A stretch of 64,000 nt of DNA from Lysobacter changpingensis. Its GTDB lineage: Bacteria > Pseudomonadota > Gammaproteobacteria > Xanthomonadales > Xanthomonadaceae. The notes below the pieces were generated by a model. It was given only the letters and a program-made list of their open reading frames with translations, was not told the DNA's origin and ran no database searches. Each line of letters begins with the position of its first letter. The stretch's first letter is position 1. The position numbers and the translations under genes are program-made. This document shows positions 1 through 64,000 of this stretch, one piece after another. The stretch spans positions 682,001 to 746,000 of the forward strand of contig NZ_JADWPE010000003.1 of the NCBI RefSeq assembly GCF_017308985.1. The letters run 5' to 3'.

Positions 1-362
1 TACACGCGCTGCATCTGGTAACGACGGAACGGGAACGCGAGTTCGTGTTCGTGCTCGGCGACGAAACGCGCCAGCGGCACGGTCAGGTCGAAGCGCAGGG
101 CGAGTTCGGGGAGGCCCTCGCCGGCCCCGCCTTCGGACGACTTGCCCAGCGCGCCGGTGGACTGCACGAAATACACCTGGCGTTCGGTTTCGCCGCCGGA
201 TTTGGTCAGCAGCACCTCCGACAGCTCCATCACCGGCGTTTCCACCGGCAGGAAGCCGAAGCGTTCGAAATTTCGGCGGATCGCGTCCAGCATGCGCTGG
301 AAGGCGATCTGGTCAGGAGGCAGCAGCTCCATGACCCCGGGCGGGGTGCGCGGCTTGATCAA
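1..362 (-). CDS. hisS: histidine--tRNA ligase, N-terminal part (cut by window edge)
   Basis: Charges tRNA-His with histidine in the cytoplasm. Only the first 120 codons are inside the window. The reading shows the class II N-terminus: [14 protein letters not shown], then [13 protein letters not shown], the [13 protein letters not shown] stretch and motif 2 [12 protein letters not shown]. No ATG lies at the expected position. I chose TTG at 362 because a GGAG Shine-Dalgarno (372-369) sits 6 nt upstream and the protein then begins MIKPRTPPG, as I recall for xanthomonad HisS. The next possible start, the ATG at MELLP, would cut off conserved residues. Transcribed away from the tRNA-Pro gene. Identity is confident; the TTG start is fairly secure. 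Confidence 0.9.
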
Positions 363-508
363 GCGGGACTCCAGTGGATCGGGCGGGCGCGCCTGTGCGG
401 CGCGTCGCGAGGGGTGGAAACCGCCACAGTTTAGCGGTTGCGCCCGGTCTTCCCCCAGCGAGCCGGACGCGTGGATCGGGCCGACCTGAAGAAATTGCAT
501 CCGACCCC

Positions 509-538
509 TTGCCTCGCCCCCGTCGGACTGACTAGAAT
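509..538 (+). promoter_or_regulatory. promoter of tRNA-Pro
   Basis: A -35-like TTGCCT (509-514) and a -10 TAGAAT (533-538) are spaced 18 nt apart and end about 15 nt before the tRNA. The string CTAGAATTTGC recurs exactly in front of tRNA-Ala at 45488, which supports it as the core promoter. Confidence 0.6.
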
Positions 539-553
539 TTGCGGCTCAGCAGT

Positions 554-630
554 CGGGGTGTAGCTCAGCCTGGTAGAGCGCTACGTTCGGGACGTAGAAG
601 TCGCAGGTTCAAATCCTGTCTCCCCGACCA
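554..630 (+). tRNA. tRNA-Pro (anticodon CGG)
   Basis: A 77-nt cloverleaf with encoded CCA. The anticodon arm is CTACG-TTCGGGA-CGTAG, giving CGG. The D-arm has AGCTCAGCCTGGTAGAGC and the T-arm GCAGG-TTCAAAT-CCTGT. The acceptor stem begins with C1-G72, the bacterial tRNA-Pro identity pair; it has one apparent U-U mismatch at the sixth pair. Reads the CCG codon, which is common in this GC-rich genome. Confidence 0.95.
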
Positions 631-662
631 ACTCCGCAGCGATGCGGTTGCTGACCCAGAAA

Positions 663-686
663 ACGCCGGCCGATGCCGGCGTTTTT
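663..686 (+). terminator. intrinsic terminator after tRNA-Pro
   Basis: Stem ACGCCGGC / GCCGGCGT (8 bp) with a CGAT loop, followed by TTTTC. It ends the tRNA transcript 32 nt downstream of the CCA end. Confidence 0.85.
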
Positions 687-786
687 CGTTTGGGGCGTCG
701 GCCGCCCCGGCTTCGTCCCGATCCACGCATGCGCGCATCGACGCGCGCTGCGGCATCATGCGGCGCAGTTCCCCGTCCGACCGCCC

Positions 787-1635
787 ATGCCCCTTTCCAT
801 CGAGTCCTTCGAACAGCACGGCCGCCCCTGCGTGCGCCTGCGCCATTCCGCCGGCGCGAGCGTCGCCATCAGCCTGCACGGCGCGCACGTGCTGTCGTGG
901 ATGCCGGCGCCCGGTCGCGAGCGCCTGTACCTGAGCCCGAACGCCAGCCACGCGCCCGGCAGTGCGATCCGCGGCGGGATTCCCGTGGTCTTCCCGCAGT
1001 TCGCCGGGCGTGGCCCGCTGGTGAAGCACGGCTTCGCGCGGCTGCTGGAATGGCGCTTCGCCGGCCTGCAGGACGCGACCCCGTTCGGCGAGGCGGCGGT
1101 GTTCGAACTGGACGACAGCGAACACACCCGTGCGCTGTGGCCGTTCCGCTTCGGTGCACGGCTGCACGTGACGCTGTCGCCGGGCGCGCTCGACGTGGGC
1201 CTGGAAGTGCTCAATCGCGACGAGACGCCGTTCGCCTTCACCGCCGCGCTGCACACCTACCTGCGCGTGGGGCGCCTCGCGGCGGTCGAGCTCGACGGCC
1301 TGCAATCCACGCCGTACGAGGACAGCGCACGCAAGGGCGCGGCGATGCCGGCGTCCGGCGCGCCGGTGCGTTTCGAAGGCGAACTGGACCGGATCTATGC
1401 AGGCGCGCCGAGCGCGCTGCGGCTGCGCGAAGGCGACTCGACACTGCACATCGACGCCGAAGGTTTCCGCGACGCGGTCGTGTGGAATCCCGGCGCGACG
1501 CTGGCGGCGTCGATGGGCGACCTCGGCGCCGGCGAGCACCTGCGCTTCGTCTGCGTGGAAGCGGCGGCTGTCGTGGAGCCGGTCCCGCTCGCGCCAGGGG
1601 AGCGGTGGCTGGGCGTGCAGCGATTGCGGGAGTGA
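787..1635 (+). CDS. D-hexose-6-phosphate mutarotase (aldose 1-epimerase family)
   Basis: Predicted to interconvert alpha and beta anomers of glucose-6-phosphate or related sugar phosphates in the cytoplasm (YeaD-like). The 282-aa protein shows family landmarks: SLHGAHVLSW near the N-terminus, AIRGGIPVVFPQF, the catalytic-His stretch VKHGFARLLEW, TAALHTYLRV and VVWNPG near the C-terminus. The ATG at 787 starts MPLSIESFEQHG, where family members begin; the open frame extends upstream to 673 but that part overlaps the tRNA terminator. Convergent with proA. Substrate is inferred from the family. Confidence 0.85.
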   Translation: MPLSIESFEQHGRPCVRLRHSAGASVAISLHGAHVLSWMPAPGRERLYLSPNASHAPGSAIRGGIPVVFPQFAGRGPLVKHGFARLLEWRFAGLQDATPFGEAAVFELDDSEHTRALWPFRFGARLHVTLSPGALDVGLEVLNRDETPFAFTAALHTYLRVGRLAAVELDGLQSTPYEDSARKGAAMPASGAPVRFEGELDRIYAGAPSALRLREGDSTLHIDAEGFRDAVVWNPGATLAASMGDLGAGEHLRFVCVEAAAVVEPVPLAPGERWLGVQRLRE

Positions 1636-1713
1636 ATGCCGGCGGCTCTTGCTTCTCCCTGCGGACCAGGTGCCCGGAGGGCGGATGAGGGATGACCCCG
1701 AAGAGAGAGCGCC

Positions 1714-2982
1714 TCAAGCATCCCGCGACTCCTCATGCCGCACCTGCCCTTCCCCGCGCACCACGAAGCGCTCGACCGTCAGCGACTCCGCGCCCATCGG
1801 CCCGTACGCATGCAGGCGCGTGGTCGAGATGCCGATCTCCGCGCCGAGCCCCAGCTGCCCGCCGTCGTTGAATCGCGACGACGCATTCACCATCACCGCC
1901 GAACTGCGCGTACCGCGCACGAAAGCCTCGGCCGCGGCCTCATCCCGCGTCGCGATCACCTCGGTGTGGTCCGAGCCGAACCGTGCGATGTGCGACAGCG
2001 CCGCGTCGAGGTCGTCCACCACCCGCACCGCGATCACCAGATCGAGGTATTCGGCCGCGTAATCCCCCTCGTCCGCCTCGCGCACCTGCGGCAGGATCGC
2101 GCGCGTGCGTTCGCAGCCACGCACTTCGACGCCACGCGCAGCCAGGCGCGCCAGCGCGGACGGCAGGAAATCCGCCGCGACATCGCGATGCACCAGCAGT
2201 GTTTCCAGCGCATTGCACACGCCCGGCCGCGACGCCTTGCCGTCGACGAGCAGGTCCAGCGCGAGCGCCAGGTCCGCCGCGCGATCGACGTAGAGATGGC
2301 ACACGCCCTTGTAGTGCTTGATGACCGGCACGCGCGCATGCTCGGCCACGAAGCGGATCAGGCTTTCGCCGCCGCGCGGGATCGCCAGGTCGATCAGGTC
2401 CGACAGTTGCAGCAGCTCCAGCACGTGCTCGCGCGCGGGATCGCTGACCAGCGACACCGCCGCTTCCGGCAATCCTTCCGCGCGCAGCGCCGCGTGCAGG
2501 CAGGCGGCGATGGCGGCGTTGCTCGCGCGCGCTTCCGAGCCGCCACGCAACAGCACCGCGTTGCCGGCCTTCAGGCATAGCGCGGCGGCATCGGCGGTCA
2601 CGTTCGGGCGCGCCTCGTAGATCATCGCGATCAGGCCCAGCGGAATGCGCTGGCGCTCGACGATCACGCCGTTCGGACGCACCTCGCGCCGCACGATGCC
2701 TGCAAGCGGATCGGCCTGCACGGCGACCTCGCGCAGGCCCTGCGCGATCGCGTCGATGCGCGCGTCGTCGAGCTTCAGGCGATCGAGCACCGCGTCGTTC
2801 AGGCCGCTGGCGCGACCGCGCTCCATGTCTTCGGCGTTCGCGGCAAGCACCTCCGCGCGACGCTGCGAAAGCACGTCGGCCATGCGTTCGATCAGGCGCT
2901 GGCGCGCGGCGCCATCCAGGCGCGCGATCCGCATCGCCGCTTCGCGCGCGCGCTCGGCGAGATGACGCACGTAACCGCTCAT
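1714..2982 (-). CDS. proA: glutamate-5-semialdehyde dehydrogenase (gamma-glutamyl phosphate reductase)
   Basis: Second step of proline synthesis: NADPH reduction of gamma-glutamyl phosphate to glutamate semialdehyde. 422 aa, normal length. Visible landmarks are [16 protein letters not shown], the cofactor region [14 protein letters not shown] and the catalytic Cys in [11 protein letters not shown]. The ATG at 2982 has a strong AGGAGG 7 nt upstream and overlaps the proB stop by 4 nt (ATGA), so the two are translationally coupled. Last gene of the minus-strand Arg/Pro gene run. Confidence 0.97.
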
Positions 2983-4121
2983 GGCGTGGCCTCCTTGTGG
3001 GCACTCGAATCGAGCAGCACCAGATCGTCGCGATGCACCACCGATTCGCCGTAGCGGAAACCGAGGATGGTTTCGATCTCGTTGCTGTGCCGGCGCGCGA
3101 TGCGCCGGATCTCGCCCGCGCTGTACTGCGCGATGCCGCGTGCGAACGCGTCGCCCCGCCCGCTCGCGACTTCCACCACGTCGCCGCGACGGAACTCGCC
3201 CTCGGCCGAAAGCACGCCGCCGGGCAGCAGCGACGCGCCCTGGCGATGCAGCGCCGCGACTGCACCCGCATCGACGAACAGGCGACCGGAAGACGGCGCA
3301 TGCCGCAGCCATTGCTTCCGCGCGCGCAGGCGGTCACCCTGCGCGAGCACCAGCGTGCCGTGCAGGCGATCGTCGTGAAGCGCACGCACCACGTCCCCAT
3401 CGCGACCGCAGAACAGCGCGGTCGCGATACCCGCCGCGCCGGCCTTCGCGGCGGCATCGAGCTTGGTGCGCATGCCGCCGGTGCCGAGCGCGCCGGCGCC
3501 ACCGCTCGCGGCCTGCAACAGTTCCGGCGTGATCGCCTCAACGCGCGCGATCGGCCGCGCCGACGGATCGGCCGGATGCGCGCTGTAGAGCCCACCGATG
3601 TCGGTGGCGATCAGCAGCAGGTCCGCATCGACCAGCGATGCGACCGCGGCGGCGAGGTTGTCGTTGTCGCCGAGCTTGAGTTCGTCCACCGCCACCGCAT
3701 CGTTCTCGTTGATGACCGGCAGCGCGCCCAGGCGCAACAGTTCGCGCAGGGTGGCGCGCGCGTTGAGATAGCGGCGGCGGTTGCGCAGGTCGTCATGCGT
3801 GAGCAGCACCTGCGCGACCGGGCGATCGATCAATCGCTGCCAGAACGTCACCAGCGACGCCTGCCCGAGCGACGCAAGCGCCTGTCGCAATACGAGCCCG
3901 TCGCCGCCCGCAGCGACGCGATGCCGCCCCGCCGCGACCGCGCCCGACGACACAAGGACGACATCGCGCTGCCGCGTTCGTGCGTGTTCGATGAAGCGCG
4001 CCAGTGCGCCGGCATGACGCGGATCGAGCCCGCCTTCGCCCGACAGCAGGCTGCTGCCCACCTTGAGCACGGCGCGCCGCCAGTCCGGCAGCGGTTGCGC
4101 GGGGAAATCGGTGGCGTTCAT
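2979..4121 (-). CDS. proB: glutamate 5-kinase
   Basis: First committed step of proline synthesis: ATP-dependent phosphorylation of glutamate; normally feedback-inhibited by proline. 380 aa. The amino acid kinase domain shows [41 protein letters not shown] and [12 protein letters not shown]. The C-terminal ~100 residues fit a PUA domain, giving the two-domain layout seen in E. coli. 18 nt separate it from the serine hydrolase gene upstream; it overlaps proA by 4 nt. Confidence 0.97.
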
Positions 4122-4139
4122 CGCAAGGTTCTCCGCGCG

Positions 4140-5276
4140 CTATCGCGTGCCGTATTCCCAGTCGAACGGCACGCCGGTTTCGCCCAGCACGAAACGCACC
4201 AGTTGCGGGAAGCCCGCTTCACTGCGCACGTCGTTCGACAGGATGACCACGCAGCGTTCGTGCTGTTCGACGCAGACCCAGGTATTGCCGGTCGTTTCGT
4301 TGTGCCCGCCCTTGAAGAAACCCCGGCCTTGCGGGCCGTCGAACACCACCACGCCGAGGCCGGCCGCAAGATCCTTGCGGCGCTGTTCGACCGGAAGCTC
4401 CGGCTGCAGCGTCGGGAACTGCGACTTCGTGGTGATCGCCAACTGCGGCTTCACGATCTCCGCGCGGCTCTCGCGCGTGAGCCCGTCGCCACGCACGAAG
4501 GCGGCGGCGAACTCCGCGAAATCGGCGATGGTGGTGTCCATCGAACCGGCCGCGCGCACCTTCGATCGCTCGTCGTGCGGCTCGATCCTGCCGTTCTCGT
4601 CCCAGCCATCGGCGAGGTTGCCGGCGAAGTCGTCGCGCCAGATCAGGCTTGTTCGCGACATGCCGAACTCCTTGAAGACACGCGCCGTTTCCGCGCCGAC
4701 GTCGATGCCCTTTCCGGTTTCCAGCGCGAACTGCAGCGTGTTCAGGCCATCGCCCGAGTACGCGTAGCGCGCGCCGGGGTCGAAGTGGAAATGCAGCTTC
4801 TCGTCGGGTTCCAGGAATCCGAAGTTCGCGAACCCCGTCGAATGCGTCAGCACGATGCGTGGCGTGAGCTTGCGCCAGCGCGGGTCCAGCGCGGTCCAGT
4901 CGGCATAGCGGTTCGTGATGTCGGCCGATGCATACGATGGCAACGGCTTCGGCAGCAGGTCCGCGAGCGGAGTGTCGAGCGTGAAACGCCCCGCATCGAC
5001 CTGCCGCATCACGGTGTATGCGAACACCGCCTTGGTCAGCGACGCGCCGTACATGATCGTGTCGGTCTGCAGCGGATCGCCCGCCGCGTTGCGAACGCCG
5101 TGCGCGGCGACGTGGACCGGCTTGCCGCCGTCGATGATCGCGATCGCCAGCCCCTTCGCGCCGGTGTCGCGCATCACGCGCGCGACTTCGGCCTCGATGG
5201 CGGCGGGTGCGGGAATCGCGTGCGCCGCCGCCAGGGCGGGCGCGACCGCGAGCATTGCGATGAACCAACGGCGCAT
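4140..5276 (-). CDS. exported serine hydrolase (beta-lactamase/D-aminopeptidase family)
   Basis: A 378-aa member of the class C beta-lactamase-like family (Pfam Beta-lactamase type). MRRWFIAMLAVAPALAAAHA is a signal peptide. The nucleophile motif SxxK is S79-L-T-K82. The YxN element appears as YSG in RYAYSGDGLN, and the third motif as HNETTG, so it is not a typical lactamase; esterase or peptidase activity is more likely. ATG at 5276 follows GGGGAG with good spacing. It sits between argH and proB on the same strand. Why a periplasmic hydrolase lies inside an amino-acid biosynthesis run is unclear. Confidence 0.85.
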   Translation of the reverse strand: MRRWFIAMLAVAPALAAAHAIPAPAAIEAEVARVMRDTGAKGLAIAIIDGGKPVHVAAHGVRNAAGDPLQTDTIMYGASLTKAVFAYTVMRQVDAGRFTLDTPLADLLPKPLPSYASADITNRYADWTALDPRWRKLTPRIVLTHSTGFANFGFLEPDEKLHFHFDPGARYAYSGDGLNTLQFALETGKGIDVGAETARVFKEFGMSRTSLIWRDDFAGNLADGWDENGRIEPHDERSKVRAAGSMDTTIADFAEFAAAFVRGDGLTRESRAEIVKPQLAITTKSQFPTLQPELPVEQRRKDLAAGLGVVVFDGPQGRGFFKGGHNETTGNTWVCVEQHERCVVILSNDVRSEAGFPQLVRFVLGETGVPFDWEYGTR

Positions 5277-5344
5277 GTGGAGCTCCCCTTCATCATGGTC
5301 GAACCGTGTGATGCGGAACTGCGACTGCAACTGCCCTGGTGCTG

Positions 5345-6628
5345 CTAACCGCCGAGACGTTCCTTCAATGCATCCAGGCGAAGGTCGGCGGATGCGCCCG
5401 GCGACACGCGCGCGCGCAGGCTCGTATCCGGATCGCCCCCGGCCCAGCGTGCGGGATCGGCCGCGAGCCGGTACGCCTCGCGGAACGGCAGGCCCTGGCG
5501 CGCCATGTCGACCGCGAGATCCGTCGCGTACATCGACGGGTCCAGCGCTTCGCGCATGCGGTCGGTCTTCCATTCGAGGTTGCGCAGCAGGTCCGGCAGC
5601 AACTCCAGCGCATCCAGTCCACGACCGAACGCGTGGAAGATCGCGCCCTTCGAGAACTGCAGGTCGCGGTGATAGCCCGACGGCAACGAGAGCAGTTGTT
5701 CGATCTCGGTGCGCGCAGCGGCGGCGGCGGAATAGCTGGCGCGCATCAGTTCGATCACATCGGGATTGCGCTTGTTCGGCATGATCGAACTGCCGGTCGT
5801 GTACTGCGACGGCAGCGCGACGAAGCCGAACTCGGCGCTGGTGAACAGGCTCAGGTCCCAGGCGAGACGACGCAGGTCGAGCAGCGCCGACGTCAACGCT
5901 TCGATCGCCGCCATCTCGAACTTGCCACGCGACAGCTGCGCGTACGCGGCCGATACCTGCATTCGTCCGAAGCCCAGCGCCTGCGTGGTGTGGTCGCGCG
6001 CGAGCGGCAGGTTCACGCCGTAGCCGGCAGCACTGCCGAGCGGATTCGCGTCGACCCACGCCAGCGTGTCGGCGGCGCGCTGCGCGTCGTCGATGAAGCC
6101 TTCCGCCCACGCGGCCCACCACATGCCGAGCGACGACACGACGGCACGTTGCAGATGCGTGTAGCCCGGCAGCGGCACGGCCTGTTCGGCCTCCGCGCGA
6201 GCGAGTGCGACCTGCGCGCTTTCGCGACATGTGGCGACGAGGCGCGTCAGGCGATCCTTCAGCCACAGGCGCGTCGCGACGAGGATCTGGTCGTTGCGGC
6301 TGCGGCCGGTGTGGATCTTCTTGCCCGCATCGCCGAGGCGTTCGACCAGTCGGGCTTCGATCGCCGAATGCCCGTCCTCGTACTGCTCGTCGAGCACGAA
6401 ACGCCGCGCCTTGAAGTCATCGGCAAGGGTCGACAGTTCGCGTTCCAGCCCGGCGAGCTCGGCGGCGGTGAGAATGCCGATCTGCTGCAATCCCTGCGCG
6501 TGCGCGCGGCTGGCTTCGATGTCGAACACGAAGAACTCGCGATCCAGGATCACGTCCTCGCCGGCGAGGAATTTCTGGATGCGCGCGTCGACCTTGACGC
6601 CGGGTTTCTGCCACAACAGTTCGGACAT
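5345..6628 (-). CDS. argH: argininosuccinate lyase
   Basis: Last step of arginine synthesis: argininosuccinate to arginine and fumarate. 427 aa. The fumarase/aspartase signature is [12 protein letters not shown]; other landmarks are [11 protein letters not shown] and PGYTHLQRA with the catalytic His. I took ATG 6628 ([10 protein letters not shown]) because AAGG lies 8 nt upstream; an in-frame GTG three codons earlier lacks proper spacing. Part of the minus-strand arginine cluster, 42 nt after argC. Confidence 0.96.
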
Positions 6629-6670
6629 GGGGGTCACCTTCCAGCGATCTTGGCGCGGTCTCGTAGCGCT

Positions 6671-7639
6671 TTATCGTGCAATGCCCAGCTTCTCGTCGAA
6701 GCCGAACGCGAGATTGAGATTCTGCAGCGCCTGCGTCGCCGCACCCTTCAGCAGGTTGTCCTCCGTCGCGACCACGACCAGGCGACGACCATCCGGCGAA
6801 AGCGTGAAACCGCCGAGTTCGACGTGATGTTTGCCGGCGATGCGGCTCACCCACGGCGCCTCGTCGAGCACGTCCACCAGCGCCTCGCCCGCGTAGCGTT
6901 CGCGATAACGCGCGACGACGGCCTCGCGATCGAACGAGGTCGAAAGCGGCAGGTTCGCCGTGATCGTCAAGCCACGGAAGTGCGGCGCGACGTGCGGCAG
7001 GAACTGCACTTCGTGGCCGAGCTGGCGCGTGACCTCGCGCTCGTGCACGTGGTTGGTCAGCGCGTACGGCATCAGGTTGTCGCGCAGCTTTTCCGGATCG
7101 TTCCTGTCCGACGGCGACGTTCCCGCGCCGGAATAGCCCGACACACCAAAGCACTGCACCGGCCCTCCCAGCGCATCGAGCATGGGCGCGACCGCCAGCT
7201 GCATCGCGGTCGCATAACAGCCGGGATTGCTGATGCGGCGCTGTCCGGCGTACTTCGCGCGCGTGAGTTCGGGCAGGCCGTAGTACCACGTATCGTCGAA
7301 ACGGTAATCGGCGGACAGATCGACGATCACCGGATCCACGCCCGCCGCATCGAAGGCCGCCACGCATGCGGCGGCCTTGCCGTTCGGAAGGGCGAGCACG
7401 ACCGCGTCGGCGCCAAGCGCCGGCAACTCATCGTTCGCCGGCGCGACGTAGCGCAGCCCGGAATCGATGCCCGCGACGCCTTCGAAGTGGTCGGCGACCC
7501 GCTGGCCGACGAGCTCGCGCGACGAGACGAACGCGAGTTCGAAGTCCGGATGGCCGGCGATCAGCCGGATGAGTTCGGCGCCGACGTAACCACGCGCGCC
7601 GACGATGCCCACGGACCTGCTCTTGACGGACCTGCTCAT
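6671..7639 (-). CDS. argC: N-acetyl-gamma-glutamyl-phosphate reductase
   Basis: Third step of arginine synthesis: NADPH reduction of N-acetylglutamyl phosphate to the semialdehyde. 322 aa. The N-terminal Rossmann motif is [17 protein letters not shown]; the catalytic Cys is in [11 protein letters not shown] and the catalytic His region is [10 protein letters not shown]. The ATG at 7639 overlaps the stop of the GNAT gene upstream by 4 nt, indicating coupled translation. The GNAT frame continues through the region before it, so an earlier start is unlikely. Confidence 0.95.
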
Positions 7640-8259
7640 GTCCGGTCGCTCCCTTGCTCGTGTCGTTCCAGGCGATGGAGCAGGTTGCGCTTCACCGCTG
7701 GCCATTCGGATTGGATGATCGAGAACGCGACGGTGTCGCGCACGCTGCCGTCGGCATGGCGACGATGGCTGCGCAGCACGCCGTCCTGCTTCGCCCCGAG
7801 CCGCGCGATCGCCGTGCGCGAGGCGTGATTGAACCAGCTGGTTTCGAAACCCACGCACATGCAGCCCATCGATTCGAACGCATGCGTGAGCAGCAGCAGC
7901 TTGGCCTGCGTGTTCAGGCCCGTGCGCTGCACGCGCGACGCGTACCAGGTGTAGCCGATCTGGACGCGCGGCACGGCCGGATCGAGATCGTAGAAACGCG
8001 TGCAACCCACGAGCTCGCCATTCGCGTCATGCACCGCGAACGCGAGCGCCTTGCCCTGCGACTGCATCTCCAGCGCGGCGGCGATATGGCTTTCGATGTC
8101 CTTCGGCTCGGGCACGTTGGTGTACCACAGGCGCGAGAGTTCGCCGTCGCCCAGCGCGATGCGCAGCCCGGCGGCATGCGCCGGACGCAGCGGTTCGAGC
8201 GCGACATGCTCGCCGCGAAGGCTGGGGACACGGGTCCAGTGATCGACTTGCGCGCTCAT
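7636..8259 (-). CDS. GNAT family N-acetyltransferase inside the arginine cluster
   Basis: A 207-aa RimJ/RimL-type GNAT domain: [19 protein letters not shown] at the N-terminus, [20 protein letters not shown] at the acetyl-CoA-binding loop and [19 protein letters not shown] near the end. The substrate cannot be read from sequence. It lies between argB/A and argC (10-nt gap and 4-nt overlap), so it is co-transcribed with arginine genes. A role in acetylation of an arginine-pathway intermediate is possible, but the fused ArgB/A protein already carries an acetyltransferase domain. Confidence 0.85.
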
Positions 8260-8269
8260 TCGTTTCCCC

Positions 8270-9592
8270 TCAGTCCTTCAGCGTGGCGGTCCGTCCCGCG
8301 CAGTGCGCCACGCAGCGGGCGATCTCGTCGAACGTGTCCATGCCGTACCAGAACACCTTCCACTTCTCCTGCTTCAGGCAGCCGTCGGATTCGGCGTAAT
8401 AGAACGGATTCACCGGATTTCCGTGGCGCGAACGCCAGAACAGGCGCGGATTCTGCTCGCGCATCACCAGCCACACCGCGCGGCCGAGGCCCTCGCCCTG
8501 CGCTTCGTCGAGCACGGCGAACTTGTCGAGGTAGATGCCGGCTTCCTCGCTCGTCAGGATCACCGCCGCGCGATAGTTTTCGCTGACGTACGCGCGATGC
8601 AGCCTGGTGCGCTCGAAGTAGTCCGGCAGCAGGCGGCGACCGAACGCCGATTCGATGAGCCCGCGCAGGCGTTCCAGGTCGAGCTCGTTCCACTGCGACA
8701 CCTGCAGCACGCGCTCGCCGCGACGCACCAGCGTGCCCGAGCCCTTGTGGGTGAACAGCTCCTTGGCCAGCTCGCTTGGCTTGGTGATCGACACCGAAGA
8801 GGTCAGCGGCAGCTTGTCGAGCAGATCCTTGATCTGCTCGATCTTCACGCGCATGCCGCCGTTGATCCACGGCTGCGACATCAGGTGGTCGTACTCGGTG
8901 GACAGGTTGATCGAGTCGATGACCTTGCCGTTGTCGTCGAGCAGGCCGCCGGTGCCGGTGAGGAAGACGATCTTGTACGGCTGCAGCTTCTGCACGAGTT
9001 CGTTCGCGGCGAAGTCGGCATTGACGTTGAGGATCTGGCCGGACGCGGTTTCGCCGAGGCTCGCGATCACCGGAATGGAACCGGCGCGCAGGCTCGCCTC
9101 GATCGGCGCGAGGTTCACGCGCTTCACTTCGCCGACCAGGCCGTAGGTGTCGCGGTCGAGGTAGTCGGATTCGAACACGCCCGAGACGATCGACGTCGCG
9201 CGCGCGTCGAACGCCTGCAGCGCTTCCACCAGCTTGAGGTTCTGCGACTGGAACACGCGACGCACGATGGCGAGCGCTTCGGGCGAGGTGACGCGCAGGC
9301 CGTTCACCGTCTGCTTGGCGATGCCGGCAGCGGAAAGCTCCTCGTCCAGTTGCGGGCCGGCGCCGTGGATCACGATCGGCGTGAGCCCCACGTCCTGCAG
9401 GAACGCGAGCGAGGACGTCAGCGCTTCCAGATCGTCGCGCAGCACCGCGCCGCCGACCTTCACCACGGCGAAGCGCTTGGCGTCCAGTTGCGAGAAGCGC
9501 TTGAGGTACTGCGAGATCTCCTTCGCGCTGGCCATGCTCGAAAGCAGGCGCACGATGGTCTGTCTCGTCTGGATGTCACGGGTGTCGTTCAC
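8270..9592 (-). CDS. argB: bifunctional N-acetylglutamate kinase / N-acetylglutamate synthase
   Basis: First two steps of arginine synthesis in one 440-aa protein. Residues ~35-280 are an amino acid kinase domain ([53 protein letters not shown]). Residues ~290-435 are an acetyltransferase domain ([34 protein letters not shown]). This fusion is the NAGS/K type described from Xanthomonas. The start is GTG at 9592 with a GGAA 8 nt upstream. Arginine feedback on such enzymes is known for the family, not visible here. Confidence 0.95.
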
Positions 9593-9613
9593 GTATTGCG
9601 TTCCGTTGGTCTC

Positions 9614-9687
9614 TGTAGCCCGGGTAAGCGCGGCGCACCCGGGTATGCATCGATCCCGGGTGCGGCCTGCGGCCTACCCGGGCTACA
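9614..9687. repeat. REP-like palindrome between argE' and argB
   Basis: Two inverted copies of a TGTAGCCCGGGTA...CACCCGGG unit; the outer arms TGTAGCCCGGGTA and TACCCGGGCTACA match exactly. It fills the gap up to the argE' stop at 9688. Related units occur at 37406 and 47327. Confidence 0.85.
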
Positions 9688-10773
9688 TCAATGTTCGAGG
9701 ATGCGGGTTACCGATTCGGTGTAGCGCTGCAGTTGCTCCAGCGCGACCCATTCGTCGGCGGTATGCGCCTGGGCGATGTCGCCGGGGCCATACACGATCG
9801 CGGTGAGGCCGGCGGCGGAGAACAGCGACGCTTCCGTCCAGAAATCCACCGCGTTGCCGATCGGCAGGCCCAGCGCATCGGCGAGGTCGCGCGCTTCCAG
9901 GCGCCGGTTCTCCGCATCCGCGATGTCGCCCGACGGCAGCGACGGACCGCGGAAGGTTTCTTCGTAACGCTCCACCGCGCCGGCCTCGATAAGCGTGCCG
10001 AAGCGCTCGTGCAGCGCATCGATCGACATCGACGGCAGCGGGCGGAAGCCGAAACGCAACTCGGCGCTCGGCGCGATCATGTTCGCCTTGATCCCGCCTT
10101 CGACGCGGCCGATGTTGAAGCGCAGGCCGGTCAGCCCGCCGAAACGCTGGTGCGCCTGGCTTTCGACGAAGTCGAGCGCATGACCGCCCCAGCGGATCGC
10201 CTGGTGCAGCGCGCTGGCCTGCATCGCGTTCGCGCCCGATGCGTGACCTGCAACGCCGCGGAAGCGCATCAGCACCGAGCTGATGCCGCGATGCGCGAGT
10301 ACCGCTTCGCATTGCGTGGGTTCGGCGACGATGACGTCCTGGAACGCATGCGCGGTCGCGAGGAACGCCGCGATGCAGCGCGCGTCGTTCGCTTCCTCGT
10401 CGGTGGAGAACAGGAACGCGGCATCGCCCTTCGTCGCCGCAGCGGCGGTGAGCAATCCGGCGGCGGCGCCCTTGATGTCGCACGCGCCCAGACCGATGGC
10501 GCGGTCGCCGGTGACGCGCAGCACGTGCGGATCGGCGCTCCACGCTTCCGATGACGGAACGGTGTCGAGATGCACGTTGAACAGGCGGCGTGGATTGCCG
10601 CGCACGGCCAGCATCGACACGGCGCCGTCGCCGTGGTCCGTCACGTCGATGCGGAAGCCACGAAGCTGCGTGCGCAGGTAATCGAAGATGCCGCCGGTGC
10701 CGATGGCGCGTGGCGGATTGCGGGTGTCGAAGGACACCAGGGCTTCGAGGTGTTGGAGGGTCTGGTCGAGCAT
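9688..10773 (-). CDS. argE': N-acetyl-L-citrulline deacetylase (ArgE-type M20 peptidase)
   Basis: Predicted to remove the acetyl group from acetylcitrulline to give citrulline, the substrate of ArgG. 361 aa, M20 family: metal and catalytic residues in FNVHLDTVPSS and GLGACDIKGAAA, the catalytic Glu pair in LFSTDEEAND, and the dimerisation-domain stretch FRGVAGHAS. The usual proteobacterial ArgE acts on acetylornithine, but the neighbouring carbamoyltransferase is of the acetylornithine type, so the acetylcitrulline assignment follows from context. Lies between argG and argB/A on the same strand. Confidence 0.9.
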   Translation of the reverse strand: MLDQTLQHLEALVSFDTRNPPRAIGTGGIFDYLRTQLRGFRIDVTDHGDGAVSMLAVRGNPRRLFNVHLDTVPSSEAWSADPHVLRVTGDRAIGLGACDIKGAAAGLLTAAAATKGDAAFLFSTDEEANDARCIAAFLATAHAFQDVIVAEPTQCEAVLAHRGISSVLMRFRGVAGHASGANAMQASALHQAIRWGGHALDFVESQAHQRFGGLTGLRFNIGRVEGGIKANMIAPSAELRFGFRPLPSMSIDALHERFGTLIEAGAVERYEETFRGPSLPSGDIADAENRRLEARDLADALGLPIGNAVDFWTEASLFSAAGLTAIVYGPGDIAQAHTADEWVALEQLQRYTESVTRILEH

Positions 10774-10794
10774 GTCGTTTGCGCAGGAGTGCGT

Positions 10795-10862
10795 GGAAAG
10801 GAGTGAGGAGTGAGCATCGCTTCGCTCACTTCCCGCTGCTGCTGTTTCTCGCTTCTCAGCCC
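10795..10862. repeat. inverted heptad-repeat cassette, argE'-argG gap
   Basis: The left arm holds two tandem GAGTGAG heptads (10801-10814); the right arm is pyrimidine-rich with CTCACTT (10825) and TTTCTCGCTTCTCAG. The argG stop codon (TCA on this strand, 10856-10858) lies inside the right arm. Confidence 0.6.
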
Positions 10863-12103
10863 TTCCGGTTGACCTCGGCCCACAGCGTGCTGCTCATTCC
10901 GAACAGCTTGATGAAGCCTTCGGCCTCGGCCACGCCCCAGTCCGCCGCCTGCGCGTAGGTCGCGCCCTTGGCGTTGAGGATGTGCCTGGATTCGATGGCG
11001 ACCGCGTTGACGATGCCACCTTGCGTTTCCAGCGTGACTTCGCCGTTCACGGTGGACTGGCTCGACTGCAGGAACGCCTCCAGGTCGGTCTTCAGCGGAT
11101 CGTGGAAGAAGCCTTCGTAGACCAGTTCCACCCACTTGCGCGCGACCTCGGGCTTGAAGCGGTTCTGCTGCTTGCTCAGCACCGCTTCCTCCAGCGCGCG
11201 ATGCGCGGTGAGCAGCGCGGTCAGGCCCGGCGCTTCGAAGATGATGCGGCCCTTCAGGCCGATCGTCGTGTCGCCCGTGTACAGGCCGCGACCCACACCG
11301 TACTGCGCGAACAGACCGTTGAGCTTGGCGAGCATCGTGTGCCCTTCGATCTTCTGGCCATCGAGCGTCACCGCTTCGCCGTTCACGAAACCGATCTTCA
11401 CGCGCAGCGTGTCGGCCGGCCACTCGGCGCGCGGCTTGCACCAGCCACGTGCGCCCTCGCCCGGCGTCTGCCAGCGATCGATCTCGCCGCCGGACATCGT
11501 CACGCCCAGCAGGTTCTCGTTGATCGTGTATGCCTTCTGCTTCGCGCGCACGCCGAAGCCGCGGTCTTCCAGGTACTTCTGCTCGTAGGCGCGGACTTCG
11601 GTGTGTTCCTTCTGGATCTCGCGGATCGGCGCCACGATCTCGTAATCGCCCAGCGCCTTCACCGCCAGGTCGAAACGCACCTGGTCGTTGCCCATGCCGG
11701 TGCAGCCATGCGCGATCGCCTTCGTCCCCAGCTCGGCGCAACGCTTCAGCGCCGCTTCGACGATGAGGTAACGGTCGGACACCAGCAGCGGATACTGCGA
11801 CTGGTAGCCCTCGCCCGCCCACACGAACGGCTTGACGAAGCCGGCCCAGATCGCCGGGCCGCCATCGACGGTGACGTGCGAGGCGACGCCCAGTTCCGCG
11901 GCGCGCTGCTCGATGAAGGCGCGCTCTTCCGCATCCACGCCGCCGGTGTCGGCGAACACGGTGTGCACGTTCCAGCCGCGCTCCTTCAGGTAGGGAACGC
12001 AGAAGCTGGTGTCGAGGCCGCCGGAGAAGGCGAGGACGATGTCCTTGAAGCCGGGATTCGTGATTCGTGATTCGTGATTCGATGTAGCGTTCTGCTGGGA
12101 CAT
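10856..12103 (-). CDS. argG: argininosuccinate synthase
   Basis: ATP-dependent condensation of citrulline and aspartate. 415 aa. The PP-loop is [17 protein letters not shown]; other landmarks are [13 protein letters not shown] and [16 protein letters not shown], placing it in the xanthomonad-type ArgG. The N-terminus is odd: before the expected [10 protein letters not shown] there are about 18 residues ([19 protein letters not shown]), of which [11 protein letters not shown] is translated from a tandem GATTCGT repeat (12055-12081). No start codon exists downstream of the repeat before the ATP loop, so the extension seems to be truly made. The stop codon also lies in a repeat arm. Confidence 0.95.
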
Positions 12104-12190
12104 GGGAGGCTCTATTTCGATGTTAAGGGGAGGAAGAACCGGGAAGGCGAGTGCTTTTGCGAATCACGAATCCCGAATCACGAATCACGG
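12055..12190. repeat. inverted heptad-repeat cassette, argG-argF' junction
   Basis: Left arm (GATTCGT)x3 plus GATTCG at 12055-12081. Right arm GAATCAC-GAATCCC-GAATCAC-GAATCAC at 12161-12188, which is its inverse. The left arm is inside argG codons; the right arm supplies the argF' stop (12185-12187). In the mRNA the arms could pair around an ~80-nt loop containing the argG start. Confidence 0.8.
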
Positions 12191-13198
12191 TTTCTGCACG
12201 AGCGCGGCCATGATGGCCTTCTGCACATGCAGCCGGTTCTCGGCTTCGTCGATGGCGATGCACTGCGGCGAATCCATCACCGCGTCGGTGGCTTTCACGT
12301 TGCGGCGCAGCGGCAGGCAGTGGCTGAAGACGCCGTTGTTGGTCAGCGCCATCTTCGCCTCGTCGACGATGAAGTGCTTGTACTCATCGCGGATGGGCTT
12401 TTCCGGTTCCCAGTTGCCGAAGAACGGCAGCGCGCCCCAGCTCTTGGCGTAGACGACGTCGGCGCCGCGATAGGCGCTTTCGATGTCGTGGCTGATGGCG
12501 AAGGAGCCGCCGCTTTCGGCGACGTTCTGCTCGGCCCAGCCGATGTAGCGCTCATCCAGCACGTACTGCGGCGTCGGGCACAGCAGCGTGACGTCCATGC
12601 CCATGCGCGTGGCGATCGTCAGCGCGGAGTTCGCCACCGCGGTGTTGAGCGGCTTGGGATGGTAGGTCCAGGTCAGCACGTACTTCCTGCCGCGCAGGTC
12701 GGAGGTGCCGAAGTGCTCCTGCAGCGCGAGGATGTGCGCGAGTTCCTGGCACGGGTGCGTGATCGTCTCCATGTTGATCACCGGCACCGGCGAGTACTTC
12801 GCGAAGCTGTTGAGCACGATGTCCTGGCGGTCGAGCTGCCAGTCGACGAACTTCGGGAACGCGCGCACGCCGATCAGGTCGACGTAACGGCCCAGCACGC
12901 GCGCGACTTCGGCGATGTGCTCCTCGGTGTCGCCGTCCATGACCGTGCCGAGGTTGAATTCGATCGGCCATGCGTCCTTGCCCGGCTGCAGCACCACGGC
13001 ATGGCCGCCGAGCTGGAAGGCGCCCAGTTCGAAGCTGGTGCGCGTGCGCATCGAGGGGTTGAAGAACACCAGCGCGATCGACTTGCCCTTCAGCTGGTCG
13101 CCGAGCTTGCTGCGTTTGAACCGCGCGGCCTGCGCGAGCAGCGCGTCGAGGTCGTCGCGCGACCAGTCCTGGGTGTTGAGGAAGTGCCTGTGGGTCAT
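12185..13198 (-). CDS. argF': N-acetyl-L-ornithine carbamoyltransferase (AOTCase)
   Basis: Transfers the carbamoyl group to N-acetylornithine giving N-acetylcitrulline; this replaces ornithine carbamoyltransferase. 337 aa. The carbamoyl-phosphate motif is SMRTRTSFE (49-57). Glu92 (DGDTEEH) and Lys302 (RRNVKATD) match the specificity residue and the carboxylated Lys known from Xanthomonas AOTCase, and HCLPLRR is present. ATG 13198 begins MTHRHFLNTQDWS, the family N-terminus. First gene of the minus-strand arginine run, preceded by a leader ORF and a terminator that end only 36 nt upstream. Confidence 0.97.
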   Translation of the reverse strand: MTHRHFLNTQDWSRDDLDALLAQAARFKRSKLGDQLKGKSIALVFFNPSMRTRTSFELGAFQLGGHAVVLQPGKDAWPIEFNLGTVMDGDTEEHIAEVARVLGRYVDLIGVRAFPKFVDWQLDRQDIVLNSFAKYSPVPVINMETITHPCQELAHILALQEHFGTSDLRGRKYVLTWTYHPKPLNTAVANSALTIATRMGMDVTLLCPTPQYVLDERYIGWAEQNVAESGGSFAISHDIESAYRGADVVYAKSWGALPFFGNWEPEKPIRDEYKHFIVDEAKMALTNNGVFSHCLPLRRNVKATDAVMDSPQCIAIDEAENRLHVQKAIMAALVQKP

Positions 13199-13233
13199 CG
13201 ACTGCGTTCCGGTGGGGAGTGGATCGCTGGGCC

Positions 13234-13269
13234 GAAAAGCAGAAAAGCCCAGCGCGTAGGCTGGGCTTT
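13234..13269 (-). terminator. intrinsic terminator/attenuator directly upstream of argF'
   Basis: Reading the minus strand: stem AAAGCCCAGC / GCTGGGCTTT (10 bp), loop CTACGC, tail TCTGCTTTTC. Only 35 nt separate the tail from the argF' ATG, leaving little room for another promoter. It therefore probably controls read-through into argF' as well as ending upstream transcripts. Confidence 0.8.
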
Positions 13270-13298
13270 CCGTGTGTCACTTCGCCTGTTGCGAATGG

Positions 13299-13348
13299 CG
13301 CGTGCGACCGTCTACCCAGCGGATTGGCGGGTGTACGGTCGGCGCGCG
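13299..13348 (-). promoter_or_regulatory. candidate pause/protector hairpin of the arg leader
   Basis: 13305-13311 (CGACCGT on +) pairs perfectly with 13335-13341, and with one bulged base the stem extends 6 more pairs to 13299/13348. Its upstream arm covers the Arg codons of the leader ORF; its loop carries the leader stop codon and GCUGGGU (13320-13314), which can pair with GCCCAGC of the terminator's first arm. Confidence 0.5.
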
Positions 13349-13416
13349 CGCGAGGTCATCCCCGCCGCCATCCAGGCGGAGGTGAGCACGTCGGCGTCGG
13401 CGTAAAGGGCGTTCAT
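13312..13416 (-). CDS. putative arginine leader peptide, 34 aa
   Basis: A short ORF starting MNALYADADVLTSAW and containing SRARRPYTR near its end: four Arg codons (CGC, CGC, CGA, CGC) within eight codons, then QSAG and stop. It precedes a terminator and then argF', the arrangement expected of ribosome-mediated attenuation: stalling at Arg codons would open the hairpin at 13299-13348 and free an anti-terminator. No Shine-Dalgarno is visible; a promoter at 13427-13455 would put the transcript start close to the ATG, suggesting a leaderless or nearly leaderless message. No protein function is expected. I recall no established arg attenuator of this kind in proteobacteria. Confidence 0.5.
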   Translation of the reverse strand: MNALYADADVLTSAWMAAGMTSRARRPYTRQSAG

Positions 13417-13426
13417 GAGGGGGCGA

Positions 13427-13455
13427 ATGCTCGCATGCGAGGGGGGCCGGCGCAA
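13427..13455 (-). promoter_or_regulatory. candidate promoter of the arg leader/argF' operon
   Basis: On the minus strand, TTGCGC (13455-13450) and GAGCAT (13432-13427) are 17 nt apart. The -10 is weak. The predicted start lies within a few nt of the leader ATG at 13416. A CACA-TT-TGTG dyad (13456-13465) lies just upstream and could be an operator. Confidence 0.35.
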
Positions 13456-13556
13456 CACATTTGTGCCCGGGGTTGGGAACGGATGGGTCGCGCCTGCCGG
13501 CATGGTGATCCGGCAAAGCCGCTGCACGCAGCTGGCTTGGCGGACGCGGCCCGGAT

Positions 13557-14051
13557 CTACCGGCTGCGCGGCGGCTGCACGACCGGCGTCACGGAAACCC
13601 GGATCCGCAGCCGGTTGCCCGGATCCTCCGGCAGGCGCGAGCGGTACTTGGCGCCCTTGTAGGTGTAGTCGACGTCGTAGGCGATCGGCCGACGGAACTC
13701 GCGTTCGACGGTGACCGGCTTGCAGTCCACCGCCGCCGCCTGCTTGTCCTTCTCCTCGCGGCCGAGGGCTTCCTTCACGGCGCCGATCGCGCGCGAGAGC
13801 TTGGAATCGCCCTTGGGTTCCTCGCACTGCTCCTCGACCGAGCTCGCCTTGAGGGTCTGGTAGACCGGCGTCACGCGCAGCACCTGCGCGTAGTCGAAGC
13901 GGACGTTCTCCGCCTGGATGACCGTGTTCTGCGTCGGCGCCTGCTGCGCCTGCGCCGCCCCCACCCACAGCATCGCGATGGCCACCGCGGCGACGGGCCC
14001 GGACAGGGCGGCTGCTGTCGCCGGCAGGAACGTGACTCGACGGGCCATCAC
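13557..14051 (-). CDS. exported hypothetical protein
   Basis: 164 aa with a signal sequence (hydrophobic ALSGPVAAVAIAMLWVG, cleavage likely after AQA). The mature part has YAQVLRVTPVYQTL, a charged, two-Cys middle section (EQCEEP, VDCKPV) and a C-terminal YDVDYTYKGAKYRSRLPEDPGNRLRIRV-like section: the pattern YxVxYxYxGxxYxxxxxxDPG is seen in small envelope proteins such as glycine-zipper/UmoD-like ones. There is no glycine zipper here. Start is GTG 14051 or ATG 14048. Divergent from cysS. Function unknown. Confidence 0.7.
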   Translation of the reverse strand: MMARRVTFLPATAAALSGPVAAVAIAMLWVGAAQAQQAPTQNTVIQAENVRFDYAQVLRVTPVYQTLKASSVEEQCEEPKGDSKLSRAIGAVKEALGREEKDKQAAAVDCKPVTVEREFRRPIAYDVDYTYKGAKYRSRLPEDPGNRLRIRVSVTPVVQPPRSR

Positions 14052-14175
14052 TCTCGCAAGGTAGGGAAATGTTCAGAAAGTGTAAGCGGATACGGTGGCC
14101 GGGGTCTGAACCCCGCCTTTAGGTTGCCCGGGGTGGCGGACGCGCGGAACCGGGTCGCGAGCCCGGCGCTGCCGC

Positions 14176-14181
14176 TAGAAT
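14176..14181 (+). promoter_or_regulatory. -10 element upstream of cysS
   Basis: TAGAAT, 25 nt before the cysS ATG and preceded by C as at tRNA-Pro, tRNA-Ala and epmB. No convincing -35. Confidence 0.4.
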
Positions 14182-14206
14182 GGCCGGCACTTCCGGCGGT
14201 AACCCC

Positions 14207-15574
14207 ATGAGCCTGCACCTTTTCAACAGCCTGACGCGTCGGGTCGAGCCGTTCGCGCCCCTCAATCCCGCCCGCCCGACCATGTACCTGTGCGGGCCCA
14301 CGGTCTACAACTTCGTCCACATCGGCAACGCGCGCGGGCCGGTGGTGTTCGGCGTGCTGGCCGAGGTGCTGCGCCGCCGATTCGGCGGCCTGGCCTACGC
14401 CCGCAACATCACCGACATCGACGACAAGATCAACAACGCCGCCCGCGAGCGCGGCGTGCCGATCTCGGAGATCACCACCCGCTTCACCGCCGCGTACCTG
14501 GACGACATGGCCGCGCTGGGCGTGAAGCCGCAGGACATCCAGCCCGAGGCGACGGCGCACGTGCCGCAGATCATCGCGATGATCCAGCGCCTGATCGACG
14601 CCGGCCACGCCTACGAGGCCGAAGGCCACGTGCTGTTCGCCGTCGGCACCTTCGCCGGCTACGGCAAGCTGTCGCGCCGCGATCCGGAGGAACTGCTCGC
14701 CGGCGCGCGCATCGACGTGGCGCCGTACAAGCGCGATGCGGGCGATTTCGTGCTGTGGAAGCCGTCCACCGACGATCTCCCCGGCTGGGAATCGCCCTGG
14801 GGCCGCGGCCGTCCAGGCTGGCATATCGAGTGCTCTGCCATGGCCGCCGCGCATCTGGGCGAGACCATCGACATCCACGCTGGCGGCGTCGACCTGCAGT
14901 TCCCGCACCACGAGAACGAGATCGCGCAGAGCGAGTGCGCCCACGGCGGCAGGATCTTCGCCCGCTACTGGCTGCACAACGGCATGCTGAATTTCGGCGG
15001 CGCCAAGATGGCCAAGTCGGTCGGCAACATCCAGCGCGTGCACGATCTGGTCCGGCAGTACCCGCCGGAGGCGCTGCGTTTCGCGCTGCTGTCGGCGCAT
15101 TACCGCCAGCCGCTGGAGTGGTCCGACGGGCTGATCGAACAGAGCGTGCGCACCCTGGACCGGCTGTACGGAACCTTGCGCGATCTGGCGGATGTCTCCG
15201 CCGATGCCGCGATTCCGGACACCGTGGAAGCCGCGCTGGACGACGACCTCAACACGCCGCAGGTGATGGCGGAAATCGCGCGCATCGCCGGCGAGGCGCG
15301 CAAGGCCGGGTCGGTCGACGAGAAGGCGCGACTGAAGTCGGAACTGCTCGGCGCGGGTCTGGCGCTCGGTCTGCTCCAGCAGGAACCGGCGGCGTGGTTC
15401 GCGCGCGGCACCGACGATGACGACGACGCGCGGATCCAGGCGCTCATCGACGAGCGTGTCGCGGCGAAGAAGGCCCGTGATTTCGCGCGTGCGGACGCGA
15501 TCCGCGACCAGCTCGCCGGCGAAGGCATCCTGCTGGAAGACACGCCGCAGGGCGTGCGCTGGAAGCGCGGTTGA
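14207..15574 (+). CDS. cysS: cysteine--tRNA ligase
   Basis: Charges tRNA-Cys. 455 aa, class I. HIGH motif as HIGN ([12 protein letters not shown]); zinc ligands in [16 protein letters not shown] and [17 protein letters not shown] appears as KMAKS ([11 protein letters not shown]). The ATG at 14207 starts [12 protein letters not shown], the family N-terminus; a frame extension to 14180 lacks support. C-terminal anticodon-binding region with [15 protein letters not shown] and the usual GVRWKR ending. Monocistronic or leading into sufE after a repeat-filled gap. Confidence 0.97.
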
Positions 15575-15591
15575 TGCTTTTTTGCTCCCTC

Positions 15592-15712
15592 CCCTGCTTT
15601 GGGGGAGGTGAAGTGAACTGCGGCCACGTTTGATCTGGTCGCTGCACCCGGCGCTTCGCGCCGCCTACCCCCTCCCAACCTCCGTCTGCAAGCAGGGGGA
15701 GGAGCAAACAAG
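15592..15712. repeat. CT/GA-rich intergenic repeat pair after cysS
   Basis: CTCCCTCCCCTGCTTTGGGG (15592) and, inverted, CCCCTCCCAACCTCC...GCAAGCAGGGGGAGG near 15670-15703, enclosing GGCGCTTCGCGCC. The same unit occurs at 29283. No ORF in this 215-bp gap. Confidence 0.6.
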
Positions 15713-15775
15713 ACGGCCCCGCGAGACAGCCTGCGGCGCAACAACAAACCTCACCGTGCATTCCGCTCGCACGCG

Positions 15776-15781
15776 TAAAAT
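15776..15781 (+). promoter_or_regulatory. -10 element of sufE, probable leaderless mRNA
   Basis: TAAAAT ends 8 nt before the sufE ATG, so transcription would start at or next to the ATG. No Shine-Dalgarno is present in the intervening CACACGCA. No clear -35. Confidence 0.4.
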
Positions 15782-15789
15782 CACACGCA

Positions 15790-16242
15790 ATGAACGCCAT
15801 CGCCGCCCCCACCAGCCCGTTCCCGCTCGAAGCCACTGCGCGCGAGGCGCAGCAGGCCATCCGCGATGAGTTCGCCTTCTTCGGCGACTGGTCCGAGCGT
15901 TATCAGTATCTGATCGACCTCGGCCGCAAGCTGCCGGACCTGCCGGCGGACTGGAAGACCGAGGAACACCGCCTGCACGGCTGCCAGTCGATGGTCTGGA
16001 TCGTCGCCGAGGGCGATGCCGACCGGCTCGATTTCCATGCCATAAGCGACTCGGCCATCGTCTCGGGCCTGATCTACCTCGCCCTGCGCGTCTATTCGGG
16101 CCGCAGCGCGAAGGAGATCTCCGAAACCGACGCGGACTACATCGCCGAGATCGGGTTGGCGAAGCACCTCTCGCCCACCCGCAGCAACGGCCTGGCGGCC
16201 CTGCTCGGCTTCATCCGCGAGCGAGCGCGCCAGGCGCTGTGA
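15790..16242 (+). CDS. sufE: cysteine desulfuration protein SufE
   Basis: Sulfur acceptor that takes persulfide from SufS and passes it on for Fe-S cluster assembly. 150 aa. Family marks: FGDWSERYQYLIDLGRKLP near the N-terminus, the sulfur-carrying Cys in RLHGCQSMVW and the C-terminal LSPTRSNGLAALLG. Start ATG 15790 fits the family. No suf operon neighbours are seen here; the next gene (transporter) follows after 10 nt and is probably co-transcribed. Confidence 0.95.
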   Translation: MNAIAAPTSPFPLEATAREAQQAIRDEFAFFGDWSERYQYLIDLGRKLPDLPADWKTEEHRLHGCQSMVWIVAEGDADRLDFHAISDSAIVSGLIYLALRVYSGRSAKEISETDADYIAEIGLAKHLSPTRSNGLAALLGFIRERARQAL

Positions 16243-16252
16243 GTCCTGACCG

Positions 16253-17524
16253 GTGAGCGAAGCTGCTGAGAGCGAAAGTCCCGCCCACCCCGGGGTCGGC
16301 GAACTCCTGCGCAACCGCGGCTTCACCGGCCTGCTGACCTATCGCCTGCTGGCGATGCTGTCCTACCAGATCGTCGCGGTGACGGTCGGGTGGCATGTGT
16401 ACGAACTCACGCGCGACGCGTTCGCGCTCGGCCTGATCGGCCTGGCCGAAGTCATTCCGTATTTCTGCTTCGCGCTGTTCGCCGGATACGCGGTGGACCA
16501 CCTGCCACGTCGCAGGCTCGGCATGGCGGCGTGCATCGGTTTGCTGCTCACGACACTGACGCTCGCCGGCGTCGCGTCGGGCGTTTTGCCGGCGGGCACC
16601 TCCTGGTTCGGCACGCTCACGATCTACGCGGCGATCGCGGTGAACGGCGTGGTGCGTGCGTTCCTGGCGCCGGTGTACATGTCGCTGTTCGCGCGCGTGC
16701 TCAAGCGCGAGGAATTCGTCCGCGGCGCGGGCGTGAGCAGCGTGGTGATGCAGACCGGCCTGGTCTTCGGCCCCGCCGCCGGCGGCCTGCTGGTGGCCTG
16801 GGGCGGCAAGAGCGCCGCCTACCTCGTCGCGGCTGCCTTCGCGGCGGCGGCGGCGATCGCGGTGATCACGCTTCGCGTGACCGAGCCGCCGCTGCCGAGC
16901 GAACGCGCGCCGGTGTTCAAGAGCATCGGCGAAGGGCTGCGTTTCGTCCTCAACACGCAGGTCGTGCTGGGCGCGCAGGCGCTGGACATGTTCTCGGTGC
17001 TGTTCGGCGGCGCGGTCGCGCTGCTGCCGGCGTTCATCAACGAGATCCTGCATTACGGCCCCGAAGCGCTGGGCCTGCTGCGCGCCTCGCCGGCGGTGGG
17101 CGCGGTGCTGATGGGCATCTACCTGGCGCGACGGCCGCTGCAACGCCACGCGGGACGCGTGCTGCTGATCGCGGTGGCGGGCTTCGGCCTGTCGATCATC
17201 GGCTTCGCGATGTCGCGGCATCTGTGGCTGTCGTCGCTGATGCTGGTGTTCTCCGGCATGTGCGACGGCGTGTCGGTGGTGCTGCGCTCGACCATCCTGC
17301 AGCTGGCGACGCCGGACCACATGCGCGGGCGCGTGTCGTCGATCAACGGCATCTTCATCGGCTCGTCGAACGAGCTGGGCGCGTTCGAATCGGGCGTCGC
17401 GGCGAAACTGCTGGGCCTGGTGCCGTCGGTGATCTTCGGCGGCTGCATGACCCTGGCCGTGGTGGGCGCGACCGCGAAGCTGGCGCCGAAACTGCGCCGG
17501 CTCGATCTGCGCGACCTGCACTGA
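16253..17524 (+). CDS. MFS transporter (EntS/MFS_3-like)
   Basis: 423 aa with about 12 hydrophobic segments, the inter-helix motif FAGYAVDHLPRRRLG after TM2-3 (D-x2-RRR) and the second-half pair DHMRGRVSSINGIFIGSSNELGAF, which is typical of the EntS/MFS_3 branch. Such proteins export siderophores or drugs, but no siderophore genes are nearby and the substrate is unknown. GTG start at 16253, 10 nt after sufE; the stop overlaps the next ATG (TGATG). Confidence 0.9.
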   Translation: MSEAAESESPAHPGVGELLRNRGFTGLLTYRLLAMLSYQIVAVTVGWHVYELTRDAFALGLIGLAEVIPYFCFALFAGYAVDHLPRRRLGMAACIGLLLTTLTLAGVASGVLPAGTSWFGTLTIYAAIAVNGVVRAFLAPVYMSLFARVLKREEFVRGAGVSSVVMQTGLVFGPAAGGLLVAWGGKSAAYLVAAAFAAAAAIAVITLRVTEPPLPSERAPVFKSIGEGLRFVLNTQVVLGAQALDMFSVLFGGAVALLPAFINEILHYGPEALGLLRASPAVGAVLMGIYLARRPLQRHAGRVLLIAVAGFGLSIIGFAMSRHLWLSSLMLVFSGMCDGVSVVLRSTILQLATPDHMRGRVSSINGIFIGSSNELGAFESGVAAKLLGLVPSVIFGGCMTLAVVGATAKLAPKLRRLDLRDLH

Positions 17525-17964
17525 TGTCCGCCATCACCGACGCGACCGCCGCGGAAACGCAGCGCATCTGCCTGGGGCTGCAGGCGTTCAATCGCGCGGC
17601 GGCGGGCGGTATCGACTGCATTGCGATCCAGCTCGCGGCAAAGGACGACAACGGCGAACTGATCGGCGGCATCGTCGCCGAAGTGCTGCTCGGCTGGCTG
17701 GAAATCCACGTGTTGTGGCTTCACGAACGCGTCCGCGGGCAGGGCCACGGCGCCGCGCTGCTGCACGCCTGCGAGCAGCGGGCGCTCGCACTGGGCGCGC
17801 TTCACGCACGGCTGGACACGTTCGACTGGCAGGCCGAGGCGTTCTACCGGCGCCAGGGTTACGAGCGGTTCGCGGTGCTGGAGGATTACCCGGACGCGCA
17901 CGAGCGCATCTTCATGCGCAAGCGGCTGAAACCCTGGCCGCGCACCGCCGACCACGCCTCGTAG
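17524..17964 (+). CDS. GNAT family N-acetyltransferase
   Basis: A 146-aa single GNAT domain: LGWLEIHVLWLHERVRGQGHG carries the R/QxxGxG/A acetyl-CoA loop, followed by LGALHARLDTFDWQAEAFYRRQGY, the usual strand-5/helix-4 part. Acceptor unknown. The ATG overlaps the MFS stop by one base, so it is translationally coupled to the transporter. Its last 79 bp overlap the 3' end of the convergent deaminase gene. Confidence 0.88.
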   Translation: MSAITDATAAETQRICLGLQAFNRAAAGGIDCIAIQLAAKDDNGELIGGIVAEVLLGWLEIHVLWLHERVRGQGHGAALLHACEQRALALGALHARLDTFDWQAEAFYRRQGYERFAVLEDYPDAHERIFMRKRLKPWPRTADHAS

Positions 17965-18392
17965 AGTCCGCGCTCGCCTTCGGGACGCAGGGGCTCCAAC
18001 GACAGCGATTGCCGATCCGGCGGCAGCGCCATCTGCGCATACACGGCCGAGGTGGAGAGACCGAACGGCTCGCCGTCCTCGTTCGAATACGCGTAGTACG
18101 CGCGCGTCACGCCGCACAGGTGCATCGCGGCCAGGCACATCGGACACGGATGCCCGCTCGCATAGATCACCGCTCCATCGAGGCGCGGCGAACCCGAACG
18201 CTGCGCGGCCTCGCGGATCGCGAGCAGTTCCGCATGCGCGGTGGGATCGTGGGTCGCATGGATGCGATTGGCGGCACGCGCGAGCACTTCGCCATCGCGC
18301 ACGAGCACCGCGCCGAACGGACGCCCGCCTTCGGCGACGTTCGCACGCGCCAGCGCGATGGCTTCTCGCATGAAATCGGTGGGTTCGGACAT
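17886..18392 (-). CDS. nucleoside/guanine deaminase (CMP/dCMP deaminase family)
   Basis: 168-aa zinc hydrolase: the HAE motif in PTAHAELLAIREA gives His and the proton-shuttle Glu, and PCPMCLAAMH the two Cys ligands. Residues GRPFGAVLVRDG and YYAYSNEDGEPFGLS point to the GuaD-like guanine deaminase branch rather than TadA, which would be essential and has a different C-terminus. Convergent with the GNAT gene, whose 3' end it overlaps by 79 bp; C-terminal GFSRLRMKMRSCASG comes from the overlap. Confidence 0.88.
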   Translation of the reverse strand: MSEPTDFMREAIALARANVAEGGRPFGAVLVRDGEVLARAANRIHATHDPTAHAELLAIREAAQRSGSPRLDGAVIYASGHPCPMCLAAMHLCGVTRAYYAYSNEDGEPFGLSTSAVYAQMALPPDRQSLSLEPLRPEGERGLYEAWSAVRGQGFSRLRMKMRSCASG

Positions 18393-18466
18393 GACGGCTG
18401 CGGGCTTCGTTCGGAAGCAGCAGCATGCACCGGCGGCGGGCGCGGCGCATGGACTGGATCGGGCCG

Positions 18467-18805
18467 TTACGGAGCGACGATGTCGCCGACCGGATGCGCT
18501 TGCGAGCAGAGCCGTTTCGCTCGCGGCGAATCGCCTTCCACGAAGCCCACCCGCCGGTAGCCCGCCGATTCGAGCGCGCTCGCGATGCGCGCGACCGCAC
18601 GGTACGGGGTTTGCGGGCAGCCCACGATATTGACCCGTATCGACTCCGGATCGCCCAGGTGGTTTTGCAGGCGGCCCAGCTCGCCCGTCATGCCATCCAG
18701 TTCAAGGCTGCCGTCCGGAAGCACATGGAGATTGCGGTACACCGGCGGAGCACCGCTGCCACAACCCGCAATCACGACCAGCAGCAAACCGGCAATGTTT
18801 CGCAG
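18467..18805 (-). CDS. small putative lipoprotein with ExbD-like periplasmic fold
   Basis: About 112 aa: LLLVVIAGCGSG is a lipobox (cleavage before Cys), then NLHVLPDGSLELDGMTGELGRL, VNIVGCPQTPYRAVARIASAL and AGYRRVGFVEGD. The order (short strand, V-N-I, Y-x-x-V-x-R-I-x-x-A-L-x-x-A-G) resembles periplasmic domains of ExbD/TolR, without their TM helix. The start is uncertain: CTG at 18805 has GGAG 7 nt upstream, TTG at 18787 is the only other candidate; no ATG/GTG is in frame. Lies downstream of dksA beyond its terminator. Confidence 0.55.
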   Translation of the reverse strand: MRNIAGLLLVVIAGCGSGAPPVYRNLHVLPDGSLELDGMTGELGRLQNHLGDPESIRVNIVGCPQTPYRAVARIASALESAGYRRVGFVEGDSPRAKRLCSQAHPVGDIVAP

Positions 18806-18832
18806 AGGAAGGCTCCACCGACGGAAGGAAAC

Positions 18833-18864
18833 CGAAACGAAAAGCCCGGCATGCGCCGGGCTTT
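18833..18864 (-). terminator. intrinsic terminator of dksA
   Basis: Stem AAAGCCCGGC / GCCGGGCTTT with a GCAT loop and a TCGTTTC tail on the minus strand, 24 nt after the dksA stop. Confidence 0.85.
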
Positions 18865-18888
18865 CGTGGCTGTACAAGCGACGCTGGA

Positions 18889-19989
18889 TCAGTCGCCCAT
18901 CTGCTTCTGCAGATGTTCCCACCGCTCCTGCGCGTCGATCGTGCGCTCGGCGGTGAGGCGGGCTTCCAGGCGCTCCAGGCCGATTTCCTCGCCGGTGTCG
19001 ACGCAGTAACCGTAATCGCCCGAATCCACGCGCTTGAGCGTGCTGTCGATCTTGCTGATCAGCTTGCGATAGCGGTCGCGGGTGCGAAGTTCCAGCGAGT
19101 TCTCGGTTTCGCGGGTCGCGCGCTCGGCTTCGTCGCCGACGTCGCGGACTTCGTCCTTGAGGTTCTCGATGGTCTGCTTGGATTCCTCGACCAGGTCCGC
19201 ACGCCATTGCAGCAGGCGCTGGCGGAAGTACTCCAGTTGCAGCGGGTTCATGTATTCCTCGTCCACCGTGGGCTTGTAGCCCTGCGGGACGAGCGGACGG
19301 CCGGTGGCCTCATCTGTCTGGTACGGCACGACTTTGACCTTGCCTTTCGGCGCGGGAGCCTGCGGCTTGGCGACGACGGCCACGGCGACCTTGCCGGCCG
19401 GGCGCGGAGCGGTCTTGGTCGCGGGGTTGCTTGCTGCCGCCGCTTTGGTTGCAGGCGCCTTGTTGGATGCGGGTTGTGTCACTGGATTCTTGGCGACTTC
19501 TGGCTTGCTGGCGACCGGCTTGGCTGCTTGGGATTCGGCGGCCGGCTGCACTGCGGGTTTCTTGACGACAGGCTTGCCCGCCGGCTTTGCGGCCGTGGAC
19601 TTGCCTTCCTGGGGAGGGGCGGCCTTCACCGGCGTGGACTTCACCGGCGCGGCCTTTTTCGCGGGGGCCGGCGCCTGCTTGGCGACCGGCTTGCCCGCCG
19701 GAGCCGCCTTCTTGGCGACGACGGGCTTCTTCGTGCTGGCGGCCGGCTTGGCCGGCACCTTCTTCGCCACCGGAGCCTTCTTGGCGACCGGCCTGGTGGC
19801 GGGAGTCTTCCTGGCCGGAGCGGCCTTCTTGGCCACCGGCTTCTTCGCCGGAGCCGCCTTCTTCGCGGCCGGCTTCTTCACCGCGGTCTTCTTCGCTGCG
19901 GGTTTGCTGGACGCGGCCTTCTTGGCGGCCGGCTTGACGGTCTTCTTGATGGCCTTGGCGGCCTTCTTCGCGGTTTTTTTCACTGCCAC
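18889..19989 (-). CDS. dksA: DksA-type RNA polymerase-binding factor with histone H1-like N-terminal tail
   Basis: 366 aa. Residues 1 to ~235 are Lys/Ala/Pro-rich, with KKPAAKKAAPAKK-like repeats as in histone H1 or AlgP; residues ~245-366 are a DksA domain. The coiled coil has MNPLQLEYFRQRLLQWRADL, the tip DVGDEAERA (E. coli Asp71 kept, Asp74 as Glu) and LELRTRDRYRKLISKID. The zinc-finger region keeps only one of four Cys (YGYCVDTGEEIG...RTIDAQE), so it should not bind zinc as E. coli DksA does. DksA works with ppGpp to tune rRNA and amino-acid promoters; the tail probably binds nucleic acid. Start GTG 19989 has AAGGA 10 nt upstream. Confidence 0.9.
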   Translation of the reverse strand: MAVKKTAKKAAKAIKKTVKPAAKKAASSKPAAKKTAVKKPAAKKAAPAKKPVAKKAAPARKTPATRPVAKKAPVAKKVPAKPAASTKKPVVAKKAAPAGKPVAKQAPAPAKKAAPVKSTPVKAAPPQEGKSTAAKPAGKPVVKKPAVQPAAESQAAKPVASKPEVAKNPVTQPASNKAPATKAAAASNPATKTAPRPAGKVAVAVVAKPQAPAPKGKVKVVPYQTDEATGRPLVPQGYKPTVDEEYMNPLQLEYFRQRLLQWRADLVEESKQTIENLKDEVRDVGDEAERATRETENSLELRTRDRYRKLISKIDSTLKRVDSGDYGYCVDTGEEIGLERLEARLTAERTIDAQERWEHLQKQMGD

Positions 19990-20182
19990 GAGCGACGTGT
20001 CCTTCTGTTCCCTGAGGACCTCCGGACGACGGTCCGAAGGCGGTGTGGAGCACAGCATGCCCCACTTCGTGTCCGCGCTGCATGACATCGCATGCATGTG
20101 CCGGACACCGTCCGCGGAAGCCATCGATCGTGCCGGTTCCGCGATGGTCGGTCGATCCGTGGATCGGCCGAAAACTGGAGCC

Positions 20183-20210
20183 TTGTGACGGGAAAGCGCG
20201 CTGTTATACC
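20183..20210 (+). promoter_or_regulatory. promoter of yidD-pyrC-M23 operon
   Basis: TTGTGA (20183-20188), 16-nt spacer, TATACC (20205-20210); start of transcription about 50 nt before the yidD GTG. Confidence 0.55.
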
Positions 20211-20266
20211 CTGCCCCGGCACCTGCGGCAACCGCATATTCAGATGCCTGTCCGCATTAAGGAACC

Positions 20267-20515
20267 GTGATCGACCGTCTGCTCATCATCCTGCTGCGCG
20301 GTTACAAGCGCTGGATCAGTCCGCTGCTTGGTCCGCGCTGCCGTTTCCATCCGACGTGCTCGGAATACGCCATGCAGGCCATCGCCCGTTTCGGCGCCTT
20401 CAAGGGCAGTTGGCTGGCGCTGCGCCGGATCCTGCGTTGCCATCCCCTTCACCCGGGCGGGATCGATCCCGTTCCGGAACCACCCTCTGGGAAACACTCA
20501 TGCCATCGACACTGA
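20267..20515 (+). CDS. yidD: membrane protein insertion efficiency factor YidD
   Basis: 82 aa. Shows the family core [27 protein letters not shown] split over its length, with two conserved Cys, then [21 protein letters not shown]. YidD helps the YidC insertase at the inner membrane. GTG start at 20267. In many proteobacteria it sits between rnpA and yidC; here it is placed before pyrC and overlaps it by 16 bp. Confidence 0.95.
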
Positions 20516-21846
20516 TCGTCAACGCCCGCCTGGTCAACGAAGGCCGCGAATTCGACGGCGACCTGCGCTTCGAGGACGGGCGGATCGCCCAGATCGGCAC
20601 AGGCCTGTCGGCGCGCGCGAACGAATCGGTGATCGATGCCGGTGGCCGTCGCCTGCTGCCGGGCATGATCGACGACCAGGTGCACTTCCGCGAACCGGGC
20701 CTGGAATACAAGGCGGACATCGCGACCGAATCGGCCGCCGCCGTCGCGGGCGGGCTGACGTCCTTCATGGACATGCCCAACACCAACCCGCCCACGCTCG
20801 ACGCCGAAGCGCTGGAAAACAAATACCGCCGCGCCGCCGGCCGGGCATGGGGCAACTACGGCTTCTACATGGGCGCGAGCAACGACAACCTCGCCGCGAT
20901 CCAGTCGCTGGATCCGCTCGCCGCGCCGGGCATCAAGGTGTTCATGGGCGCCTCCACCGGCAACATGCTGGTCGACAACCCGGAGATCCTCGACGGCATC
21001 TTCCGCGATGCGCCCACGCCGATCATCACGCATTGCGAGGACACGCCGATGATCGACGCCGAACTCGCCCGCTACAAGGCGAAGTACGGCGACGACATCC
21101 CGGCCGCGTGCCATCCGGACATCCGTTCGCGCGAAGCGTGCATGAAGTCCACCCAGCTGGCGCTGTCGCTGGCCCGCAAGCACGATGCGCGCCTGCACGT
21201 GCTGCACATCAGCACGGCGGACGAACTGGCGCTGTTCGAAGCCGGTCCGCTGGTCCGCGCCGACGGCAGCCGCAAGCGCATCACCGCCGAGACCTGCATC
21301 CACTTCCTGCGCTTCGACCGCGACGACTACGCGCGGCTGGGACACCTGATCAAGTGCAACCCGGCGATCAAGGACGCCGGCGACCGCGAGGCGCTGATCC
21401 AGGCGCTGGCCGACGACGTGCTCGACGTGCTCGCCACCGACCACGCGCCGCACACGCTGGAGGAAAAGGCGCGTCCGTACACCGGCGCGCCGAGCGGGCT
21501 GCCGCTGGTGCAGTACGCGCTGGTCGCGGCGCTCGAACTCGTGCACGAAGGTCGCCTGACCACGGCGCAGGTCGTGCAGAAGTTCGCGCATGCGCCGGCG
21601 CAGCTGTTCGACGTGAAGCAGCGCGGTTTCCTGCGCGAAGGCTACGCGGCGGACCTCGTGCTCATCGACGACACGCCCTTCACCGTGCAGCGCGAGGACG
21701 TGCTGTCGAAGTGCGGCTGGTCGCCGTTCGAAGGCACGACGTTCCGTTCGCGCATCGCCTCGACCTGGGTCAACGGCGAGCTCGCGTGGGACGGCCGGCA
21801 ACTGGTCGGACAACCGCGCGGCCAGCGACTGGCGTTCGATCGATGA
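20500..21846 (+). CDS. pyrC: dihydroorotase
   Basis: Pyrimidine synthesis: cyclises carbamoyl aspartate to dihydroorotate. 448 aa, class I amidohydrolase type. Metal ligands in [10 protein letters not shown], the carboxylated Lys in [10 protein letters not shown], His in ITHCEDT and LHVLHIST, and catalytic Asp in [15 protein letters not shown] 20500 has GGGAA 6 nt upstream and lies inside yidD. pyrD begins at 63.5 kb in this window, so the pathway is dispersed. Overlaps the following M23 gene by 4 nt. Confidence 0.95.
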
Positions 21847-22715
21847 GGTTCGCGCAGGCGTTCGCGCTGTCGCTGCTGGCGATGGCGTCGGCGGGTTGTG
21901 CGGCGGCTCCGGTATCGCAGGCGATTGCGCAGGTTTCGGCCGCCGCGACCGCGCCGGTCGATACGCGCGTGGTGTTTCCCGCGTCCGTGCAGCAGGGCTC
22001 GCTCGTGTTCGGCAAGGTGCCGGCGAACGCGACCGTGCGCTACGGCACCCGCGTGCTGCGGCCGACAAACTACGGCACGGTCGTGTTCGGCGTCGGGCGC
22101 GACGAGGCGGGGCCGGTCAGCGTCGACATCCTGACCGCCGACGGCCGCACGCAGGTCGCGAGTGTCGACGTGACGCCGCGCGACTGGCCGGTCGAGAACG
22201 TGCGCGGCGTCCCGCCGAAGACGGTGGCACCACCGCCGGACATCGCCGCGCGCATCGAACGCGAGCAGGCGCAGGTCACCGCGACGCGTGCCCGCGACGA
22301 CGATCGGGTCGATTTCGCGCAGGCGTTCATCTGGCCGCTGCAGGGCCGCATCAGCGGGCGCTTCGGCAACCAGCGCGTGTACAACGGCGTGCCGAAATCG
22401 CCGCATTCGGGCATGGACATCGCCGCGCCCAACGGCACGCCGGTGCTGGCGCCGGCCGCGGGCGTGGTCACCTTCGCCGCGCCGAACCTGTACCTCACCG
22501 GCGGCACGCTGCTGCTCGATCACGGGCATGGCGTGAGTTCGAATTTCCTGCACCTGTCGCGGATCGACGTGAAGGTGGGCGATCGCGTGCAGCAGGGCCA
22601 GGTGATCGGCGCGGTGGGCGCGACGGGACGCGCGACCGGGCCGCATCTGCATTGGGGGATGAACTGGTTCGAGGTGCGCGTGGATCCGTTGCTGGTGCTG
22701 GAGCGCACGCAGTAG
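21843..22715 (+). CDS. M23 family metallopeptidase, lipoprotein
   Basis: 290 aa. Signal peptide with lipobox ASAGC. N-terminal domain (~40-130) with an Ig-like PVDTRVVFPASVQQGSLVFGK pattern, linker, then an LytM/M23 domain: zinc ligands in PHSGMDIAAPNG (HxxxD), LLDHGHGVSSNFLHLS and the closing HLHWGMN. It should cut peptidoglycan cross-links or peptides in the periplasm. Complete active site, so enzymatic rather than EnvC/NlpD-like activator. Coupled to pyrC by an ATGA overlap, an odd functional pairing. Confidence 0.9.
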   Translation: MRFAQAFALSLLAMASAGCAAAPVSQAIAQVSAAATAPVDTRVVFPASVQQGSLVFGKVPANATVRYGTRVLRPTNYGTVVFGVGRDEAGPVSVDILTADGRTQVASVDVTPRDWPVENVRGVPPKTVAPPPDIAARIEREQAQVTATRARDDDRVDFAQAFIWPLQGRISGRFGNQRVYNGVPKSPHSGMDIAAPNGTPVLAPAAGVVTFAAPNLYLTGGTLLLDHGHGVSSNFLHLSRIDVKVGDRVQQGQVIGAVGATGRATGPHLHWGMNWFEVRVDPLLVLERTQ

Positions 22716-22717
22716 TG

Positions 22718-22809
22718 CAGGAGTGGGTGAAGGGGAGCGGGCAGCGAGTACAGCCGCCTTCTCACTTCCTACTTCTCACTTCTCACTTCTCCCACCTCAC
22801 GCCTCACAC
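22718..22809. repeat. inverted heptad-repeat cassette between M23 gene and GGDEF gene
   Basis: Purine-rich left arm (GAGTGGGTGAAGGGGAGCGGG) and a right arm of seven tandem heptads from 22761: CTCACTT, CCTACTT, CTCACTT, CTCACTT, CTCCCAC, CTCACGC, CTCACAC. The stop codon of the convergent GGDEF gene (22804-22806) lies in the last heptads. Confidence 0.75.
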
Positions 22810-24513
22810 CACCGAATCGGCCGTATTCGCCACCGGCGTCGCCGACGTGGTGCGCAGGCGCGAGGCGGTGTAGCCGGTGACGCGGTCGCGGCCGGCGGCC
22901 TTGCTGGCGTACAGCGCGGCGTCGGCGCGTTCGAGCAGTTTCTCCACGGTTTCGCCGTGGTGGAGTTCCGCCACGCCCAGGCTCAACGTCGTGGTGAACA
23001 AACGGTTGTCGATCGACAGCGGCCGGCAGTTCACCGCCGCGCGCAGGTTCTCGGCGACGCACAGCGCTTCGCGCAACTGCGTGTCGGGAAGGACGACGAG
23101 GATCTCGTCGCCGCCGTAACGTCCGAACAGGTCGTACGTGCGCAGCCGGTTGCGCGTGCGCAGCGCGACGATGCGCAATGTCTGGTCGCCCACGCGATGG
23201 CCGTGCGCATCGTTGATGCGCTTGAAATGGTCGATGTCGAAGAACACCACCGACAACGGACGCCGCCCGCGCTGCGCCGCCTCGGCGAGCGCTTCCAGCC
23301 GCTCGTTGATGGCCGAACGCGTCAGCGCGCCGGTCAGCACGTCGTAGGTCGCCAGACGGCTGGCATGGTCGCGGTCGCGGCGCATCTGGTGCATGTGATC
23401 GGTCAGGCCGATGGTGAGCACCAGGCCGCCCATCGCCAGGCCGATCGGGAACGCGTACTCCATCCACTCCGGATTGCGCCAGCCGCCCAGCAGTTCGCCC
23501 ATGCGCAGCATCACCAGCGCGACCATCGGCGCCCACGAGAGCACCATGAAGTACGCCTCGCGCTGGCGGGCCCAGGCGCCGGTCACGCTGGCGGCGAAGG
23601 TCATCACCGCCGAGAGCAGGAACACCACGTTCGCCACCCAGCCCAGCCAGCCTGCCGCGCTGCCGATGTTCGCCAGCAGCAGCGCCAGCAGCACCGCGTT
23701 GCAGCCGTGCAGCGCACGCATGAAACGCACGTGCCGTTCGGGCAGGTTGAGGTAGAGCGCGACGAAACTGTTGCTCGCCAGCACGCCCAGCAATCCGAAC
23801 ATGCGTCCGACGCGCGGATCGGAGCCGACCAGTTCGGCCAGCCAGGGCACGGCGCGGATCTCGCCGCCCATGCAGGCCAGGTAGAACGCCTGCGCGGCGA
23901 GCGTCAACGACAGATAGGCGTAACTGCGCTCGCCGATGCCCACCCAGAAACCCACCGCCAGCAGCGCCAACACCACCAGCGTGCCGAGCACGAAGGTGCG
24001 CAGCGCGACGTGGCGCAGGTCGTGCCGGTGCACGGCGGCGAGCGGTTCGATGTCCACCGCCATCGGCGTGGGCGACAACGCGCTCACGCGCAGGTAGATC
24101 GACTCGCCGGTGGCCAGCCCCTGCGGCAGCGGGACGACCAGCGCGCGGGTGGAGAATTCGAGGTCGGCGTCGTCGCCGACCAGCCCCCTGCGCACCGGGA
24201 TCGCGTCGCCCGGACGCCAGACTTCGACGTGGTTGAGATAGGGAAAGCGCAGGATCAGGTTCGGCGCATCGGCCGGCTGCACGGCTTCCCGGGCGGTCAG
24301 CCGCCACCAGCGCGGGCGGCGGCTGGTCTCGTGGATGGCCTGGCCTTCCACGCTGGCGAATTCGCCCTGGTGCCGGCCGGAGAGGACTTCCAGCGGCACC
24401 GGATCTCCGTCGAGGCGGGACACGTCGAACAGCTGCGCCGACGCGGACGTCGCCACGAGCATGCCGAACCCGGCCAATGCGGCCTGCCACCACCGACGAA
24501 AGGGTTTCCCCAT
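22804..24513 (-). CDS. membrane diguanylate cyclase (7TMR-DISM type sensor + GGDEF)
   Basis: 569 aa. Signal peptide (ATSASA), periplasmic DISM-like beta domain (~25-170; WWRLTAREAV, LRFPYLNHVEVW), seven hydrophobic segments (~180-370), then a GGDEF domain (~390-550) with FFDIDHFKRINDAHGH and the signature RYGGDEI. GGDEI instead of GGDEF/GGEEF keeps the catalytic Gly-Gly-Asp-Glu, so activity is likely. No RxxD inhibitory site is seen before the signature at the usual spacing. It should make c-di-GMP in response to a periplasmic ligand. Monocistronic, convergent with the M23 gene. Confidence 0.9.
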   Translation of the reverse strand: MGKPFRRWWQAALAGFGMLVATSASAQLFDVSRLDGDPVPLEVLSGRHQGEFASVEGQAIHETSRRPRWWRLTAREAVQPADAPNLILRFPYLNHVEVWRPGDAIPVRRGLVGDDADLEFSTRALVVPLPQGLATGESIYLRVSALSPTPMAVDIEPLAAVHRHDLRHVALRTFVLGTLVVLALLAVGFWVGIGERSYAYLSLTLAAQAFYLACMGGEIRAVPWLAELVGSDPRVGRMFGLLGVLASNSFVALYLNLPERHVRFMRALHGCNAVLLALLLANIGSAAGWLGWVANVVFLLSAVMTFAASVTGAWARQREAYFMVLSWAPMVALVMLRMGELLGGWRNPEWMEYAFPIGLAMGGLVLTIGLTDHMHQMRRDRDHASRLATYDVLTGALTRSAINERLEALAEAAQRGRRPLSVVFFDIDHFKRINDAHGHRVGDQTLRIVALRTRNRLRTYDLFGRYGGDEILVVLPDTQLREALCVAENLRAAVNCRPLSIDNRLFTTTLSLGVAELHHGETVEKLLERADAALYASKAAGRDRVTGYTASRLRTTSATPVANTADSVV

Positions 24514-24622
24514 GACCCGTCTGGCCCCCGAGCAAGGCCGGGGAGCATACCGTAATGAGACGGCCGTCGCGGAACCGTCCGACGAAGGGCAAGCCGGCCG
24601 GGGCCGGCGGTGCCCCGGAAGG

Positions 24623-25600
24623 TCAGGCCGGGGCGCCCTGCCCCGTCACCCGAGCCACCGCGTCGTGGGCGTGCAGGCTTTCGAAATGGGACACCCGGGC
24701 GTCGAAGCGCTCGATGCGCGGATCGGCCGACAGCGCGGCGGCGACGCGACGCGCGGCGTCCTCGCAGAACATCAGGTTCTCGGCGTTGAGGCGTGCGAAG
24801 GCCTGCTCGTCCTCGCGCTTCACCGCGGTCTGCACGGGCGTGGCCACGGCGGTTTCCAATGCGTCGATCAGCGCCGACAGCGGCACCTCGTCGAACGCCG
24901 GACGCAGTTCGACACGAACATCGGCGCGGCTGCGCTGCGCGTGCGGCGTGGCGGCCAGCCCGCGTTCGGAGGCAAGCCATTCGCCGACCACCGCCGCCGA
25001 CAACGGGCGCGCGGCGGCGAAATCCTCGGCGAAGCGCTCGGCGTTGAGCTGGCGCGACAGCGCCGCCGACGCCGGGCAGGTGCTGGAGTATTCGACCGAA
25101 AACGCCAGCGCCAGATGCAGATGGCCGTCGCGCAGGGTCGCATCGATCTCGACCGGATAGCGCTTCCAGCCCGCGTTGTTGCTGGCGAGCGCGGGACGCA
25201 GCAGCAGTTGTTCGTAGCGCAGCACCAGCCGCGCGGCGCTGGAAATGCCGCCCTGCTTCTCGATGAGCGTCTGCAGCACGCGGCGCAGGCCGGCGGGCGT
25301 CACCGTCTCGCTGGCGAAGGCGTCCTGCAACTGCAGGTACATGCGCGACATGTGGATGCCGCGCGCGTTGGCGTCCTTCAGGTCGACGCTGACATCGACC
25401 GAGGCGGCGACGGTGATCGCCTCGCCCTCGGGTCCGGCCACGCGCAGCGGCAGGGCGATGTTGGACATGCCGACCCAGTCGAGCGGTCGCGCCGCGGCGG
25501 CGGCATCGAAGGCGACATCGGGCAGACGGCGCGGGGTGTTGGAAGTCGTGGTCACGGCGGACGATGTGGGGTTGGCGCGGGGGAGCGCAAGCCGGGCCAT
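24623..25600 (-). CDS. folE2: GTP cyclohydrolase FolE2 (type IB)
   Basis: Converts GTP to dihydroneopterin triphosphate for folate/queuosine; the IB form works with metals other than zinc. Family marks: SVDLKDANARGIHMSRMYL, SVEYSSTCPASAALSRQL (conserved Cys), and the C-terminal ARVSHFESLHAHDAVA. 325 aa from ATG 25600, or 310 aa from GTG 25555; neither has a clear Shine-Dalgarno, and the shorter one is closer to the family start (PRRLPDVAFD). Confidence 0.93.
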   Translation of the reverse strand: MARLALPRANPTSSAVTTTSNTPRRLPDVAFDAAAAARPLDWVGMSNIALPLRVAGPEGEAITVAASVDVSVDLKDANARGIHMSRMYLQLQDAFASETVTPAGLRRVLQTLIEKQGGISSAARLVLRYEQLLLRPALASNNAGWKRYPVEIDATLRDGHLHLALAFSVEYSSTCPASAALSRQLNAERFAEDFAAARPLSAAVVGEWLASERGLAATPHAQRSRADVRVELRPAFDEVPLSALIDALETAVATPVQTAVKREDEQAFARLNAENLMFCEDAARRVAAALSADPRIERFDARVSHFESLHAHDAVARVTGQGAPA

Positions 25601-25693
25601 TGTAGCGGCCGTATCCGGACGGCCAGCCGGACAGGCTGCAACAGTCAGTTACGGGGCGTGAAGACGGCTATCGGACCGATAGCCGCGGCGCGT

Positions 25694-26404
25694 TCACCCG
25701 CGAGCGCCCCGCCAGGCGGTCCACAGCGCCGACCACGGCGGCAGCGGCTGCGACGCATCGCCGCGGCGCAGGCGCTGGCGGGCCAGCGCGTTCCAGACGC
25801 GACGCGGGCGATTGGCCGCGTCCTCCGGCCAGTGTCCGAGCAGTTCCGCCGCCCAGGCGCGCGTCGTCGCGCCCTCGCCCGCACGGGCGATGACGCTCAT
25901 CGGCACCGACGCCTCGCCTGCATGCGCGAGCCGCGTGTGCAGCAGGCCCGCCTGCACGGCGGACGCCGCGCCCGGCGATGCGTCGAACAGCACCGCTTCG
26001 ATCTCCGCCACCGCCTGCGCGAACGGCGCCAACGCGGCGAAGGCCTCGTCGCGATCGCGCGGACGTTCGCGGCTCTCGCGCAGCGCGGGAATCGCCGCCG
26101 CGAGGGCCGTCCAGGGCGCCGGCAGCTTCTGCAGCGCGATGCCGAGCGGATGCCGGCGCAGGCCGCGCGACCAGCCCTGCAGTTCCTCCATCCACCACGC
26201 GAGCTTCGCCTCGCCCGGACGCGGATCGCTGCCGCCCCAGGCGGCGTCGGTGAGCTCCTGCTGCAACGCGGCCCAGGCGAGCGCGATGTCGCGTTGCGCC
26301 GGCGGCACGAACGCCTGCGCGACGGCCCATTCCGGCCAGCGCGTGCGCCATTTGTCGAGGAAGCTGTCGAGCGCTTCGTCGCGTGCGGGCCCGATCGTGT
26401 TCAT
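25694..26404 (-). CDS. phytoene/squalene synthase-like protein
   Basis: 236 aa. Helical, with RDIALAWAALQQELTDAAW, KLAWWMEELQGWSRGLRRHPLG and PWTALAAAIPAL, matching the trans-isoprenyl synthase fold found in xanthomonad proteins of this position. The Asp-rich substrate motifs are not convincingly present, so catalysis is doubtful. Overlaps the gph stop by 4 nt (ATGA) and so belongs to the ubiG-gph operon. A link to isoprenoid quinone metabolism is only contextual. Confidence 0.6.
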   Translation of the reverse strand: MNTIGPARDEALDSFLDKWRTRWPEWAVAQAFVPPAQRDIALAWAALQQELTDAAWGGSDPRPGEAKLAWWMEELQGWSRGLRRHPLGIALQKLPAPWTALAAAIPALRESRERPRDRDEAFAALAPFAQAVAEIEAVLFDASPGAASAVQAGLLHTRLAHAGEASVPMSVIARAGEGATTRAWAAELLGHWPEDAANRPRRVWNALARQRLRRGDASQPLPPWSALWTAWRGARG

Positions 26405-27087
26405 CGCGTGCCCGGCCAGGCCTCGGCGGCGATCAGTTGCGACGGCAGGTCGATCATCGCGTCGCCCTGCCACGCGATCGGATCGTCCTCGTCGAGGCGA
26501 TAGCCCCACAGCGCGACCACCGACGGCATGCCGGCCGCGCGCGCGGCGACGATGTCGCGTTCGTCGTCGCCGACGTAGACGCACTGTTCCGGCGCCACGC
26601 CGATGCGCTCCGCGGCGACGATCAACGGCAGAGGATCGGGCTTGCGCGCCTTGAGCGTGTCGCCACCGATGAGCACCGCGCAGCGATGCTCCCAGCCGAG
26701 CACGGGCATCAGCTGGCGCGCGAGGTATTCGGGCTTGTTGGTGACGATGCCCCACGCGCAGCCGGCGTTTTCCAGCGCCGCGAGCATCGCTTCGATGCCG
26801 TCGAACGGCACGCCGTACTGCCCTAGCGCGCGCTGGTAGCAATCGAGGAATTCCGGAATCCAGCGCTCGCGCTCGTCTTCGGCGACGTCGGGAAACGCCG
26901 CCGCGACCATCGCGCGCGCGCCTTTCGAAACGTGGGGACGCAGCGCTTCCAGCGGCATCGGCGGCTGGCCGCGTTCGGCGCGCATCGCGTCGATCGCCGC
27001 GACCATGTCCGGCGCGCTGTCGAGCAGCGTGCCGTCGAGGTCGAACAGCACCGCCTTCGGGAACTTCACCGCTTCCACCGCCGGCAT
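26401..27087 (-). CDS. gph: phosphoglycolate phosphatase (HAD family)
   Basis: 228 aa. HAD motifs: DLDGTLLDSAPD (nucleophile Asp), IVTNKPEYLARQL (motif II), K in LKARKPDPLPL, and YVGDDERDIVAARAAG (motif IV). This set fits Gph, which removes 2-phosphoglycolate formed during DNA repair; other small phosphates are possible. ATG 27087 overlaps the ubiG stop (TGATG). The ubiG-gph pairing is common in proteobacteria. Confidence 0.9.
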   Translation of the reverse strand: MPAVEAVKFPKAVLFDLDGTLLDSAPDMVAAIDAMRAERGQPPMPLEALRPHVSKGARAMVAAAFPDVAEDERERWIPEFLDCYQRALGQYGVPFDGIEAMLAALENAGCAWGIVTNKPEYLARQLMPVLGWEHRCAVLIGGDTLKARKPDPLPLIVAAERIGVAPEQCVYVGDDERDIVAARAAGMPSVVALWGYRLDEDDPIAWQGDAMIDLPSQLIAAEAWPGTR

Positions 27088-27812
27088 CACGCCGCGTCCG
27101 GCTTGGCCGCGCAGGCCAGGTAGTTCACGTCGGTGCGCGGGATGATGCGCGCGCCGTTGCGCCACGGTTCGTACATCAGGCCGCTGACGTCCTCCGGCGC
27201 CAGGCCCGCGTCGCGCAACCAGGCGCCGAGTTCGTGCGGCTTGATGAAATCGCGGTACTGGTGCGTGCCGCGCGGCAGCAGCCGGGCGATGTATTCGGCG
27301 CCGACGATGGCGAGCGCGAACGCCGCCGGCGTGCGGTTCAACGTCGACAGGAACAGCTTCCCGCCCGGACGAAGCAGCGTCGCGCACGCGCGGATGATCG
27401 AACCCGGATCGGGCACGTGCTCGAGCATCTCCATGCAGGTGATCGCATCGAACTGGCCCGCCATTTCGTCGGCGAGCGATTCGACCGACTGCAGGCGGTA
27501 ATCGACCTTCACCCCCGATTCCAGGCCGTGCAGGCGCGCGACCTTGACCAGTTCCGGCGCGAGGTCGAGCGCGGTGACCTGCGCGCCTTCGCGCGCCATC
27601 GCTTCGCTCAGCAGGCCCGCGCCGCAGCCGACGTCGAGCACGCGCGCGCCGCGCAACGGCGTGCGATCGGCGACGTAGCCCAACCGCGCGGGATTGAGCG
27701 CGTGCAGCGCCTTCTGCGGGCCGTCCGGATCCCACCAGCGCTGCGCGAGCGCGCCGAACTTGTCGAGCTCGGACTGGGTGAAGTTGCCGTCGGTGGATGC
27801 GTTGGTCGTCAT
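27087..27812 (-). CDS. ubiG: ubiquinone biosynthesis O-methyltransferase
   Basis: SAM-dependent O-methylation steps of ubiquinone synthesis. 241 aa. Motif [21 protein letters not shown], motif [18 protein letters not shown], and the C-terminal [24 protein letters not shown]-terminal [19 protein letters not shown] matches UbiG. First gene of the ubiG-gph-synthase-like operon. Confidence 0.96.
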
Positions 27813-27825
27813 TGGCGCTCCGTTT

Positions 27826-27908
27826 CTTCGTCCCCGCGATGCGGGAATCGGTGCTTTGCCGCGTCGCGCGCGAGTCGCTGGATTTCCGCCTGCGCGGGAA
27901 CGACGGGC
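27826..27908. repeat. short hairpin repeats between ubiG and the amidohydrolase gene
   Basis: Two small dyads, TCCCCGCGATGCGGGAA and TTTCCGCCTGCGCGGGAA followed by CGACGGG. The pattern GGAT-TCC-GC...GCGGGAA-GACG recurs loosely at 29413. Confidence 0.4.
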
Positions 27909-27921
27909 ACCGGCCGTGGTG

Positions 27922-29265
27922 TCAGGTGAGTCTTATCGCCGCGATCCGCTCGCGCCACTGCCGTGCGTTGGCGACCAGCGCCGCGGCATCCATGTCGACC
28001 AGCATGCGCTCGCGCAGCTTCGCGCGGCCGGCGATCCATACGTCGCTCACCTGGTGGCGGCCGGTCGCGTAGATCAGTTGCGAGACCACGTGGTGCAGCG
28101 GCTGGGTTTCGATCTGGCCCAGGTCCACGCAGACCAGGTCGGCCTGCTTGCCCGGTTCGATCGAACCGACCAGCGCGTCGAAGCCCAGCGCGCGTGCGCC
28201 GCCCAGCGTGGCCGCATGCAGCGCCGTCGCGGCATCGAACGCCGACGCGTCTTCCGCCACGGCCTTGGCCAGCAGCGCGGCGGTGCGCGCCTCGCCGAAC
28301 ATGTCCAGGTCGTTGTTGCTGGCGCAGCCGTCGGTGCCGATGGCGACGTTCACGCCGGCCTTCACCAGCTTGCCGACGGGACAGAAGCCCGAGGCCAGCT
28401 TGAGGTTGGATTCCGGGCAATGCACCACGCTCACGCCGCGCTGCGCGCACAGCGCGATTTCCGCGTCGGTGAGCTGGGTCATGTGCACGGCGATGAGGCG
28501 GTCGTTGACCAGGCCGAGGCGGTCCAGGCGCGCGATCGGCCGCTGGCCGAGCTTCGCGTGCGATTCGACGACTTCATGCGCGGTCTCGTGCGTGTGCAGG
28601 TGCACGGGAATGTCGAGCTGGTCCGACAGCATGCGGATGCGCTCGAAGTTCTCGTCCGACACCGTGTACGGCGCGTGCGGCGCGAAGGCGGTCGCCACCA
28701 GCGGATCGTCGCGCCACTGGTCGTGCACTTCGCCGGCGCGTTCGAAGTATTCCTCGGATGTCTTCGCCCACGCGGTGGGGAAATCGATCACCGGCAGGCC
28801 GACGCGCGCGCGGAAGCCGTGCTGCTTGTAGACGGCGGCCTGCACGTCGGGGAAGAAGTAGTTCTCGTTGGCGCAGGTGGTGCCGCCGCGCAGCATCTCG
28901 GCGATGGCGAGCGCGATGCCGTCCTCGATGAACTCAGGCCCCATCACCGCGCCTTCGACCGGCCAGATGTGGCCCTGCAGCCATTCCATCAGCGGCAGGT
29001 CGTCGGCGATGCCGCGCAGCAGGGTCATCGGGTTGTGCGTGTGCGCGTTGACCAGGCCGGGAATGAGCGCGGCGTCGGGGCGCGAGACGGTTTCCTTCGC
29101 GGAGAAACGCTCGCGGGCCTCGCGGACCGGCAGCACCGCGACGATGGCGCCGTCGCGCACGGCGACGGCGTGGGCTTCGAGCACCACGCCGTGCGGGACG
29201 ACCGGCACGACCCAGCCGGCTTCGATCAGCAGATCGCAGGATTCGGGGGCTCGATCGTGGGTCAT
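27922..29265 (-). CDS. mtaD: 5-methylthioadenosine/S-adenosylhomocysteine deaminase-type amidohydrolase
   Basis: 447 aa, TRZ/ATZ branch of the amidohydrolase superfamily. Metal ligands in [15 protein letters not shown] (HxH), [19 protein letters not shown] and the catalytic Asp in [15 protein letters not shown]. Likely deaminates adenosine-type by-products of SAM reactions. It sits upstream of SAM-dependent ubiG on the same strand, about 110 bp apart, which fits that role. The start is ATG 29265 (MTHDRAP); the longer frame upstream reads through repeat DNA. Confidence 0.85.
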
Positions 29266-29282
29266 GCGGCCTCGTTTCTGGC

Positions 29283-29345
29283 TACTCCCTCCCCTGCCTG
29301 CAGGGAGGGTTGGGGAGGGGGGCGAGCCGCGTCGCGGCTCGCTTT
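29283..29345. repeat. CT/GA-rich intergenic repeat plus palindrome
   Basis: CTCCCTCCCCTGCCTGCAG followed by GGAGGGTTGGGGAGGGG, then GCGAGCCGCG-TCGCGGCTCGC, a 10-bp perfect palindrome. Same family as 15592. Confidence 0.6.
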
Positions 29346-29412
29346 GATCCAGGGTGGCTTGCCGGTGTTCCGGGAAGGTCACGGCCCGGTTTCCTCCGGG
29401 TCGCGTGACGGC

Positions 29413-29441
29413 CTGGATCCTCGCTTTCGCGAGGATGACGC
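29413..29441. repeat. GGATCCTCGC...GCGAGGATGACG hairpin repeat
   Basis: TCCTCG-CTT-TCGCGAGGA dyad ending in TGACG, of the type scattered in xanthomonad intergenic DNA; about 45 bp beyond the efp stop and possibly serving as its terminator, although without a U-run. Confidence 0.4.
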
Positions 29442-29483
29442 ATCGGCAAAGGCGTTCGCGCTACGCGCGAACGCGCCGGTGCG

Positions 29484-30050
29484 TCACTTCACCCGGCTGA
29501 CGTACTCGCCCGAGCGGGTGTCGACCTTGATCACTTCTTCCTGGTTCACGAACAGCGGCACGCGGACCACGGCGCCGGTTTCCAGCGTCGCCGGCTTGCC
29601 GCCACCGCCCGAGGTGTCGCCGCGCAGGCCCGGGTCGGTCTCGACGATCTTCAGTTCGACGAAGTTCGGCGGCTGCACGGCGATCGGCGTGCCGTTCCAC
29701 AGCGTGACCACGCACTCTTCCTCGCCCTTGAGCCACTTTTCGGCGCCGCCCATGCCGGCCTTGTCGGCCTGCACCTGCTCGAAGGACTCCTGGTTCATGA
29801 AGTGCCAGTACTCGCCGTCCGAATACAGGTACTGCATGTCGGTGTCGACGACGTCCGCCTGCTCCACGCTGTCGGTCGCCTTCATGGTCATTTCGACCAC
29901 GCGGCCCGACTTGATGCTGCGGTACTTCACGCGCGTGAAGGCCTGGCCCTTGCCCGGCTTGACGTACTCGGTTTCGGTGATGATGCACGGGTCGTTGTTG
30001 ACCAGGATCTTCTGTCCGGTCTTGACGTCGTTCATGCCCAGGCTGGCCAT
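29484..30050 (-). CDS. efp: elongation factor P
   Basis: Relieves ribosome stalling at polyproline. 188 aa, three beta-barrel domains. The modified Lys is the one in [14 protein letters not shown], the EpmA/EpmB lysylation context. End of domain III reads [13 protein letters not shown] as usual. ATG 30050. Divergent from epmB, its modification gene, with 121 bp between the starts. Confidence 0.97.
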
Positions 30051-30111
30051 GAGTGGAACTCCTGCGTAGGTGAATAGGTGTCGCCGGCCCGCCCGGATGC
30101 GGGCGGGAGGC

Positions 30112-30117
30112 TAGAAT
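30112..30117 (+). promoter_or_regulatory. -10 element upstream of epmB
   Basis: CTAGAAT 55 nt upstream of the epmB ATG, same hexamer and preceding C as at the tRNA promoters. Confidence 0.35.
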
Positions 30118-30171
30118 GTCGGGCTGTTGTGCCCGGCCGGATGGCCGCGGCGCAAGGAAAACCGGTCCGCC

Positions 30172-31197
30172 ATGATACCTGCTGCCCCCGCCCCTCTTCA
30201 CCCCGCTTCGTCCCCTGCCGCCCCGCCGCGCTGGCAACAGCTGTGGCGCGACGCCGTGCGCGACCCGCGCGAGCTGCTGGCGATGCTGGGGCTGGACGCG
30301 TCCGGGCTGGGCGTTTCGGACGAGGCGGCGGCGCAGTTCCCGCTGCGCGTGCCGCACGGGTTCGTGGCGCGGATGCGCCGTGGCGATCCGCACGATCCGC
30401 TGCTGCGCCAGGTGCTGCCGCTGGACGACGAGATGCGCCCGATGCCCGGCTTCGCCCTCGACGCCGTCGGCGACGGCGCGGCGAAGGCCGGCCATGGCGT
30501 GATCCGGAAGTACCGCGGCCGGGCACTGCTGATCGCCACCGGTTCGTGCGCGATCCACTGCCGCTACTGCTTCCGCCGCCACTTCCCCTACGCCGGGGAA
30601 ACCGCGGCGGCGGCCGGCTGGCGCGAGGCGGTCGCGGCGATCCGGAACGACGCCTCGATCGACGAGGTGATCCTCTCCGGCGGCGACCCGTGGTCGCTGG
30701 CCACGCCGAAGCTGGCCGAACTGACCGATGCGCTGGCCCGGATCCCGCACCTCAGGCGCCTGCGCGTCCACACGCGCCTGCCGGTGGTGCTGCCCGAGCG
30801 CGTCGACGATGCGCTCGCCGACTGGCTCGCCGCCCTGCCCTGGCCGGTCACCGTGGTGCTCCACGCCAACCACGCCAACGAGTTCGACACCCACGTCGAC
30901 GCCGCACTGGCCCGCCTGCGCGGCACCGGCGCGATGCTGCTCAACCAGGCCGTGCTGCTGCGCGGGGTCAACGATTCGGTCGATGCGCTCGCCGCCCTCG
31001 GCGAGCGCGGACACGCGGCCGGCGTACTGCCCTACTACCTGCACCAGCTCGATCGCGTGCAGGGCTCGGCGCACTTCGAAGTCCCCGACGAGGTCGCCCT
31101 GCGCCTGCACCGCGAGCTGGCCGCGCGCGTGTCCGGCTATCTCGTGCCGAAGCTGGTGCGCGAAGTCGCCGGCGATCCGGGCAAGCGCCCGCTGTAG
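30172..31197 (+). CDS. epmB: EF-P beta-lysylation protein EpmB (lysine 2,3-aminomutase family)
   Basis: Radical SAM/PLP enzyme that turns Lys into (R)-beta-Lys for attachment to EF-P. 341 aa. Radical SAM cysteines in CAIHCRYCFRRHFPY (CxxxCxxC), SGGDPW, and the C-terminal YYLHQLDRVQGSAHF that carries the family's PLP-site region. ATG 30172 has AAGGA somewhat far upstream (13 nt); TTG 30127 is an alternative. Divergent from its substrate gene efp. Confidence 0.93.
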   Translation: MIPAAPAPLHPASSPAAPPRWQQLWRDAVRDPRELLAMLGLDASGLGVSDEAAAQFPLRVPHGFVARMRRGDPHDPLLRQVLPLDDEMRPMPGFALDAVGDGAAKAGHGVIRKYRGRALLIATGSCAIHCRYCFRRHFPYAGETAAAAGWREAVAAIRNDASIDEVILSGGDPWSLATPKLAELTDALARIPHLRRLRVHTRLPVVLPERVDDALADWLAALPWPVTVVLHANHANEFDTHVDAALARLRGTGAMLLNQAVLLRGVNDSVDALAALGERGHAAGVLPYYLHQLDRVQGSAHFEVPDEVALRLHRELAARVSGYLVPKLVREVAGDPGKRPL

Positions 31198-31358
31198 TCG
31201 ACACCTCCGATCCGCCGCAATCGGCAAGCCGCGCGCGACGTCCGTCTCAAGTTCGTTCCGCTCCGGTCGCTAAACCGTCATATCCCCCAGTTCCGGCGTG
31301 CGTGAATGGACTGAACACTCCCGTTCATGTCATAACTCGCGTTCGGGGAGGTGACGCA

Positions 31359-33431
31359 ATGCAATTCGGCAAAGACACGGCGCTGCGGCTGCTGATCGTC
31401 GACGACAGCGTCGAGGCGGCGGAGGCCATCGTCAGCGGACTGCGCAACAGCGGCATCGCCGTGCGCCCGTCGCGACCGGAGAACGAGAACGAACTGGCCA
31501 CGCTCATCGCGAGCCAGTCGCCGGACCTCGTCCTCGCGGCCCGCGAAGCGACGCTGGTTCCGATCACCAGGGTCATGCAGGCGGTGGACGCCAGCGGCAA
31601 GGACCTGCCCGTGCTGATGCTGCTGGACACCGTGGACGACTCGCGCGTGCTGGAGATGGTGACCCTCGGCGCCCGCGGCATCGTCCTGCGCCGCAGCGGC
31701 GAACACCTGCAGGTCCGCGTCCGTCAGGAATGGGCGGACCTGGAGGCGCGCCGTTCGCAGCGCCGCCTGGAGGCGCAGATCCGCGAGACCGAGCGCCGCT
31801 GCGACGCGCTGATCGACTCCTCGCGCGAGCCGATCGCCTACATCCACGAAGGCATGCACATCCGCGCCAATCCGGCGTACCTGGAAATCTTCGGCTTCGA
31901 GTCCTTCGAGGACATCGAAGGCATGTCGCTGCTCGACCTGATCGCTCCGTCGAAGGTCGAGGGCTTCAAGACGCTGCTCAAGCAGATCGCCAAGGGCGAG
32001 GCGCCGCCGCGCCATGAGACCGAGGCGCGCGCGCTCGACGGCAGCGCGTTCCCGGCGGTGATGGAGTTCACCACGGCGACGTACGAAGGCGAGCATTGCC
32101 TGCAGGTGATCCTGCGCCGGCAGGAAGTCGATCCGGAACTCGCGCGCGAAGTCGAGGAACTGCGCCAGCGCGACCAGGTCACCGGCCTGCTCAACCGCGC
32201 GACCTTCCTGCGTTCGCTGGAGGACACCGTCGGCGATGCCGCGCAGAACGCCTCACACCACGGCCTGCTGCTGATCGAGCCGGACCACTTCAACCGCCTG
32301 CTGCAGGACATCGGCCTGGATGCCGCCGACGCACTGGTGTCCGCGATGGGCGACCGCCTGCGCACCGTGCTCGGCACCGACCACGTCGCGGCGCGATTCG
32401 GCGAACACCAGTTCGCCGTGCTCGTGCCCAACGCCGACCACCGCATGGTCACCGGCCTTGCCGAAAAGCTCCGCGCGGCGTTCGCCGACCACGTGCTGGA
32501 AACGCCGGACCGTTCGCTCAGCACCACCGTCAGCATCGGCGGCGTGCTCATCGGCGAGAAGATCGCCAGCATCACCGCCGTGCTCGGCAAGGCCAGCCAG
32601 TGCCTGCAATCGGCCAGCGGCGTGGGCGGCAACCGCACCGAACTGTTCGACCCCGGCGCGGCCGACCGCGCCGAGGAAGAACGCGTCGAAGCGTGGGTGC
32701 AGCGCATCCGCGACGCGCTCGACGCCGACCGTTTCGTCATGGAATACCAGCCCCTCATCGGCCTGCACGGCGAACCGCTGGAGATGTACGAGGCCTACCT
32801 GCGCCTGCAGGGCGAACACGGCGAGCTGGTGCCGCCGCTGGCGTTCCTGCAGATCGCCGAGGAACACGGGCTGTTGTGGGAAATCGACCGCTGGGTCGTC
32901 GGCAAGGCGATCTCGGTCATCGGCGAGCGTTCGCGCGCCGGCCGCCCGACGACGGTGCTGGTGAAGATCACCCAGGCCTCGCTGCAGGACAACACGCTGG
33001 CGCAGTTCATCCAGGAAAAGCTCGCCAAGCACGGCGCCGACGGCCACCTGCTGGTGCTGCAGCTGCCCGAATCGAAGGTGTTCACGCACCTGCGCGCGGC
33101 CCAGGACTTCCAGGCGCAGGTCGCGCAGTACGGCGTGCGCGTCGGACTGGAGCAGTTCGGCGTGGGCCTGAATTCGTTCCAGCTGCTGGCCCACTTCAAC
33201 GCCGCGCTGCTCAAGATCGACCGCAGCTTCATGGAAGACCTGTCCAGCAATCCCGACCACCAGGCGCGGTTGCGCGAGATCGCCGAGAAGGCGCGCGAAC
33301 TCGGCAAGACGACCATCGCCGAATTCGTGCAGGACGCGGCCAGCATGAGCACGCTGTTCGGCGCGGGCATCGACTACGCGCAGGGCAATTTCCTCGCGCC
33401 GCCGGGTGCGGCGATGGATTACGAGTTCTGA
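31359..33431 (+). CDS. fimX: FimX-like type IV pilus regulator (REC-PAS-degenerate GGDEF-degenerate EAL)
   Basis: 690 aa, close to the 691 aa of P. aeruginosa FimX. Order: receiver-like (~8-125, LLIVDDSVEAAEA), PAS (~145-260, YIHEGMHIRANPAYLEIFGF), GGDEF (~275-415), EAL (~435-685, FVMEYQPLIGLHGE). The GGDEF signature is FGEHQF and EAL reads EAY (MYEAYLRL), so neither cyclase nor phosphodiesterase activity is expected; in Xanthomonas and Pseudomonas such proteins bind c-di-GMP through the EAL domain and act with PilZ/PilB in twitching. ATG 31359 has GGGGAGG 7 nt upstream. No pil genes are nearby. Confidence 0.85.
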   Translation: MQFGKDTALRLLIVDDSVEAAEAIVSGLRNSGIAVRPSRPENENELATLIASQSPDLVLAAREATLVPITRVMQAVDASGKDLPVLMLLDTVDDSRVLEMVTLGARGIVLRRSGEHLQVRVRQEWADLEARRSQRRLEAQIRETERRCDALIDSSREPIAYIHEGMHIRANPAYLEIFGFESFEDIEGMSLLDLIAPSKVEGFKTLLKQIAKGEAPPRHETEARALDGSAFPAVMEFTTATYEGEHCLQVILRRQEVDPELAREVEELRQRDQVTGLLNRATFLRSLEDTVGDAAQNASHHGLLLIEPDHFNRLLQDIGLDAADALVSAMGDRLRTVLGTDHVAARFGEHQFAVLVPNADHRMVTGLAEKLRAAFADHVLETPDRSLSTTVSIGGVLIGEKIASITAVLGKASQCLQSASGVGGNRTELFDPGAADRAEEERVEAWVQRIRDALDADRFVMEYQPLIGLHGEPLEMYEAYLRLQGEHGELVPPLAFLQIAEEHGLLWEIDRWVVGKAISVIGERSRAGRPTTVLVKITQASLQDNTLAQFIQEKLAKHGADGHLLVLQLPESKVFTHLRAAQDFQAQVAQYGVRVGLEQFGVGLNSFQLLAHFNAALLKIDRSFMEDLSSNPDHQARLREIAEKARELGKTTIAEFVQDAASMSTLFGAGIDYAQGNFLAPPGAAMDYEF

Positions 33432-33441
33432 TGGCGTCGAC

Positions 33442-33866
33442 GTGTTCGAAAGATTGCGCCATCCCAGGCTCAATGCTCTTTTGATCGGCGTGCCCCTGGC
33501 CTCTCGGGCGGGCTGGACGCGGACCGCACGGCGGCATTCGCACATCCCGGTGCCGATGCGCACTGGCCGCTGATCGCTGCCGTCTGGCTGATCTTTCCGC
33601 CCCTCGCAACATTACTCGGCATCCGGTCGCGACGAGGCCGCCCATCGCGATGGCAGCGCGCCATCGCGCCATACCTCGATTTCCATCAGTTCCTGTTCTG
33701 GACGCTGATGTCGCTCGGACTGAGCCAGTTGTATGACGTCCAGCCTCGTGCCCAGCCCGCCGGACATGCCCCGGGCGTGTTCTTCATCGCCTGCGCGGCC
33801 GGGTTCCTGATCGCCGGTTTGGTCGAGCGGCGCATGACGACCGCAGCATCGGCGCGCACCAGATAA
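33442..33866 (+). pseudogene. frameshifted small membrane protein gene
   Basis: Frame 1 gives (GTG) VFERLRHPRLNALLIGVPL from 33442, then a stop. After the CCCC run at 33493-33496 the next frame continues GLSGGLDADRTAAF, WPLIAAVWLIFPPLATLLG, FHQFLFWTLMSLGLSQLYD, FFIACAAGFLIAGLVERR and stops at 33866. One extra C in that run would join the two into one ~141-aa protein with two or three TM helices. Either a real decay event or a sequencing error. Function unknown. Directly follows fimX on the same strand. Confidence 0.45.
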
Positions 33867-33871
33867 CTCCT

Positions 33872-33901
33872 GAAACAAAAAGCCCGCCGGAAGGCGGGCT
33901 T
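33872..33901 (-). terminator. intrinsic terminator of htpX
   Basis: On the minus strand, AAGCCCGCC-TTCC-GGCGGGCTT followed by TTTGTTTC; 22 nt after the htpX stop. Confidence 0.85.
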
Positions 33902-33923
33902 GCTTGCTGACTTATGCGGGCCG

Positions 33924-34820
33924 TCAGCCCACCACCGTCCCCCGCACCTGCTCCATCGGCGCATTGCGCAGGGCCAGGATGCGCTCTTCCAGCGGCGGGT
34001 GGCTCAGGAACAGGCGACGCAGGCCGTGGCCCACGGCGCCGCTGATGCCGAACGCCTGCACCGTCTTGGGCAGCGTGCTTTCGCCGTAGGTCATCGACAG
34101 GCGCTGCAGCGCGGCGATCATCTTCTCGCGGCCGGCCAGTCGGGCGCCGCCGGCGTCGGCGCGGAACTCGCGGTGACGCGAGAACCACATCGCGATCATG
34201 CTCGCAAACAGGCCGAACACCATGTCGAGCACGAACACGATGGCGAAGTAGCCCAGGCCCGGGCCGCCTTCGCGGTTGCCGCTGAGGTAGCTGTCGATCA
34301 CGCGGCCGACCACGCGCGCCAGCACGATCACGAACGTGTTCAGCACACCCTGGATCAGCGCCATCGTCACCATGTCGCCGTTGGCGACGTGGCTGACTTC
34401 GTGGCCGAGCACGGCTTCGGCTTCGTCGCGGTTCATCGCGCGCAGCAGGCCGGTGGACACGGCGACCAGCGAGTTGTTGCGGCTCGGGCCGGTGGCGAAG
34501 GCGTTGATTTCCGGCGCGTCGTAGATGGCGACTTCGGGCATCTTGATGCCCGCCGCTTCGGCCTGGCGGCGCACGGTGCTGACCAGCCACTGTTCGGACT
34601 CGTTGCGCGGCTGCTCGATCACGTGCGCGCCGGTGGAGCGCTTGGCGACCCACTTGGAGATCATCAGCGAGAACAGCGAACCGCCGAAGCCGAACACCGT
34701 CGCCATCACCAGCAGGCCGGAGAACGTGCGCGGATCGACGCCGAGGATCGACATGACGATGCTCAGCAGGATCAGGACCGCGAAATTGGTGGCAAGGAAC
34801 AGGAACAGACGCTTGAACAT
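33924..34820 (-). CDS. htpX: protease HtpX (M48B)
   Basis: Inner-membrane zinc protease for misfolded membrane proteins. 298 aa with two N-terminal TM segments ([34 protein letters not shown]), the HExxH site [13 protein letters not shown], two further TM segments, and the third ligand region [17 protein letters not shown] 34820. Divergent from gluQ. A second M48 protease lies at 37474. Confidence 0.96.
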
Positions 34821-34916
34821 GATGGGAACCTTCCGCGCACCACGCGCGGCATGTCGGAAAAATGTGGCACGCTCGCGTTGAATTCAAGTGAAACCGCGAC
34901 CCGCCGACGACCCGCC

Positions 34917-35810
34917 GTGACGACTTCCCCTGGCCCTTCCGGCTATCGCGGGCGATTCGCCCCTTCTCCGACCGGCGATCTGCATTTCGGTTCCCTGCTC
35001 GCCGCCTTCGGCAGCTGGCTGCTGGCGCGCCGCGCCGGCGGGCGCTGGCTGGTGCGCGTGGAGGACCTGGATCCGCCGCGTGAAGTCGAAGGCGCCGCTC
35101 GTCGGCAACTCGACGCGCTGCACGCGTTCGGCCTGGAACCGGACGAGGAGATCGTCTGGCAGAGCCGGCGCCCGACGCTGTACGAGGCGGCGCTGCAGCG
35201 GCTGCTCGACGAAGGCCGCGCCTTCCATTGCCATTGCAGCCGGACCGACCTTGCCACCGTGTCAGGGATCCATCGCAGGTGCGTCGCGCGCCACACGCGG
35301 CCCGATCCGGCGGTGCGCCTGCGCGTGGAGGATGGCAGCGTGGTGGCGTTCGACGACGCGATCCGCGGACATGTCGAACAGGACGTATCGCGCGAGGTCG
35401 GCGATTTCGTGCTCAGGCGCGCCGACGGGTTCTGGGCCTACCAGCTGGCGGTGGTGGTGGACGACGCCGATCAGGACATCACCGACGTGGTGCGCGGCGC
35501 CGACCTGCTCGATTCGACGCCGCGACAGATCCTGCTGCAGCGCGCGCTCGGCCTGCCGACGCCGCGCTACGCGCACCTGCCGCTGGTGCTGGGGCCGGAC
35601 GGGCGCAAGCTGTCCAAGTCGGATGCGGCGCAGCCGGTGGATCCGGCCGATCCGCTCACGACCTTGCGCGCGGCATGGCTCCGGCTCGGGCAGGCACCGC
35701 AGGCGCTGGCCGAGGCCCGCGACGTGCCCGACCTGCTGGCCCGCGCGACGACGGCGTTCGACTCGTCGCGCATTCCGCCACGCGACGGCGCACCGCACGA
35801 AATGTCATGA
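34917..35810 (+). CDS. gluQ: glutamyl-Q tRNA(Asp) synthetase
   Basis: Attaches glutamate to queuosine in the tRNA-Asp anticodon. 297 aa, lacking the anticodon-binding domain of GltX. HIGH equivalent in RFAPSPTGDLHFGSLLAA, VRVEDLDPPRE, zinc-site CHCSR...CVARH, and KMSKS equivalent GRKLSKSDAA. GTG at 34917 starts just before SPGPSGYRGRF. Commonly next to dksA, but not here. Confidence 0.93.
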   Translation: MTTSPGPSGYRGRFAPSPTGDLHFGSLLAAFGSWLLARRAGGRWLVRVEDLDPPREVEGAARRQLDALHAFGLEPDEEIVWQSRRPTLYEAALQRLLDEGRAFHCHCSRTDLATVSGIHRRCVARHTRPDPAVRLRVEDGSVVAFDDAIRGHVEQDVSREVGDFVLRRADGFWAYQLAVVVDDADQDITDVVRGADLLDSTPRQILLQRALGLPTPRYAHLPLVLGPDGRKLSKSDAAQPVDPADPLTTLRAAWLRLGQAPQALAEARDVPDLLARATTAFDSSRIPPRDGAPHEMS

Positions 35811-35843
35811 GCGTCGCGCACGATCCGGCGATTGCCTTGACCA

Positions 35844-35849
35844 TAGAAT
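35844..35849 (+). promoter_or_regulatory. -10 element upstream of phaB
   Basis: TAGAAT 45 nt before the phaB ATG; preceded by TTGACC, which overlaps too closely to be its -35. Confidence 0.35.
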
Positions 35850-35893
35850 CGTCATGGGTCGCGCGTCGTGCGGACCCGTCCAGGAGATCCCCC

Positions 35894-36634
35894 ATGCAGT
35901 CTCGCGTCGCCCTCGTCACCGGCGGTACCGGCGGTATCGGCAGCTCGATCGTCCAGCGCCTTTCGGCCATGGGGCATCGCGTCGCCACGAACTACCGCGA
36001 CGAGGCGCGTGCCCTCGCCTGGCAGGCGAAGATGCGCGAGCGCGGCGTCGAGGTGGTGCTGGCGCGCGGCGACGTGTCCTCGCCCGACGAGGCGCAGGCG
36101 CTGGTCGACGACATCGAACGCCAGCTCGGGCCGATCGAGATCCTGGTGAACAACGCCGGCATCACCCGCGATTCCACCTTCCACCGCATGACGCCGGTGC
36201 AGTGGAACGAGGTGATCGGCACCAATCTCAATTCCTGCTTCAACGTGACCCGTCCGGTCATCGAGGGCATGCGCGAGCGCAAGTGGGGGCGGATCGTGCA
36301 GATCAGCTCCATCAACGGCCTCAAGGGCCAGTATGGCCAGGCGAACTACGCCGCCGCCAAGGCCGGCATGCACGGCTTCACGATTTCCCTGGCGCGCGAG
36401 AACGCCCGCTTCGGCATCACCGTGAACACCGTTTCGCCCGGCTACGTGGCCACCGACATGGTGATGGCGGTGCCGGAGGACGTGCGGGCGAAGATCGTCG
36501 CCGAGATCCCCACCGGGCGCCTGGGCACGCCGGACGAGATCGCCTATGCGGTGTCGTTCCTGGTCGCCGAGGAAGCGGCGTGGATCACCGGCTCGAACCT
36601 CGACATCAACGGCGGCCACCACATGGGCTGGTGA
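35894..36634 (+). CDS. phaB: acetoacetyl-CoA reductase
   Basis: NADPH reduction of acetoacetyl-CoA to (R)-3-hydroxybutyryl-CoA for polyhydroxyalkanoate. 246-aa SDR: cofactor loop VTGGTGGIGSSIVQRL, NNAGITRDSTFHRM, catalytic Ser in QISSINGLKGQ, YAAAK and SPGYVATDMV. These match PhaB better than FabG, and the next gene is phaR. The synthase genes are not in the window. Start ATG 35894 (AGGAGATCCCCC upstream gives an AGGAG Shine-Dalgarno). Confidence 0.9.
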   Translation: MQSRVALVTGGTGGIGSSIVQRLSAMGHRVATNYRDEARALAWQAKMRERGVEVVLARGDVSSPDEAQALVDDIERQLGPIEILVNNAGITRDSTFHRMTPVQWNEVIGTNLNSCFNVTRPVIEGMRERKWGRIVQISSINGLKGQYGQANYAAAKAGMHGFTISLARENARFGITVNTVSPGYVATDMVMAVPEDVRAKIVAEIPTGRLGTPDEIAYAVSFLVAEEAAWITGSNLDINGGHHMGW

Positions 36635-36829
36635 GGCGCGCGTCCGGTGTTCGCGCCGCCGGCGTGTCGTTTCCGGGAACGTTTTCAAGCGCTTTCAGCC
36701 TGCGTTGCCGGTCGCGACGGCGCCTTCCCCATTCACCCGACCGCGCCTGCCGACCGTGCCCGGCGGCAGTTGCAAGGCCCGCCGGGCTGCGCCATGCTGC
36801 GAAGCATCACGATTTAGAGCCGATGCTCC

Positions 36830-37324
36830 ATGGCCTCGATGCGCGTCATCAAGAAGTATCCGAACCGCCGGCTCTACGACACCGAGATTTCGAGTTACAT
36901 CACCATCGAGGACGTTCGACAGCTCATCGTCGACGGCGAGGAGTTCGAGGTGCGCGACGCCCGCACCGGCGACGACCTGACCCGCCAGGTGCTGCTGCAG
37001 ATCATCGCCGAGCACGAACAGGACGGCGAACCGGTCCTCTCGACCCAGCTGCTGAGCCAGATCATCCGCTTCTACGGCGACTCGCTGCAGGGCTTCATGG
37101 GCAGCTACCTGGAGCGGTCGATGCAGGTCTTCCTCGACCAGCAGCAGCAGTTCCGCAACCAGATGGGCGGCATCCTCGGCCAGACCCCGTGGGCGCTGAT
37201 GAACCAGCTCACCGAGCGCAATCTGCAGATGTGGAACGAGTTCCAGCGCAACCTGTCCGGCAGCGTCGGCCAGAGCACCACGCCGCCGCCGAACAAGGCC
37301 AAGGGCGGCGAGCAGAAGCGCTGA
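36830..37324 (+). CDS. phaR: polyhydroxyalkanoate synthesis repressor PhaR
   Basis: Binds DNA and PHA granules and represses phasin/PHA genes. 164 aa: the N-terminal PHB_acc domain RVIKKYPNRRLYDTEISSYIT, IEDVRQLIVDGEEFEVRDA, then the accessory region DLTRQVLLQIIAEHE and a Gln-rich helix (FLDQQQQFRNQMGG). ATG 36830, or in-frame ATG 36839; no strong Shine-Dalgarno. Together with phaB it indicates PHA metabolism. Confidence 0.93.
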   Translation: MASMRVIKKYPNRRLYDTEISSYITIEDVRQLIVDGEEFEVRDARTGDDLTRQVLLQIIAEHEQDGEPVLSTQLLSQIIRFYGDSLQGFMGSYLERSMQVFLDQQQQFRNQMGGILGQTPWALMNQLTERNLQMWNEFQRNLSGSVGQSTTPPPNKAKGGEQKR

Positions 37325-37405
37325 GTTCGCCCGTCGTCCTGGCGCATGACGGACCGAGGGCGAAGATGTCGCGGAATGACGACGCGAGCGTTTGTAGCGA
37401 GCTTT

Positions 37406-37438
37406 TGTAGCCCGGGTAGGCGAAGCGCACCCGGGTTC
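37406..37438. repeat. single REP-like unit
   Basis: TGTAGCCCGGGTAGGCGAAG followed by CGCACCCGGGTTC: one half of the palindrome seen at 9614, with its own CCCGGGT/ACCCGGG dyad. Lies between phaR and the M48 gene. Confidence 0.75.
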
Positions 37439-37473
37439 ACCGACGCGGTGCCTTGCCTTCGCGCCGGCGCGCC

Positions 37474-38427
37474 TCAGCGCACCGCCGTCGCCGCCACCGC
37501 CGTCTTCGCCCCCGCCCCGCAATACTGCGCCCGGAACTGCTCCGCCTGCGGCATCAGCGATTGCAGCACCTGGATGCGGTTGGCCGGGTCCGGATGGGTG
37601 GAGGCGAATTCCGGCGGGCGTTCGCCGCCGCCGAGTTCGGACATGCGCTCCCACAGCGGGATCGCCGCATTCGGGTCGTAGCACGCCGCCGCGGCGAGCA
37701 TCAGCCCGACCTTGTCCGCCTGCGTCTCGTGGTTGCGCCCGTACGGCAGGATGAAACCGTACTGCGCGCCGGCGCCGAGCGCCGCCATCACCGCCTGCTG
37801 CTGTTGCGGGTCCATGCCGCCGATCGCCATGCCGGCCGCCATCTGTCCCATCTGCACCAGCTTCTGCTGGGCCATTCGCTGGCTGCCGTGGCGCAGCAGT
37901 GCGTGGGCGATCTCGTGGCCCATCACCACCGCCATCGCATCGGCGTTCTGCGCGATCGGGATCAGCCCGGTATAGACGGCCATCTTCCCGCCCGGCAGGC
38001 AGAACGCGTTCGCCTGGTCGGACTGGATCACCGCCACGTCCCACTGGAACTGCTGGTGCTCGGTCGGCACCTGCTGCTGGTTCTGCGCGGCCAGCGTCGC
38101 GGTCACCTCGGGCACGCGCTGGATCAGCCGCTGCGCGATCTGGCGGATCTGCACGCTCGCCTGCGAATCGGCCGGCAACAGCGCGCCCTGCGCGTTGGCA
38201 TCGCCCAGCACCTGCTGGAACGCCTGCGCGCCCAGCTGCACTTCCTCGTCGGCGGTGGTGCCGTAGTGGGCCTTCTCGCCCGTGTACGGATCCACTCGCG
38301 CATTGCCGAACCACTGCCACGCCGCGTAACCGGCGAACAGGATCAGGATCCACCAGCGGATCCCGCCAAAGCCACGGCGTGGACGGCCCTGTTGCTGCCG
38401 AGCCCCGCCAAACGGGTCGATCCTCAT
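37474..38427 (-). CDS. M48 family metallopeptidase (LoiP/BepA-like)
   Basis: 317 aa. One N-terminal TM helix (IRWWILILFAGYAAW), YTGEKAHYGTTADEEVQLGAQAF, the HExxH motif in VVMGHEIAHALLRHGSQR, and the third-ligand region NHETQADKVGLMLAAAA; FASTHPDPANRIQVL is also typical. A periplasmic zinc protease acting on envelope proteins. No lipobox, unlike LoiP. 58 bp downstream of the lipoprotein gene on the same strand; the two may form an operon. Confidence 0.9.
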   Translation of the reverse strand: MRIDPFGGARQQQGRPRRGFGGIRWWILILFAGYAAWQWFGNARVDPYTGEKAHYGTTADEEVQLGAQAFQQVLGDANAQGALLPADSQASVQIRQIAQRLIQRVPEVTATLAAQNQQQVPTEHQQFQWDVAVIQSDQANAFCLPGGKMAVYTGLIPIAQNADAMAVVMGHEIAHALLRHGSQRMAQQKLVQMGQMAAGMAIGGMDPQQQQAVMAALGAGAQYGFILPYGRNHETQADKVGLMLAAAACYDPNAAIPLWERMSELGGGERPPEFASTHPDPANRIQVLQSLMPQAEQFRAQYCGAGAKTAVAATAVR

Positions 38428-38485
38428 CTGCGCCTCCTCTTCCGTCCCTGGTCAGTGTGCGGCCGCGTCGCGGCCGGATCGATGC

Positions 38486-40321
38486 TCAGATGTCGCGCAC
38501 CACGCGGAACCCTATCCGCGCGGTCGTGTTGTTGGCGTCACTGCCCTGTCGCCAGGCCGAACGCATTTCCTCCGGCGCGCTGGTCCACGAGCCGCCCCGT
38601 ACCACACGGGAACGGCAGCCGGGATTGAGCCAGGCCTCGCCGCCGCGCGGGGCGCGACGGAAGCTGTCGTGCCAGCAGTCGGCGACCCATTCGCTGACGT
38701 TGCCGACCATGTCGTGCAGTCCCCAGGCGTTGGGCTGGTAGGTTCCGACCGGCGCCGGCCCCCACGCTCCATCGCCATACCCCGGGAACGCATTGCGCCA
38801 GCGCCGACCGCTCGGGGAGACGTCCGCGCCGCCGGTGAAGTTGCCGATCCGCAGCGGCGGCGGGCCTTCGCCCCACGGGTAACGTCCGCGATTGCCGGCC
38901 CGCAGTGCGTATTCGAATTCCGCCTCGCTCGGCAGCCGGTAGCGCTCGCCGGTCTGCGCCGACAGCCATTCGGCGTAGGCCAGCGCGTCCTTCGCGCTGA
39001 CGTGGAGCACCGGCATGTCGTCGCGCGCGGGCTGGCCGACGTAGTCCGACTGCCAGTCCACGTTGCCGCGACGCACCAGGTTGCCGCTGCGTTCGTCGTA
39101 GGCGGTCGAATAGCCGCGCCGGCTGGCGCGCGCGCGATGCTTGGTGGCCTGCATGAAGCGGCGGAACTCGCCCACGGTGATCTCGGTCCGCGACATCGCC
39201 AGGCCGCGCTCGAAACGGATGTTGCGCGCCGGACGCTCGGATTCCTGCCCTTCGTTCTCCTCCGAGCCCATGCGGAACGCGCCGTGGGGAATCACCACCA
39301 TCTGCGGCCCGCGCCCGCCGCCCTGCATCGCGTCGGTGAACACCTGCCCCGGGCGGAACAGGCCGTAATGCGTCGCCAGGTCGATGCGCTCGCGCAACTC
39401 GCGCGTGGCCGGATCGCCGGCCGGCGCGATGCGCAGCATCACCGCGAGATGGCGCCGCGCTTCGTCGATGCCGCCCTGCCGCATCAGCGCCGCCATGCCG
39501 GCGTCGCGCAACGCGTTGACGCGCACGATGCGCTGCATCGCCATCCGCCCGCGCGCGTCCTCCACGCTGGGCGCGTCGGGACGCACCTTCGCGGCGATGT
39601 CGAGTTCGCGTTCGGCCGTAACGTAATCGTCGCGATCGGCCGCGAGCTCGGCGCGGCGGATCAGCGCGCTCTCGACGGCGGCGATGCCCTGGTTGGCGCG
39701 CATGTCGCCCGGCCGGAGTTCGAGCGCCTGGCGGAAATGCGTCAGCGCATGCCCCGCCTCGCCGCCGACGCCGAGGCGACCGGCGTTGAGCGCTTCCTCG
39801 CCCAGGCGGTTGGCTTCCTGCGCTTCGTCGGCGCGATCCAGTCGCGCGAGGTATTCGACGATGTCGACGTTGCCCGGCGCGACGGCGCGCGCGACGGCGG
39901 CGATCTCGTGCGCGCGGCGCAGCGAGAGCGGATCGCGGTCGAGCGCGGCCAGCGCCTCGTCGCCGCTGGCGATCAGCCGCTTCAGCGAGCGATCGAACCC
40001 GGCGTTGGCCGTAGCGTCTTCCGGATCGAAACGGCGCAGCGCGTAATACAGCGGGATCGCATCCTCCGCCCCGCCGAACAGCCGGCCGCGCGACAGCGCC
40101 TGTGAGGCTTTTTCCTTCAGCTCTGCGACGTTTTCGTCCGTCACCTGCACGGCCGGCACGCGCCACGGCGGCACCGGCGACACCGCCTGGTCGGCGCTGA
40201 TGGTGACGATCGGCGTGCGTGCGCCCGCGCCGTCGCGCGCAGGCGAGGACGCATCGCGCGAGCATCCCGCCGCCACCAGTGCCATCACCGCGATGCCGGC
40301 GGTCAAAGGCAATGCGCGCAA
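38486..40321 (-). CDS. lipoprotein with helical repeats and a formylglycine-enzyme/sulfatase-modifying fold
   Basis: 611 aa. Lipobox VAAGC near residue 20. Residues ~60-320 are helical and TPR-like (ALTHFRQALELRPGDMRANQGIAAVE). Residues ~335-611 are an FGE/SUMF1 domain: VVIPHGAFRMGSEENEGQESE, FERGLAMSRTEITVGEFRRFM, YRLPSEAEFEYALRAG, GLHDMVGNVSEWVADCWHDSF, RVVRGGSWTS and IGFRVVR. In bacteria such domains can be sulfatase activators, EgtB-like enzymes or non-catalytic ligand-binding modules. No sulfatase is nearby. Function unknown. Confidence 0.85.
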   Translation of the reverse strand: MRALPLTAGIAVMALVAAGCSRDASSPARDGAGARTPIVTISADQAVSPVPPWRVPAVQVTDENVAELKEKASQALSRGRLFGGAEDAIPLYYALRRFDPEDATANAGFDRSLKRLIASGDEALAALDRDPLSLRRAHEIAAVARAVAPGNVDIVEYLARLDRADEAQEANRLGEEALNAGRLGVGGEAGHALTHFRQALELRPGDMRANQGIAAVESALIRRAELAADRDDYVTAERELDIAAKVRPDAPSVEDARGRMAMQRIVRVNALRDAGMAALMRQGGIDEARRHLAVMLRIAPAGDPATRELRERIDLATHYGLFRPGQVFTDAMQGGGRGPQMVVIPHGAFRMGSEENEGQESERPARNIRFERGLAMSRTEITVGEFRRFMQATKHRARASRRGYSTAYDERSGNLVRRGNVDWQSDYVGQPARDDMPVLHVSAKDALAYAEWLSAQTGERYRLPSEAEFEYALRAGNRGRYPWGEGPPPLRIGNFTGGADVSPSGRRWRNAFPGYGDGAWGPAPVGTYQPNAWGLHDMVGNVSEWVADCWHDSFRRAPRGGEAWLNPGCRSRVVRGGSWTSAPEEMRSAWRQGSDANNTTARIGFRVVRDI

Positions 40322-40459
40322 ACGTCCTCCTCGCCTCCTGGGCAGATCATGCGGGTGTCATGGGTCCGGCCTTCACGGACCGCGATGCCGGGAGCCCCGA
40401 AAGTAGGCTATTGTCGCCCGCCCCGGCAACCGCCGCCGAATCGTCCGTTCACCGCTGAC

Positions 40460-41563
40460 ATGCCCGTCGCCTGGATCAACGACCCCGCCGAACTGCGGGC
40501 CCGCTTCGCATCAAAGCCGGCGCGCATCGGCCTGGACACCGAATTCATCCGCGAACGCACCTATTGGCCGCAACTGGCGCTGGTGCAGATCGCGCTGGGC
40601 GATGCGGGCGGCGAGCCGGACATCCTGCTGATCGATCCGCTGGTGCCCGGCATGCTGCAGGCGATGACGCCGATCCTCGCCGACGAGGCGATCGTCAAGG
40701 TCATGCACAGCCCGAGCGAGGACCTGGTGGCGTTCAGGCATGCGTGCGACGTCGTGCCCAAGCCGCTGTTCGACACGCAACTCGCCGCGGCGCTGACCGG
40801 GGTCGGCGGCGGCCTGGGCTACCAGAAGCTGGTCGAGCAGCTCACGGGCGTGGTGCTGCCCAAGGGTGAGACGCGGTCGGACTGGCTGCGTCGCCCGCTC
40901 TCGCCATCGCAGCTGGAATACGCCGCCGACGACGTCCGCCACCTGTTCGAACTGCACGACCAGCTGGACCATCGTCTGGGCGAACTCGATCGTCGCGAAT
41001 GGCTGGCCGAGGACGCCGCGCGCACCGTGTTCAACGCCGAGCACGAAGCGCCCGAACGCTGGCCGCACGCGTCGATGCGCAGCGCGCAGTTCCTCGACCG
41101 CGACGCCCAGTTGCGCCTGCTGCGGCTGCTGCGCTGGCGCGACGTGTACGCGCGCCAGAACGACCGCCCGCGCACCTGGATCCTCGACAACGAACTGGCG
41201 GTCACGCTCGCGCGCACGCCGCCGATCGATCGCGCCGGACTGCAGCGCACGCTCGACGCGATTCCCAAGTCGCCGCGCCGCCTCACCGATGCGATCTGGT
41301 CCGCGCTGAACACGCCACTGTCCGACGAAGGCGACGCGCCCGACGCCGTGCAGTCCGAACAGCGCGACAAGCAGCGCCTGCGCAAACTGCAGGACGCCGT
41401 CGCCGCGCGCAGCGCCGAACTCGGCCTGCCCGACGGCGTGCTCGCCTCGCGCCGCTGGCTGGAAGTGCTGATGGACCAGGGCGAATGGCCCGAAGCGCTG
41501 GCTGGCTGGCGCCGCCGGGCGCTGGAGCCTGGACTGGCGCCGCTGCTCGCGCAGGCGCGCTGA
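40460..41563 (+). CDS. rnd: ribonuclease D
   Basis: 3'-5' exonuclease in tRNA 3' processing. 367 aa. DEDDy residues in GLDTEFIRERTY (D, E), LFDTQLAAALTG (D) and QLEYAADDVRHLFEL (Y, D). HRDC domain(s) follow from ~205. ATG 40460. Divergent from the FGE-like lipoprotein and convergent with ppk2 (4 bp between stops). Confidence 0.95.
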   Translation: MPVAWINDPAELRARFASKPARIGLDTEFIRERTYWPQLALVQIALGDAGGEPDILLIDPLVPGMLQAMTPILADEAIVKVMHSPSEDLVAFRHACDVVPKPLFDTQLAAALTGVGGGLGYQKLVEQLTGVVLPKGETRSDWLRRPLSPSQLEYAADDVRHLFELHDQLDHRLGELDRREWLAEDAARTVFNAEHEAPERWPHASMRSAQFLDRDAQLRLLRLLRWRDVYARQNDRPRTWILDNELAVTLARTPPIDRAGLQRTLDAIPKSPRRLTDAIWSALNTPLSDEGDAPDAVQSEQRDKQRLRKLQDAVAARSAELGLPDGVLASRRWLEVLMDQGEWPEALAGWRRRALEPGLAPLLAQAR

Positions 41564-41567
41564 AGCC

Positions 41568-42389
41568 CTACACCGCCGCCAGTTGTGCGAATCGACGTAA
41601 GCGATCGCCCGCAAGCGGGCCGTCGCCGTCCTCGTACGCGCGCGAGGCCGGGCTGACGATGAACGGATCCGGCTCGCCGATCGCGTCGCGATCCCTGGCG
41701 GTGTAGTCGAACGCGTCCAGTACCACGCGCATCGCGTTGATCCGCGCGCGCTTCTTGTCGTCGGAACGGATCACCGTCCATGGTGCATCCGGCGTGTCGG
41801 TCGCGACGAACATCGCCTCCTTCGCGCGCGTGTATTCGTCCCATTTGTCGAGCGAGGCCAGGTCGACCGGCGAGAGCTTCCACTGCTTCAGCGGATCCTT
41901 CCTGCGCTGCGCGAAACGGCGGTGCTGCTCGGCGCGGCTCACCGAGAACCAGAACTTGAACAGCCGCACGCCGCTGCGCACGAGCATGCGTTCGAAGTTC
42001 GGGCACTGGTGGATGAACTCCAGGTACTCGTCGGTCGAGCAGAACCCCATCACCCGCTCCACGCCGGCGCGGTTGTACCAGGAGCGGTCGAACAGCACGA
42101 TCTCGCCCGCCGCCGGCAGGTGTTCGACGTAACGCTGGAAATACCACTGCGAGCGCTCGGTATCGCTGGGTTTCTCCAGCGCGACCACGCGCGCGCCGCG
42201 CGGGTTCAGGTGCTCCATGAAGCGCTTGATCGCCCCACCCTTGCCGGCCGCGTCGCGTCCCTCGAACAGGATGACCACCCGCTGTCCGGAGCCTTTCACC
42301 CACGCCTGCCATTTCAGCAGTTCGATCTGCAGCCCGCGCTTCTCGCGCTCGTAGCGGACACGGGAAGGTCGCCTATCTGCTTCAGGCAA
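41568..42389 (-). CDS. ppk2: polyphosphate kinase 2, 5' end altered by the accessory patch
   Basis: Phosphorylates nucleotides with polyphosphate. Walker A VILFEGRDAAGKGG, LFDRSWYNRAGVERVMGF (Walker B/lid), WKLSPVDLASLDKWDEY. The core is intact, but the N-terminus is abnormal: conserved sequence stops at RVRYEREKRGLQIELLKWQ and the residues before it (LPEADRRPS) are read from foreign DNA starting near 42365. The only start is a TTG at 42389; PPK2 proteins usually have 20-40 more residues with an ATG. The native promoter and start were probably lost, so expression is doubtful. Confidence 0.85.
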   Translation of the reverse strand: MPEADRRPSRVRYEREKRGLQIELLKWQAWVKGSGQRVVILFEGRDAAGKGGAIKRFMEHLNPRGARVVALEKPSDTERSQWYFQRYVEHLPAAGEIVLFDRSWYNRAGVERVMGFCSTDEYLEFIHQCPNFERMLVRSGVRLFKFWFSVSRAEQHRRFAQRRKDPLKQWKLSPVDLASLDKWDEYTRAKEAMFVATDTPDAPWTVIRSDDKKRARINAMRVVLDAFDYTARDRDAIGEPDPFIVSPASRAYEDGDGPLAGDRLRRFAQLAAV

Positions 42390-42844
42390 TGGGCGCTCCC
42401 CTCAATCTAGACTTCTCGCGCAATCTGCACGGCCCGTACTCAGATGTCTTAAAGAAGGCTCTCATAACCCTTGAAAAGCACAAGCTGATCGCGGGCCTCC
42501 AATCGGCGGACAGGAGCGTACACGTAACTAGCGCCGGATATGCTGCTGCTGACGACTATCTGAAGGCAAATCAGCGCGACGAGAAGATCATCGACCGCCT
42601 CTCCAAGCTTGTCGACGGTTTCGAAACCCCATTCGGGTTGGAGCTGCTCTCGACTGTCCACCACGTTGCCACGATGGCCCGGCACGAACCCTCGCTGAGC
42701 GCCATTCTAGTCCGTATTGGGGAATTGGACGAAAGCAAGCGACCATCACATCAGTATCAGCATGCAATAAGCGTGGAAAGCACGGCGATGGCCAGTTCGT
42801 TTCCTGGGAAGAACAACTTTCGGCAAAATGTATTGAATCGTTGA
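42365..42844 (+). pseudogene. C-terminal fragment of a DarG-like antitoxin
   Basis: The frame opens abruptly in ppk2 with KVAYLLQAMGAPLNLDFSR, HGPYSDVLKKALITLEKH, and later VDGFETPFGLELLSTVHHVA. This resembles the region C-terminal to the macro domain of DarG (DNA ADP-ribosyl glycohydrolase antitoxin): LLQ-x-G-x-PL-x-F, GPYxxxL, GFETPxGxELLxTVHxVA. No macro domain and no DarT toxin are present. The first ATG is 42389 (151 aa from there). The tail after residue ~110 does not look like DarG. Clearly A/T-richer than its surroundings. Assignment is from memory of the family. Confidence 0.5.
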
Positions 42845-43788
42845 TTGCACGCCAAGAACGTCGAGCCAAGATCCTCGCTCACATCGAGCGGTATCAGTAT
42901 CCTCGCCTGACCATCCAAGAACGGCATGCGATTCGGGTGATCGCCGAATCTCACACCAATATCAAGGGCGAAGCTGAGAAGTCACTGACCATGTACAGAG
43001 CATTGGATGAGGCGTTCGTCAAAGCAGCCTATGAACCCCTAAGCCAGTCCGCCGCTCTCGAACCGCCCCCCCTTTTACTGCGTAAGGCACATCAGCCGTC
43101 GCCCTATATGAGCAACGCAAAGGACGAAACTGAGTTCAAACTTTGGGCAGAGGCGGATACCCGCCAGAAGTCGTTTGTGGTCCAGGTGTTGCATTGGTTC
43201 CACTACCGACCCACAAGGTTACGGGCTTCTTGGAAGCAGGAAGAGGTTTTGACATGGGAGTTGATTCGCGCATTCGAGATCCTTCCCCAGAGCATTTTCC
43301 TTCAGCCTCTGCTCGAGCGGATTGCCACCCGCAGCACAAGGGCCCAAGTGGCGATCACCCCTCTGCTCGGGAGGGATAGAGTAGAAGTCACACCGTACCC
43401 GAGCCTAGGTTTATCCGGCGGAAAGCGAAACTGCAAGTCTGACATCGGGCTCGGACAGAACGGCCAACCCACTGTCTGGATCGAAGCGAAGACCGCAAAG
43501 TTCAAGGAATCGGATTTACGCGCGCAGTTGCAGCAGCAAGAATCTTCGATGTCCGTGCTAATGCCCGACAGGCCGACCGTCTTAGTCACCCTACTACCAG
43601 AGTCACGCGCGCTGGACACCTTTCCGAATCTATCCTGGGATGACGTACTGGCTGCGCTTCACGTTTGCGGCAACGAGGTGGCTGCCTCGATTCAGAGTCC
43701 GGACTTGTCCTATGGCTATCGTGAAATGGTAAGGGAACTATCCGAAAGAATCGAATCACATCCCGGCCGCAAGTCAGGCTGGGTATGA
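42841..43788 (+). CDS. hypothetical protein with PD-(D/E)XK nuclease-like motif
   Basis: 315 aa from TTG 42841; no Shine-Dalgarno. Upstream in this frame the sequence stays open to 42553 with no start codon, so the 5' end may be truncated; ATG at MYRALDEAF or MSNAKDETEF are alternatives. Visible core: KSDIGLGQNGQPTVWIEAKT with Asp201, Glu215 and Lys217 spaced as in PD-(D/E)XK nucleases, preceded by a helix (EVLTWELIRAFEIL). The family is not recognised. Base composition is much less GC-rich than the chromosome, which suggests acquisition. It could be part of a defence or restriction module. Confidence 0.6.
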   Translation: MIARQERRAKILAHIERYQYPRLTIQERHAIRVIAESHTNIKGEAEKSLTMYRALDEAFVKAAYEPLSQSAALEPPPLLLRKAHQPSPYMSNAKDETEFKLWAEADTRQKSFVVQVLHWFHYRPTRLRASWKQEEVLTWELIRAFEILPQSIFLQPLLERIATRSTRAQVAITPLLGRDRVEVTPYPSLGLSGGKRNCKSDIGLGQNGQPTVWIEAKTAKFKESDLRAQLQQQESSMSVLMPDRPTVLVTLLPESRALDTFPNLSWDDVLAALHVCGNEVAASIQSPDLSYGYREMVRELSERIESHPGRKSGWV

Positions 43789-44101
43789 CAGTCACGGGAC
43801 TCGAAGTCGGCGACCACCACGCCTCGCCTGTATGGAGTGCCATCGCAATATCGTCCACTTCGGCCCGACTGGATCATGGGTTCTAGCCACCACCTAGGAC
43901 TTCCATCCCATCCCGAGAGGCGCGCGCAGCACGCACCCCACTCACAGCGCGCGCTGCAGTCCCATCAGGCCGAAACCTGCGCGCCCTTGGCGGGCCCCGG
44001 ATCGATCAGATAGGGGTGTAGCTGTCAGTGCATAGGATGCACACCTACAGCTGTTGGCCGGGTCGGAGCTATGCCTAGTGCAACGACTGCCGCTTACTGC
44101 A
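43789..44101. other. non-coding stretch in the accessory patch
   Basis: 313 bp without a convincing gene. It contains an 18-codon minus-strand scrap reading HPYLIDPGPAKGAQVSA (stop at about 43969) that is cut off upstream by a stop, and the nested dyad at 44020. Probably remnant DNA between the nuclease-like ORF and the recombinase. Confidence 0.4.
44020..44052. repeat. nested inverted repeat beside the recombinase gene
   Basis: AGCTGT (44020) - GTGCAT (44028) - AGG - ATGCAC (44037) - ACAGCT (44047): two stacked 6-bp arms with an asymmetric internal loop (CA/ACCT). 50 bp beyond the recombinase stop. Could be a terminator without U-run or part of a recombination site. Confidence 0.55.
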
Positions 44102-45313
44102 TCAGGCTGTCAGCTTCGCCACTGCCGCAGCAAGCCCATCGGGCGACAGATGCGAATACCTCAGCGTCATGGTGATATCTGCATGCCCCAGTAGTTCACG
44201 AACGGTGTTCAAATCCACACCAGCCCGCACCAGCTTGCTCGCGAAGTGGTGACGCAGGTCATGAAAGCGGAATCCACTGATGCATGCGGACTCCAGTAAC
44301 CCGCCCCAAGCGGTCTTAACGTCCGCCACGTCGAACACCCGTCCCACCCGACCCATCTGTGAGCCCCACTGCGCAAGCACAGCTTGGCCTTCGGTGTTCA
44401 GGGGCACGTGACGCTGACGCCCGCTTTTGGCGTTCTCGGCGCGGATGGTCAGCATTCGGCCTTCTAGGTCGACGTCGGCCCACGTCAGCGACAGTAGTTC
44501 GCCCCTGCGCAGCCCAGTGTTCATCGCCAGTAGCACTACCGGGGTCAAGTGATCCCCGTAGCTGCCCAAAGGCAGATCCGGATACAACGGCTCACCCCTA
44601 ATGGTCCGCCAATGATTGCCCGACGCGCGCGCTGCGACCATGTAACCATCCCGACGCTGCAGGGCTGCCCGGAGCCGGGTTTCTTCATCCGGTGACAGGT
44701 AACGGATGACCTTGCGGGACTGCACAGACTTCTGCCGCAGCCCGAGCAGCGGATTTCGCTCCAACAACCCCCAGTCCACAGCCTTCGTGAGGGCTGATCG
44801 CAGACACGCTAGATCGCGCGCTGCGGTGGCCTTGGTCGGAGGTTTGCCGGTTTTGGCCGTGTCGGAGGTAAGCCGGTCCCGCCACCAGGTGTCGATCAGG
44901 GCGGCATTGAAGTCAGTCAGGAGCGTATCGAGCATGCCAGTAAAGACGGCGCGGATGCGCTCGACGTATCCCTGCCCACCCTTGAGCTCGACCCGAGCCC
45001 AGGGGGCATAGCGATCGGTCAGGAACACGTCCAGCGTGCAACTCGTGGGTTTGGTCTTCGCGATCCTGGGTAAGCCCTGCTGAATGTATTCGGCTGCGGT
45101 CTGCTGAGCGTGTGCCCGGGCCTGCTCAAGCGTCAGGTGCCCGAAGGCCCCAAGGGTGCGACGCTTCCCTCGCGTCCATTCGATGATCCAGGCTTTGTAT
45201 CCCGACGGCTGGACGCGAAGGATCAGACCCCGCACCCGGATATCCCGAAGCTCATAGGGGCGATCCCGGGGCTCAGCGGCTTCGACGATGCGCTTGGTGA
45301 GGACGGTCCTCAT
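44102..45313 (-). CDS. tyrosine recombinase/integrase
   Basis: 403 aa. N-terminal arm-binding part as in DUF4102-type integrases (LTKRIVEAAEPRDRPYELRD, GLILRVQPSGYKAWI), SAM-like core-binding domain (~100-190), catalytic domain with Arg in NTGLRRGELLSL, HxxR in FHDLRHHFASKLV, and GHADITMTLRYSHLSPDG carrying the second His and Tyr. All catalytic residues are present. ATG 45313 without a visible Shine-Dalgarno. Its 5' end faces tRNA-Ala, but no copy of the tRNA 3' end is found on the other side. Confidence 0.9.
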   Translation of the reverse strand: MRTVLTKRIVEAAEPRDRPYELRDIRVRGLILRVQPSGYKAWIIEWTRGKRRTLGAFGHLTLEQARAHAQQTAAEYIQQGLPRIAKTKPTSCTLDVFLTDRYAPWARVELKGGQGYVERIRAVFTGMLDTLLTDFNAALIDTWWRDRLTSDTAKTGKPPTKATAARDLACLRSALTKAVDWGLLERNPLLGLRQKSVQSRKVIRYLSPDEETRLRAALQRRDGYMVAARASGNHWRTIRGEPLYPDLPLGSYGDHLTPVVLLAMNTGLRRGELLSLTWADVDLEGRMLTIRAENAKSGRQRHVPLNTEGQAVLAQWGSQMGRVGRVFDVADVKTAWGGLLESACISGFRFHDLRHHFASKLVRAGVDLNTVRELLGHADITMTLRYSHLSPDGLAAAVAKLTA

Positions 45314-45488
45314 TTGGGGGGTGTGGTCCGTAAGTGGCTGTAAGTGCCACGTTAGGACGGGCCCGAAAGCGGTGTTCGGACGCGGATCATCCGCATTGGG
45401 GCGCCCGAAAAGCGCGGACCCAGGCCGGCTCTACGGCTCCCGGAATTCCGAACCCGCCCGGGGGCTAGCGCACCGCCGCATGGCCCGC

Positions 45489-45494
45489 TAGAAT
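45489..45494 (+). promoter_or_regulatory. -10 element of tRNA-Ala
   Basis: TAGAAT in the string CTAGAATTTGC, identical over 11 nt to the tRNA-Pro promoter; 12 nt before the tRNA. Confidence 0.55.
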
Positions 45495-45506
45495 TTGCAC
45501 CTTCGT

Positions 45507-45582
<76 letters not shown>

Positions 45583-45596
45583 CTCATCCAGCCAGG

Positions 45597-45632
45597 ACAG
45601 CGCGTTACGCCTCGGGCGTTACGCGCTGTTTT
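45597..45632 (+). terminator. intrinsic terminator after tRNA-Ala
   Basis: ACAGCGCGT (45597-45605) pairs with ACGCGCTGT (45621-45629), with an inner CGCC/GGCG extension, followed by TTTT. Confidence 0.85.
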
Positions 45633-45676
45633 GCCATGGGGCTCCGGAATGCACGAGACCCGGGAATGCCCGTCCT

Positions 45677-46135
45677 TCAGCCCGCCGACTTCCCGCGGAA
45701 CTCGGCGACCACTTCCTCCGGCGTCGGGTTCGCCTTCGCGCGGCCGTTGACGTAGACGATGGGCACCGGGCCGTTCATCACCGACATCACGCGCGAGGCT
45801 TCCTCGGGCGAGGTGAGGCTGTTGTAGCTCGCCTGGTCGGTGCGGACGTAGGCGATGCGCTGCTTCGAAAGATGGCTGACCAGTTGCTCGGTGCGACGCG
45901 CGGCGTCGGAGGTGCAGTGCTTCGGCGCGAACACGATGACGCCCCGCGACGGCACGCCATCGGGCATGGGCATCGCCTGGAAGCCCTGCGCGCTCGCGTC
46001 GCCCGCAGCGGACGAGCCGACGCGCTCGGCAACCCACGCCTTCGGGTCCACGCGTCCGCTGTCGATGTAGGTTTTCCACACGCCCACGCCCGCCACCAGC
46101 ACCAGCGCGCCGACGCATGCCTTCACTGCGTTCAT
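45677..46135 (-). CDS. thioredoxin/glutaredoxin-like envelope protein
   Basis: 152 aa with one N-terminal hydrophobic helix (VGALVLVAGVGVW). The C-terminal ~90 residues look like a minimal thioredoxin fold: strand GVIVFAPKHCTSDAAR with a single Cys where CxxC would be, then VPIVYVNGRAKANPTPEEVV carrying the cis-Pro and following turn. A monothiol or redox-inactive protein is likely. Convergent with the tRNA-Ala terminator and divergent from the next hydrolase gene. Confidence 0.65.
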   Translation of the reverse strand: MNAVKACVGALVLVAGVGVWKTYIDSGRVDPKAWVAERVGSSAAGDASAQGFQAMPMPDGVPSRGVIVFAPKHCTSDAARRTEQLVSHLSKQRIAYVRTDQASYNSLTSPEEASRVMSVMNGPVPIVYVNGRAKANPTPEEVVAEFRGKSAG

Positions 46136-46254
46136 CCCGTTCCCCTCGCGAATGTGCGGCGTGTGCAGCCGCGATCTTCCCTGCGCGGCACGACGCCGCC
46201 CCCTTCGTGACGGCAGCCTCGCATACCCGGACCCGCGCCGGCTACCATGCGTCG

Positions 46255-47316
46255 ATGCGCATCCATCACTGGCTTACGGGCGCCGCCCTGCTGCTCGCCG
46301 GTTGCGCGGGCGGAGGGACGCGAATGCAGCACGACATCGACGCGCTCATGCGCGATTACCAGGGCCGCGTGCCCGGCGCGAGCGTGCTCGTGCTGCGCGA
46401 CGGTCAGCCGCTGGTGCGGCGCGCCCACGGCATGGCGGATCTGGAGGAAGGCATCGCGGCCACGCCGCAGACGAACTACCGCCTGGCTTCGGTGAGCAAG
46501 CAGTTCACCGCCGCCGCGGTGCTGCTGCTGATCGAGGATGGGCGGCTGAAGCTGGACGACCGCATCGGCCAGTACCTGCCCGGCCTGCCCGCCGCAACGA
46601 ACGCCATCACCCTCCGCCACCTGCTCACGCACACGTCCGGCCTGATCGATTACGAGGACGTGATGGACCCCGCCGACACGCGGCAGGTGCACGATGCCGA
46701 TGTCCTCACGTTGCTGCAGTCGCAGGACCGCACCTACTTCGCGCCCGGCACCGGATACCGCTACAGCAACAGCGGTTATGCGCTGCTGGCGCTGATCGTC
46801 GAACGCGCATCGAACCAGCGCTACGCGCGGTTCCTGCACGATCGCATCTTCCAGCCGCTGGGCATGCGCGATACCGTCGCCCACGAGGCCGGCGTGTCCG
46901 AAGTCGCGCATCGCGCGTACGGCTACAGTTTCGAGAACGGCGCGTGGACGCGCACCGACCAGAGCACGACCAGCGCGGTGCTGGGCGATGGTGGCATCTA
47001 TTCGTCCATCGACGACCTGGCGAAGTGGGACGCCGCGCTTTACGACGGGCGCCTGCTGTCCGAGCAATCGCTGCGGCAGGCCTTCACGCCGGCCACGCCG
47101 ACCGACGATCCGCAGGTGGAATACGGCTTCGGCTGGCGCATCACAGGCGATTCGCTGTGGCATTCGGGCGAGTCCATCGGCTTTCGCAACGTCATCGTGC
47201 GCTGGCCGCAGCGGCGCCTGACCGTGGTGATGCTGACCAATCGCGACGATCCGGAGCCTTACGAGCTTGCGAAGAAGATCGGCGCACTGGCGATGGGCGA
47301 AACCGCGACGAATTGA
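46255..47316 (+). CDS. serine hydrolase lipoprotein (beta-lactamase/D-aminopeptidase family)
   Basis: 353 aa. Lipobox LLLAGC with Cys17. SxxK is S79-V-S-K82; YxN is YSN in RYSNSGYALLAL; the third motif is WHSGESIGF. A full triad of motifs, so an active penicillin-binding-type D-peptidase or esterase anchored in the envelope. It opens the stretch of cell-wall-peptide genes and is divergent from the thioredoxin-like gene. Confidence 0.87.
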   Translation: MRIHHWLTGAALLLAGCAGGGTRMQHDIDALMRDYQGRVPGASVLVLRDGQPLVRRAHGMADLEEGIAATPQTNYRLASVSKQFTAAAVLLLIEDGRLKLDDRIGQYLPGLPAATNAITLRHLLTHTSGLIDYEDVMDPADTRQVHDADVLTLLQSQDRTYFAPGTGYRYSNSGYALLALIVERASNQRYARFLHDRIFQPLGMRDTVAHEAGVSEVAHRAYGYSFENGAWTRTDQSTTSAVLGDGGIYSSIDDLAKWDAALYDGRLLSEQSLRQAFTPATPTDDPQVEYGFGWRITGDSLWHSGESIGFRNVIVRWPQRRLTVVMLTNRDDPEPYELAKKIGALAMGETATN

Positions 47317-47326
47317 CGCGTGTCGT

Positions 47327-47405
47327 TGTAGCGCAGGCAAGCGAAGCGCACCCGGGGCGCAGAGACGGCGGCGTTCCCGGATGCGCTTCGCTTACCCGGA
47401 CTACA
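47327..47405. repeat. REP-like palindrome pair
   Basis: TGTAGCGCAGGCAAGCGAAG...CACCCGGGG and, inverted, CCCGGATGCGCTTCGCTTAC...GACTACA. It sits between convergent genes and probably acts as their terminator. Confidence 0.8.
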
Positions 47406-47416
47406 AGAGCAGGAAC

Positions 47417-48127
47417 TCATTCGATCGGCACGTCGAAGAATCGCTTCAGCGCCGGCTCCGGATCGAGCGTGAAGTGCCACCACTCCCTCGGGTAATTCTT
47501 CAGTCCCGCACGCGCCATCGCAGCACGCAGGCGATCGCGGTTGGCGCGCTGCTCCGGCGTCGCGTGCGGCGAATCGGTATTGGCGAGCGGATCGAAGAAA
47601 TCGAACCCGGTGCCCATGTCGAGCGGCGTACATGCGCCAGCGGCGTCGCAACGCATCAGCGTCAGATCGATCGTCGCGCCACGGCTGTGCCCGGAGGTCG
47701 GCGAGATGTAGCCGCCCAGCAGATCGGGCTTCTCCAGCGCGGGATAGAAGCGCGCCTTCGTGTGTTCATCCGCATTGTTCGCCCATGCCACGAACGAACG
47801 CACCGCACGCGCGGGACGGTAGCAGTCGAAGATGCGAAGGCGGAAACCTTCCGCGCGCAGCGCGGTTTCGGCGCGCTGGATCGCCTTCGCCGCCGGTTCC
47901 AGCAGGTAGCAACGCGGTGCGCCGTAGCCGTCCACCGTCGCGCCGGTGAAGTTGTTGCTGCCGGCGTAGCGCATGTCCAGGTCGATGTCGGGCACGAGCG
48001 TGCGGATATCGACGAGTCCGGCGGCTTCGGGCGTGGTCGCGGGATCGATCTCCATCCGCGGCGTCGACGCGCATGCCGCCAATGCGAGCGTGGCGAACGC
48101 GATCGCCAGGCATGCAACGTGCCGCAT
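47417..48127 (-). CDS. ddpX: D-alanyl-D-alanine dipeptidase, VanX/DdpX type, lipoprotein
   Basis: Hydrolyses free D-Ala-D-Ala. 236 aa, M15D. Lipobox LALAAC (Cys19), Arg in DCYRPARAV, zinc ligands His147 and Asp154 in SGHSRGATID, catalytic Glu215 and zinc His218 in REWWHFT. Being exported rather than cytoplasmic, it fits scavenging of cell-wall dipeptides rather than vancomycin resistance, for which no vanH/vanA are present. ATG 48127 overlaps the upstream hydrolase stop (TGATG). Confidence 0.9.
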   Translation of the reverse strand: MRHVACLAIAFATLALAACASTPRMEIDPATTPEAAGLVDIRTLVPDIDLDMRYAGSNNFTGATVDGYGAPRCYLLEPAAKAIQRAETALRAEGFRLRIFDCYRPARAVRSFVAWANNADEHTKARFYPALEKPDLLGGYISPTSGHSRGATIDLTLMRCDAAGACTPLDMGTGFDFFDPLANTDSPHATPEQRANRDRLRAAMARAGLKNYPREWWHFTLDPEPALKRFFDVPIE

Positions 48128-49698
48128 CAGGGGCAATCCCCCACCCGTTCGAACGCAAGGTCCTCGTAGTCGTAGCTGAAATCGGCCTGCGGATCGACCT
48201 TCGCCAGGCGCATGCCACCCTCGTTGAAGTCGAGCCACGCTTCCGCATCGACGCTCGGTTCGTTCCAGTCGATGAGCCAGCGATCGCCGACGCGCTGCAC
48301 CACGCCATCGAGCAGCGGCGACTTGCGCGCGCGGAACCGCACGGCATCGCCATCGCCATCGCCATCGCGGCACAGCGTCGCTTCGCCGAACCACGGATCG
48401 CGATACGCGCCGAGTCGCGGCGACAACTCCTTCGCGGTGGCGCGCCGGCGACGCGACGTGTCCGGCGCCTTTTCGGCGGCCGGTCGCGCGGCGTCCTCCT
48501 CGTCCAGCAACCGCGCGTAATGCGCGACAGACAATGCCGGATCGTTGGACGTGTAGCGCTTCACCAGCACCTGGGTCAGCACGGTGCGCGCTTCGTCGCC
48601 TTCGCCGTTGATCAGGATGACGAAGCCCGCGCCCTTGTCGGGCAGCATCGTCACGGCCGAGTACATGCCCATCAACGTGCCGGTGTGCGCGACCTTGAAC
48701 ACGCCATCGACGTCGGCGAGGCGCCAGCCGTAACCATAGGCGGCGAAATGGCTGCGATCCCATTCGCGCATGCGTCTGGAGACCGGCATCGGCATCTGCG
48801 GCGCCCACAATGCCTGGCGCTGCTCCTGCGAAAGCCAGCCCGCGTTGGCGGGTTCGGGCTTCAGCCAGTTCGCGGTCCAGCGGAGCATGTCGTCGAGGCT
48901 GCAGCGCACGCCGCCGGCGGGGTCCATCGTCGTCGCGGAAACGATATCGCCACCGCTGCGCACGGGCACGTTGCGCTGGCCTTCGCGGCGATGCGGCTGG
49001 GCGACGTTGCCAACCTCGATGCGATTCCACTGCCCGACCTGGCAACGCGACATGCCCAGGGGTTCGAACACTTCGCGACGCACCAGCGTTTCATACGGCG
49101 CACCGCCCGCCGCAGCGGCGACTTCGCCCGCGACGATGTACATCAGGTTGTCGTAGTCGTAACCGGAACGGAAACTCCGGTACGGCTTGAGATGCCCGAG
49201 CCCATGGATGATGTCCGCGCGCGTGAACGTGTTCGGCTCCGGCCACAGCATCAGGTCGCCGGCACCTGCGCGCAGGCCGCTGTTGTGGATCAGCAGGTCG
49301 CGCACCTGCATTTCGCGACCGACCCATGCGTCATGCATGCGGAAGTCCGGAAGCCACTTCACCACCCGGTCGTCCCAGCGCAGCTTGCCGGCATCGACCA
49401 GGCGCGCGAGCGTCGCCGTCGTCATCGACTTCGTATTGGAGGCGACCTTGAAGAGGGTCTGCGAGTCGATCCTGTCGCCCTCGCCCTCCACGAGTTCGCC
49501 GGCGGTGCGCGAATACACCACGCGCCCATCCTCGACGATCCCCAGCGCAAGCCCTGGCAGGCGGTAGCGCGCGAACACGTCCTCGAAGATCGCATCGACC
49601 GCCTCGCGGTCCGAGGCCGATGACGCCGCGCCGCAGACGGCCGGCAGGCACGCCAGCCACAACGAAAGCGCGAACGCGACGATCCGGTCAGGTTTCAT
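48127..49698 (-). CDS. exported serine hydrolase (beta-lactamase family) with C-terminal extension
   Basis: 523 aa. Signal peptide ending CGA/AS. SxxK is S87-N-T-K90; YxN is YDYDN; third motif HTGTLMGMY. Residues ~430-523 form an additional small beta domain of the type often appended to these hydrolases (DUF3471-like; LGAYRDPWFGEATLC, RFRARKSPLLDGVV). Likely a D-amino-acid peptidase. Overlaps lysA by 11 nt and the dipeptidase gene by 1 nt, so all three are translated from one message. Confidence 0.87.
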   Translation of the reverse strand: MKPDRIVAFALSLWLACLPAVCGAASSASDREAVDAIFEDVFARYRLPGLALGIVEDGRVVYSRTAGELVEGEGDRIDSQTLFKVASNTKSMTTATLARLVDAGKLRWDDRVVKWLPDFRMHDAWVGREMQVRDLLIHNSGLRAGAGDLMLWPEPNTFTRADIIHGLGHLKPYRSFRSGYDYDNLMYIVAGEVAAAAGGAPYETLVRREVFEPLGMSRCQVGQWNRIEVGNVAQPHRREGQRNVPVRSGGDIVSATTMDPAGGVRCSLDDMLRWTANWLKPEPANAGWLSQEQRQALWAPQMPMPVSRRMREWDRSHFAAYGYGWRLADVDGVFKVAHTGTLMGMYSAVTMLPDKGAGFVILINGEGDEARTVLTQVLVKRYTSNDPALSVAHYARLLDEEDAARPAAEKAPDTSRRRRATAKELSPRLGAYRDPWFGEATLCRDGDGDGDAVRFRARKSPLLDGVVQRVGDRWLIDWNEPSVDAEAWLDFNEGGMRLAKVDPQADFSYDYEDLAFERVGDCP

Positions 49699-50929
49699 GC
49701 CATGCCTGCGCGAGTTGTTCGCCGGCCATCATCTCCGCGAGCGTCTGGCGCCGGCGCACGATGGCGTAGCGGCCATCGTCCAGCAGCACTTCCGCGGGCA
49801 GCGGCCGGGAGTTGTAGGTGGACCCCATGGACGCACCGTACGCGCCGGCGCCGCCGATCATCAACAGGTCGCCGGCCTCGCAGCGCGCCATCGTGCGGCC
49901 CTGCGCGAAGGTGTCTCCGGTTTCGCACACCGGGCCGACTACGTCGTACGCCACCTCGGCCTCGGCGCGGCCGTGGAGCGGGACGATCTCGTGCCACGCG
50001 TCGTAGAGCGAAGGCCGCAGCAGGTCGTTCATCGCCGCATCCACGACGAGGAAATGGCGATCGGTTCCATGCTTCACGCGGATCGCCCGCGTCACCAGCA
50101 CGCCGGCCTCGCCGACGAGATAACGGCCGGGCTCGAGCGCGAGCGTGCCCTGGAAACCGGCGAACGTCTCGCGCACCAGCGCGGCGTAGTCGGCGATGTC
50201 GATGGGCCGGTCGATGCCGGGCCGATAGACCACGCCGAGGCCGCCGCCGATGTCGACGCTGGCGATGGCATGGCCGGCTTCGACCAGTTCGCGGCGGAAC
50301 GCTTCCACGCGTTGCAGCGCCATGCGGAAGGGTTCGAGGTCGAGGATCTGCGAACCGATGTGCGCGTGCAGCCCATCGAGCCGCACGTGGTTCAGCGATG
50401 CCCCCCGCGAGAACCAGCGGCGCGCTTCGTCGATGGACACGCCGAACTTGTCCTCGGCCTTGCCGGTGGAAATCTTGGCGTGCGTGCGCGCATCCACGTC
50501 GGGGTTGATGCGCACCGCCGCGCGCGCAGACGCGCCGCGTGCCTGCGCGACGTGCTGCAGCAGCTGCAGTTCGTCGGCGGATTCGACGTTGAACCGCCAC
50601 ACGCCCGCGGCCAGCGCGGCGTCGATTTCCTCCGCCGTCTTGCCGACGCCGGAGAACACGATGCGGTCCGCGGCGATGCCTGCCTTCAGGCTGCGCTGCA
50701 TCTCGCCGAGCGAGACGATGTCCGCGCCGACGCCGTGGCCGGCCATCAGCTGCAATATCGCGAGATTGGGGTTGGCCTTGACCGCGTAGCAGATGCGGAT
50801 GTCGAGGCCGCGGAAGGCGTTCTGCAGGCCGGCGATCCGCGCGCGGATCATGTCGGCCGAGTATGCGTAGAACGGCGTGTGGACGTGACGCGCGATCGCG
50901 TCCAGTTCGCCGGGATGGAAGTTCGACAA
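49688..50929 (-). CDS. lysA: diaminopimelate decarboxylase (stand-alone)
   Basis: Decarboxylates meso-DAP to L-lysine using PLP. 413 aa. PLP Lys51 in CYAVKANPN, HAHIGSQ, DIGGGLGV, LEPGRYLVG, the active-site Cys in VGPVCETGDTF and YNSRP at the end. I chose TTG 50929 (MSNFHPGELDAI) with AGGGA 6 nt upstream; a longer frame from GTG 50968 would read through a terminator hairpin. Xanthomonads are known for a bifunctional aspartokinase/LysA, so this copy may serve DAP breakdown; its neighbours are peptidases for cell-wall peptides. Confidence 0.92.
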   Translation of the reverse strand: MSNFHPGELDAIARHVHTPFYAYSADMIRARIAGLQNAFRGLDIRICYAVKANPNLAILQLMAGHGVGADIVSLGEMQRSLKAGIAADRIVFSGVGKTAEEIDAALAAGVWRFNVESADELQLLQHVAQARGASARAAVRINPDVDARTHAKISTGKAEDKFGVSIDEARRWFSRGASLNHVRLDGLHAHIGSQILDLEPFRMALQRVEAFRRELVEAGHAIASVDIGGGLGVVYRPGIDRPIDIADYAALVRETFAGFQGTLALEPGRYLVGEAGVLVTRAIRVKHGTDRHFLVVDAAMNDLLRPSLYDAWHEIVPLHGRAEAEVAYDVVGPVCETGDTFAQGRTMARCEAGDLLMIGGAGAYGASMGSTYNSRPLPAEVLLDDGRYAIVRRRQTLAEMMAGEQLAQAWHET

Positions 50930-50947
50930 GGCCCGTCCCTGTGGAAG

Positions 50948-50983
50948 AAAAAAGGCGGCGGACGGCACCTGGCCGTCCGCCGC
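50948..50983 (-). terminator. strong terminator between the TonB receptor gene and lysA
   Basis: 12-bp perfect stem (50955-50966 with 50972-50983), 5-nt loop, U-run of six (50953-50948). It lies between the receptor stop and the lysA Shine-Dalgarno, only 7 nt from the latter. Confidence 0.85.
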
Positions 50984-50993
50984 TCGAGGGAGA

Positions 50994-53900
50994 TCAATAG
51001 CTCAGCGAAAGGATGAACTGTGCGTTGCGGGGCGCCTGGAACGCGGTGGGGTTGCCGAAGAACGGATTCATCAGGCCCACGCCTTCCTCTTCCTGCAGCG
51101 TCTCGTTGCGTTCGATCACCGTCTGCTCGTTGAGCACGTTGTAGACGGCGAACTTCGCATTGAGCTTCACCGGGCCCAGGTCGGTGTTGTACGCCACGCT
51201 CAGGCCGAGGTTGTAGGTCCACGGCAGGGTGTCATACGCACCGCGGCGCGACAGCCGCCACTGGCCCTCGTCCGTGTAGCACAGGCTCGGATCGCTTTCG
51301 CAGATGTAGTGCGTGAGGAACTCGTTGTCGTCGTACGGATTGCCCGCACCGTATTCACTCATCGGACGGCCCGAGCGCGCATCCAGCGTCGCGCCGATGG
51401 TCCAGTTGTCGGTGATGGCGTAGTTGCCGCGCAGCTTGATCTGGTGGCGGTGGTCGTTGGGCAGGAAGCCGTAGCCGCCGATTTCCACGAACGGATTATC
51501 GAAGGCTTCGGTACGGCCCGAGTCGGAGAAGTCGGTATCCGAATTCACCGGACCTTCGTAGTTGCCCTTGCTCGCCGACCAGACGTAGGTGGCATTGAAC
51601 GCCCACTTGTCGTCCCACGCGCGGTCGAGCTGCAGCTCGATGGCGCGATAGGTGCGCTTGGGGTTCTCCCAGCCGATCATCGTGCCGTCGCGCAGTTCCC
51701 AGCCCGTCACGCCGGTGTCGATGGTGACGAAGCCGTCGTTCTCGCCGTCGCAGTCGGTGTCGGTGTAGTAGGTCAGGTTCTTGCCCGGGTTCGCCATGAC
51801 GAAGCCGCTGTCGCCGCAGCTGTTGACCACTTCGATGTCGTCGATGGCGTTGTGCATCTTGCGGTACGTGCCGCTCACGCCCCACGACCACTTCTCGCCC
51901 AGCATCTGCTGGAAGCCGAGGATGAACTCGTCCTGGTAGACCGGATCCATGTCCTTGTCGACTTCGCCACGGAAGTCGGCGACGCTGCCATCGCCCTGCG
52001 AGTCGTCCACGGTGCCGATTTCCGCGCCGAGGCCCGGAATCGGGTTGTCGCCCTCGGCGAAGGTGCCGTCCCAGAAGTAGAAGCGGCGTGCATCCAGGAA
52101 CGGACCGGCCTGCTTGATGTTGATGACGTTCGCCACCGGCAGGAAGTAGCGGCCGACGTTGCCGAACACCTTCGAGCGCCCGTCGCCGTTCATGTCCCAC
52201 GAGAAGCCGAAGCGCGGCGCGATCATGTCGTCGAGCTTGATGTAGCTGTTGCCGGCCGCGTCCTTATTGTCGAAGCTCTCGATGCGAACGCCCAGGTTCA
52301 GCAGCAGGTTCGGCGTGACGTTCCAGTTGTCCTCGATGTACAAGGCCTGGTTCTCCGTCTCGAACGTGCCCTGGTTGGCGACCTGGCGCGTACGCACGTA
52401 CACCGTGCCTTCCGGCACGTCGACGCCGTTGACACGCGCGCCGGCGTTGTTGACCTCGTAACGCAGGCCATCGCCTGGATAACGGCTGCTGTAGTCGGAC
52501 GTGTTGTTCTCGTGGTCGGCGCCGAAACGCAGCAGGTGGTCGCCCAGGCTCCATTCGAAGTCCAGGCGCGCGGCCTCGCGCGTATCGGTGCGGTCGATCA
52601 CCGCGGTGTTGCTGGTGCAGCCGATGAACGAGGTGTTCACGCGCTGGTCCTGCACCAGGCTGCAGCGGTCGTCGTTGACGCCGATGGACGACGCGTTGCG
52701 CTCGTTCTCGCCGTACATGGCCTTCATCGAGAACGTATCGGTGAAATAGCTGGTGTAGGTGAGCGCCCAGTTGTCGCCGCCGGACTTGTTGACGATGCGG
52801 TTGCGGAATTCCTCGCGCGTGCCGGTGTCGGCGTCGAACCCGTAGACGTCCTGCGTCGTGTCGTTCTTGTCGGAGAAGCCGAACACCTCCAGCAGGTTGG
52901 CGTCGTTGATCTGCCAGTCGATCTTCGCGCCCCAGAAGTCGTTGTCGCCCTGGTTCTCGAAGAAGTTCCCGCCGCCGTCGTCGGTGTTCTGCGCCTCGAG
53001 GTCGCGCTTCTCGTAGATACCGAAGAAGAACAGGCGGTCCTTCACCAGCGCGCCGGAGCCCCAGATCGAATAGTTGTTCTCGTCCGAATCGTCCCAGCGG
53101 GTGTACAGCGTCGGTGCGTAGTTCCTGCCCTTGCCCTGCCACAGGCCGTCGATCACGATGTCCGCGCCGGCCTGGAACTCGTTCGTACCGCGACGCGTCA
53201 CGGCGTTGATCACGCCGCCGGTGCTGCGGCCGTACTCCACCGAGTAGCCACCGGTCTTGATCTGGAACTCTTCCAGGAACGAGAACGGCAGCGAGGAAAA
53301 GCCCACGCGGTTGTAGAAGTCGGTGACGTTCAGGCCGTTGATGTAGACGGTGTTTTCCGCCACGGACGAACCGCCGAACGACAGGCCGCCGAACTCACCA
53401 CGGTTCACGCCGGGCGCCAGCGTGGCGACGTCGAGAATGTCGCGCTGCACCGGCAGGCGCGCCACTTCCTCGCGGCTGATGTTGGTGGCCGATTCGGTGG
53501 AGGTCACGTCCACCGGCGAGATCACGCGCGAACCGACGACCTGCACCGCGGCGAGCTCCGTCGCCGCGCCGCCTTCGGCGATGTTCAACGTGGTCGCGTT
53601 GCCGAGGCTGATGGACGTCGCGAACGGTTCCGCCACGGGCTGGCCGTCGCGGCTCACCTCGACCTGGTAGTTGCCTACCGGAAGGAACGGAAAGCGGTAG
53701 TTGCCCTGCCCGTCCGCGCGCACCGTGCGGGTGAAGCCGGTGGCGGGATTGCGCACCGTCACCTCGGCGTTCGGCGTGGTGCGGCCGACCAGCGAACCGT
53801 CCGTGTTGGCGGCGTGCGCCTGATGCAACGACAGCGCGGATGTCAGGCAAACGCCCAGCGCCATGCACAACGCGGTCCTACGAAACCCCATGCTCTTCAT
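50994..53900 (-). CDS. TonB-dependent receptor, Oar-like
   Basis: 968 aa. Signal peptide (LHQAHA), carboxypeptidase-regulatory-like domain (~34-115; VRNPATGFTRTVRADGQGNYRF), plug (~130-250; REEVARLPVQRDILDVATLAPG, GYSVEYGRSTGGVINAVTRRG), then a large 22-strand-type barrel ending in the aromatic FILSLSY. Such Oar-like receptors import peptides or other large nutrients through the outer membrane. ATG 53900 follows GGAGAGGGGAC. 35 nt after the transglutaminase gene and co-transcribed with it; import of muropeptides is inferred from neighbours. Confidence 0.92.
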   Translation of the reverse strand: MKSMGFRRTALCMALGVCLTSALSLHQAHAANTDGSLVGRTTPNAEVTVRNPATGFTRTVRADGQGNYRFPFLPVGNYQVEVSRDGQPVAEPFATSISLGNATTLNIAEGGAATELAAVQVVGSRVISPVDVTSTESATNISREEVARLPVQRDILDVATLAPGVNRGEFGGLSFGGSSVAENTVYINGLNVTDFYNRVGFSSLPFSFLEEFQIKTGGYSVEYGRSTGGVINAVTRRGTNEFQAGADIVIDGLWQGKGRNYAPTLYTRWDDSDENNYSIWGSGALVKDRLFFFGIYEKRDLEAQNTDDGGGNFFENQGDNDFWGAKIDWQINDANLLEVFGFSDKNDTTQDVYGFDADTGTREEFRNRIVNKSGGDNWALTYTSYFTDTFSMKAMYGENERNASSIGVNDDRCSLVQDQRVNTSFIGCTSNTAVIDRTDTREAARLDFEWSLGDHLLRFGADHENNTSDYSSRYPGDGLRYEVNNAGARVNGVDVPEGTVYVRTRQVANQGTFETENQALYIEDNWNVTPNLLLNLGVRIESFDNKDAAGNSYIKLDDMIAPRFGFSWDMNGDGRSKVFGNVGRYFLPVANVINIKQAGPFLDARRFYFWDGTFAEGDNPIPGLGAEIGTVDDSQGDGSVADFRGEVDKDMDPVYQDEFILGFQQMLGEKWSWGVSGTYRKMHNAIDDIEVVNSCGDSGFVMANPGKNLTYYTDTDCDGENDGFVTIDTGVTGWELRDGTMIGWENPKRTYRAIELQLDRAWDDKWAFNATYVWSASKGNYEGPVNSDTDFSDSGRTEAFDNPFVEIGGYGFLPNDHRHQIKLRGNYAITDNWTIGATLDARSGRPMSEYGAGNPYDDNEFLTHYICESDPSLCYTDEGQWRLSRRGAYDTLPWTYNLGLSVAYNTDLGPVKLNAKFAVYNVLNEQTVIERNETLQEEEGVGLMNPFFGNPTAFQAPRNAQFILSLSY

Positions 53901-53935
53901 GTCCCCTCTCCACGGTGAAAGTGATGCGGAAGGCG

Positions 53936-55408
53936 CTACCGTCCCGTCCCGGCGACGGGCAGCACCTGCGCTTCGAAGCTGTAATCCCACTGGTCGAAGT
54001 AGAGGTTGCCCCCTGCCCACTCCACTTCGCCGCGTTGCGAATCCACGGTCTCCGACCGGACGTGCTGCTTGGCCGGCATGAAATCCGTGCCGAAATCGTC
54101 ATTGAAGGCGATCCGGTACGCATCCAGGCCGCCGAGATAGAACCACTCCACTTCCGGATCGCGTGTGCCGTTGAACTGGCCGGTCGTCACGTCCATCGGC
54201 ACCCAGCCGTACGGGGCGAGGTACAGCGCGCCCCAGTCGTGCAGGTTGTCGTACGTGCCATCGGAATAGACCATGCCCGACTGCCAGCGCGACGGAATGC
54301 CGTTCAGGCGCAGCAACGTCATCAGCAGCAGCGTCTGCTGGCCGCAGTCGGCGTGGTTGCCGCGCAGCGCGTAATCGCTGATGTTGGTGATGGTCGAGTA
54401 TTCGCGCGCGCCGCCCCACGGAATGGCGTCCACGGCCTGGAACAGCTTCTTCGCGATGCGGTACGGATTCGTCTCGTCGCCGACGGCCTTCTTCGAGAAC
54501 GCGCGCATCTCGTCGGTGAAGACGATGTGCGGCGGACGCTCCGCCAGGTACGGCGCGAGGTCGGGCCGGTCGCCCAGCGACGTCACCTTGTCGGGATCGA
54601 TGAGGTGGTGCTCGCCGAAGATGGTGAGTTCGTAGTTGATCGAGAACGTGGTCGGCTTGCCCGCCACCGCCGGCTGTTCGAGATAGACAGTGCGTTGCAT
54701 AGTCGACTCCGGCGCGATGCGCTGCTTCGCAGGCAGGCTCGCGAGGAAACGGATGTCTTCCTGTCGCCCCGGTATCGCGCGCGGATACGGGATCCACGCG
54801 CGCACGGTCTCGCCCGCGGGCACCGCGTCGGCGTCGACGGTGATCGACTGCTTCACCCGCACGCGGCGCGGCGCGACGCTGCTGTTGCCGGTCCGTCGCG
54901 CATCGGCCACCGCCTCGTCGTGGTAGGCGTTGGCGTTTTCCATCGGCCCGTCGTTGCGCTGGAACGGCGTCGCGCGTCGCGCCATCGCCTCCGGGCTCAC
55001 GCGGAACAGATTCGAGATGGACCGGTTGAAGTACCACGGCGTCCCGTCGATCACCATGTGCTCGAGCAGATCCGCCTGCGTCCAGCGCTGGAATTCGTCC
55101 TCGCGCAGGTCGGGAATGGATTCGCGCAACTTCGCGCGCGCCTGGTCGGCGGTGAGGGTGAAATCCAGGCGGATGCGGCGCATGCGTTCGCGCTGGAATT
55201 CGAGGTCCGCGCGGGTTCGCGCGTCGAGTCCGGGTTGCGCCAGGGCCGCATCGATGCGGACGGTCGCTTCGCGGAAATCACCGCTGTCGATACGGGCGAT
55301 CACGTCGGGCAGCGGGTCCGTGGCGGACAGGGCGGCGTCCGTCGCGGCCATCGCCCCAAGGGCGAGAATGGCGGCGAACAGGACGTGCCGGCGGCGCGTC
55401 CGGGGCAT
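53936..55408 (-). CDS. exported transglutaminase-like protein
   Basis: 490 aa from ATG 55408 (504 from GTG 55450). Signal peptide ending about DAALSA. N-terminal half alpha-helical (RERMRRIRLDFTLTADQARAKL). The transglutaminase-like core has Cys355 (NHADCGQQTLLL), His390 (NLHDWGALYL) and Asp406 (GWVPMDVTTG), a complete Cys-His-Asp triad; such proteins are cysteine peptidases or amidases. Preceding VRAWIPYPR and AFSKKAVGDETNPY are typical of the superfamily. First gene of the minus-strand arm of the divergent unit. Confidence 0.85.
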   Translation of the reverse strand: MPRTRRRHVLFAAILALGAMAATDAALSATDPLPDVIARIDSGDFREATVRIDAALAQPGLDARTRADLEFQRERMRRIRLDFTLTADQARAKLRESIPDLREDEFQRWTQADLLEHMVIDGTPWYFNRSISNLFRVSPEAMARRATPFQRNDGPMENANAYHDEAVADARRTGNSSVAPRRVRVKQSITVDADAVPAGETVRAWIPYPRAIPGRQEDIRFLASLPAKQRIAPESTMQRTVYLEQPAVAGKPTTFSINYELTIFGEHHLIDPDKVTSLGDRPDLAPYLAERPPHIVFTDEMRAFSKKAVGDETNPYRIAKKLFQAVDAIPWGGAREYSTITNISDYALRGNHADCGQQTLLLMTLLRLNGIPSRWQSGMVYSDGTYDNLHDWGALYLAPYGWVPMDVTTGQFNGTRDPEVEWFYLGGLDAYRIAFNDDFGTDFMPAKQHVRSETVDSQRGEVEWAGGNLYFDQWDYSFEAQVLPVAGTGR

Positions 55409-55485
55409 CGGCGATCGAAGCGGTAACCGTAGATCGTCCACGCAGACCACTCACTGGGCGGCCGTTAGATGGGCCGTTCACCGCT

Positions 55486-55513
55486 GTGTAACATGAGTGG
55501 AGTACCCGGTCAA
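55486..55513 (-). promoter_or_regulatory. minus-strand promoter of the transglutaminase/TonB operon
   Basis: TTGACC (55513-55508), 16-nt spacer, TTACAC (55491-55486). Confidence 0.45.
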
Positions 55514-55522
55514 TAATTTATT
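55512..55522. promoter_or_regulatory. A/T palindrome between divergent promoters, candidate operator
   Basis: AATAA-T-TTATT, a perfect 5-bp dyad in very GC-rich DNA. It overlaps the minus -35 and ends 1 nt before the plus -35. The nearby MurR/RpiR regulator is the obvious candidate ligand. Confidence 0.4.
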
Positions 55523-55523
55523 C

Positions 55524-55551
55524 TTGACTATCCGGCAGAAAGAAGTATCTA
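55524..55551 (+). promoter_or_regulatory. plus-strand promoter of the NlpC/P60-epimerase arm
   Basis: TTGACT (55524-55529), 16-nt spacer, TATCTA (55546-55551). Confidence 0.5.
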
Positions 55552-55603
55552 TTCTGTCCCAGCCGGCCGCCGCCTCCCGCAAGGCGGTCCAGGAGGGGAC
55601 GCG

Positions 55604-57163
55604 ATGATCGAGGACGCTTCGGCCTTCGGCCGCCGCACGGCGAACGCCGCGCAGGCGTGCGCCGCTGTTCGCGGGTTGCCGGAACCGCGCCGCGACGCCA
55701 CGGTCCAGTCTTCCGGCCCTCGCGCCGCCGTTCACGGATTCCGCTCCATGCGCCTTCGCCCCATCCTCGCCGCCTGCCTGCTTTCCACCGCCCTGTTTTC
55801 AACGGGCCTACTCTCGTCGGCCAACGCCTACGAGCACGGATGGACCATTCCCGCCGATACCGGCGTGGTCGGTGTCGAACAGGCGCAGCTCGATCCCGCG
55901 TGGTGGGTCGAAAGGCAGACCGAACCGGACCGCGTGATCCTCGACGCGCAGGCCATCGCCGCGCAGAACGCGAAGCTGATGCAGCTCGATCGCAGCATGC
56001 ACGACCTGGATGCGTTGCCGTCCTCGCTCGAACGTGCGCGCGTGGCCGGCTGGATCGAGGGCCTGTCGAAGCGTCCCACGCGCACGCTCTACGACGAACG
56101 CGGCGAAGTCGTGCCGGCTGCCGATCTCGACTCGATCGTCGACAACGCCAACCTCGCCGCGGTGCCCGCGACGCAGGCCACGCGCTTCGGTCTGGTCGTG
56201 CATCGCGCCGCGTTGCGCTCGTTCCCGACGCGGACGCGCGTGTTCAGTTCGAACGACGACCACGACATCGACCGTTTCCAGGAAAGCGGGCTTTTCCCTG
56301 GCGATCCGGTGGCGATCGTGCACGAGAGCCGCGACGGCAACTGGTTCTTCATCGTCAACACGCGTTATGCGGCGTGGATCGAGAAGCAGTACGTCGCCGA
56401 AGGCAGCCGCGACGCGGTGTTGGGCTACGGCCGCAAGACGCCGTTCCGCATCGTCACCGGCGCGCGCGCCACCACCGTCTACACGCCGGAGGAACCGGGC
56501 GTTTCCGAAGTGCAGCTCGACATGGGCGTGCGCGTGCCGGTACTCGCCGACTGGCCGGTCGGCACCGCCGTGAACGGTCAGCATGGCTACACCTCGCATG
56601 TCATCCAGCTACCGGTGCGCAATGACGACGGTTCGCTGCGTTTCGCGCCGGCGCTGCTCCCGCGCCGCGAACCGACCGCCGAAGCGCCGCTCGCGCTCAC
56701 CCCGCGCAACCTGATCCAGCAGGGCTTCAAGTTCCTCGGCGAACGCTATGGCTGGGGCCACAGCTACAACGCGCGCGACTGCAGCGGTTTCGTATCCGAG
56801 ATCTACCGCAGCATGGGCGTGCAACTGCCGCGCAACACCAGCGACCAGGCGGTGAGCCCCGCGCTCAACCGCATCGCGTTCGCCGAAAAGGACAGCCACG
56901 CAAAGCGGATGGCCGTCGTGCGCGAATTGCAGGTCGGCGATCTGGTCTACATTCCCGGCCACGTGATGATGGTGATCGACCGGATCGACGGCGAACCGTA
57001 CGTGATCCACGACACCACCGGCCTGAGCTTCGCCGGCCCCGACGGCGGGATCGTGCGTGCCAGGACCAACGGCGTCACCGTCTCGCCGCTCACGCCGCTG
57101 CTGTTCAACGGCAAGACCAGCTTCGTGGACCGCATCACCAACATCCAGCGGATCCGGCCGTAA
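55604..57163 (+). CDS. YkfC-like SH3-NlpC/P60 peptidase (gamma-D-glutamyl-diamino acid endopeptidase)
   Basis: Predicted to cut L-Ala-gamma-D-Glu-DAP peptides between D-Glu and DAP. A signal peptide starts at MRLRPILAACLLSTALF; from that Met (55748, 471 aa) the layout is SH3-like domains (~145-290) and NlpC/P60 (~320-465) with Cys345 (NARDCSGFVSEIY), His405 (IPGHVMMVI) and His421. The start is uncertain: ATG 55604 has an excellent AGGAGGGG 5 nt upstream and gives 519 aa, but puts 48 residues before the signal sequence. I give the longer form because of that ribosome site. Next gene is the matching epimerase, as in the Bacillus ykf operon. Confidence 0.88.
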   Translation: MIEDASAFGRRTANAAQACAAVRGLPEPRRDATVQSSGPRAAVHGFRSMRLRPILAACLLSTALFSTGLLSSANAYEHGWTIPADTGVVGVEQAQLDPAWWVERQTEPDRVILDAQAIAAQNAKLMQLDRSMHDLDALPSSLERARVAGWIEGLSKRPTRTLYDERGEVVPAADLDSIVDNANLAAVPATQATRFGLVVHRAALRSFPTRTRVFSSNDDHDIDRFQESGLFPGDPVAIVHESRDGNWFFIVNTRYAAWIEKQYVAEGSRDAVLGYGRKTPFRIVTGARATTVYTPEEPGVSEVQLDMGVRVPVLADWPVGTAVNGQHGYTSHVIQLPVRNDDGSLRFAPALLPRREPTAEAPLALTPRNLIQQGFKFLGERYGWGHSYNARDCSGFVSEIYRSMGVQLPRNTSDQAVSPALNRIAFAEKDSHAKRMAVVRELQVGDLVYIPGHVMMVIDRIDGEPYVIHDTTGLSFAGPDGGIVRARTNGVTVSPLTPLLFNGKTSFVDRITNIQRIRP

Positions 57164-57211
57164 GCGCCGGCACCCACTCCCGCCCGCACCCCACATCCCA
57201 GAACCACACGA

Positions 57212-58303
57212 ATGAAAATCACCGACATCCGGTTCGGCATGCTGCGCGTTCCGCTGAAAACGCCGTTCAAGACCGCCCTGCGCACGGTCGAGGCGGTGGA
57301 GGACATCATCGTCTGCGTGCACACCGACACCGGGCAGGTCGGTTACGGCGAAGCGCCGGCGACGGCGGTCATCACCGGCGACACGCACGGCTCGATCGTC
57401 GAGGCGATCCGCAAGTTCATCGCGCCGCGCCTGATCGGACAGGAAATCGCCAACCTCAACCGCATCACGCAGCTCATCCAGACCGCGCTGGAGAAGAACA
57501 CCAGCGCGAAGGCCGCGGTCGAAATCGCCGTCTACGATCTGTTCGGGCAGTTGTACGGCGTGCCGCTGTACAAGATGCTCGGCGGCGGCGATCCGGTGAT
57601 CACCACCGACATCACCATCAGCGTCGACTACATCGAGAAGATGGTCGCCGACTCGCTCAGCGCCGTGGATCGCGGTTTCGAGTCGCTGAAGATCAAGGTC
57701 GGCAAGGACATCGGCGTGGACATCGAGCGCGTCAAGGCGATCTACGCCGCCGTCGAAGGCCGCGCCCTGCTCCGCCTCGACGCCAACCAGGGCTGGACCG
57801 CGAAGCAGGCCGTGCATGCGATCAACATGCTCGAAGACGCCGGCGTGCGCCTGGAACTGGTCGAGCAGCCGGTGAAGGCGCAGGACCTGGATGGCATGAA
57901 GTACGTCACCGAGCGCGTGCACACGCCGATCATGGCCGACGAAAGCGTGTTCGGGCCGAAGGAAGTGATCGACCTGATCCGCATGCGCGCGGCCGACATC
58001 ATCAATATCAAGCTGATGAAGACCGGCGGCCTGAGCAACGCGATCCGCATCGCCGATATCGCGGCGTTGTACGAAGTGGAATGCATGATCGGCTGCATGC
58101 TCGAAAGCAGCATCAGCGTGGCCGCGGCCGTGCACCTGGCGGTGGCCAAGTCCAATGCGATCACCAAGGTGGACCTCGACGGCCCCTCGCTTTCCGCGTT
58201 CAATCCGGTCGATGGCGGCGTGATCTTCAACGAATCGGAGATCTCGGTGACCGATGCGCCGGGGCTGGGCATTCGGGAGATTCGGGGGCTGGAGCTTCTT
58301 TGA
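57212..58303 (+). CDS. L-Ala-D/L-Glu epimerase (dipeptide epimerase)
   Basis: Converts L-Ala-D-Glu from cell wall to L-Ala-L-Glu, which ordinary peptidases can cut. 363 aa, enolase superfamily, muconate lactonising subgroup. Catalytic Lys160/Lys162 in LKIKVG, metal ligands Asp190 (LDANQGW), Glu218 (VEQP), Asp243 (MADES), second base Lys267 (INIKLMKTGG) and the dipeptide-epimerase DLDGP (321-325). Cytoplasmic, no signal peptide. Follows the NlpC/P60 gene by 48 nt. Confidence 0.93.
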   Translation: MKITDIRFGMLRVPLKTPFKTALRTVEAVEDIIVCVHTDTGQVGYGEAPATAVITGDTHGSIVEAIRKFIAPRLIGQEIANLNRITQLIQTALEKNTSAKAAVEIAVYDLFGQLYGVPLYKMLGGGDPVITTDITISVDYIEKMVADSLSAVDRGFESLKIKVGKDIGVDIERVKAIYAAVEGRALLRLDANQGWTAKQAVHAINMLEDAGVRLELVEQPVKAQDLDGMKYVTERVHTPIMADESVFGPKEVIDLIRMRAADIINIKLMKTGGLSNAIRIADIAALYEVECMIGCMLESSISVAAAVHLAVAKSNAITKVDLDGPSLSAFNPVDGGVIFNESEISVTDAPGLGIREIRGLELL

Positions 58304-58311
58304 AGCGCAGG

Positions 58312-58506
58312 GACGGGTGACGGGGAGGCGGAAAACGAGTGACGAGGAGGGAGAACCGAGTGAAAAGCAAAGGCCATCGCCGTTTCCCGCGCATGCAGCG
58401 AAGGAACGCGCCCGCTCGTTCCCGGTTCCGCCGTCCCCGTTTCTCGTTCTTGGCCCGTCAGGTGTGCGAGGCTGCCCACCCGTTTCTCACTCCTTCCCAC
58501 TCGTTG
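58312..58506. repeat. inverted heptad-like repeat cassette
   Basis: Left part purine-rich (ACGAGTGACGAGGAGGGAGA, then ACCGAGTG), right part pyrimidine-rich (CCCCGTTTCTCGTTC, CGTTTCTCACTCC, CCCACTCG). Degenerate; it fills the 211-bp gap between epimerase and regulator. No ORF supported there. Confidence 0.5.
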
Positions 58507-58514
58507 CGGGCCCC

Positions 58515-59366
58515 ATGTCGCCGCTGCTGAAGATCCGCTCCGAGCGCGACCAGATGTCCGCCATCGAGCGGCGCATCGCGGATTTCCTGCTGGAAAACGC
58601 GCACCTGCTGCGCGACTACTCCTCGCAGCAGCTCGCCAACGCGCTCGGCATCAGCCAGTCGAGCGTGGTGAAGTTCAGCCAGAAGCTCGGCTACAAGGGC
58701 TATCCGGACCTGAAGTACTCCATCGGTCAGGCCGTGGCGCGTGGCGATGGCGGCGAGGAAGGCGGCAATGGTCGCGAAGCGCGCGCGGGCGATCCGCACG
58801 CGGCGCTGGCCGAAGACCTCTGGCACCTGAAGGCGATGGCCGAAGCCGAAACGCGCCTGATCAATCCGCCGGAAAACATCGACGCGATCGCGCACGCCAT
58901 CGCGCAGGCCGGCAAGGTGTTCATCATCGGCCTGGGCGAGGACGGCATCCCGGCGCGCGCGTTCGCCACGCGGCTGTCGATGCTGGGCATCCTCACGGTG
59001 CACTACGTCGACGCGATCCTGATGCAGGCCGGCGTCTCCAGCGCCGCGCCCGGCGATGTGCTGCTGGTGTTCTCCGAACACGGCCGCCAACCGACCCTGT
59101 GCCAGATCAGCCATCTGTTCCGCGAGCGCGTGGGTCGCGTGGTGACCGTCACGCGGCACACGCCCAATCCGCTGCGCGCGCACGCCGATGCCGCGCTGCT
59201 GGTATCGGCGCACGACGAGCGCCGGCACATCGAGCCGCTGCTGTACCAGTCGGCGCTGCAGCACCTGCTCGACCTGATCTTCATCCTGCTATGCGATGCC
59301 AGCGAGGAACGCCGGCTGCAACTCGACTTCAACTTCGAGCGCATGCAGGATCTGCTCGACCACTGA
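58515..59366 (+). CDS. MurR/RpiR family transcriptional regulator
   Basis: 283 aa. N-terminal HTH_6 (residues ~5-75; LLRDYSSQQLANALGISQSSVVKFSQKLG split across a helix-turn-helix) and a C-terminal SIS sugar-phosphate-binding domain (~120-265; AGKVFIIGLGEDGIPARAFATRL, DVLLVFSEHG). In E. coli MurR senses MurNAc-6-phosphate. Here it is embedded among peptidoglycan-peptide genes and probably regulates them; the ligand is unknown. Confidence 0.9.
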   Translation: MSPLLKIRSERDQMSAIERRIADFLLENAHLLRDYSSQQLANALGISQSSVVKFSQKLGYKGYPDLKYSIGQAVARGDGGEEGGNGREARAGDPHAALAEDLWHLKAMAEAETRLINPPENIDAIAHAIAQAGKVFIIGLGEDGIPARAFATRLSMLGILTVHYVDAILMQAGVSSAAPGDVLLVFSEHGRQPTLCQISHLFRERVGRVVTVTRHTPNPLRAHADAALLVSAHDERRHIEPLLYQSALQHLLDLIFILLCDASEERRLQLDFNFERMQDLLDH

Positions 59367-59378
59367 CCGGGGTTCTCC

Positions 59379-60164
59379 ATGCGTTCGACCGCTGCATTCG
59401 TCCGGGGCCTGGCCGCCGCATCGCTCGCGCTGCTCGCCGGCTGCGCCGGGATGGCCTCGAAAACCGATGCCACGGTGCCGTGGAGCGACGCGCAACAACT
59501 CGTGCTGGTCACCACCGCCGACTGGAACGCGACGACCGGCACGCTGCGTCGCTACGAGCGCGATGGCGCGTCATGGCGCGAGGTTGGCAGCGCGACGCCG
59601 ATCACGGTGGGCCGTAGCGGTTCGGCATGGGGCCTGGGCCTGAATCCGGCGCAATCCGACGGCCCGCAGAAACAGGAAGGCGACGGCCGCGCGCCGGCGG
59701 GCGTGTTCCGCATCGGCACGGCGTTCGGTTACGCCGACAGCGCCGCGACGGCGTGGCCGTACCAGGGCATGTCCGCCTCGGACTGGTGCATCGACGTGCC
59801 CGCGTCCCCGCTCTACAACCGCATCGTCGATGCGAAGGCGGTGGGCGATGCCCCGGTCGAAGGCTCCACCGAGCCGATGCGCCGCGACCTGCACGCCGAC
59901 GGCGACGTGCGCTACAAGCTCGGATTCGTCATCGAACACAACGCAGGCCATCGCAGCGGCGCGGGCAGCTGCATCTTCGCGCACCTGTGGCGCGCGCCGG
60001 GCGAGCCCACCGCCGGTTGCACCGCCATGCCGGAACCGGCGATGCGCGCACTGCTCGCGTGGCTGGATCCGCGCCGCAGGCCCGTGTTCGCGCTGCTGCC
60101 CGAGGATGAACTCGAACGGCTGCACGCAACCTGGCGTTTGCCGGCTCCGGCATCGTCCCGCTGA
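59379..60164 (+). CDS. YkuD/L,D-transpeptidase-fold lipoprotein
   Basis: 261 aa. Lipobox LLAGC (Cys22). YkuD motif: His187 (VIEHNAGH), then FAHLWRAPGEPTAGCTAMP with His202 and the nucleophile Cys214 in TAGC, an equivalent of the usual S-x-G-C. No LysM. Could be an L,D-carboxypeptidase or transpeptidase acting on stem peptides. 12 nt after the regulator gene, so in the same operon. Confidence 0.85.
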   Translation: MRSTAAFVRGLAAASLALLAGCAGMASKTDATVPWSDAQQLVLVTTADWNATTGTLRRYERDGASWREVGSATPITVGRSGSAWGLGLNPAQSDGPQKQEGDGRAPAGVFRIGTAFGYADSAATAWPYQGMSASDWCIDVPASPLYNRIVDAKAVGDAPVEGSTEPMRRDLHADGDVRYKLGFVIEHNAGHRSGAGSCIFAHLWRAPGEPTAGCTAMPEPAMRALLAWLDPRRRPVFALLPEDELERLHATWRLPAPASSR

Positions 60165-60240
60165 AAATATCGCGCCTCGCGACCCACGCCCCCGCCGCTG
60201 CGCGAGGATGGCTCCACCGCACAACCGGAACTGACGCCCG

Positions 60241-61509
60241 ATGTCGAACACCGCCCGCGTACTGCTCGGACTCGTCCTCGGCGCCGTCATCGGCCTGCTG
60301 CTCGCGTGGCTGGCGCCGGACCTCGCGGTCAAGGTCGCCGACTTCGTCCAGCCCGTCGGCCGGCTCTGGCTCAACGCACTGCAGATGACGGTGGTGCCGC
60401 TGGTCGCGGCGCTGGTGGTGATCGGCGTGAACAACGCCACCGATGCGGCGGCATCCGGCCGTACCGCGCGCAAGGCGATCGTCACCTTCGTGGTGATCCT
60501 TTCGGTGTGCGCGGCGTTCGCGGCGATCGTCGCGCCGGTGCTGTTCTCGTTCGTGCCGCGCCAGGAAGGCCTGGCCGATTCGCTGCGCGCGGCCACCGCG
60601 GGCGCGGCGCAACTCTCGCTTCCCGGTTCGTTGTCCGAATGGTTCGCCGGCATCATCCCCGCCAACGCGCTGGCCGCCGCCGCGGCGAGCGCGATGCTGC
60701 CGCTGGTGGTGTTCGCGCTGTTCTTCGGCTTCGCGCTGACGAGGATCGAAGCCGGGCGCCGCGCGCGCCTGCTCGACCTGGTGCAGGGCATCGCCGACGT
60801 GATGATCGTGATCGTGCACTGGGTGCTGTGGGTCGCGCCGGTCGGCGTGTTCGCGCTGGTGCTGGCCGTGTGCGCGCGCGTGGGTCACGGCATGATCGGC
60901 GCGTTCGGCTGGTACATCGCGATCCTGTGCACGATGTACCTGCTGGCGACGGCACTGATGTATCCCATCGCCGCGATCGCCGGCCGCGAACGCCTGCGCC
61001 GCTTCGCCTCGGCCATCGCGCCGGCACAGGTGGTGGCCGCCAGCACGCAGTCCTCGCTGGCGTCGCTGCCGGCGATGATCGAGTCCTCACGCGAACGCCT
61101 CGGCCATCCGCTCAGCGTGACCTCGCTGGTGCTGCCGATGGCGGTGTCGCTGTTCCGCATCACCAGCCCGATCCAGTACCTGGGCGTGGCCGCGTTCATC
61201 GCCTGGGCCTACGGCGTGGACCTGACCATCGCCCAGTGGGCCGCCGCGGCGGCGCTGGCGGTGGTGATCAGCATGGGCTCCGTCGGCCTGCCCGGCCAGG
61301 TCAGCTTCATGGCCACCAACATGCCGGTGACGCAGGCGCTGGGACTGCCGGTCGAGCCGCTCGGCCTGCTGCTTGCGCTGGACACCATTCCCGACGTGTT
61401 CGCCACGCTCGGCAACGTCACCGGCGACCTCACCGCGACGACGGTGGTGGCGAAGGGACAACGCGATCCGGTCGATCTGGGGCTCGGCGAAGGGCCGTCG
61501 GACGGCTGA
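60241..61509 (+). CDS. dicarboxylate/amino acid:cation symporter (DAACS family)
   Basis: 422 aa, about 8 TM helices with two re-entrant loops: LNALQMTVVPLVAALV, the serine-rich loop AASTQSSLASLPAMI, LPMAVSLFRITSPIQY and the substrate-binding PVTQALGLPVEPLGLLLALDTIPDVFATLGNVTGDL section. The GltP-like fold suggests uptake of glutamate/aspartate, or in this context the products of cell-wall peptide breakdown. Lies 76 nt after the YkuD gene. Last gene of the plus arm, followed by tRNA-Arg. Confidence 0.9.
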   Translation: MSNTARVLLGLVLGAVIGLLLAWLAPDLAVKVADFVQPVGRLWLNALQMTVVPLVAALVVIGVNNATDAAASGRTARKAIVTFVVILSVCAAFAAIVAPVLFSFVPRQEGLADSLRAATAGAAQLSLPGSLSEWFAGIIPANALAAAAASAMLPLVVFALFFGFALTRIEAGRRARLLDLVQGIADVMIVIVHWVLWVAPVGVFALVLAVCARVGHGMIGAFGWYIAILCTMYLLATALMYPIAAIAGRERLRRFASAIAPAQVVAASTQSSLASLPAMIESSRERLGHPLSVTSLVLPMAVSLFRITSPIQYLGVAAFIAWAYGVDLTIAQWAAAAALAVVISMGSVGLPGQVSFMATNMPVTQALGLPVEPLGLLLALDTIPDVFATLGNVTGDLTATTVVAKGQRDPVDLGLGEGPSDG

Positions 61510-61652
61510 TCGCGCGGCCGGGCCGCGCGACGCATACCCGCGAAAGGCGCGCCGGCCCGCGTCCTGACGCGAATCCGCAGACTTTTCCGACACCACTTCG
61601 GCCCGCGGGCCGGCCCGATCCGCACGCGTTCATGCGAAAATGCCCGCCGCAT

Positions 61653-61729
61653 GGCCCCGTAGCTCAGCTGGATAGAGCGGTCCCCTCCTAAGGGACAGGT
61701 CGCACGTTCGAATCGTGTCGGGGCCGCCA
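61653..61729 (+). tRNA. tRNA-Arg (anticodon CCT)
   Basis: 77 nt with encoded CCA. Acceptor GGCCCCG / CGGGGCC, D-arm AGCTCAGCTGGATAGAGC, anticodon arm GTCCC-CTCCTAA-GGGAC giving CCU, T-arm GCACG-TTCGAAT-CGTGT. Reads AGG, a rare codon in this GC-rich genome. Confidence 0.95.
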
Positions 61730-61737
61730 TGAAGCAG

Positions 61738-61816
61738 CAGCGAGTGCCCGGACGAGAAACGAACGGTTTCTCCGCCCGCGACTCGTTTCTCGTTCCTCTC
61801 CACTCGTTTCTCGCAG
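61738..61816. repeat. inverted heptad-repeat cassette between tRNA-Arg and the ALDH gene
   Basis: CGAGAAACGA (61753-61762) is the exact inverse of TCGTTTCTCG (61783-61792). Right arm heptads from 61782: CTCGTTT, CTCGTTC, CTCTCCA, CTCGTTT, CTCGCAG. Confidence 0.75.
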
Positions 61817-61830
61817 TAAAGGGAGCCGCC

Positions 61831-63363
61831 ATGACCCACCCCGTCCTCACCGCCCTCGGCCTGAACGACGCCGAATCCGGCACCTACCTCGGCAACGGCG
61901 AGTGGTCCGCCACCCGCGACGCCGGCGTGCTGGAGTCCGTCAACCCGACCAACGGTGAGGTGCTGGCGAAGGTCCACGCGTCGTCGCAGGCCGACTACGA
62001 CACCATCGTCGAGCGCGCCCAGGCGGCCTACAAGGTGTGGCGCACCACGCCGGCCCCGCGCCGCGGCGAGGCGATCCGCCTGTGTGCCGACGCGCTGCGC
62101 AGGCACAAGGACGCGCTGGGTTCGCTGGTCGCGCTGGAGATGGGCAAGTCCAAGCCCGAAGGCGACGGCGAAGTGCAGGAAATGATCGACATCGGCGACT
62201 TCGCGGTCGGCCTGTCGCGCCAGCTGTACGGCCTGACCATGCACTCCGAGCGCCCCGGCCATCGCATGTACGAGCAGTGGCATCCGATCGGCCTGGTCGG
62301 CGTGATCTCGGCGTTCAACTTCCCGGTCGCGGTGTGGGCGTGGAACTCGTTCATCGCTGCGATCTGCGGCGACATCACGATCTGGAAGCCGTCGCCGAAG
62401 ACTCCGCTGTCGGCCATCGCCTCGATGAAGATCTGCAACGAAGCGCTGAAGGCCGGCGGCTTCCCCGACATCTTCTTCCTGTTCAACGACGCCGGCACCG
62501 AACTCGCCTCGACCTTCGTCGACGACAAGCGCGTCCCGCTGATCAGCTTCACCGGTTCGACCCGGGTCGGCCGCATCGTCGGCGAGCGCGTCGCGCGCCG
62601 CATGGGCCGTTCGCTGCTGGAACTGGGCGGCAACAACGCGATCATCGTCGACCCGTCGGCGGACCTGAAGCTGGCGATTCCCGCCATCGTGTTCGGCGCC
62701 GTCGGCACCGCCGGCCAGCGCTGCACCACCACGCGCCGCCTGTTCGTGCACGAATCCATCTACGACGACGTGCTGGCCAAGCTCGTCACCGCCTACAAGC
62801 AGGTGGAGAAGAAGATCGGCGATCCGACCGATCCGGCCAACCTGATGGGCCCGCTCAACAGCCGCGACGCGGTGCAGGCGTACCTCGAAGCGGTCGAACG
62901 GGCCAAGGCCGCCGGCGGCAAGGTCGAGACCGGCGGTGCGGCGATCGATCGCGCCGGCAACTTCGTGCTGCCGACCATCGTGACCGGCCTGTCGAACGAC
63001 GTCGACATCGTCCAGCACGAGACCTTCGCCCCGATCCTGTACGTCATGAAGTACAGCGACCTCGGCGACGCCATCCACATGCAGAACGACGTGCCGCAGG
63101 GCCTGTCGTCGGCGATCTTCACGCAGAACCTGAAGGCGGCCGAGGCGTTCCTGTCGGCGTCCGGTTCGGACTGCGGCATCGCCAACGTCAACATCGGCAC
63201 CTCGGGTGCGGAGATCGGCGGCGCGTTCGGCGGTGAGAAGGAAACCGGCGGCGGCCGGGAGTCCGGCTCCGACGCCTGGAAGGCCTACATGCGCCGCCAG
63301 ACCAACACCATCAACTACTCCGACGCGCTGCCGCTGGCGCAGGGCATCAAGTTCGATCTGTGA
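61831..63363 (+). CDS. ALDH7-type aldehyde dehydrogenase (aminoadipate semialdehyde/piperideine-6-carboxylate dehydrogenase)
   Basis: 510 aa. ALDH marks: [26 protein letters not shown], the [15 protein letters not shown] cofactor turn, catalytic Glu in LELGGNNAI and Cys in [14 protein letters not shown], and the ALDH7 tail [25 protein letters not shown]. This subgroup oxidises the semialdehyde in lysine catabolism. ATG 61831 with GGGAG upstream; an open frame from 61729 begins inside the tRNA and is repeat-derived. A link with lysA in the cell-wall locus (DAP to Lys to aminoadipate) is possible. Confidence 0.9.
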
Positions 63364-63368
63364 CGCCG

Positions 63369-63507
63369 TGATTCGGGATTCTGGATGCGCAAAGGCGGCG
63401 GCGCCAGCCGCCGACGAATCGCGGCAAGCCCGTCCTTGCGACCGCTGATCCACCACGTCCGACCTCTCGAATCCCCAAATCTCAAATCCGAATCCCGAAT
63501 CCCGAAA
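63369..63507. repeat. inverted heptad-repeat cassette between the ALDH gene and pyrD
   Basis: Left arm GTGATTC-GGGATTC-TGGATGC from 63369; right arm from 63466: CTCGAAT, CCCCAAA, TCTCAAA, TCCGAAT, CCCGAAT, CCCGAAA. The right arm runs directly into the pyrD ribosome site and ATG. Confidence 0.75.
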
Positions 63508-63511
63508 AGAC

Positions 63512-64000
63512 ATGTACGGACTCGCCCGCCCCTTCCTGTTCGGCCTGGACGCCGAAGCCGCGCACGGCGCGGCGCTCAACGCGCTGGAAGTGGCCTACCG
63601 CACCGGCGCGGGCGCGCTGCTCTCGCGCCGGCCGGCTCCGCTGCCGACGCGCGCGTTCGGGCTGACGTTCCCGAATCCGGTCGGCCTCGCGGCGGGGCTG
63701 GACAAGAACGGCGCGCACATCGACGCGCTGCTCGCGCTCGGCTTCGGGTTCATCGAGATCGGCACGGTCACGCCACGCGCGCAGGAAGGCAATCCGAAGC
63801 CGCGCATGTTCCGGCTTCCGGAGCACGAAGCGGTCATCAACCGCCTGGGCTTCAACAACGGCGGCGTGGATGCGCTGGTGCGCAATGTCGAACGCGCGAA
63901 GCGCCGGCACGGCCTGCTCGGCATCAACATCGGCAAGAACAAGGACACGCCGAACGAGTCGGCCGAGAACGACTACCTGTTCTGCCTGGAGCGCGTGTAC
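63512..64000 (+). CDS. pyrD: dihydroorotate dehydrogenase (quinone), N-terminal part (cut by window edge)
   Basis: Fourth step of pyrimidine synthesis, class 2 membrane-associated enzyme. 163 codons visible: N-terminal membrane-interacting helix [19 protein letters not shown], then [44 protein letters not shown] and [12 protein letters not shown], all FMN-site landmarks. ATG 63512 lies 4 nt after the heptad repeat; the Shine-Dalgarno-like GAAAAGA is formed by the repeat end. Confidence 0.95.

Follow-up and report, generated by a model that had tools for sequence, protein, structure and literature searches.

Ribosome-mediated transcription attenuators are classically known in proteobacteria from his, thr, leu, ilv, phe and trp genes. 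Such an element combines a leader ORF containing codons for the end product with mutually exclusive RNA stems, a terminator, and a stop codon from which a ribosome masks the antiterminator. The locus described here resembles these systems in each of these respects and departs from them in that the amino acid is arginine, the start appears near-leaderless, and non-regulatory residues of the leader peptide are conserved across four families.

Sensing of Arg codons by a leader ORF has been described for orf34 of Salmonella speF, a catabolic gene (PMC6386406, consulted in excerpt). Like the leader reported here, orf34 is a short leader ORF with consecutive Arg codons and a conserved peptide core (SpeFL), and low arginine leads to ribosome pausing and thereby turns the gene on. 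It differs in controlling ornithine decarboxylase through Rho and RNase G and not through an intrinsic-terminator attenuator, and its core sequence, HIRRT (DUF2618), sets it apart from the MTSRARR or ITSRARR of our leader. In the excerpted text of PMC7298713, the rnTrpL/peTrpL attenuator RNA of Sinorhizobium is leaderless, beginning at the AUG, and is treated as a small RNA; here the differences are that the amino acid is tryptophan, that functions in trans were shown, and that the peTrpL peptides are poorly conserved in sequence, unlike the leader peptide of this study. A further RNA, Xoo5 of Xanthomonas oryzae PXO99, lies between PXO_00354 and PXO_00353, the latter coding for N-acetylornithine carbamoyltransferase. 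RACE located its 5' end, the cloned RNA measured 124 nt, Northern blots gave bands of ~130 and 100 nt with the short band alone late in growth, and the Xoo5 deletion was among mutants that grew normally in minimal medium, with flanking genes unaffected (PMC3039613, in excerpt). Xoo5 is homologous to our leader RNA and shares with it the end of the ORF and the downstream gene, argF'; the difference is that it has been annotated as a non-coding sRNA (Liang et al. 2011, PMC3039613).

Our window, the whole 64,000-nt stretch of Lysobacter changpingensis DNA that was analyzed, carries the leader on its minus strand, followed on the same strand by genes that profile matches identify as arginine-making:

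13312-13416, minus strand: leader ORF of 34 codons, MNALYADADVLTSAWMAAGMTSRARRPYTRQSAG, from ATG (13416-13414) to TAG (13314-13312)
13339-13383, minus strand: peptide core conserved at the amino-acid level, codons -8 to +6, in the window TSAWMAAGMTSRARR
13359-13339, minus strand: codons of the heptapeptide MTSRARR, within the leader ORF
13339-13341, minus strand: nearly invariant CGA Arg codon, the proposed stall site
12185-13198, minus strand: argF', N-acetylornithine carbamoyltransferase (NF003384, E 7e-192)
10856-12103, minus strand: argininosuccinate synthase (NF003385)
9688-10773, minus strand: acetylornithine deacetylase (NF006439)
8270-9592, minus strand: acetylglutamate kinase (NF003386)
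5345-6637, minus strand: argH, argininosuccinate lyase (TIGR00838)

To follow the leader across genomes we took the 650 nt preceding argF' from 80 named genomes and from 76 more members of the family, which together with the window span 52 genera. The two sets overlap and give 157 regions in total, 145 of them unique. Codons for the heptapeptide, in the sense direction, were present in 157/157 regions, and none was lost when a regular expression required T, S, R, A, R and R. The core reads MTSRARR in 144 and ITSRARR in one of the 145 unique leaders. All 77 sampled family genomes with a full-length argF' carry the leader, and looser motif searches recovered it in 80/81 and 77/77 cases, the single miss (L109) passing the stricter rule. 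Three family genomes without a full-length argF', one of them 72% complete, are without the motif, which all four comparison genomes have. A DNA pattern for the motif, run on a 200-genome sample of the order, was found in 36/36, 33/33, 3/3 and 8/10 genomes of f1, f12, f2 and f3 (f1 to f12 being tool labels for families), and in 1 of the 118 other genomes, there away from argF'. None of 271 genomes drawn from the class but not from the window's family has it. The MTSRARR leader is thus common to three sister families (f12, f2 and f3). The first-pass annotation had proposed an arginine attenuator at this position, to be judged by alignment with relatives; the ORF, its Arg codons and its pairing potential are all conserved there. 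It had counted four Arg codons in SRARRPYTR, of which R-A-R-R is conserved and the fourth, in PYTR, is not.

The start of the leader RNA is placed by its promoter-like sequences and by its match to Xoo5:

13427-13455, minus strand: promoter-like boxes, a -35 box TTGCGC (13455-13450), a 17-nt spacer and an extended -10 of the form TGn-GAGCAT (hexamer 13432-13427)
13418, minus strand: predicted transcription start, ~2 nt ahead of the leader ATG, from the -10 position and the Xoo5 5' RACE (PMC3039613)
13301-13409, minus strand: match to Rfam RF02242 (Xoo5 sRNA), 48.2 bits against a cut-off of 50, E ~1e-8

A TTGC-type -35 box with an extended -10 occurs in 137 of 142 leaders and in 18 of 2840 shuffles, under box rules that were fixed only after the aligned upstream sequences had been viewed; three of the 145 leaders, with no ATG in range, were excluded from this count. 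The boxes are 17 nt apart in 128 leaders and 18 nt apart in 9, they end 6-12 nt before the ATG, and the TG of the extended -10 is found in 133 of the 137. A scan of 12800-13800 with the generic E. coli sigma-70 consensus found no close promoter. The arrangement fits just 1 of 30 leaders from f3 and f12, so that this putative promoter is a trait of the window's family. The conserved pair of boxes supports the earlier guess that the leader ORF is leaderless. With this predicted start the message would be essentially leaderless, which goes beyond a textbook attenuator.

The RF02242 model aligns over its full length, positions 1-124, to 13409-13301 on the minus strand, and the window scores below the 50-bit gathering cut-off. 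Of 297 genomes from the window's family, 228 contain a match to the model, and in 142 the score lies above the cut-off. Among 20 listed genomes negative for RF02242, the leader is present in every one of the 17 that have a full-length argF', and the remaining 3 are without a full-length argF'; a further 49 negative genomes are not listed by name, and one of these, G088, also has the leader. The 124-position consensus starts CU-AUG and reads as an ORF ending ...MTSRARRP....AG-stop; through the Rfam model, the mapped 5' end of Xoo5 therefore corresponds to a position 2 nt before the leader AUG. A transcription start downstream of the terminator would have spoken against an attenuator, and the 5' end of the X. 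oryzae orthologue maps upstream of it. In three Xanthomonas leaders the predicted terminated RNA measures 156-157 nt to the end of the stem, as against the 124 nt and the bands of ~130 and 100 nt reported for Xoo5, so that 3' trimming has to be assumed. This size difference counts against the attenuator reading, as does the normal growth reported for the Xoo5 deletion in minimal medium. One other Rfam match, to rnk_pseudo, scored 18.5 bits against a cut-off of 55 and is probably due to chance.

We read Xoo5 as an arginine attenuator leader, an RNA known earlier and presented without that interpretation in the parts of the Xoo5 paper available to us. A term search of its text finds neither "leader" nor "arginine"; of the two instances of "attenuat", one concerns virulence and the other belongs to a general comment that transcription may be attenuated by 5'-UTR clones (PMC3039613, in excerpt). 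The RNA might instead be a trans-acting small RNA that sits upstream of argF' by chance. It has been detected on Northern blots, cloned twice and classed by Rfam as an sRNA (PMC3039613), and attenuator RNAs can act in trans, rnTrpL being an example (PMC7298713), both sources again in excerpt. We regard this as very improbable, given that the leader is sense-oriented ahead of argF' in every one of the 157 regions, is absent from the three tested genomes without a full-length argF', encodes a peptide with a protein-like substitution pattern and is followed by a terminator. The leader RNA of an arginine attenuator may still have an additional role in trans.

The substitution pattern was obtained by parsimony on a tree of 132 argF' genes. 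Over the seven codons of MTSRARR we count 78 synonymous changes and 1 non-synonymous change, and over codons -8 to +6 the figures are 198 and 85. The ratio is reversed on either side, with 36 synonymous against 167 non-synonymous changes in codons -13 to -9 and 21 against 173 in codons +8 to +11, where leader lengths also vary. Eight codons are fully invariant (104:0); as these were noticed post hoc, we quote the figures for MTSRARR and for codons -8 to +6. Conservation falls off immediately past the last Arg codon, which in 143 of the 145 unique leaders is CGA. CGC or CGU stands at the two earlier conserved Arg positions, apart from one CGA, and all three positions together include one CGG among 435 codons. 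Where Arg occurs at the non-conserved position -5, 49 of 102 codons are CGG, so that avoidance of CGG is specific to the conserved positions. CGA itself is rare: it accounts for 1.0% of the 2344 Arg codons of argF' genes and for 3.4% of the 268 found in ten ORFs of the window. CGU, CGC and CGA are read by one tRNA class, and CGA is decoded poorly. In Salmonella, all Arg-Arg pairs that contain CGA strongly relieve his attenuation (PMC4046918, in excerpt).

A peptide conserved as amino acids and ending at an almost invariant rare CGA is, to judge from sequence, more than a textbook attenuator calls for, and amino-acid-level conservation near the stall site is what marks arrest peptides. The chain SARMA(S/A)GMTSRARR could accordingly be a ligand-sensing arrest peptide that stalls the ribosome by itself in response to arginine or a pathway intermediate, its Arg codons mattering mainly as residues. 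The ratio of 78:1 against those of the flanks fits such a peptide, as does the end of conservation right past CGA and the retention of T, S, A, G and M besides Arg. The choice among CGC, CGU and CGA with near-absence of CGG points to codon sensing instead, and together with the distant leaders described below this makes a pure arrest peptide improbable. Codon sensing and the chain may also work together. The conserved peptide probably helps the ribosome to pause at CGA, which we put forward more cautiously than the attenuator as such; our leading guess for the peptide being locked across four families is a contribution of the nascent chain to the CGA stall. More speculatively, and with somewhat less than even chances, the leader may be a sensor of hybrid type, namely an arrest peptide translated from a leaderless message. 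Its nascent chain, AxMA(S/A)GMTSRAR, would prime the stall at the invariant, poorly decoded CGA, so that the charging of a single Arg isoacceptor would be read with far more gain than codons alone allow. In that case the Xoo5 RNA may also have a function in trans.

That part of the ORF is conserved at the protein level would also be expected of a plain gene for a small protein that has a terminator of its own and no connection with argF' control. The mostly non-synonymous changes in codons -13 to -9 and +8 to +11 argue against this, as does the pairing element around the stop codon, which belongs to the following set of features:

13299-13348, minus strand: stem P1 (1:2), whole, from the fold of the window's leader
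13348-13335 with 13311-13299, minus strand: Arg-codon arm of P1 and its partner, sequestering the antiterminator element in the fold
13331-13329 with 13317-13315, minus strand: inner pairing of P1, CCC with GGG, from the fold
13314-13320, minus strand: antiterminator element GCTGGGT, overlapping the leader stop codon and pairing with the 5' arm of the terminator
13242-13271, minus strand: intrinsic terminator (3:4), arms AAAGCCCAGC and GCTGGGCTTT, then a T-rich tail, from scan and fold

The terminator stem may also be given as 13269-13244, 13271-13242 being the 12-bp version from the scan. The positions first assigned to the stem, the heptamer and the terminator proved correct on the minus strand in fold and scan. 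A terminator scan of 12800-13800 gave two overlapping matches, both of them the leader terminator, against a shuffle mean of 0.4, and for the 221-nt leader the folding energy is -100.7 kcal/mol, which is 4.66 sd under dinucleotide shuffles. An intrinsic terminator, taken as the best-scoring stem with a T-rich tail and a recognizable 5' arm, lies between leader and first gene and was assigned in 145/145 unique regions. In A1, an alignment of 82 sequences, 97.2% of the terminator is paired, with 62 double-changed cells and five pairs that change on both sides. L157, which has no clear antiterminator, was excluded from A1.

The antiterminator is present as a pairing potential that excludes both P1 and the terminator. 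The best-matching heptamer, a choice that favors pairing, complements the first arm of the terminator at 7/7 positions in 126, at 6/7 in 17 and at 5/7 in 2 of the 145 leaders, which fits the proposed pairing of GCUGGGU. It begins 39 nt past the motif in 115/145 leaders and 6 nt before the stop codon in 122/145. The position of the stop codon shifts among leaders and the heptamer stays within 10 nt of its first base in 145/145, a constancy that a small-protein gene would not explain; by position, the stop codon is placed so that a ribosome on it would mask the antiterminator. The third pair is U-A in 120 leaders, C-G in 10, U-G in 9, a C-A mismatch in 5 and G-G in 1. On the argF' tree (120 tips with the element), six double and four single changes preserve pairing at this position and four changes break it; at the seventh pair, pairing is preserved by three double and fifteen single changes and broken by five. 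The 22 f12 loci that we read have GCCGGGT with ACCCGGC. In A1, 96.0% of antiterminator cells are paired versus at most 51.9% when the register is slid. Column shuffles fail to support the antiterminator, 33-463 of 500 reaching the observed values in columns that hardly vary.

Statistics for the protector stem over the regulatory codons, which is present in the fold of the window at the coordinates first given for it, are mixed. P1 has 75.4% of its cells paired in A1 versus at most 58.8% when slid (outer helix 65.6%), and 0 to 14 of 500 column shuffles reach the observed values. A slide by +1 raises both its number of double-changed cells and its covariation score above those of the proposed register. 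A swap test on pairing energies, in which each arm's own partner was set against partners from other genera, gave 24 and 142 of 5000 permutations for P1 and antiterminator and 2 and 10 of 5000 for two control segments; as it does not separate them from the controls, it supports neither. Energies in the window are -32.3 kcal/mol for P1, -24.1 for the antiterminator region and -16.7 for the terminator, and among 14 folded leaders the greater stability of P1 over the antiterminator region recurs in 11, and that of the antiterminator region over the terminator in 12.

RNAalifold on A1 did not find P1; it found the terminator and a small UCG/CGA hairpin (U10-A24, C11-G23 and G12-C22, in columns 10-24). 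CGA and UCG, both nearly invariant, might be conserved solely for this pairing and not for decoding. Covariation is uninformative on this point because the columns hardly vary, and the CGA enrichment of unrelated leaders, given below, makes us think it unlikely.

Taken together, the evidence leads us to regard the element as a transcription attenuator of the ribosome-mediated kind, responsive to arginine or arginyl-tRNA and in control of the operon for arginine synthesis by the acetylcitrulline route (probability about 0.88). Under arginine shortage, the Arg-rich leader peptide appears to let these bacteria switch on their arginine genes. From the parts, their conservation and their mutually exclusive pairing potential we infer stalling, masking, antitermination and an arginine response as follows. 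Transcription would begin ~2 nt ahead of the leader AUG, and with this start the ribosome would load on a near-leaderless message and trail RNA polymerase. When Arg-tRNA is short, it would stall on the R-A-R-R codons, with the slow CGA as the likeliest site, and, with a footprint of the generally accepted size, would cover the 5' arm of P1 and the CCC that otherwise holds GGGU. The freed GCUGGGU could then pair with the first arm of the terminator, allowing read-through into argF'. With plentiful arginine, a ribosome at the stop codon would mask the overlapping or abutting GCUGGGU and the terminator would form. If there is no translation, P1 would sequester GCUGGGU and the terminator would likewise form. 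The attenuator interpretation of the first-pass annotation is thus supported by the conserved anatomy and by the checks run against it, its refuting case of an unconserved ORF and Arg codons having found no instance in 157 regions; antitermination itself we infer.

Codons for the operon's own amino acid are also found in the leaders of more distant families. Upstream of argF' in f4 to f9, 16 of 20 regions contain an Arg-rich leader of another sequence directly before a terminator, for example NRTNPRRRRVLQSTAG, FPGRRARRTRRPLLAG and NAVVVRRRRPLRQMELFG. Since the ORF chosen in each region was the one with the most Arg, a shuffle control was run: at least 4 Arg within 8 codons occur in 14 of the 16 leaders and in 93 of 960 shuffles. 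By an uncontrolled count, the 3' part of the leader is complementary to the first arm or loop of the terminator over 6 nt or more in 12 of the 16, such as CCAGGTT with AACCTGG in f8, and over just 5 nt in four. The remaining four regions (L270, L274, L283 and L288) have neither a terminator nor a convincing leader; we scored them as misses and manually removed their Arg codons from the totals ahead of the codon test. CGA accounts for 25 of 100 Arg codons in the distant leaders versus 24 of 260 in argF' genes (p = 2.3e-4), and CGU, CGC and CGA jointly for 90/100 versus 175/260 (p = 4.6e-6).

Arg codons amid unrelated neighbors are what codon sensing would predict. With other flanking residues and the same terminator plan, Arg codons alone seem enough in these families, which argues against the arrest peptide, and the CGA enrichment of leaders with unrelated sequence argues against a role of CGA solely in the small hairpin. 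The exchange of the peptide with retention of Arg codons and terminator likewise counts against an ordinary small-protein gene, to which we give even less credence than to a trans-acting RNA placed by chance. Whether an attenuator can combine codon sensing with nascent-peptide arrest has a natural test here, the distant families having the plain Arg-codon version and the four MTSRARR families the locked one.

Among the matches listed from titles and opening parts of abstracts in open-licence PubMed Central, none reports that these bacteria have an arginine attenuator preceding argF', and the excerpted passages of PMC2965389, PMC5343134, PMC8632094, PMC6337395 and PMC4833913 do not mention such an element. 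If the attenuator reading is true, an arginine member joins the classical attenuators and an Rfam sRNA family is to be reinterpreted as a coding attenuator leader. The profile PF01316 detected no ArgR in 99 genomes of the family, with 9 of 14 control genomes positive; it does not cover AraC-type arginine regulators such as those of Pseudomonas. An attenuator would explain how acetylcitrulline-route arginine synthesis is controlled in bacteria in which no ArgR was found. We also note that the genome from which the window derives contains a second match to the DNA pattern of the motif.

Full-length argF', encoding N-acetylornithine carbamoyltransferase, is absent from three genomes of the family (G056, with completeness rated at 99%, G049 and G007), and the leader, the short MTSRARR-encoding ORF that we read as a putative arginine attenuator, was likewise absent when all three were searched. 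The MTSRAR pattern has a second match in the window's own genome, at G000:C7:114323-114342, which is probably due to chance.

Within the leader, the following element was predicted on alignment A1 (82 aligned leader sequences, L157 left out):

Window 13353-13339, minus strand, alignment A1 columns 10-24: small conserved hairpin

In this hairpin the Arg codon CGA is paired with the Ser codon UCG. It could serve as a pause hairpin, or the pairing could be the source of part of the codon conservation.

By the nearest-start rule, 10 leaders of family f12 (L248 and L260-L268) begin with GTG; the remaining 20 of L239-L268 begin with ATG. Here, unlike in the window's family, the promoter is not immediately adjacent to the start codon. 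In the distant-family argF' upstream region L272, the Arg-rich leader peptide MKNVMGNSIFPGRRARRTRRPLLAG is present twice, in tandem. One copy lies ∼320 nt and the other ∼130 nt ahead of argF', and they look like duplicated attenuators.

Regarding expression, Table 4 of a Xanthomonas oryzae sRNA study (PMC3039613) lists both N-acetylornithine carbamoyltransferase and argininosuccinate synthase as down-regulated in the sRNA-Xoo1 mutant, in keeping with the two genes forming one operon.
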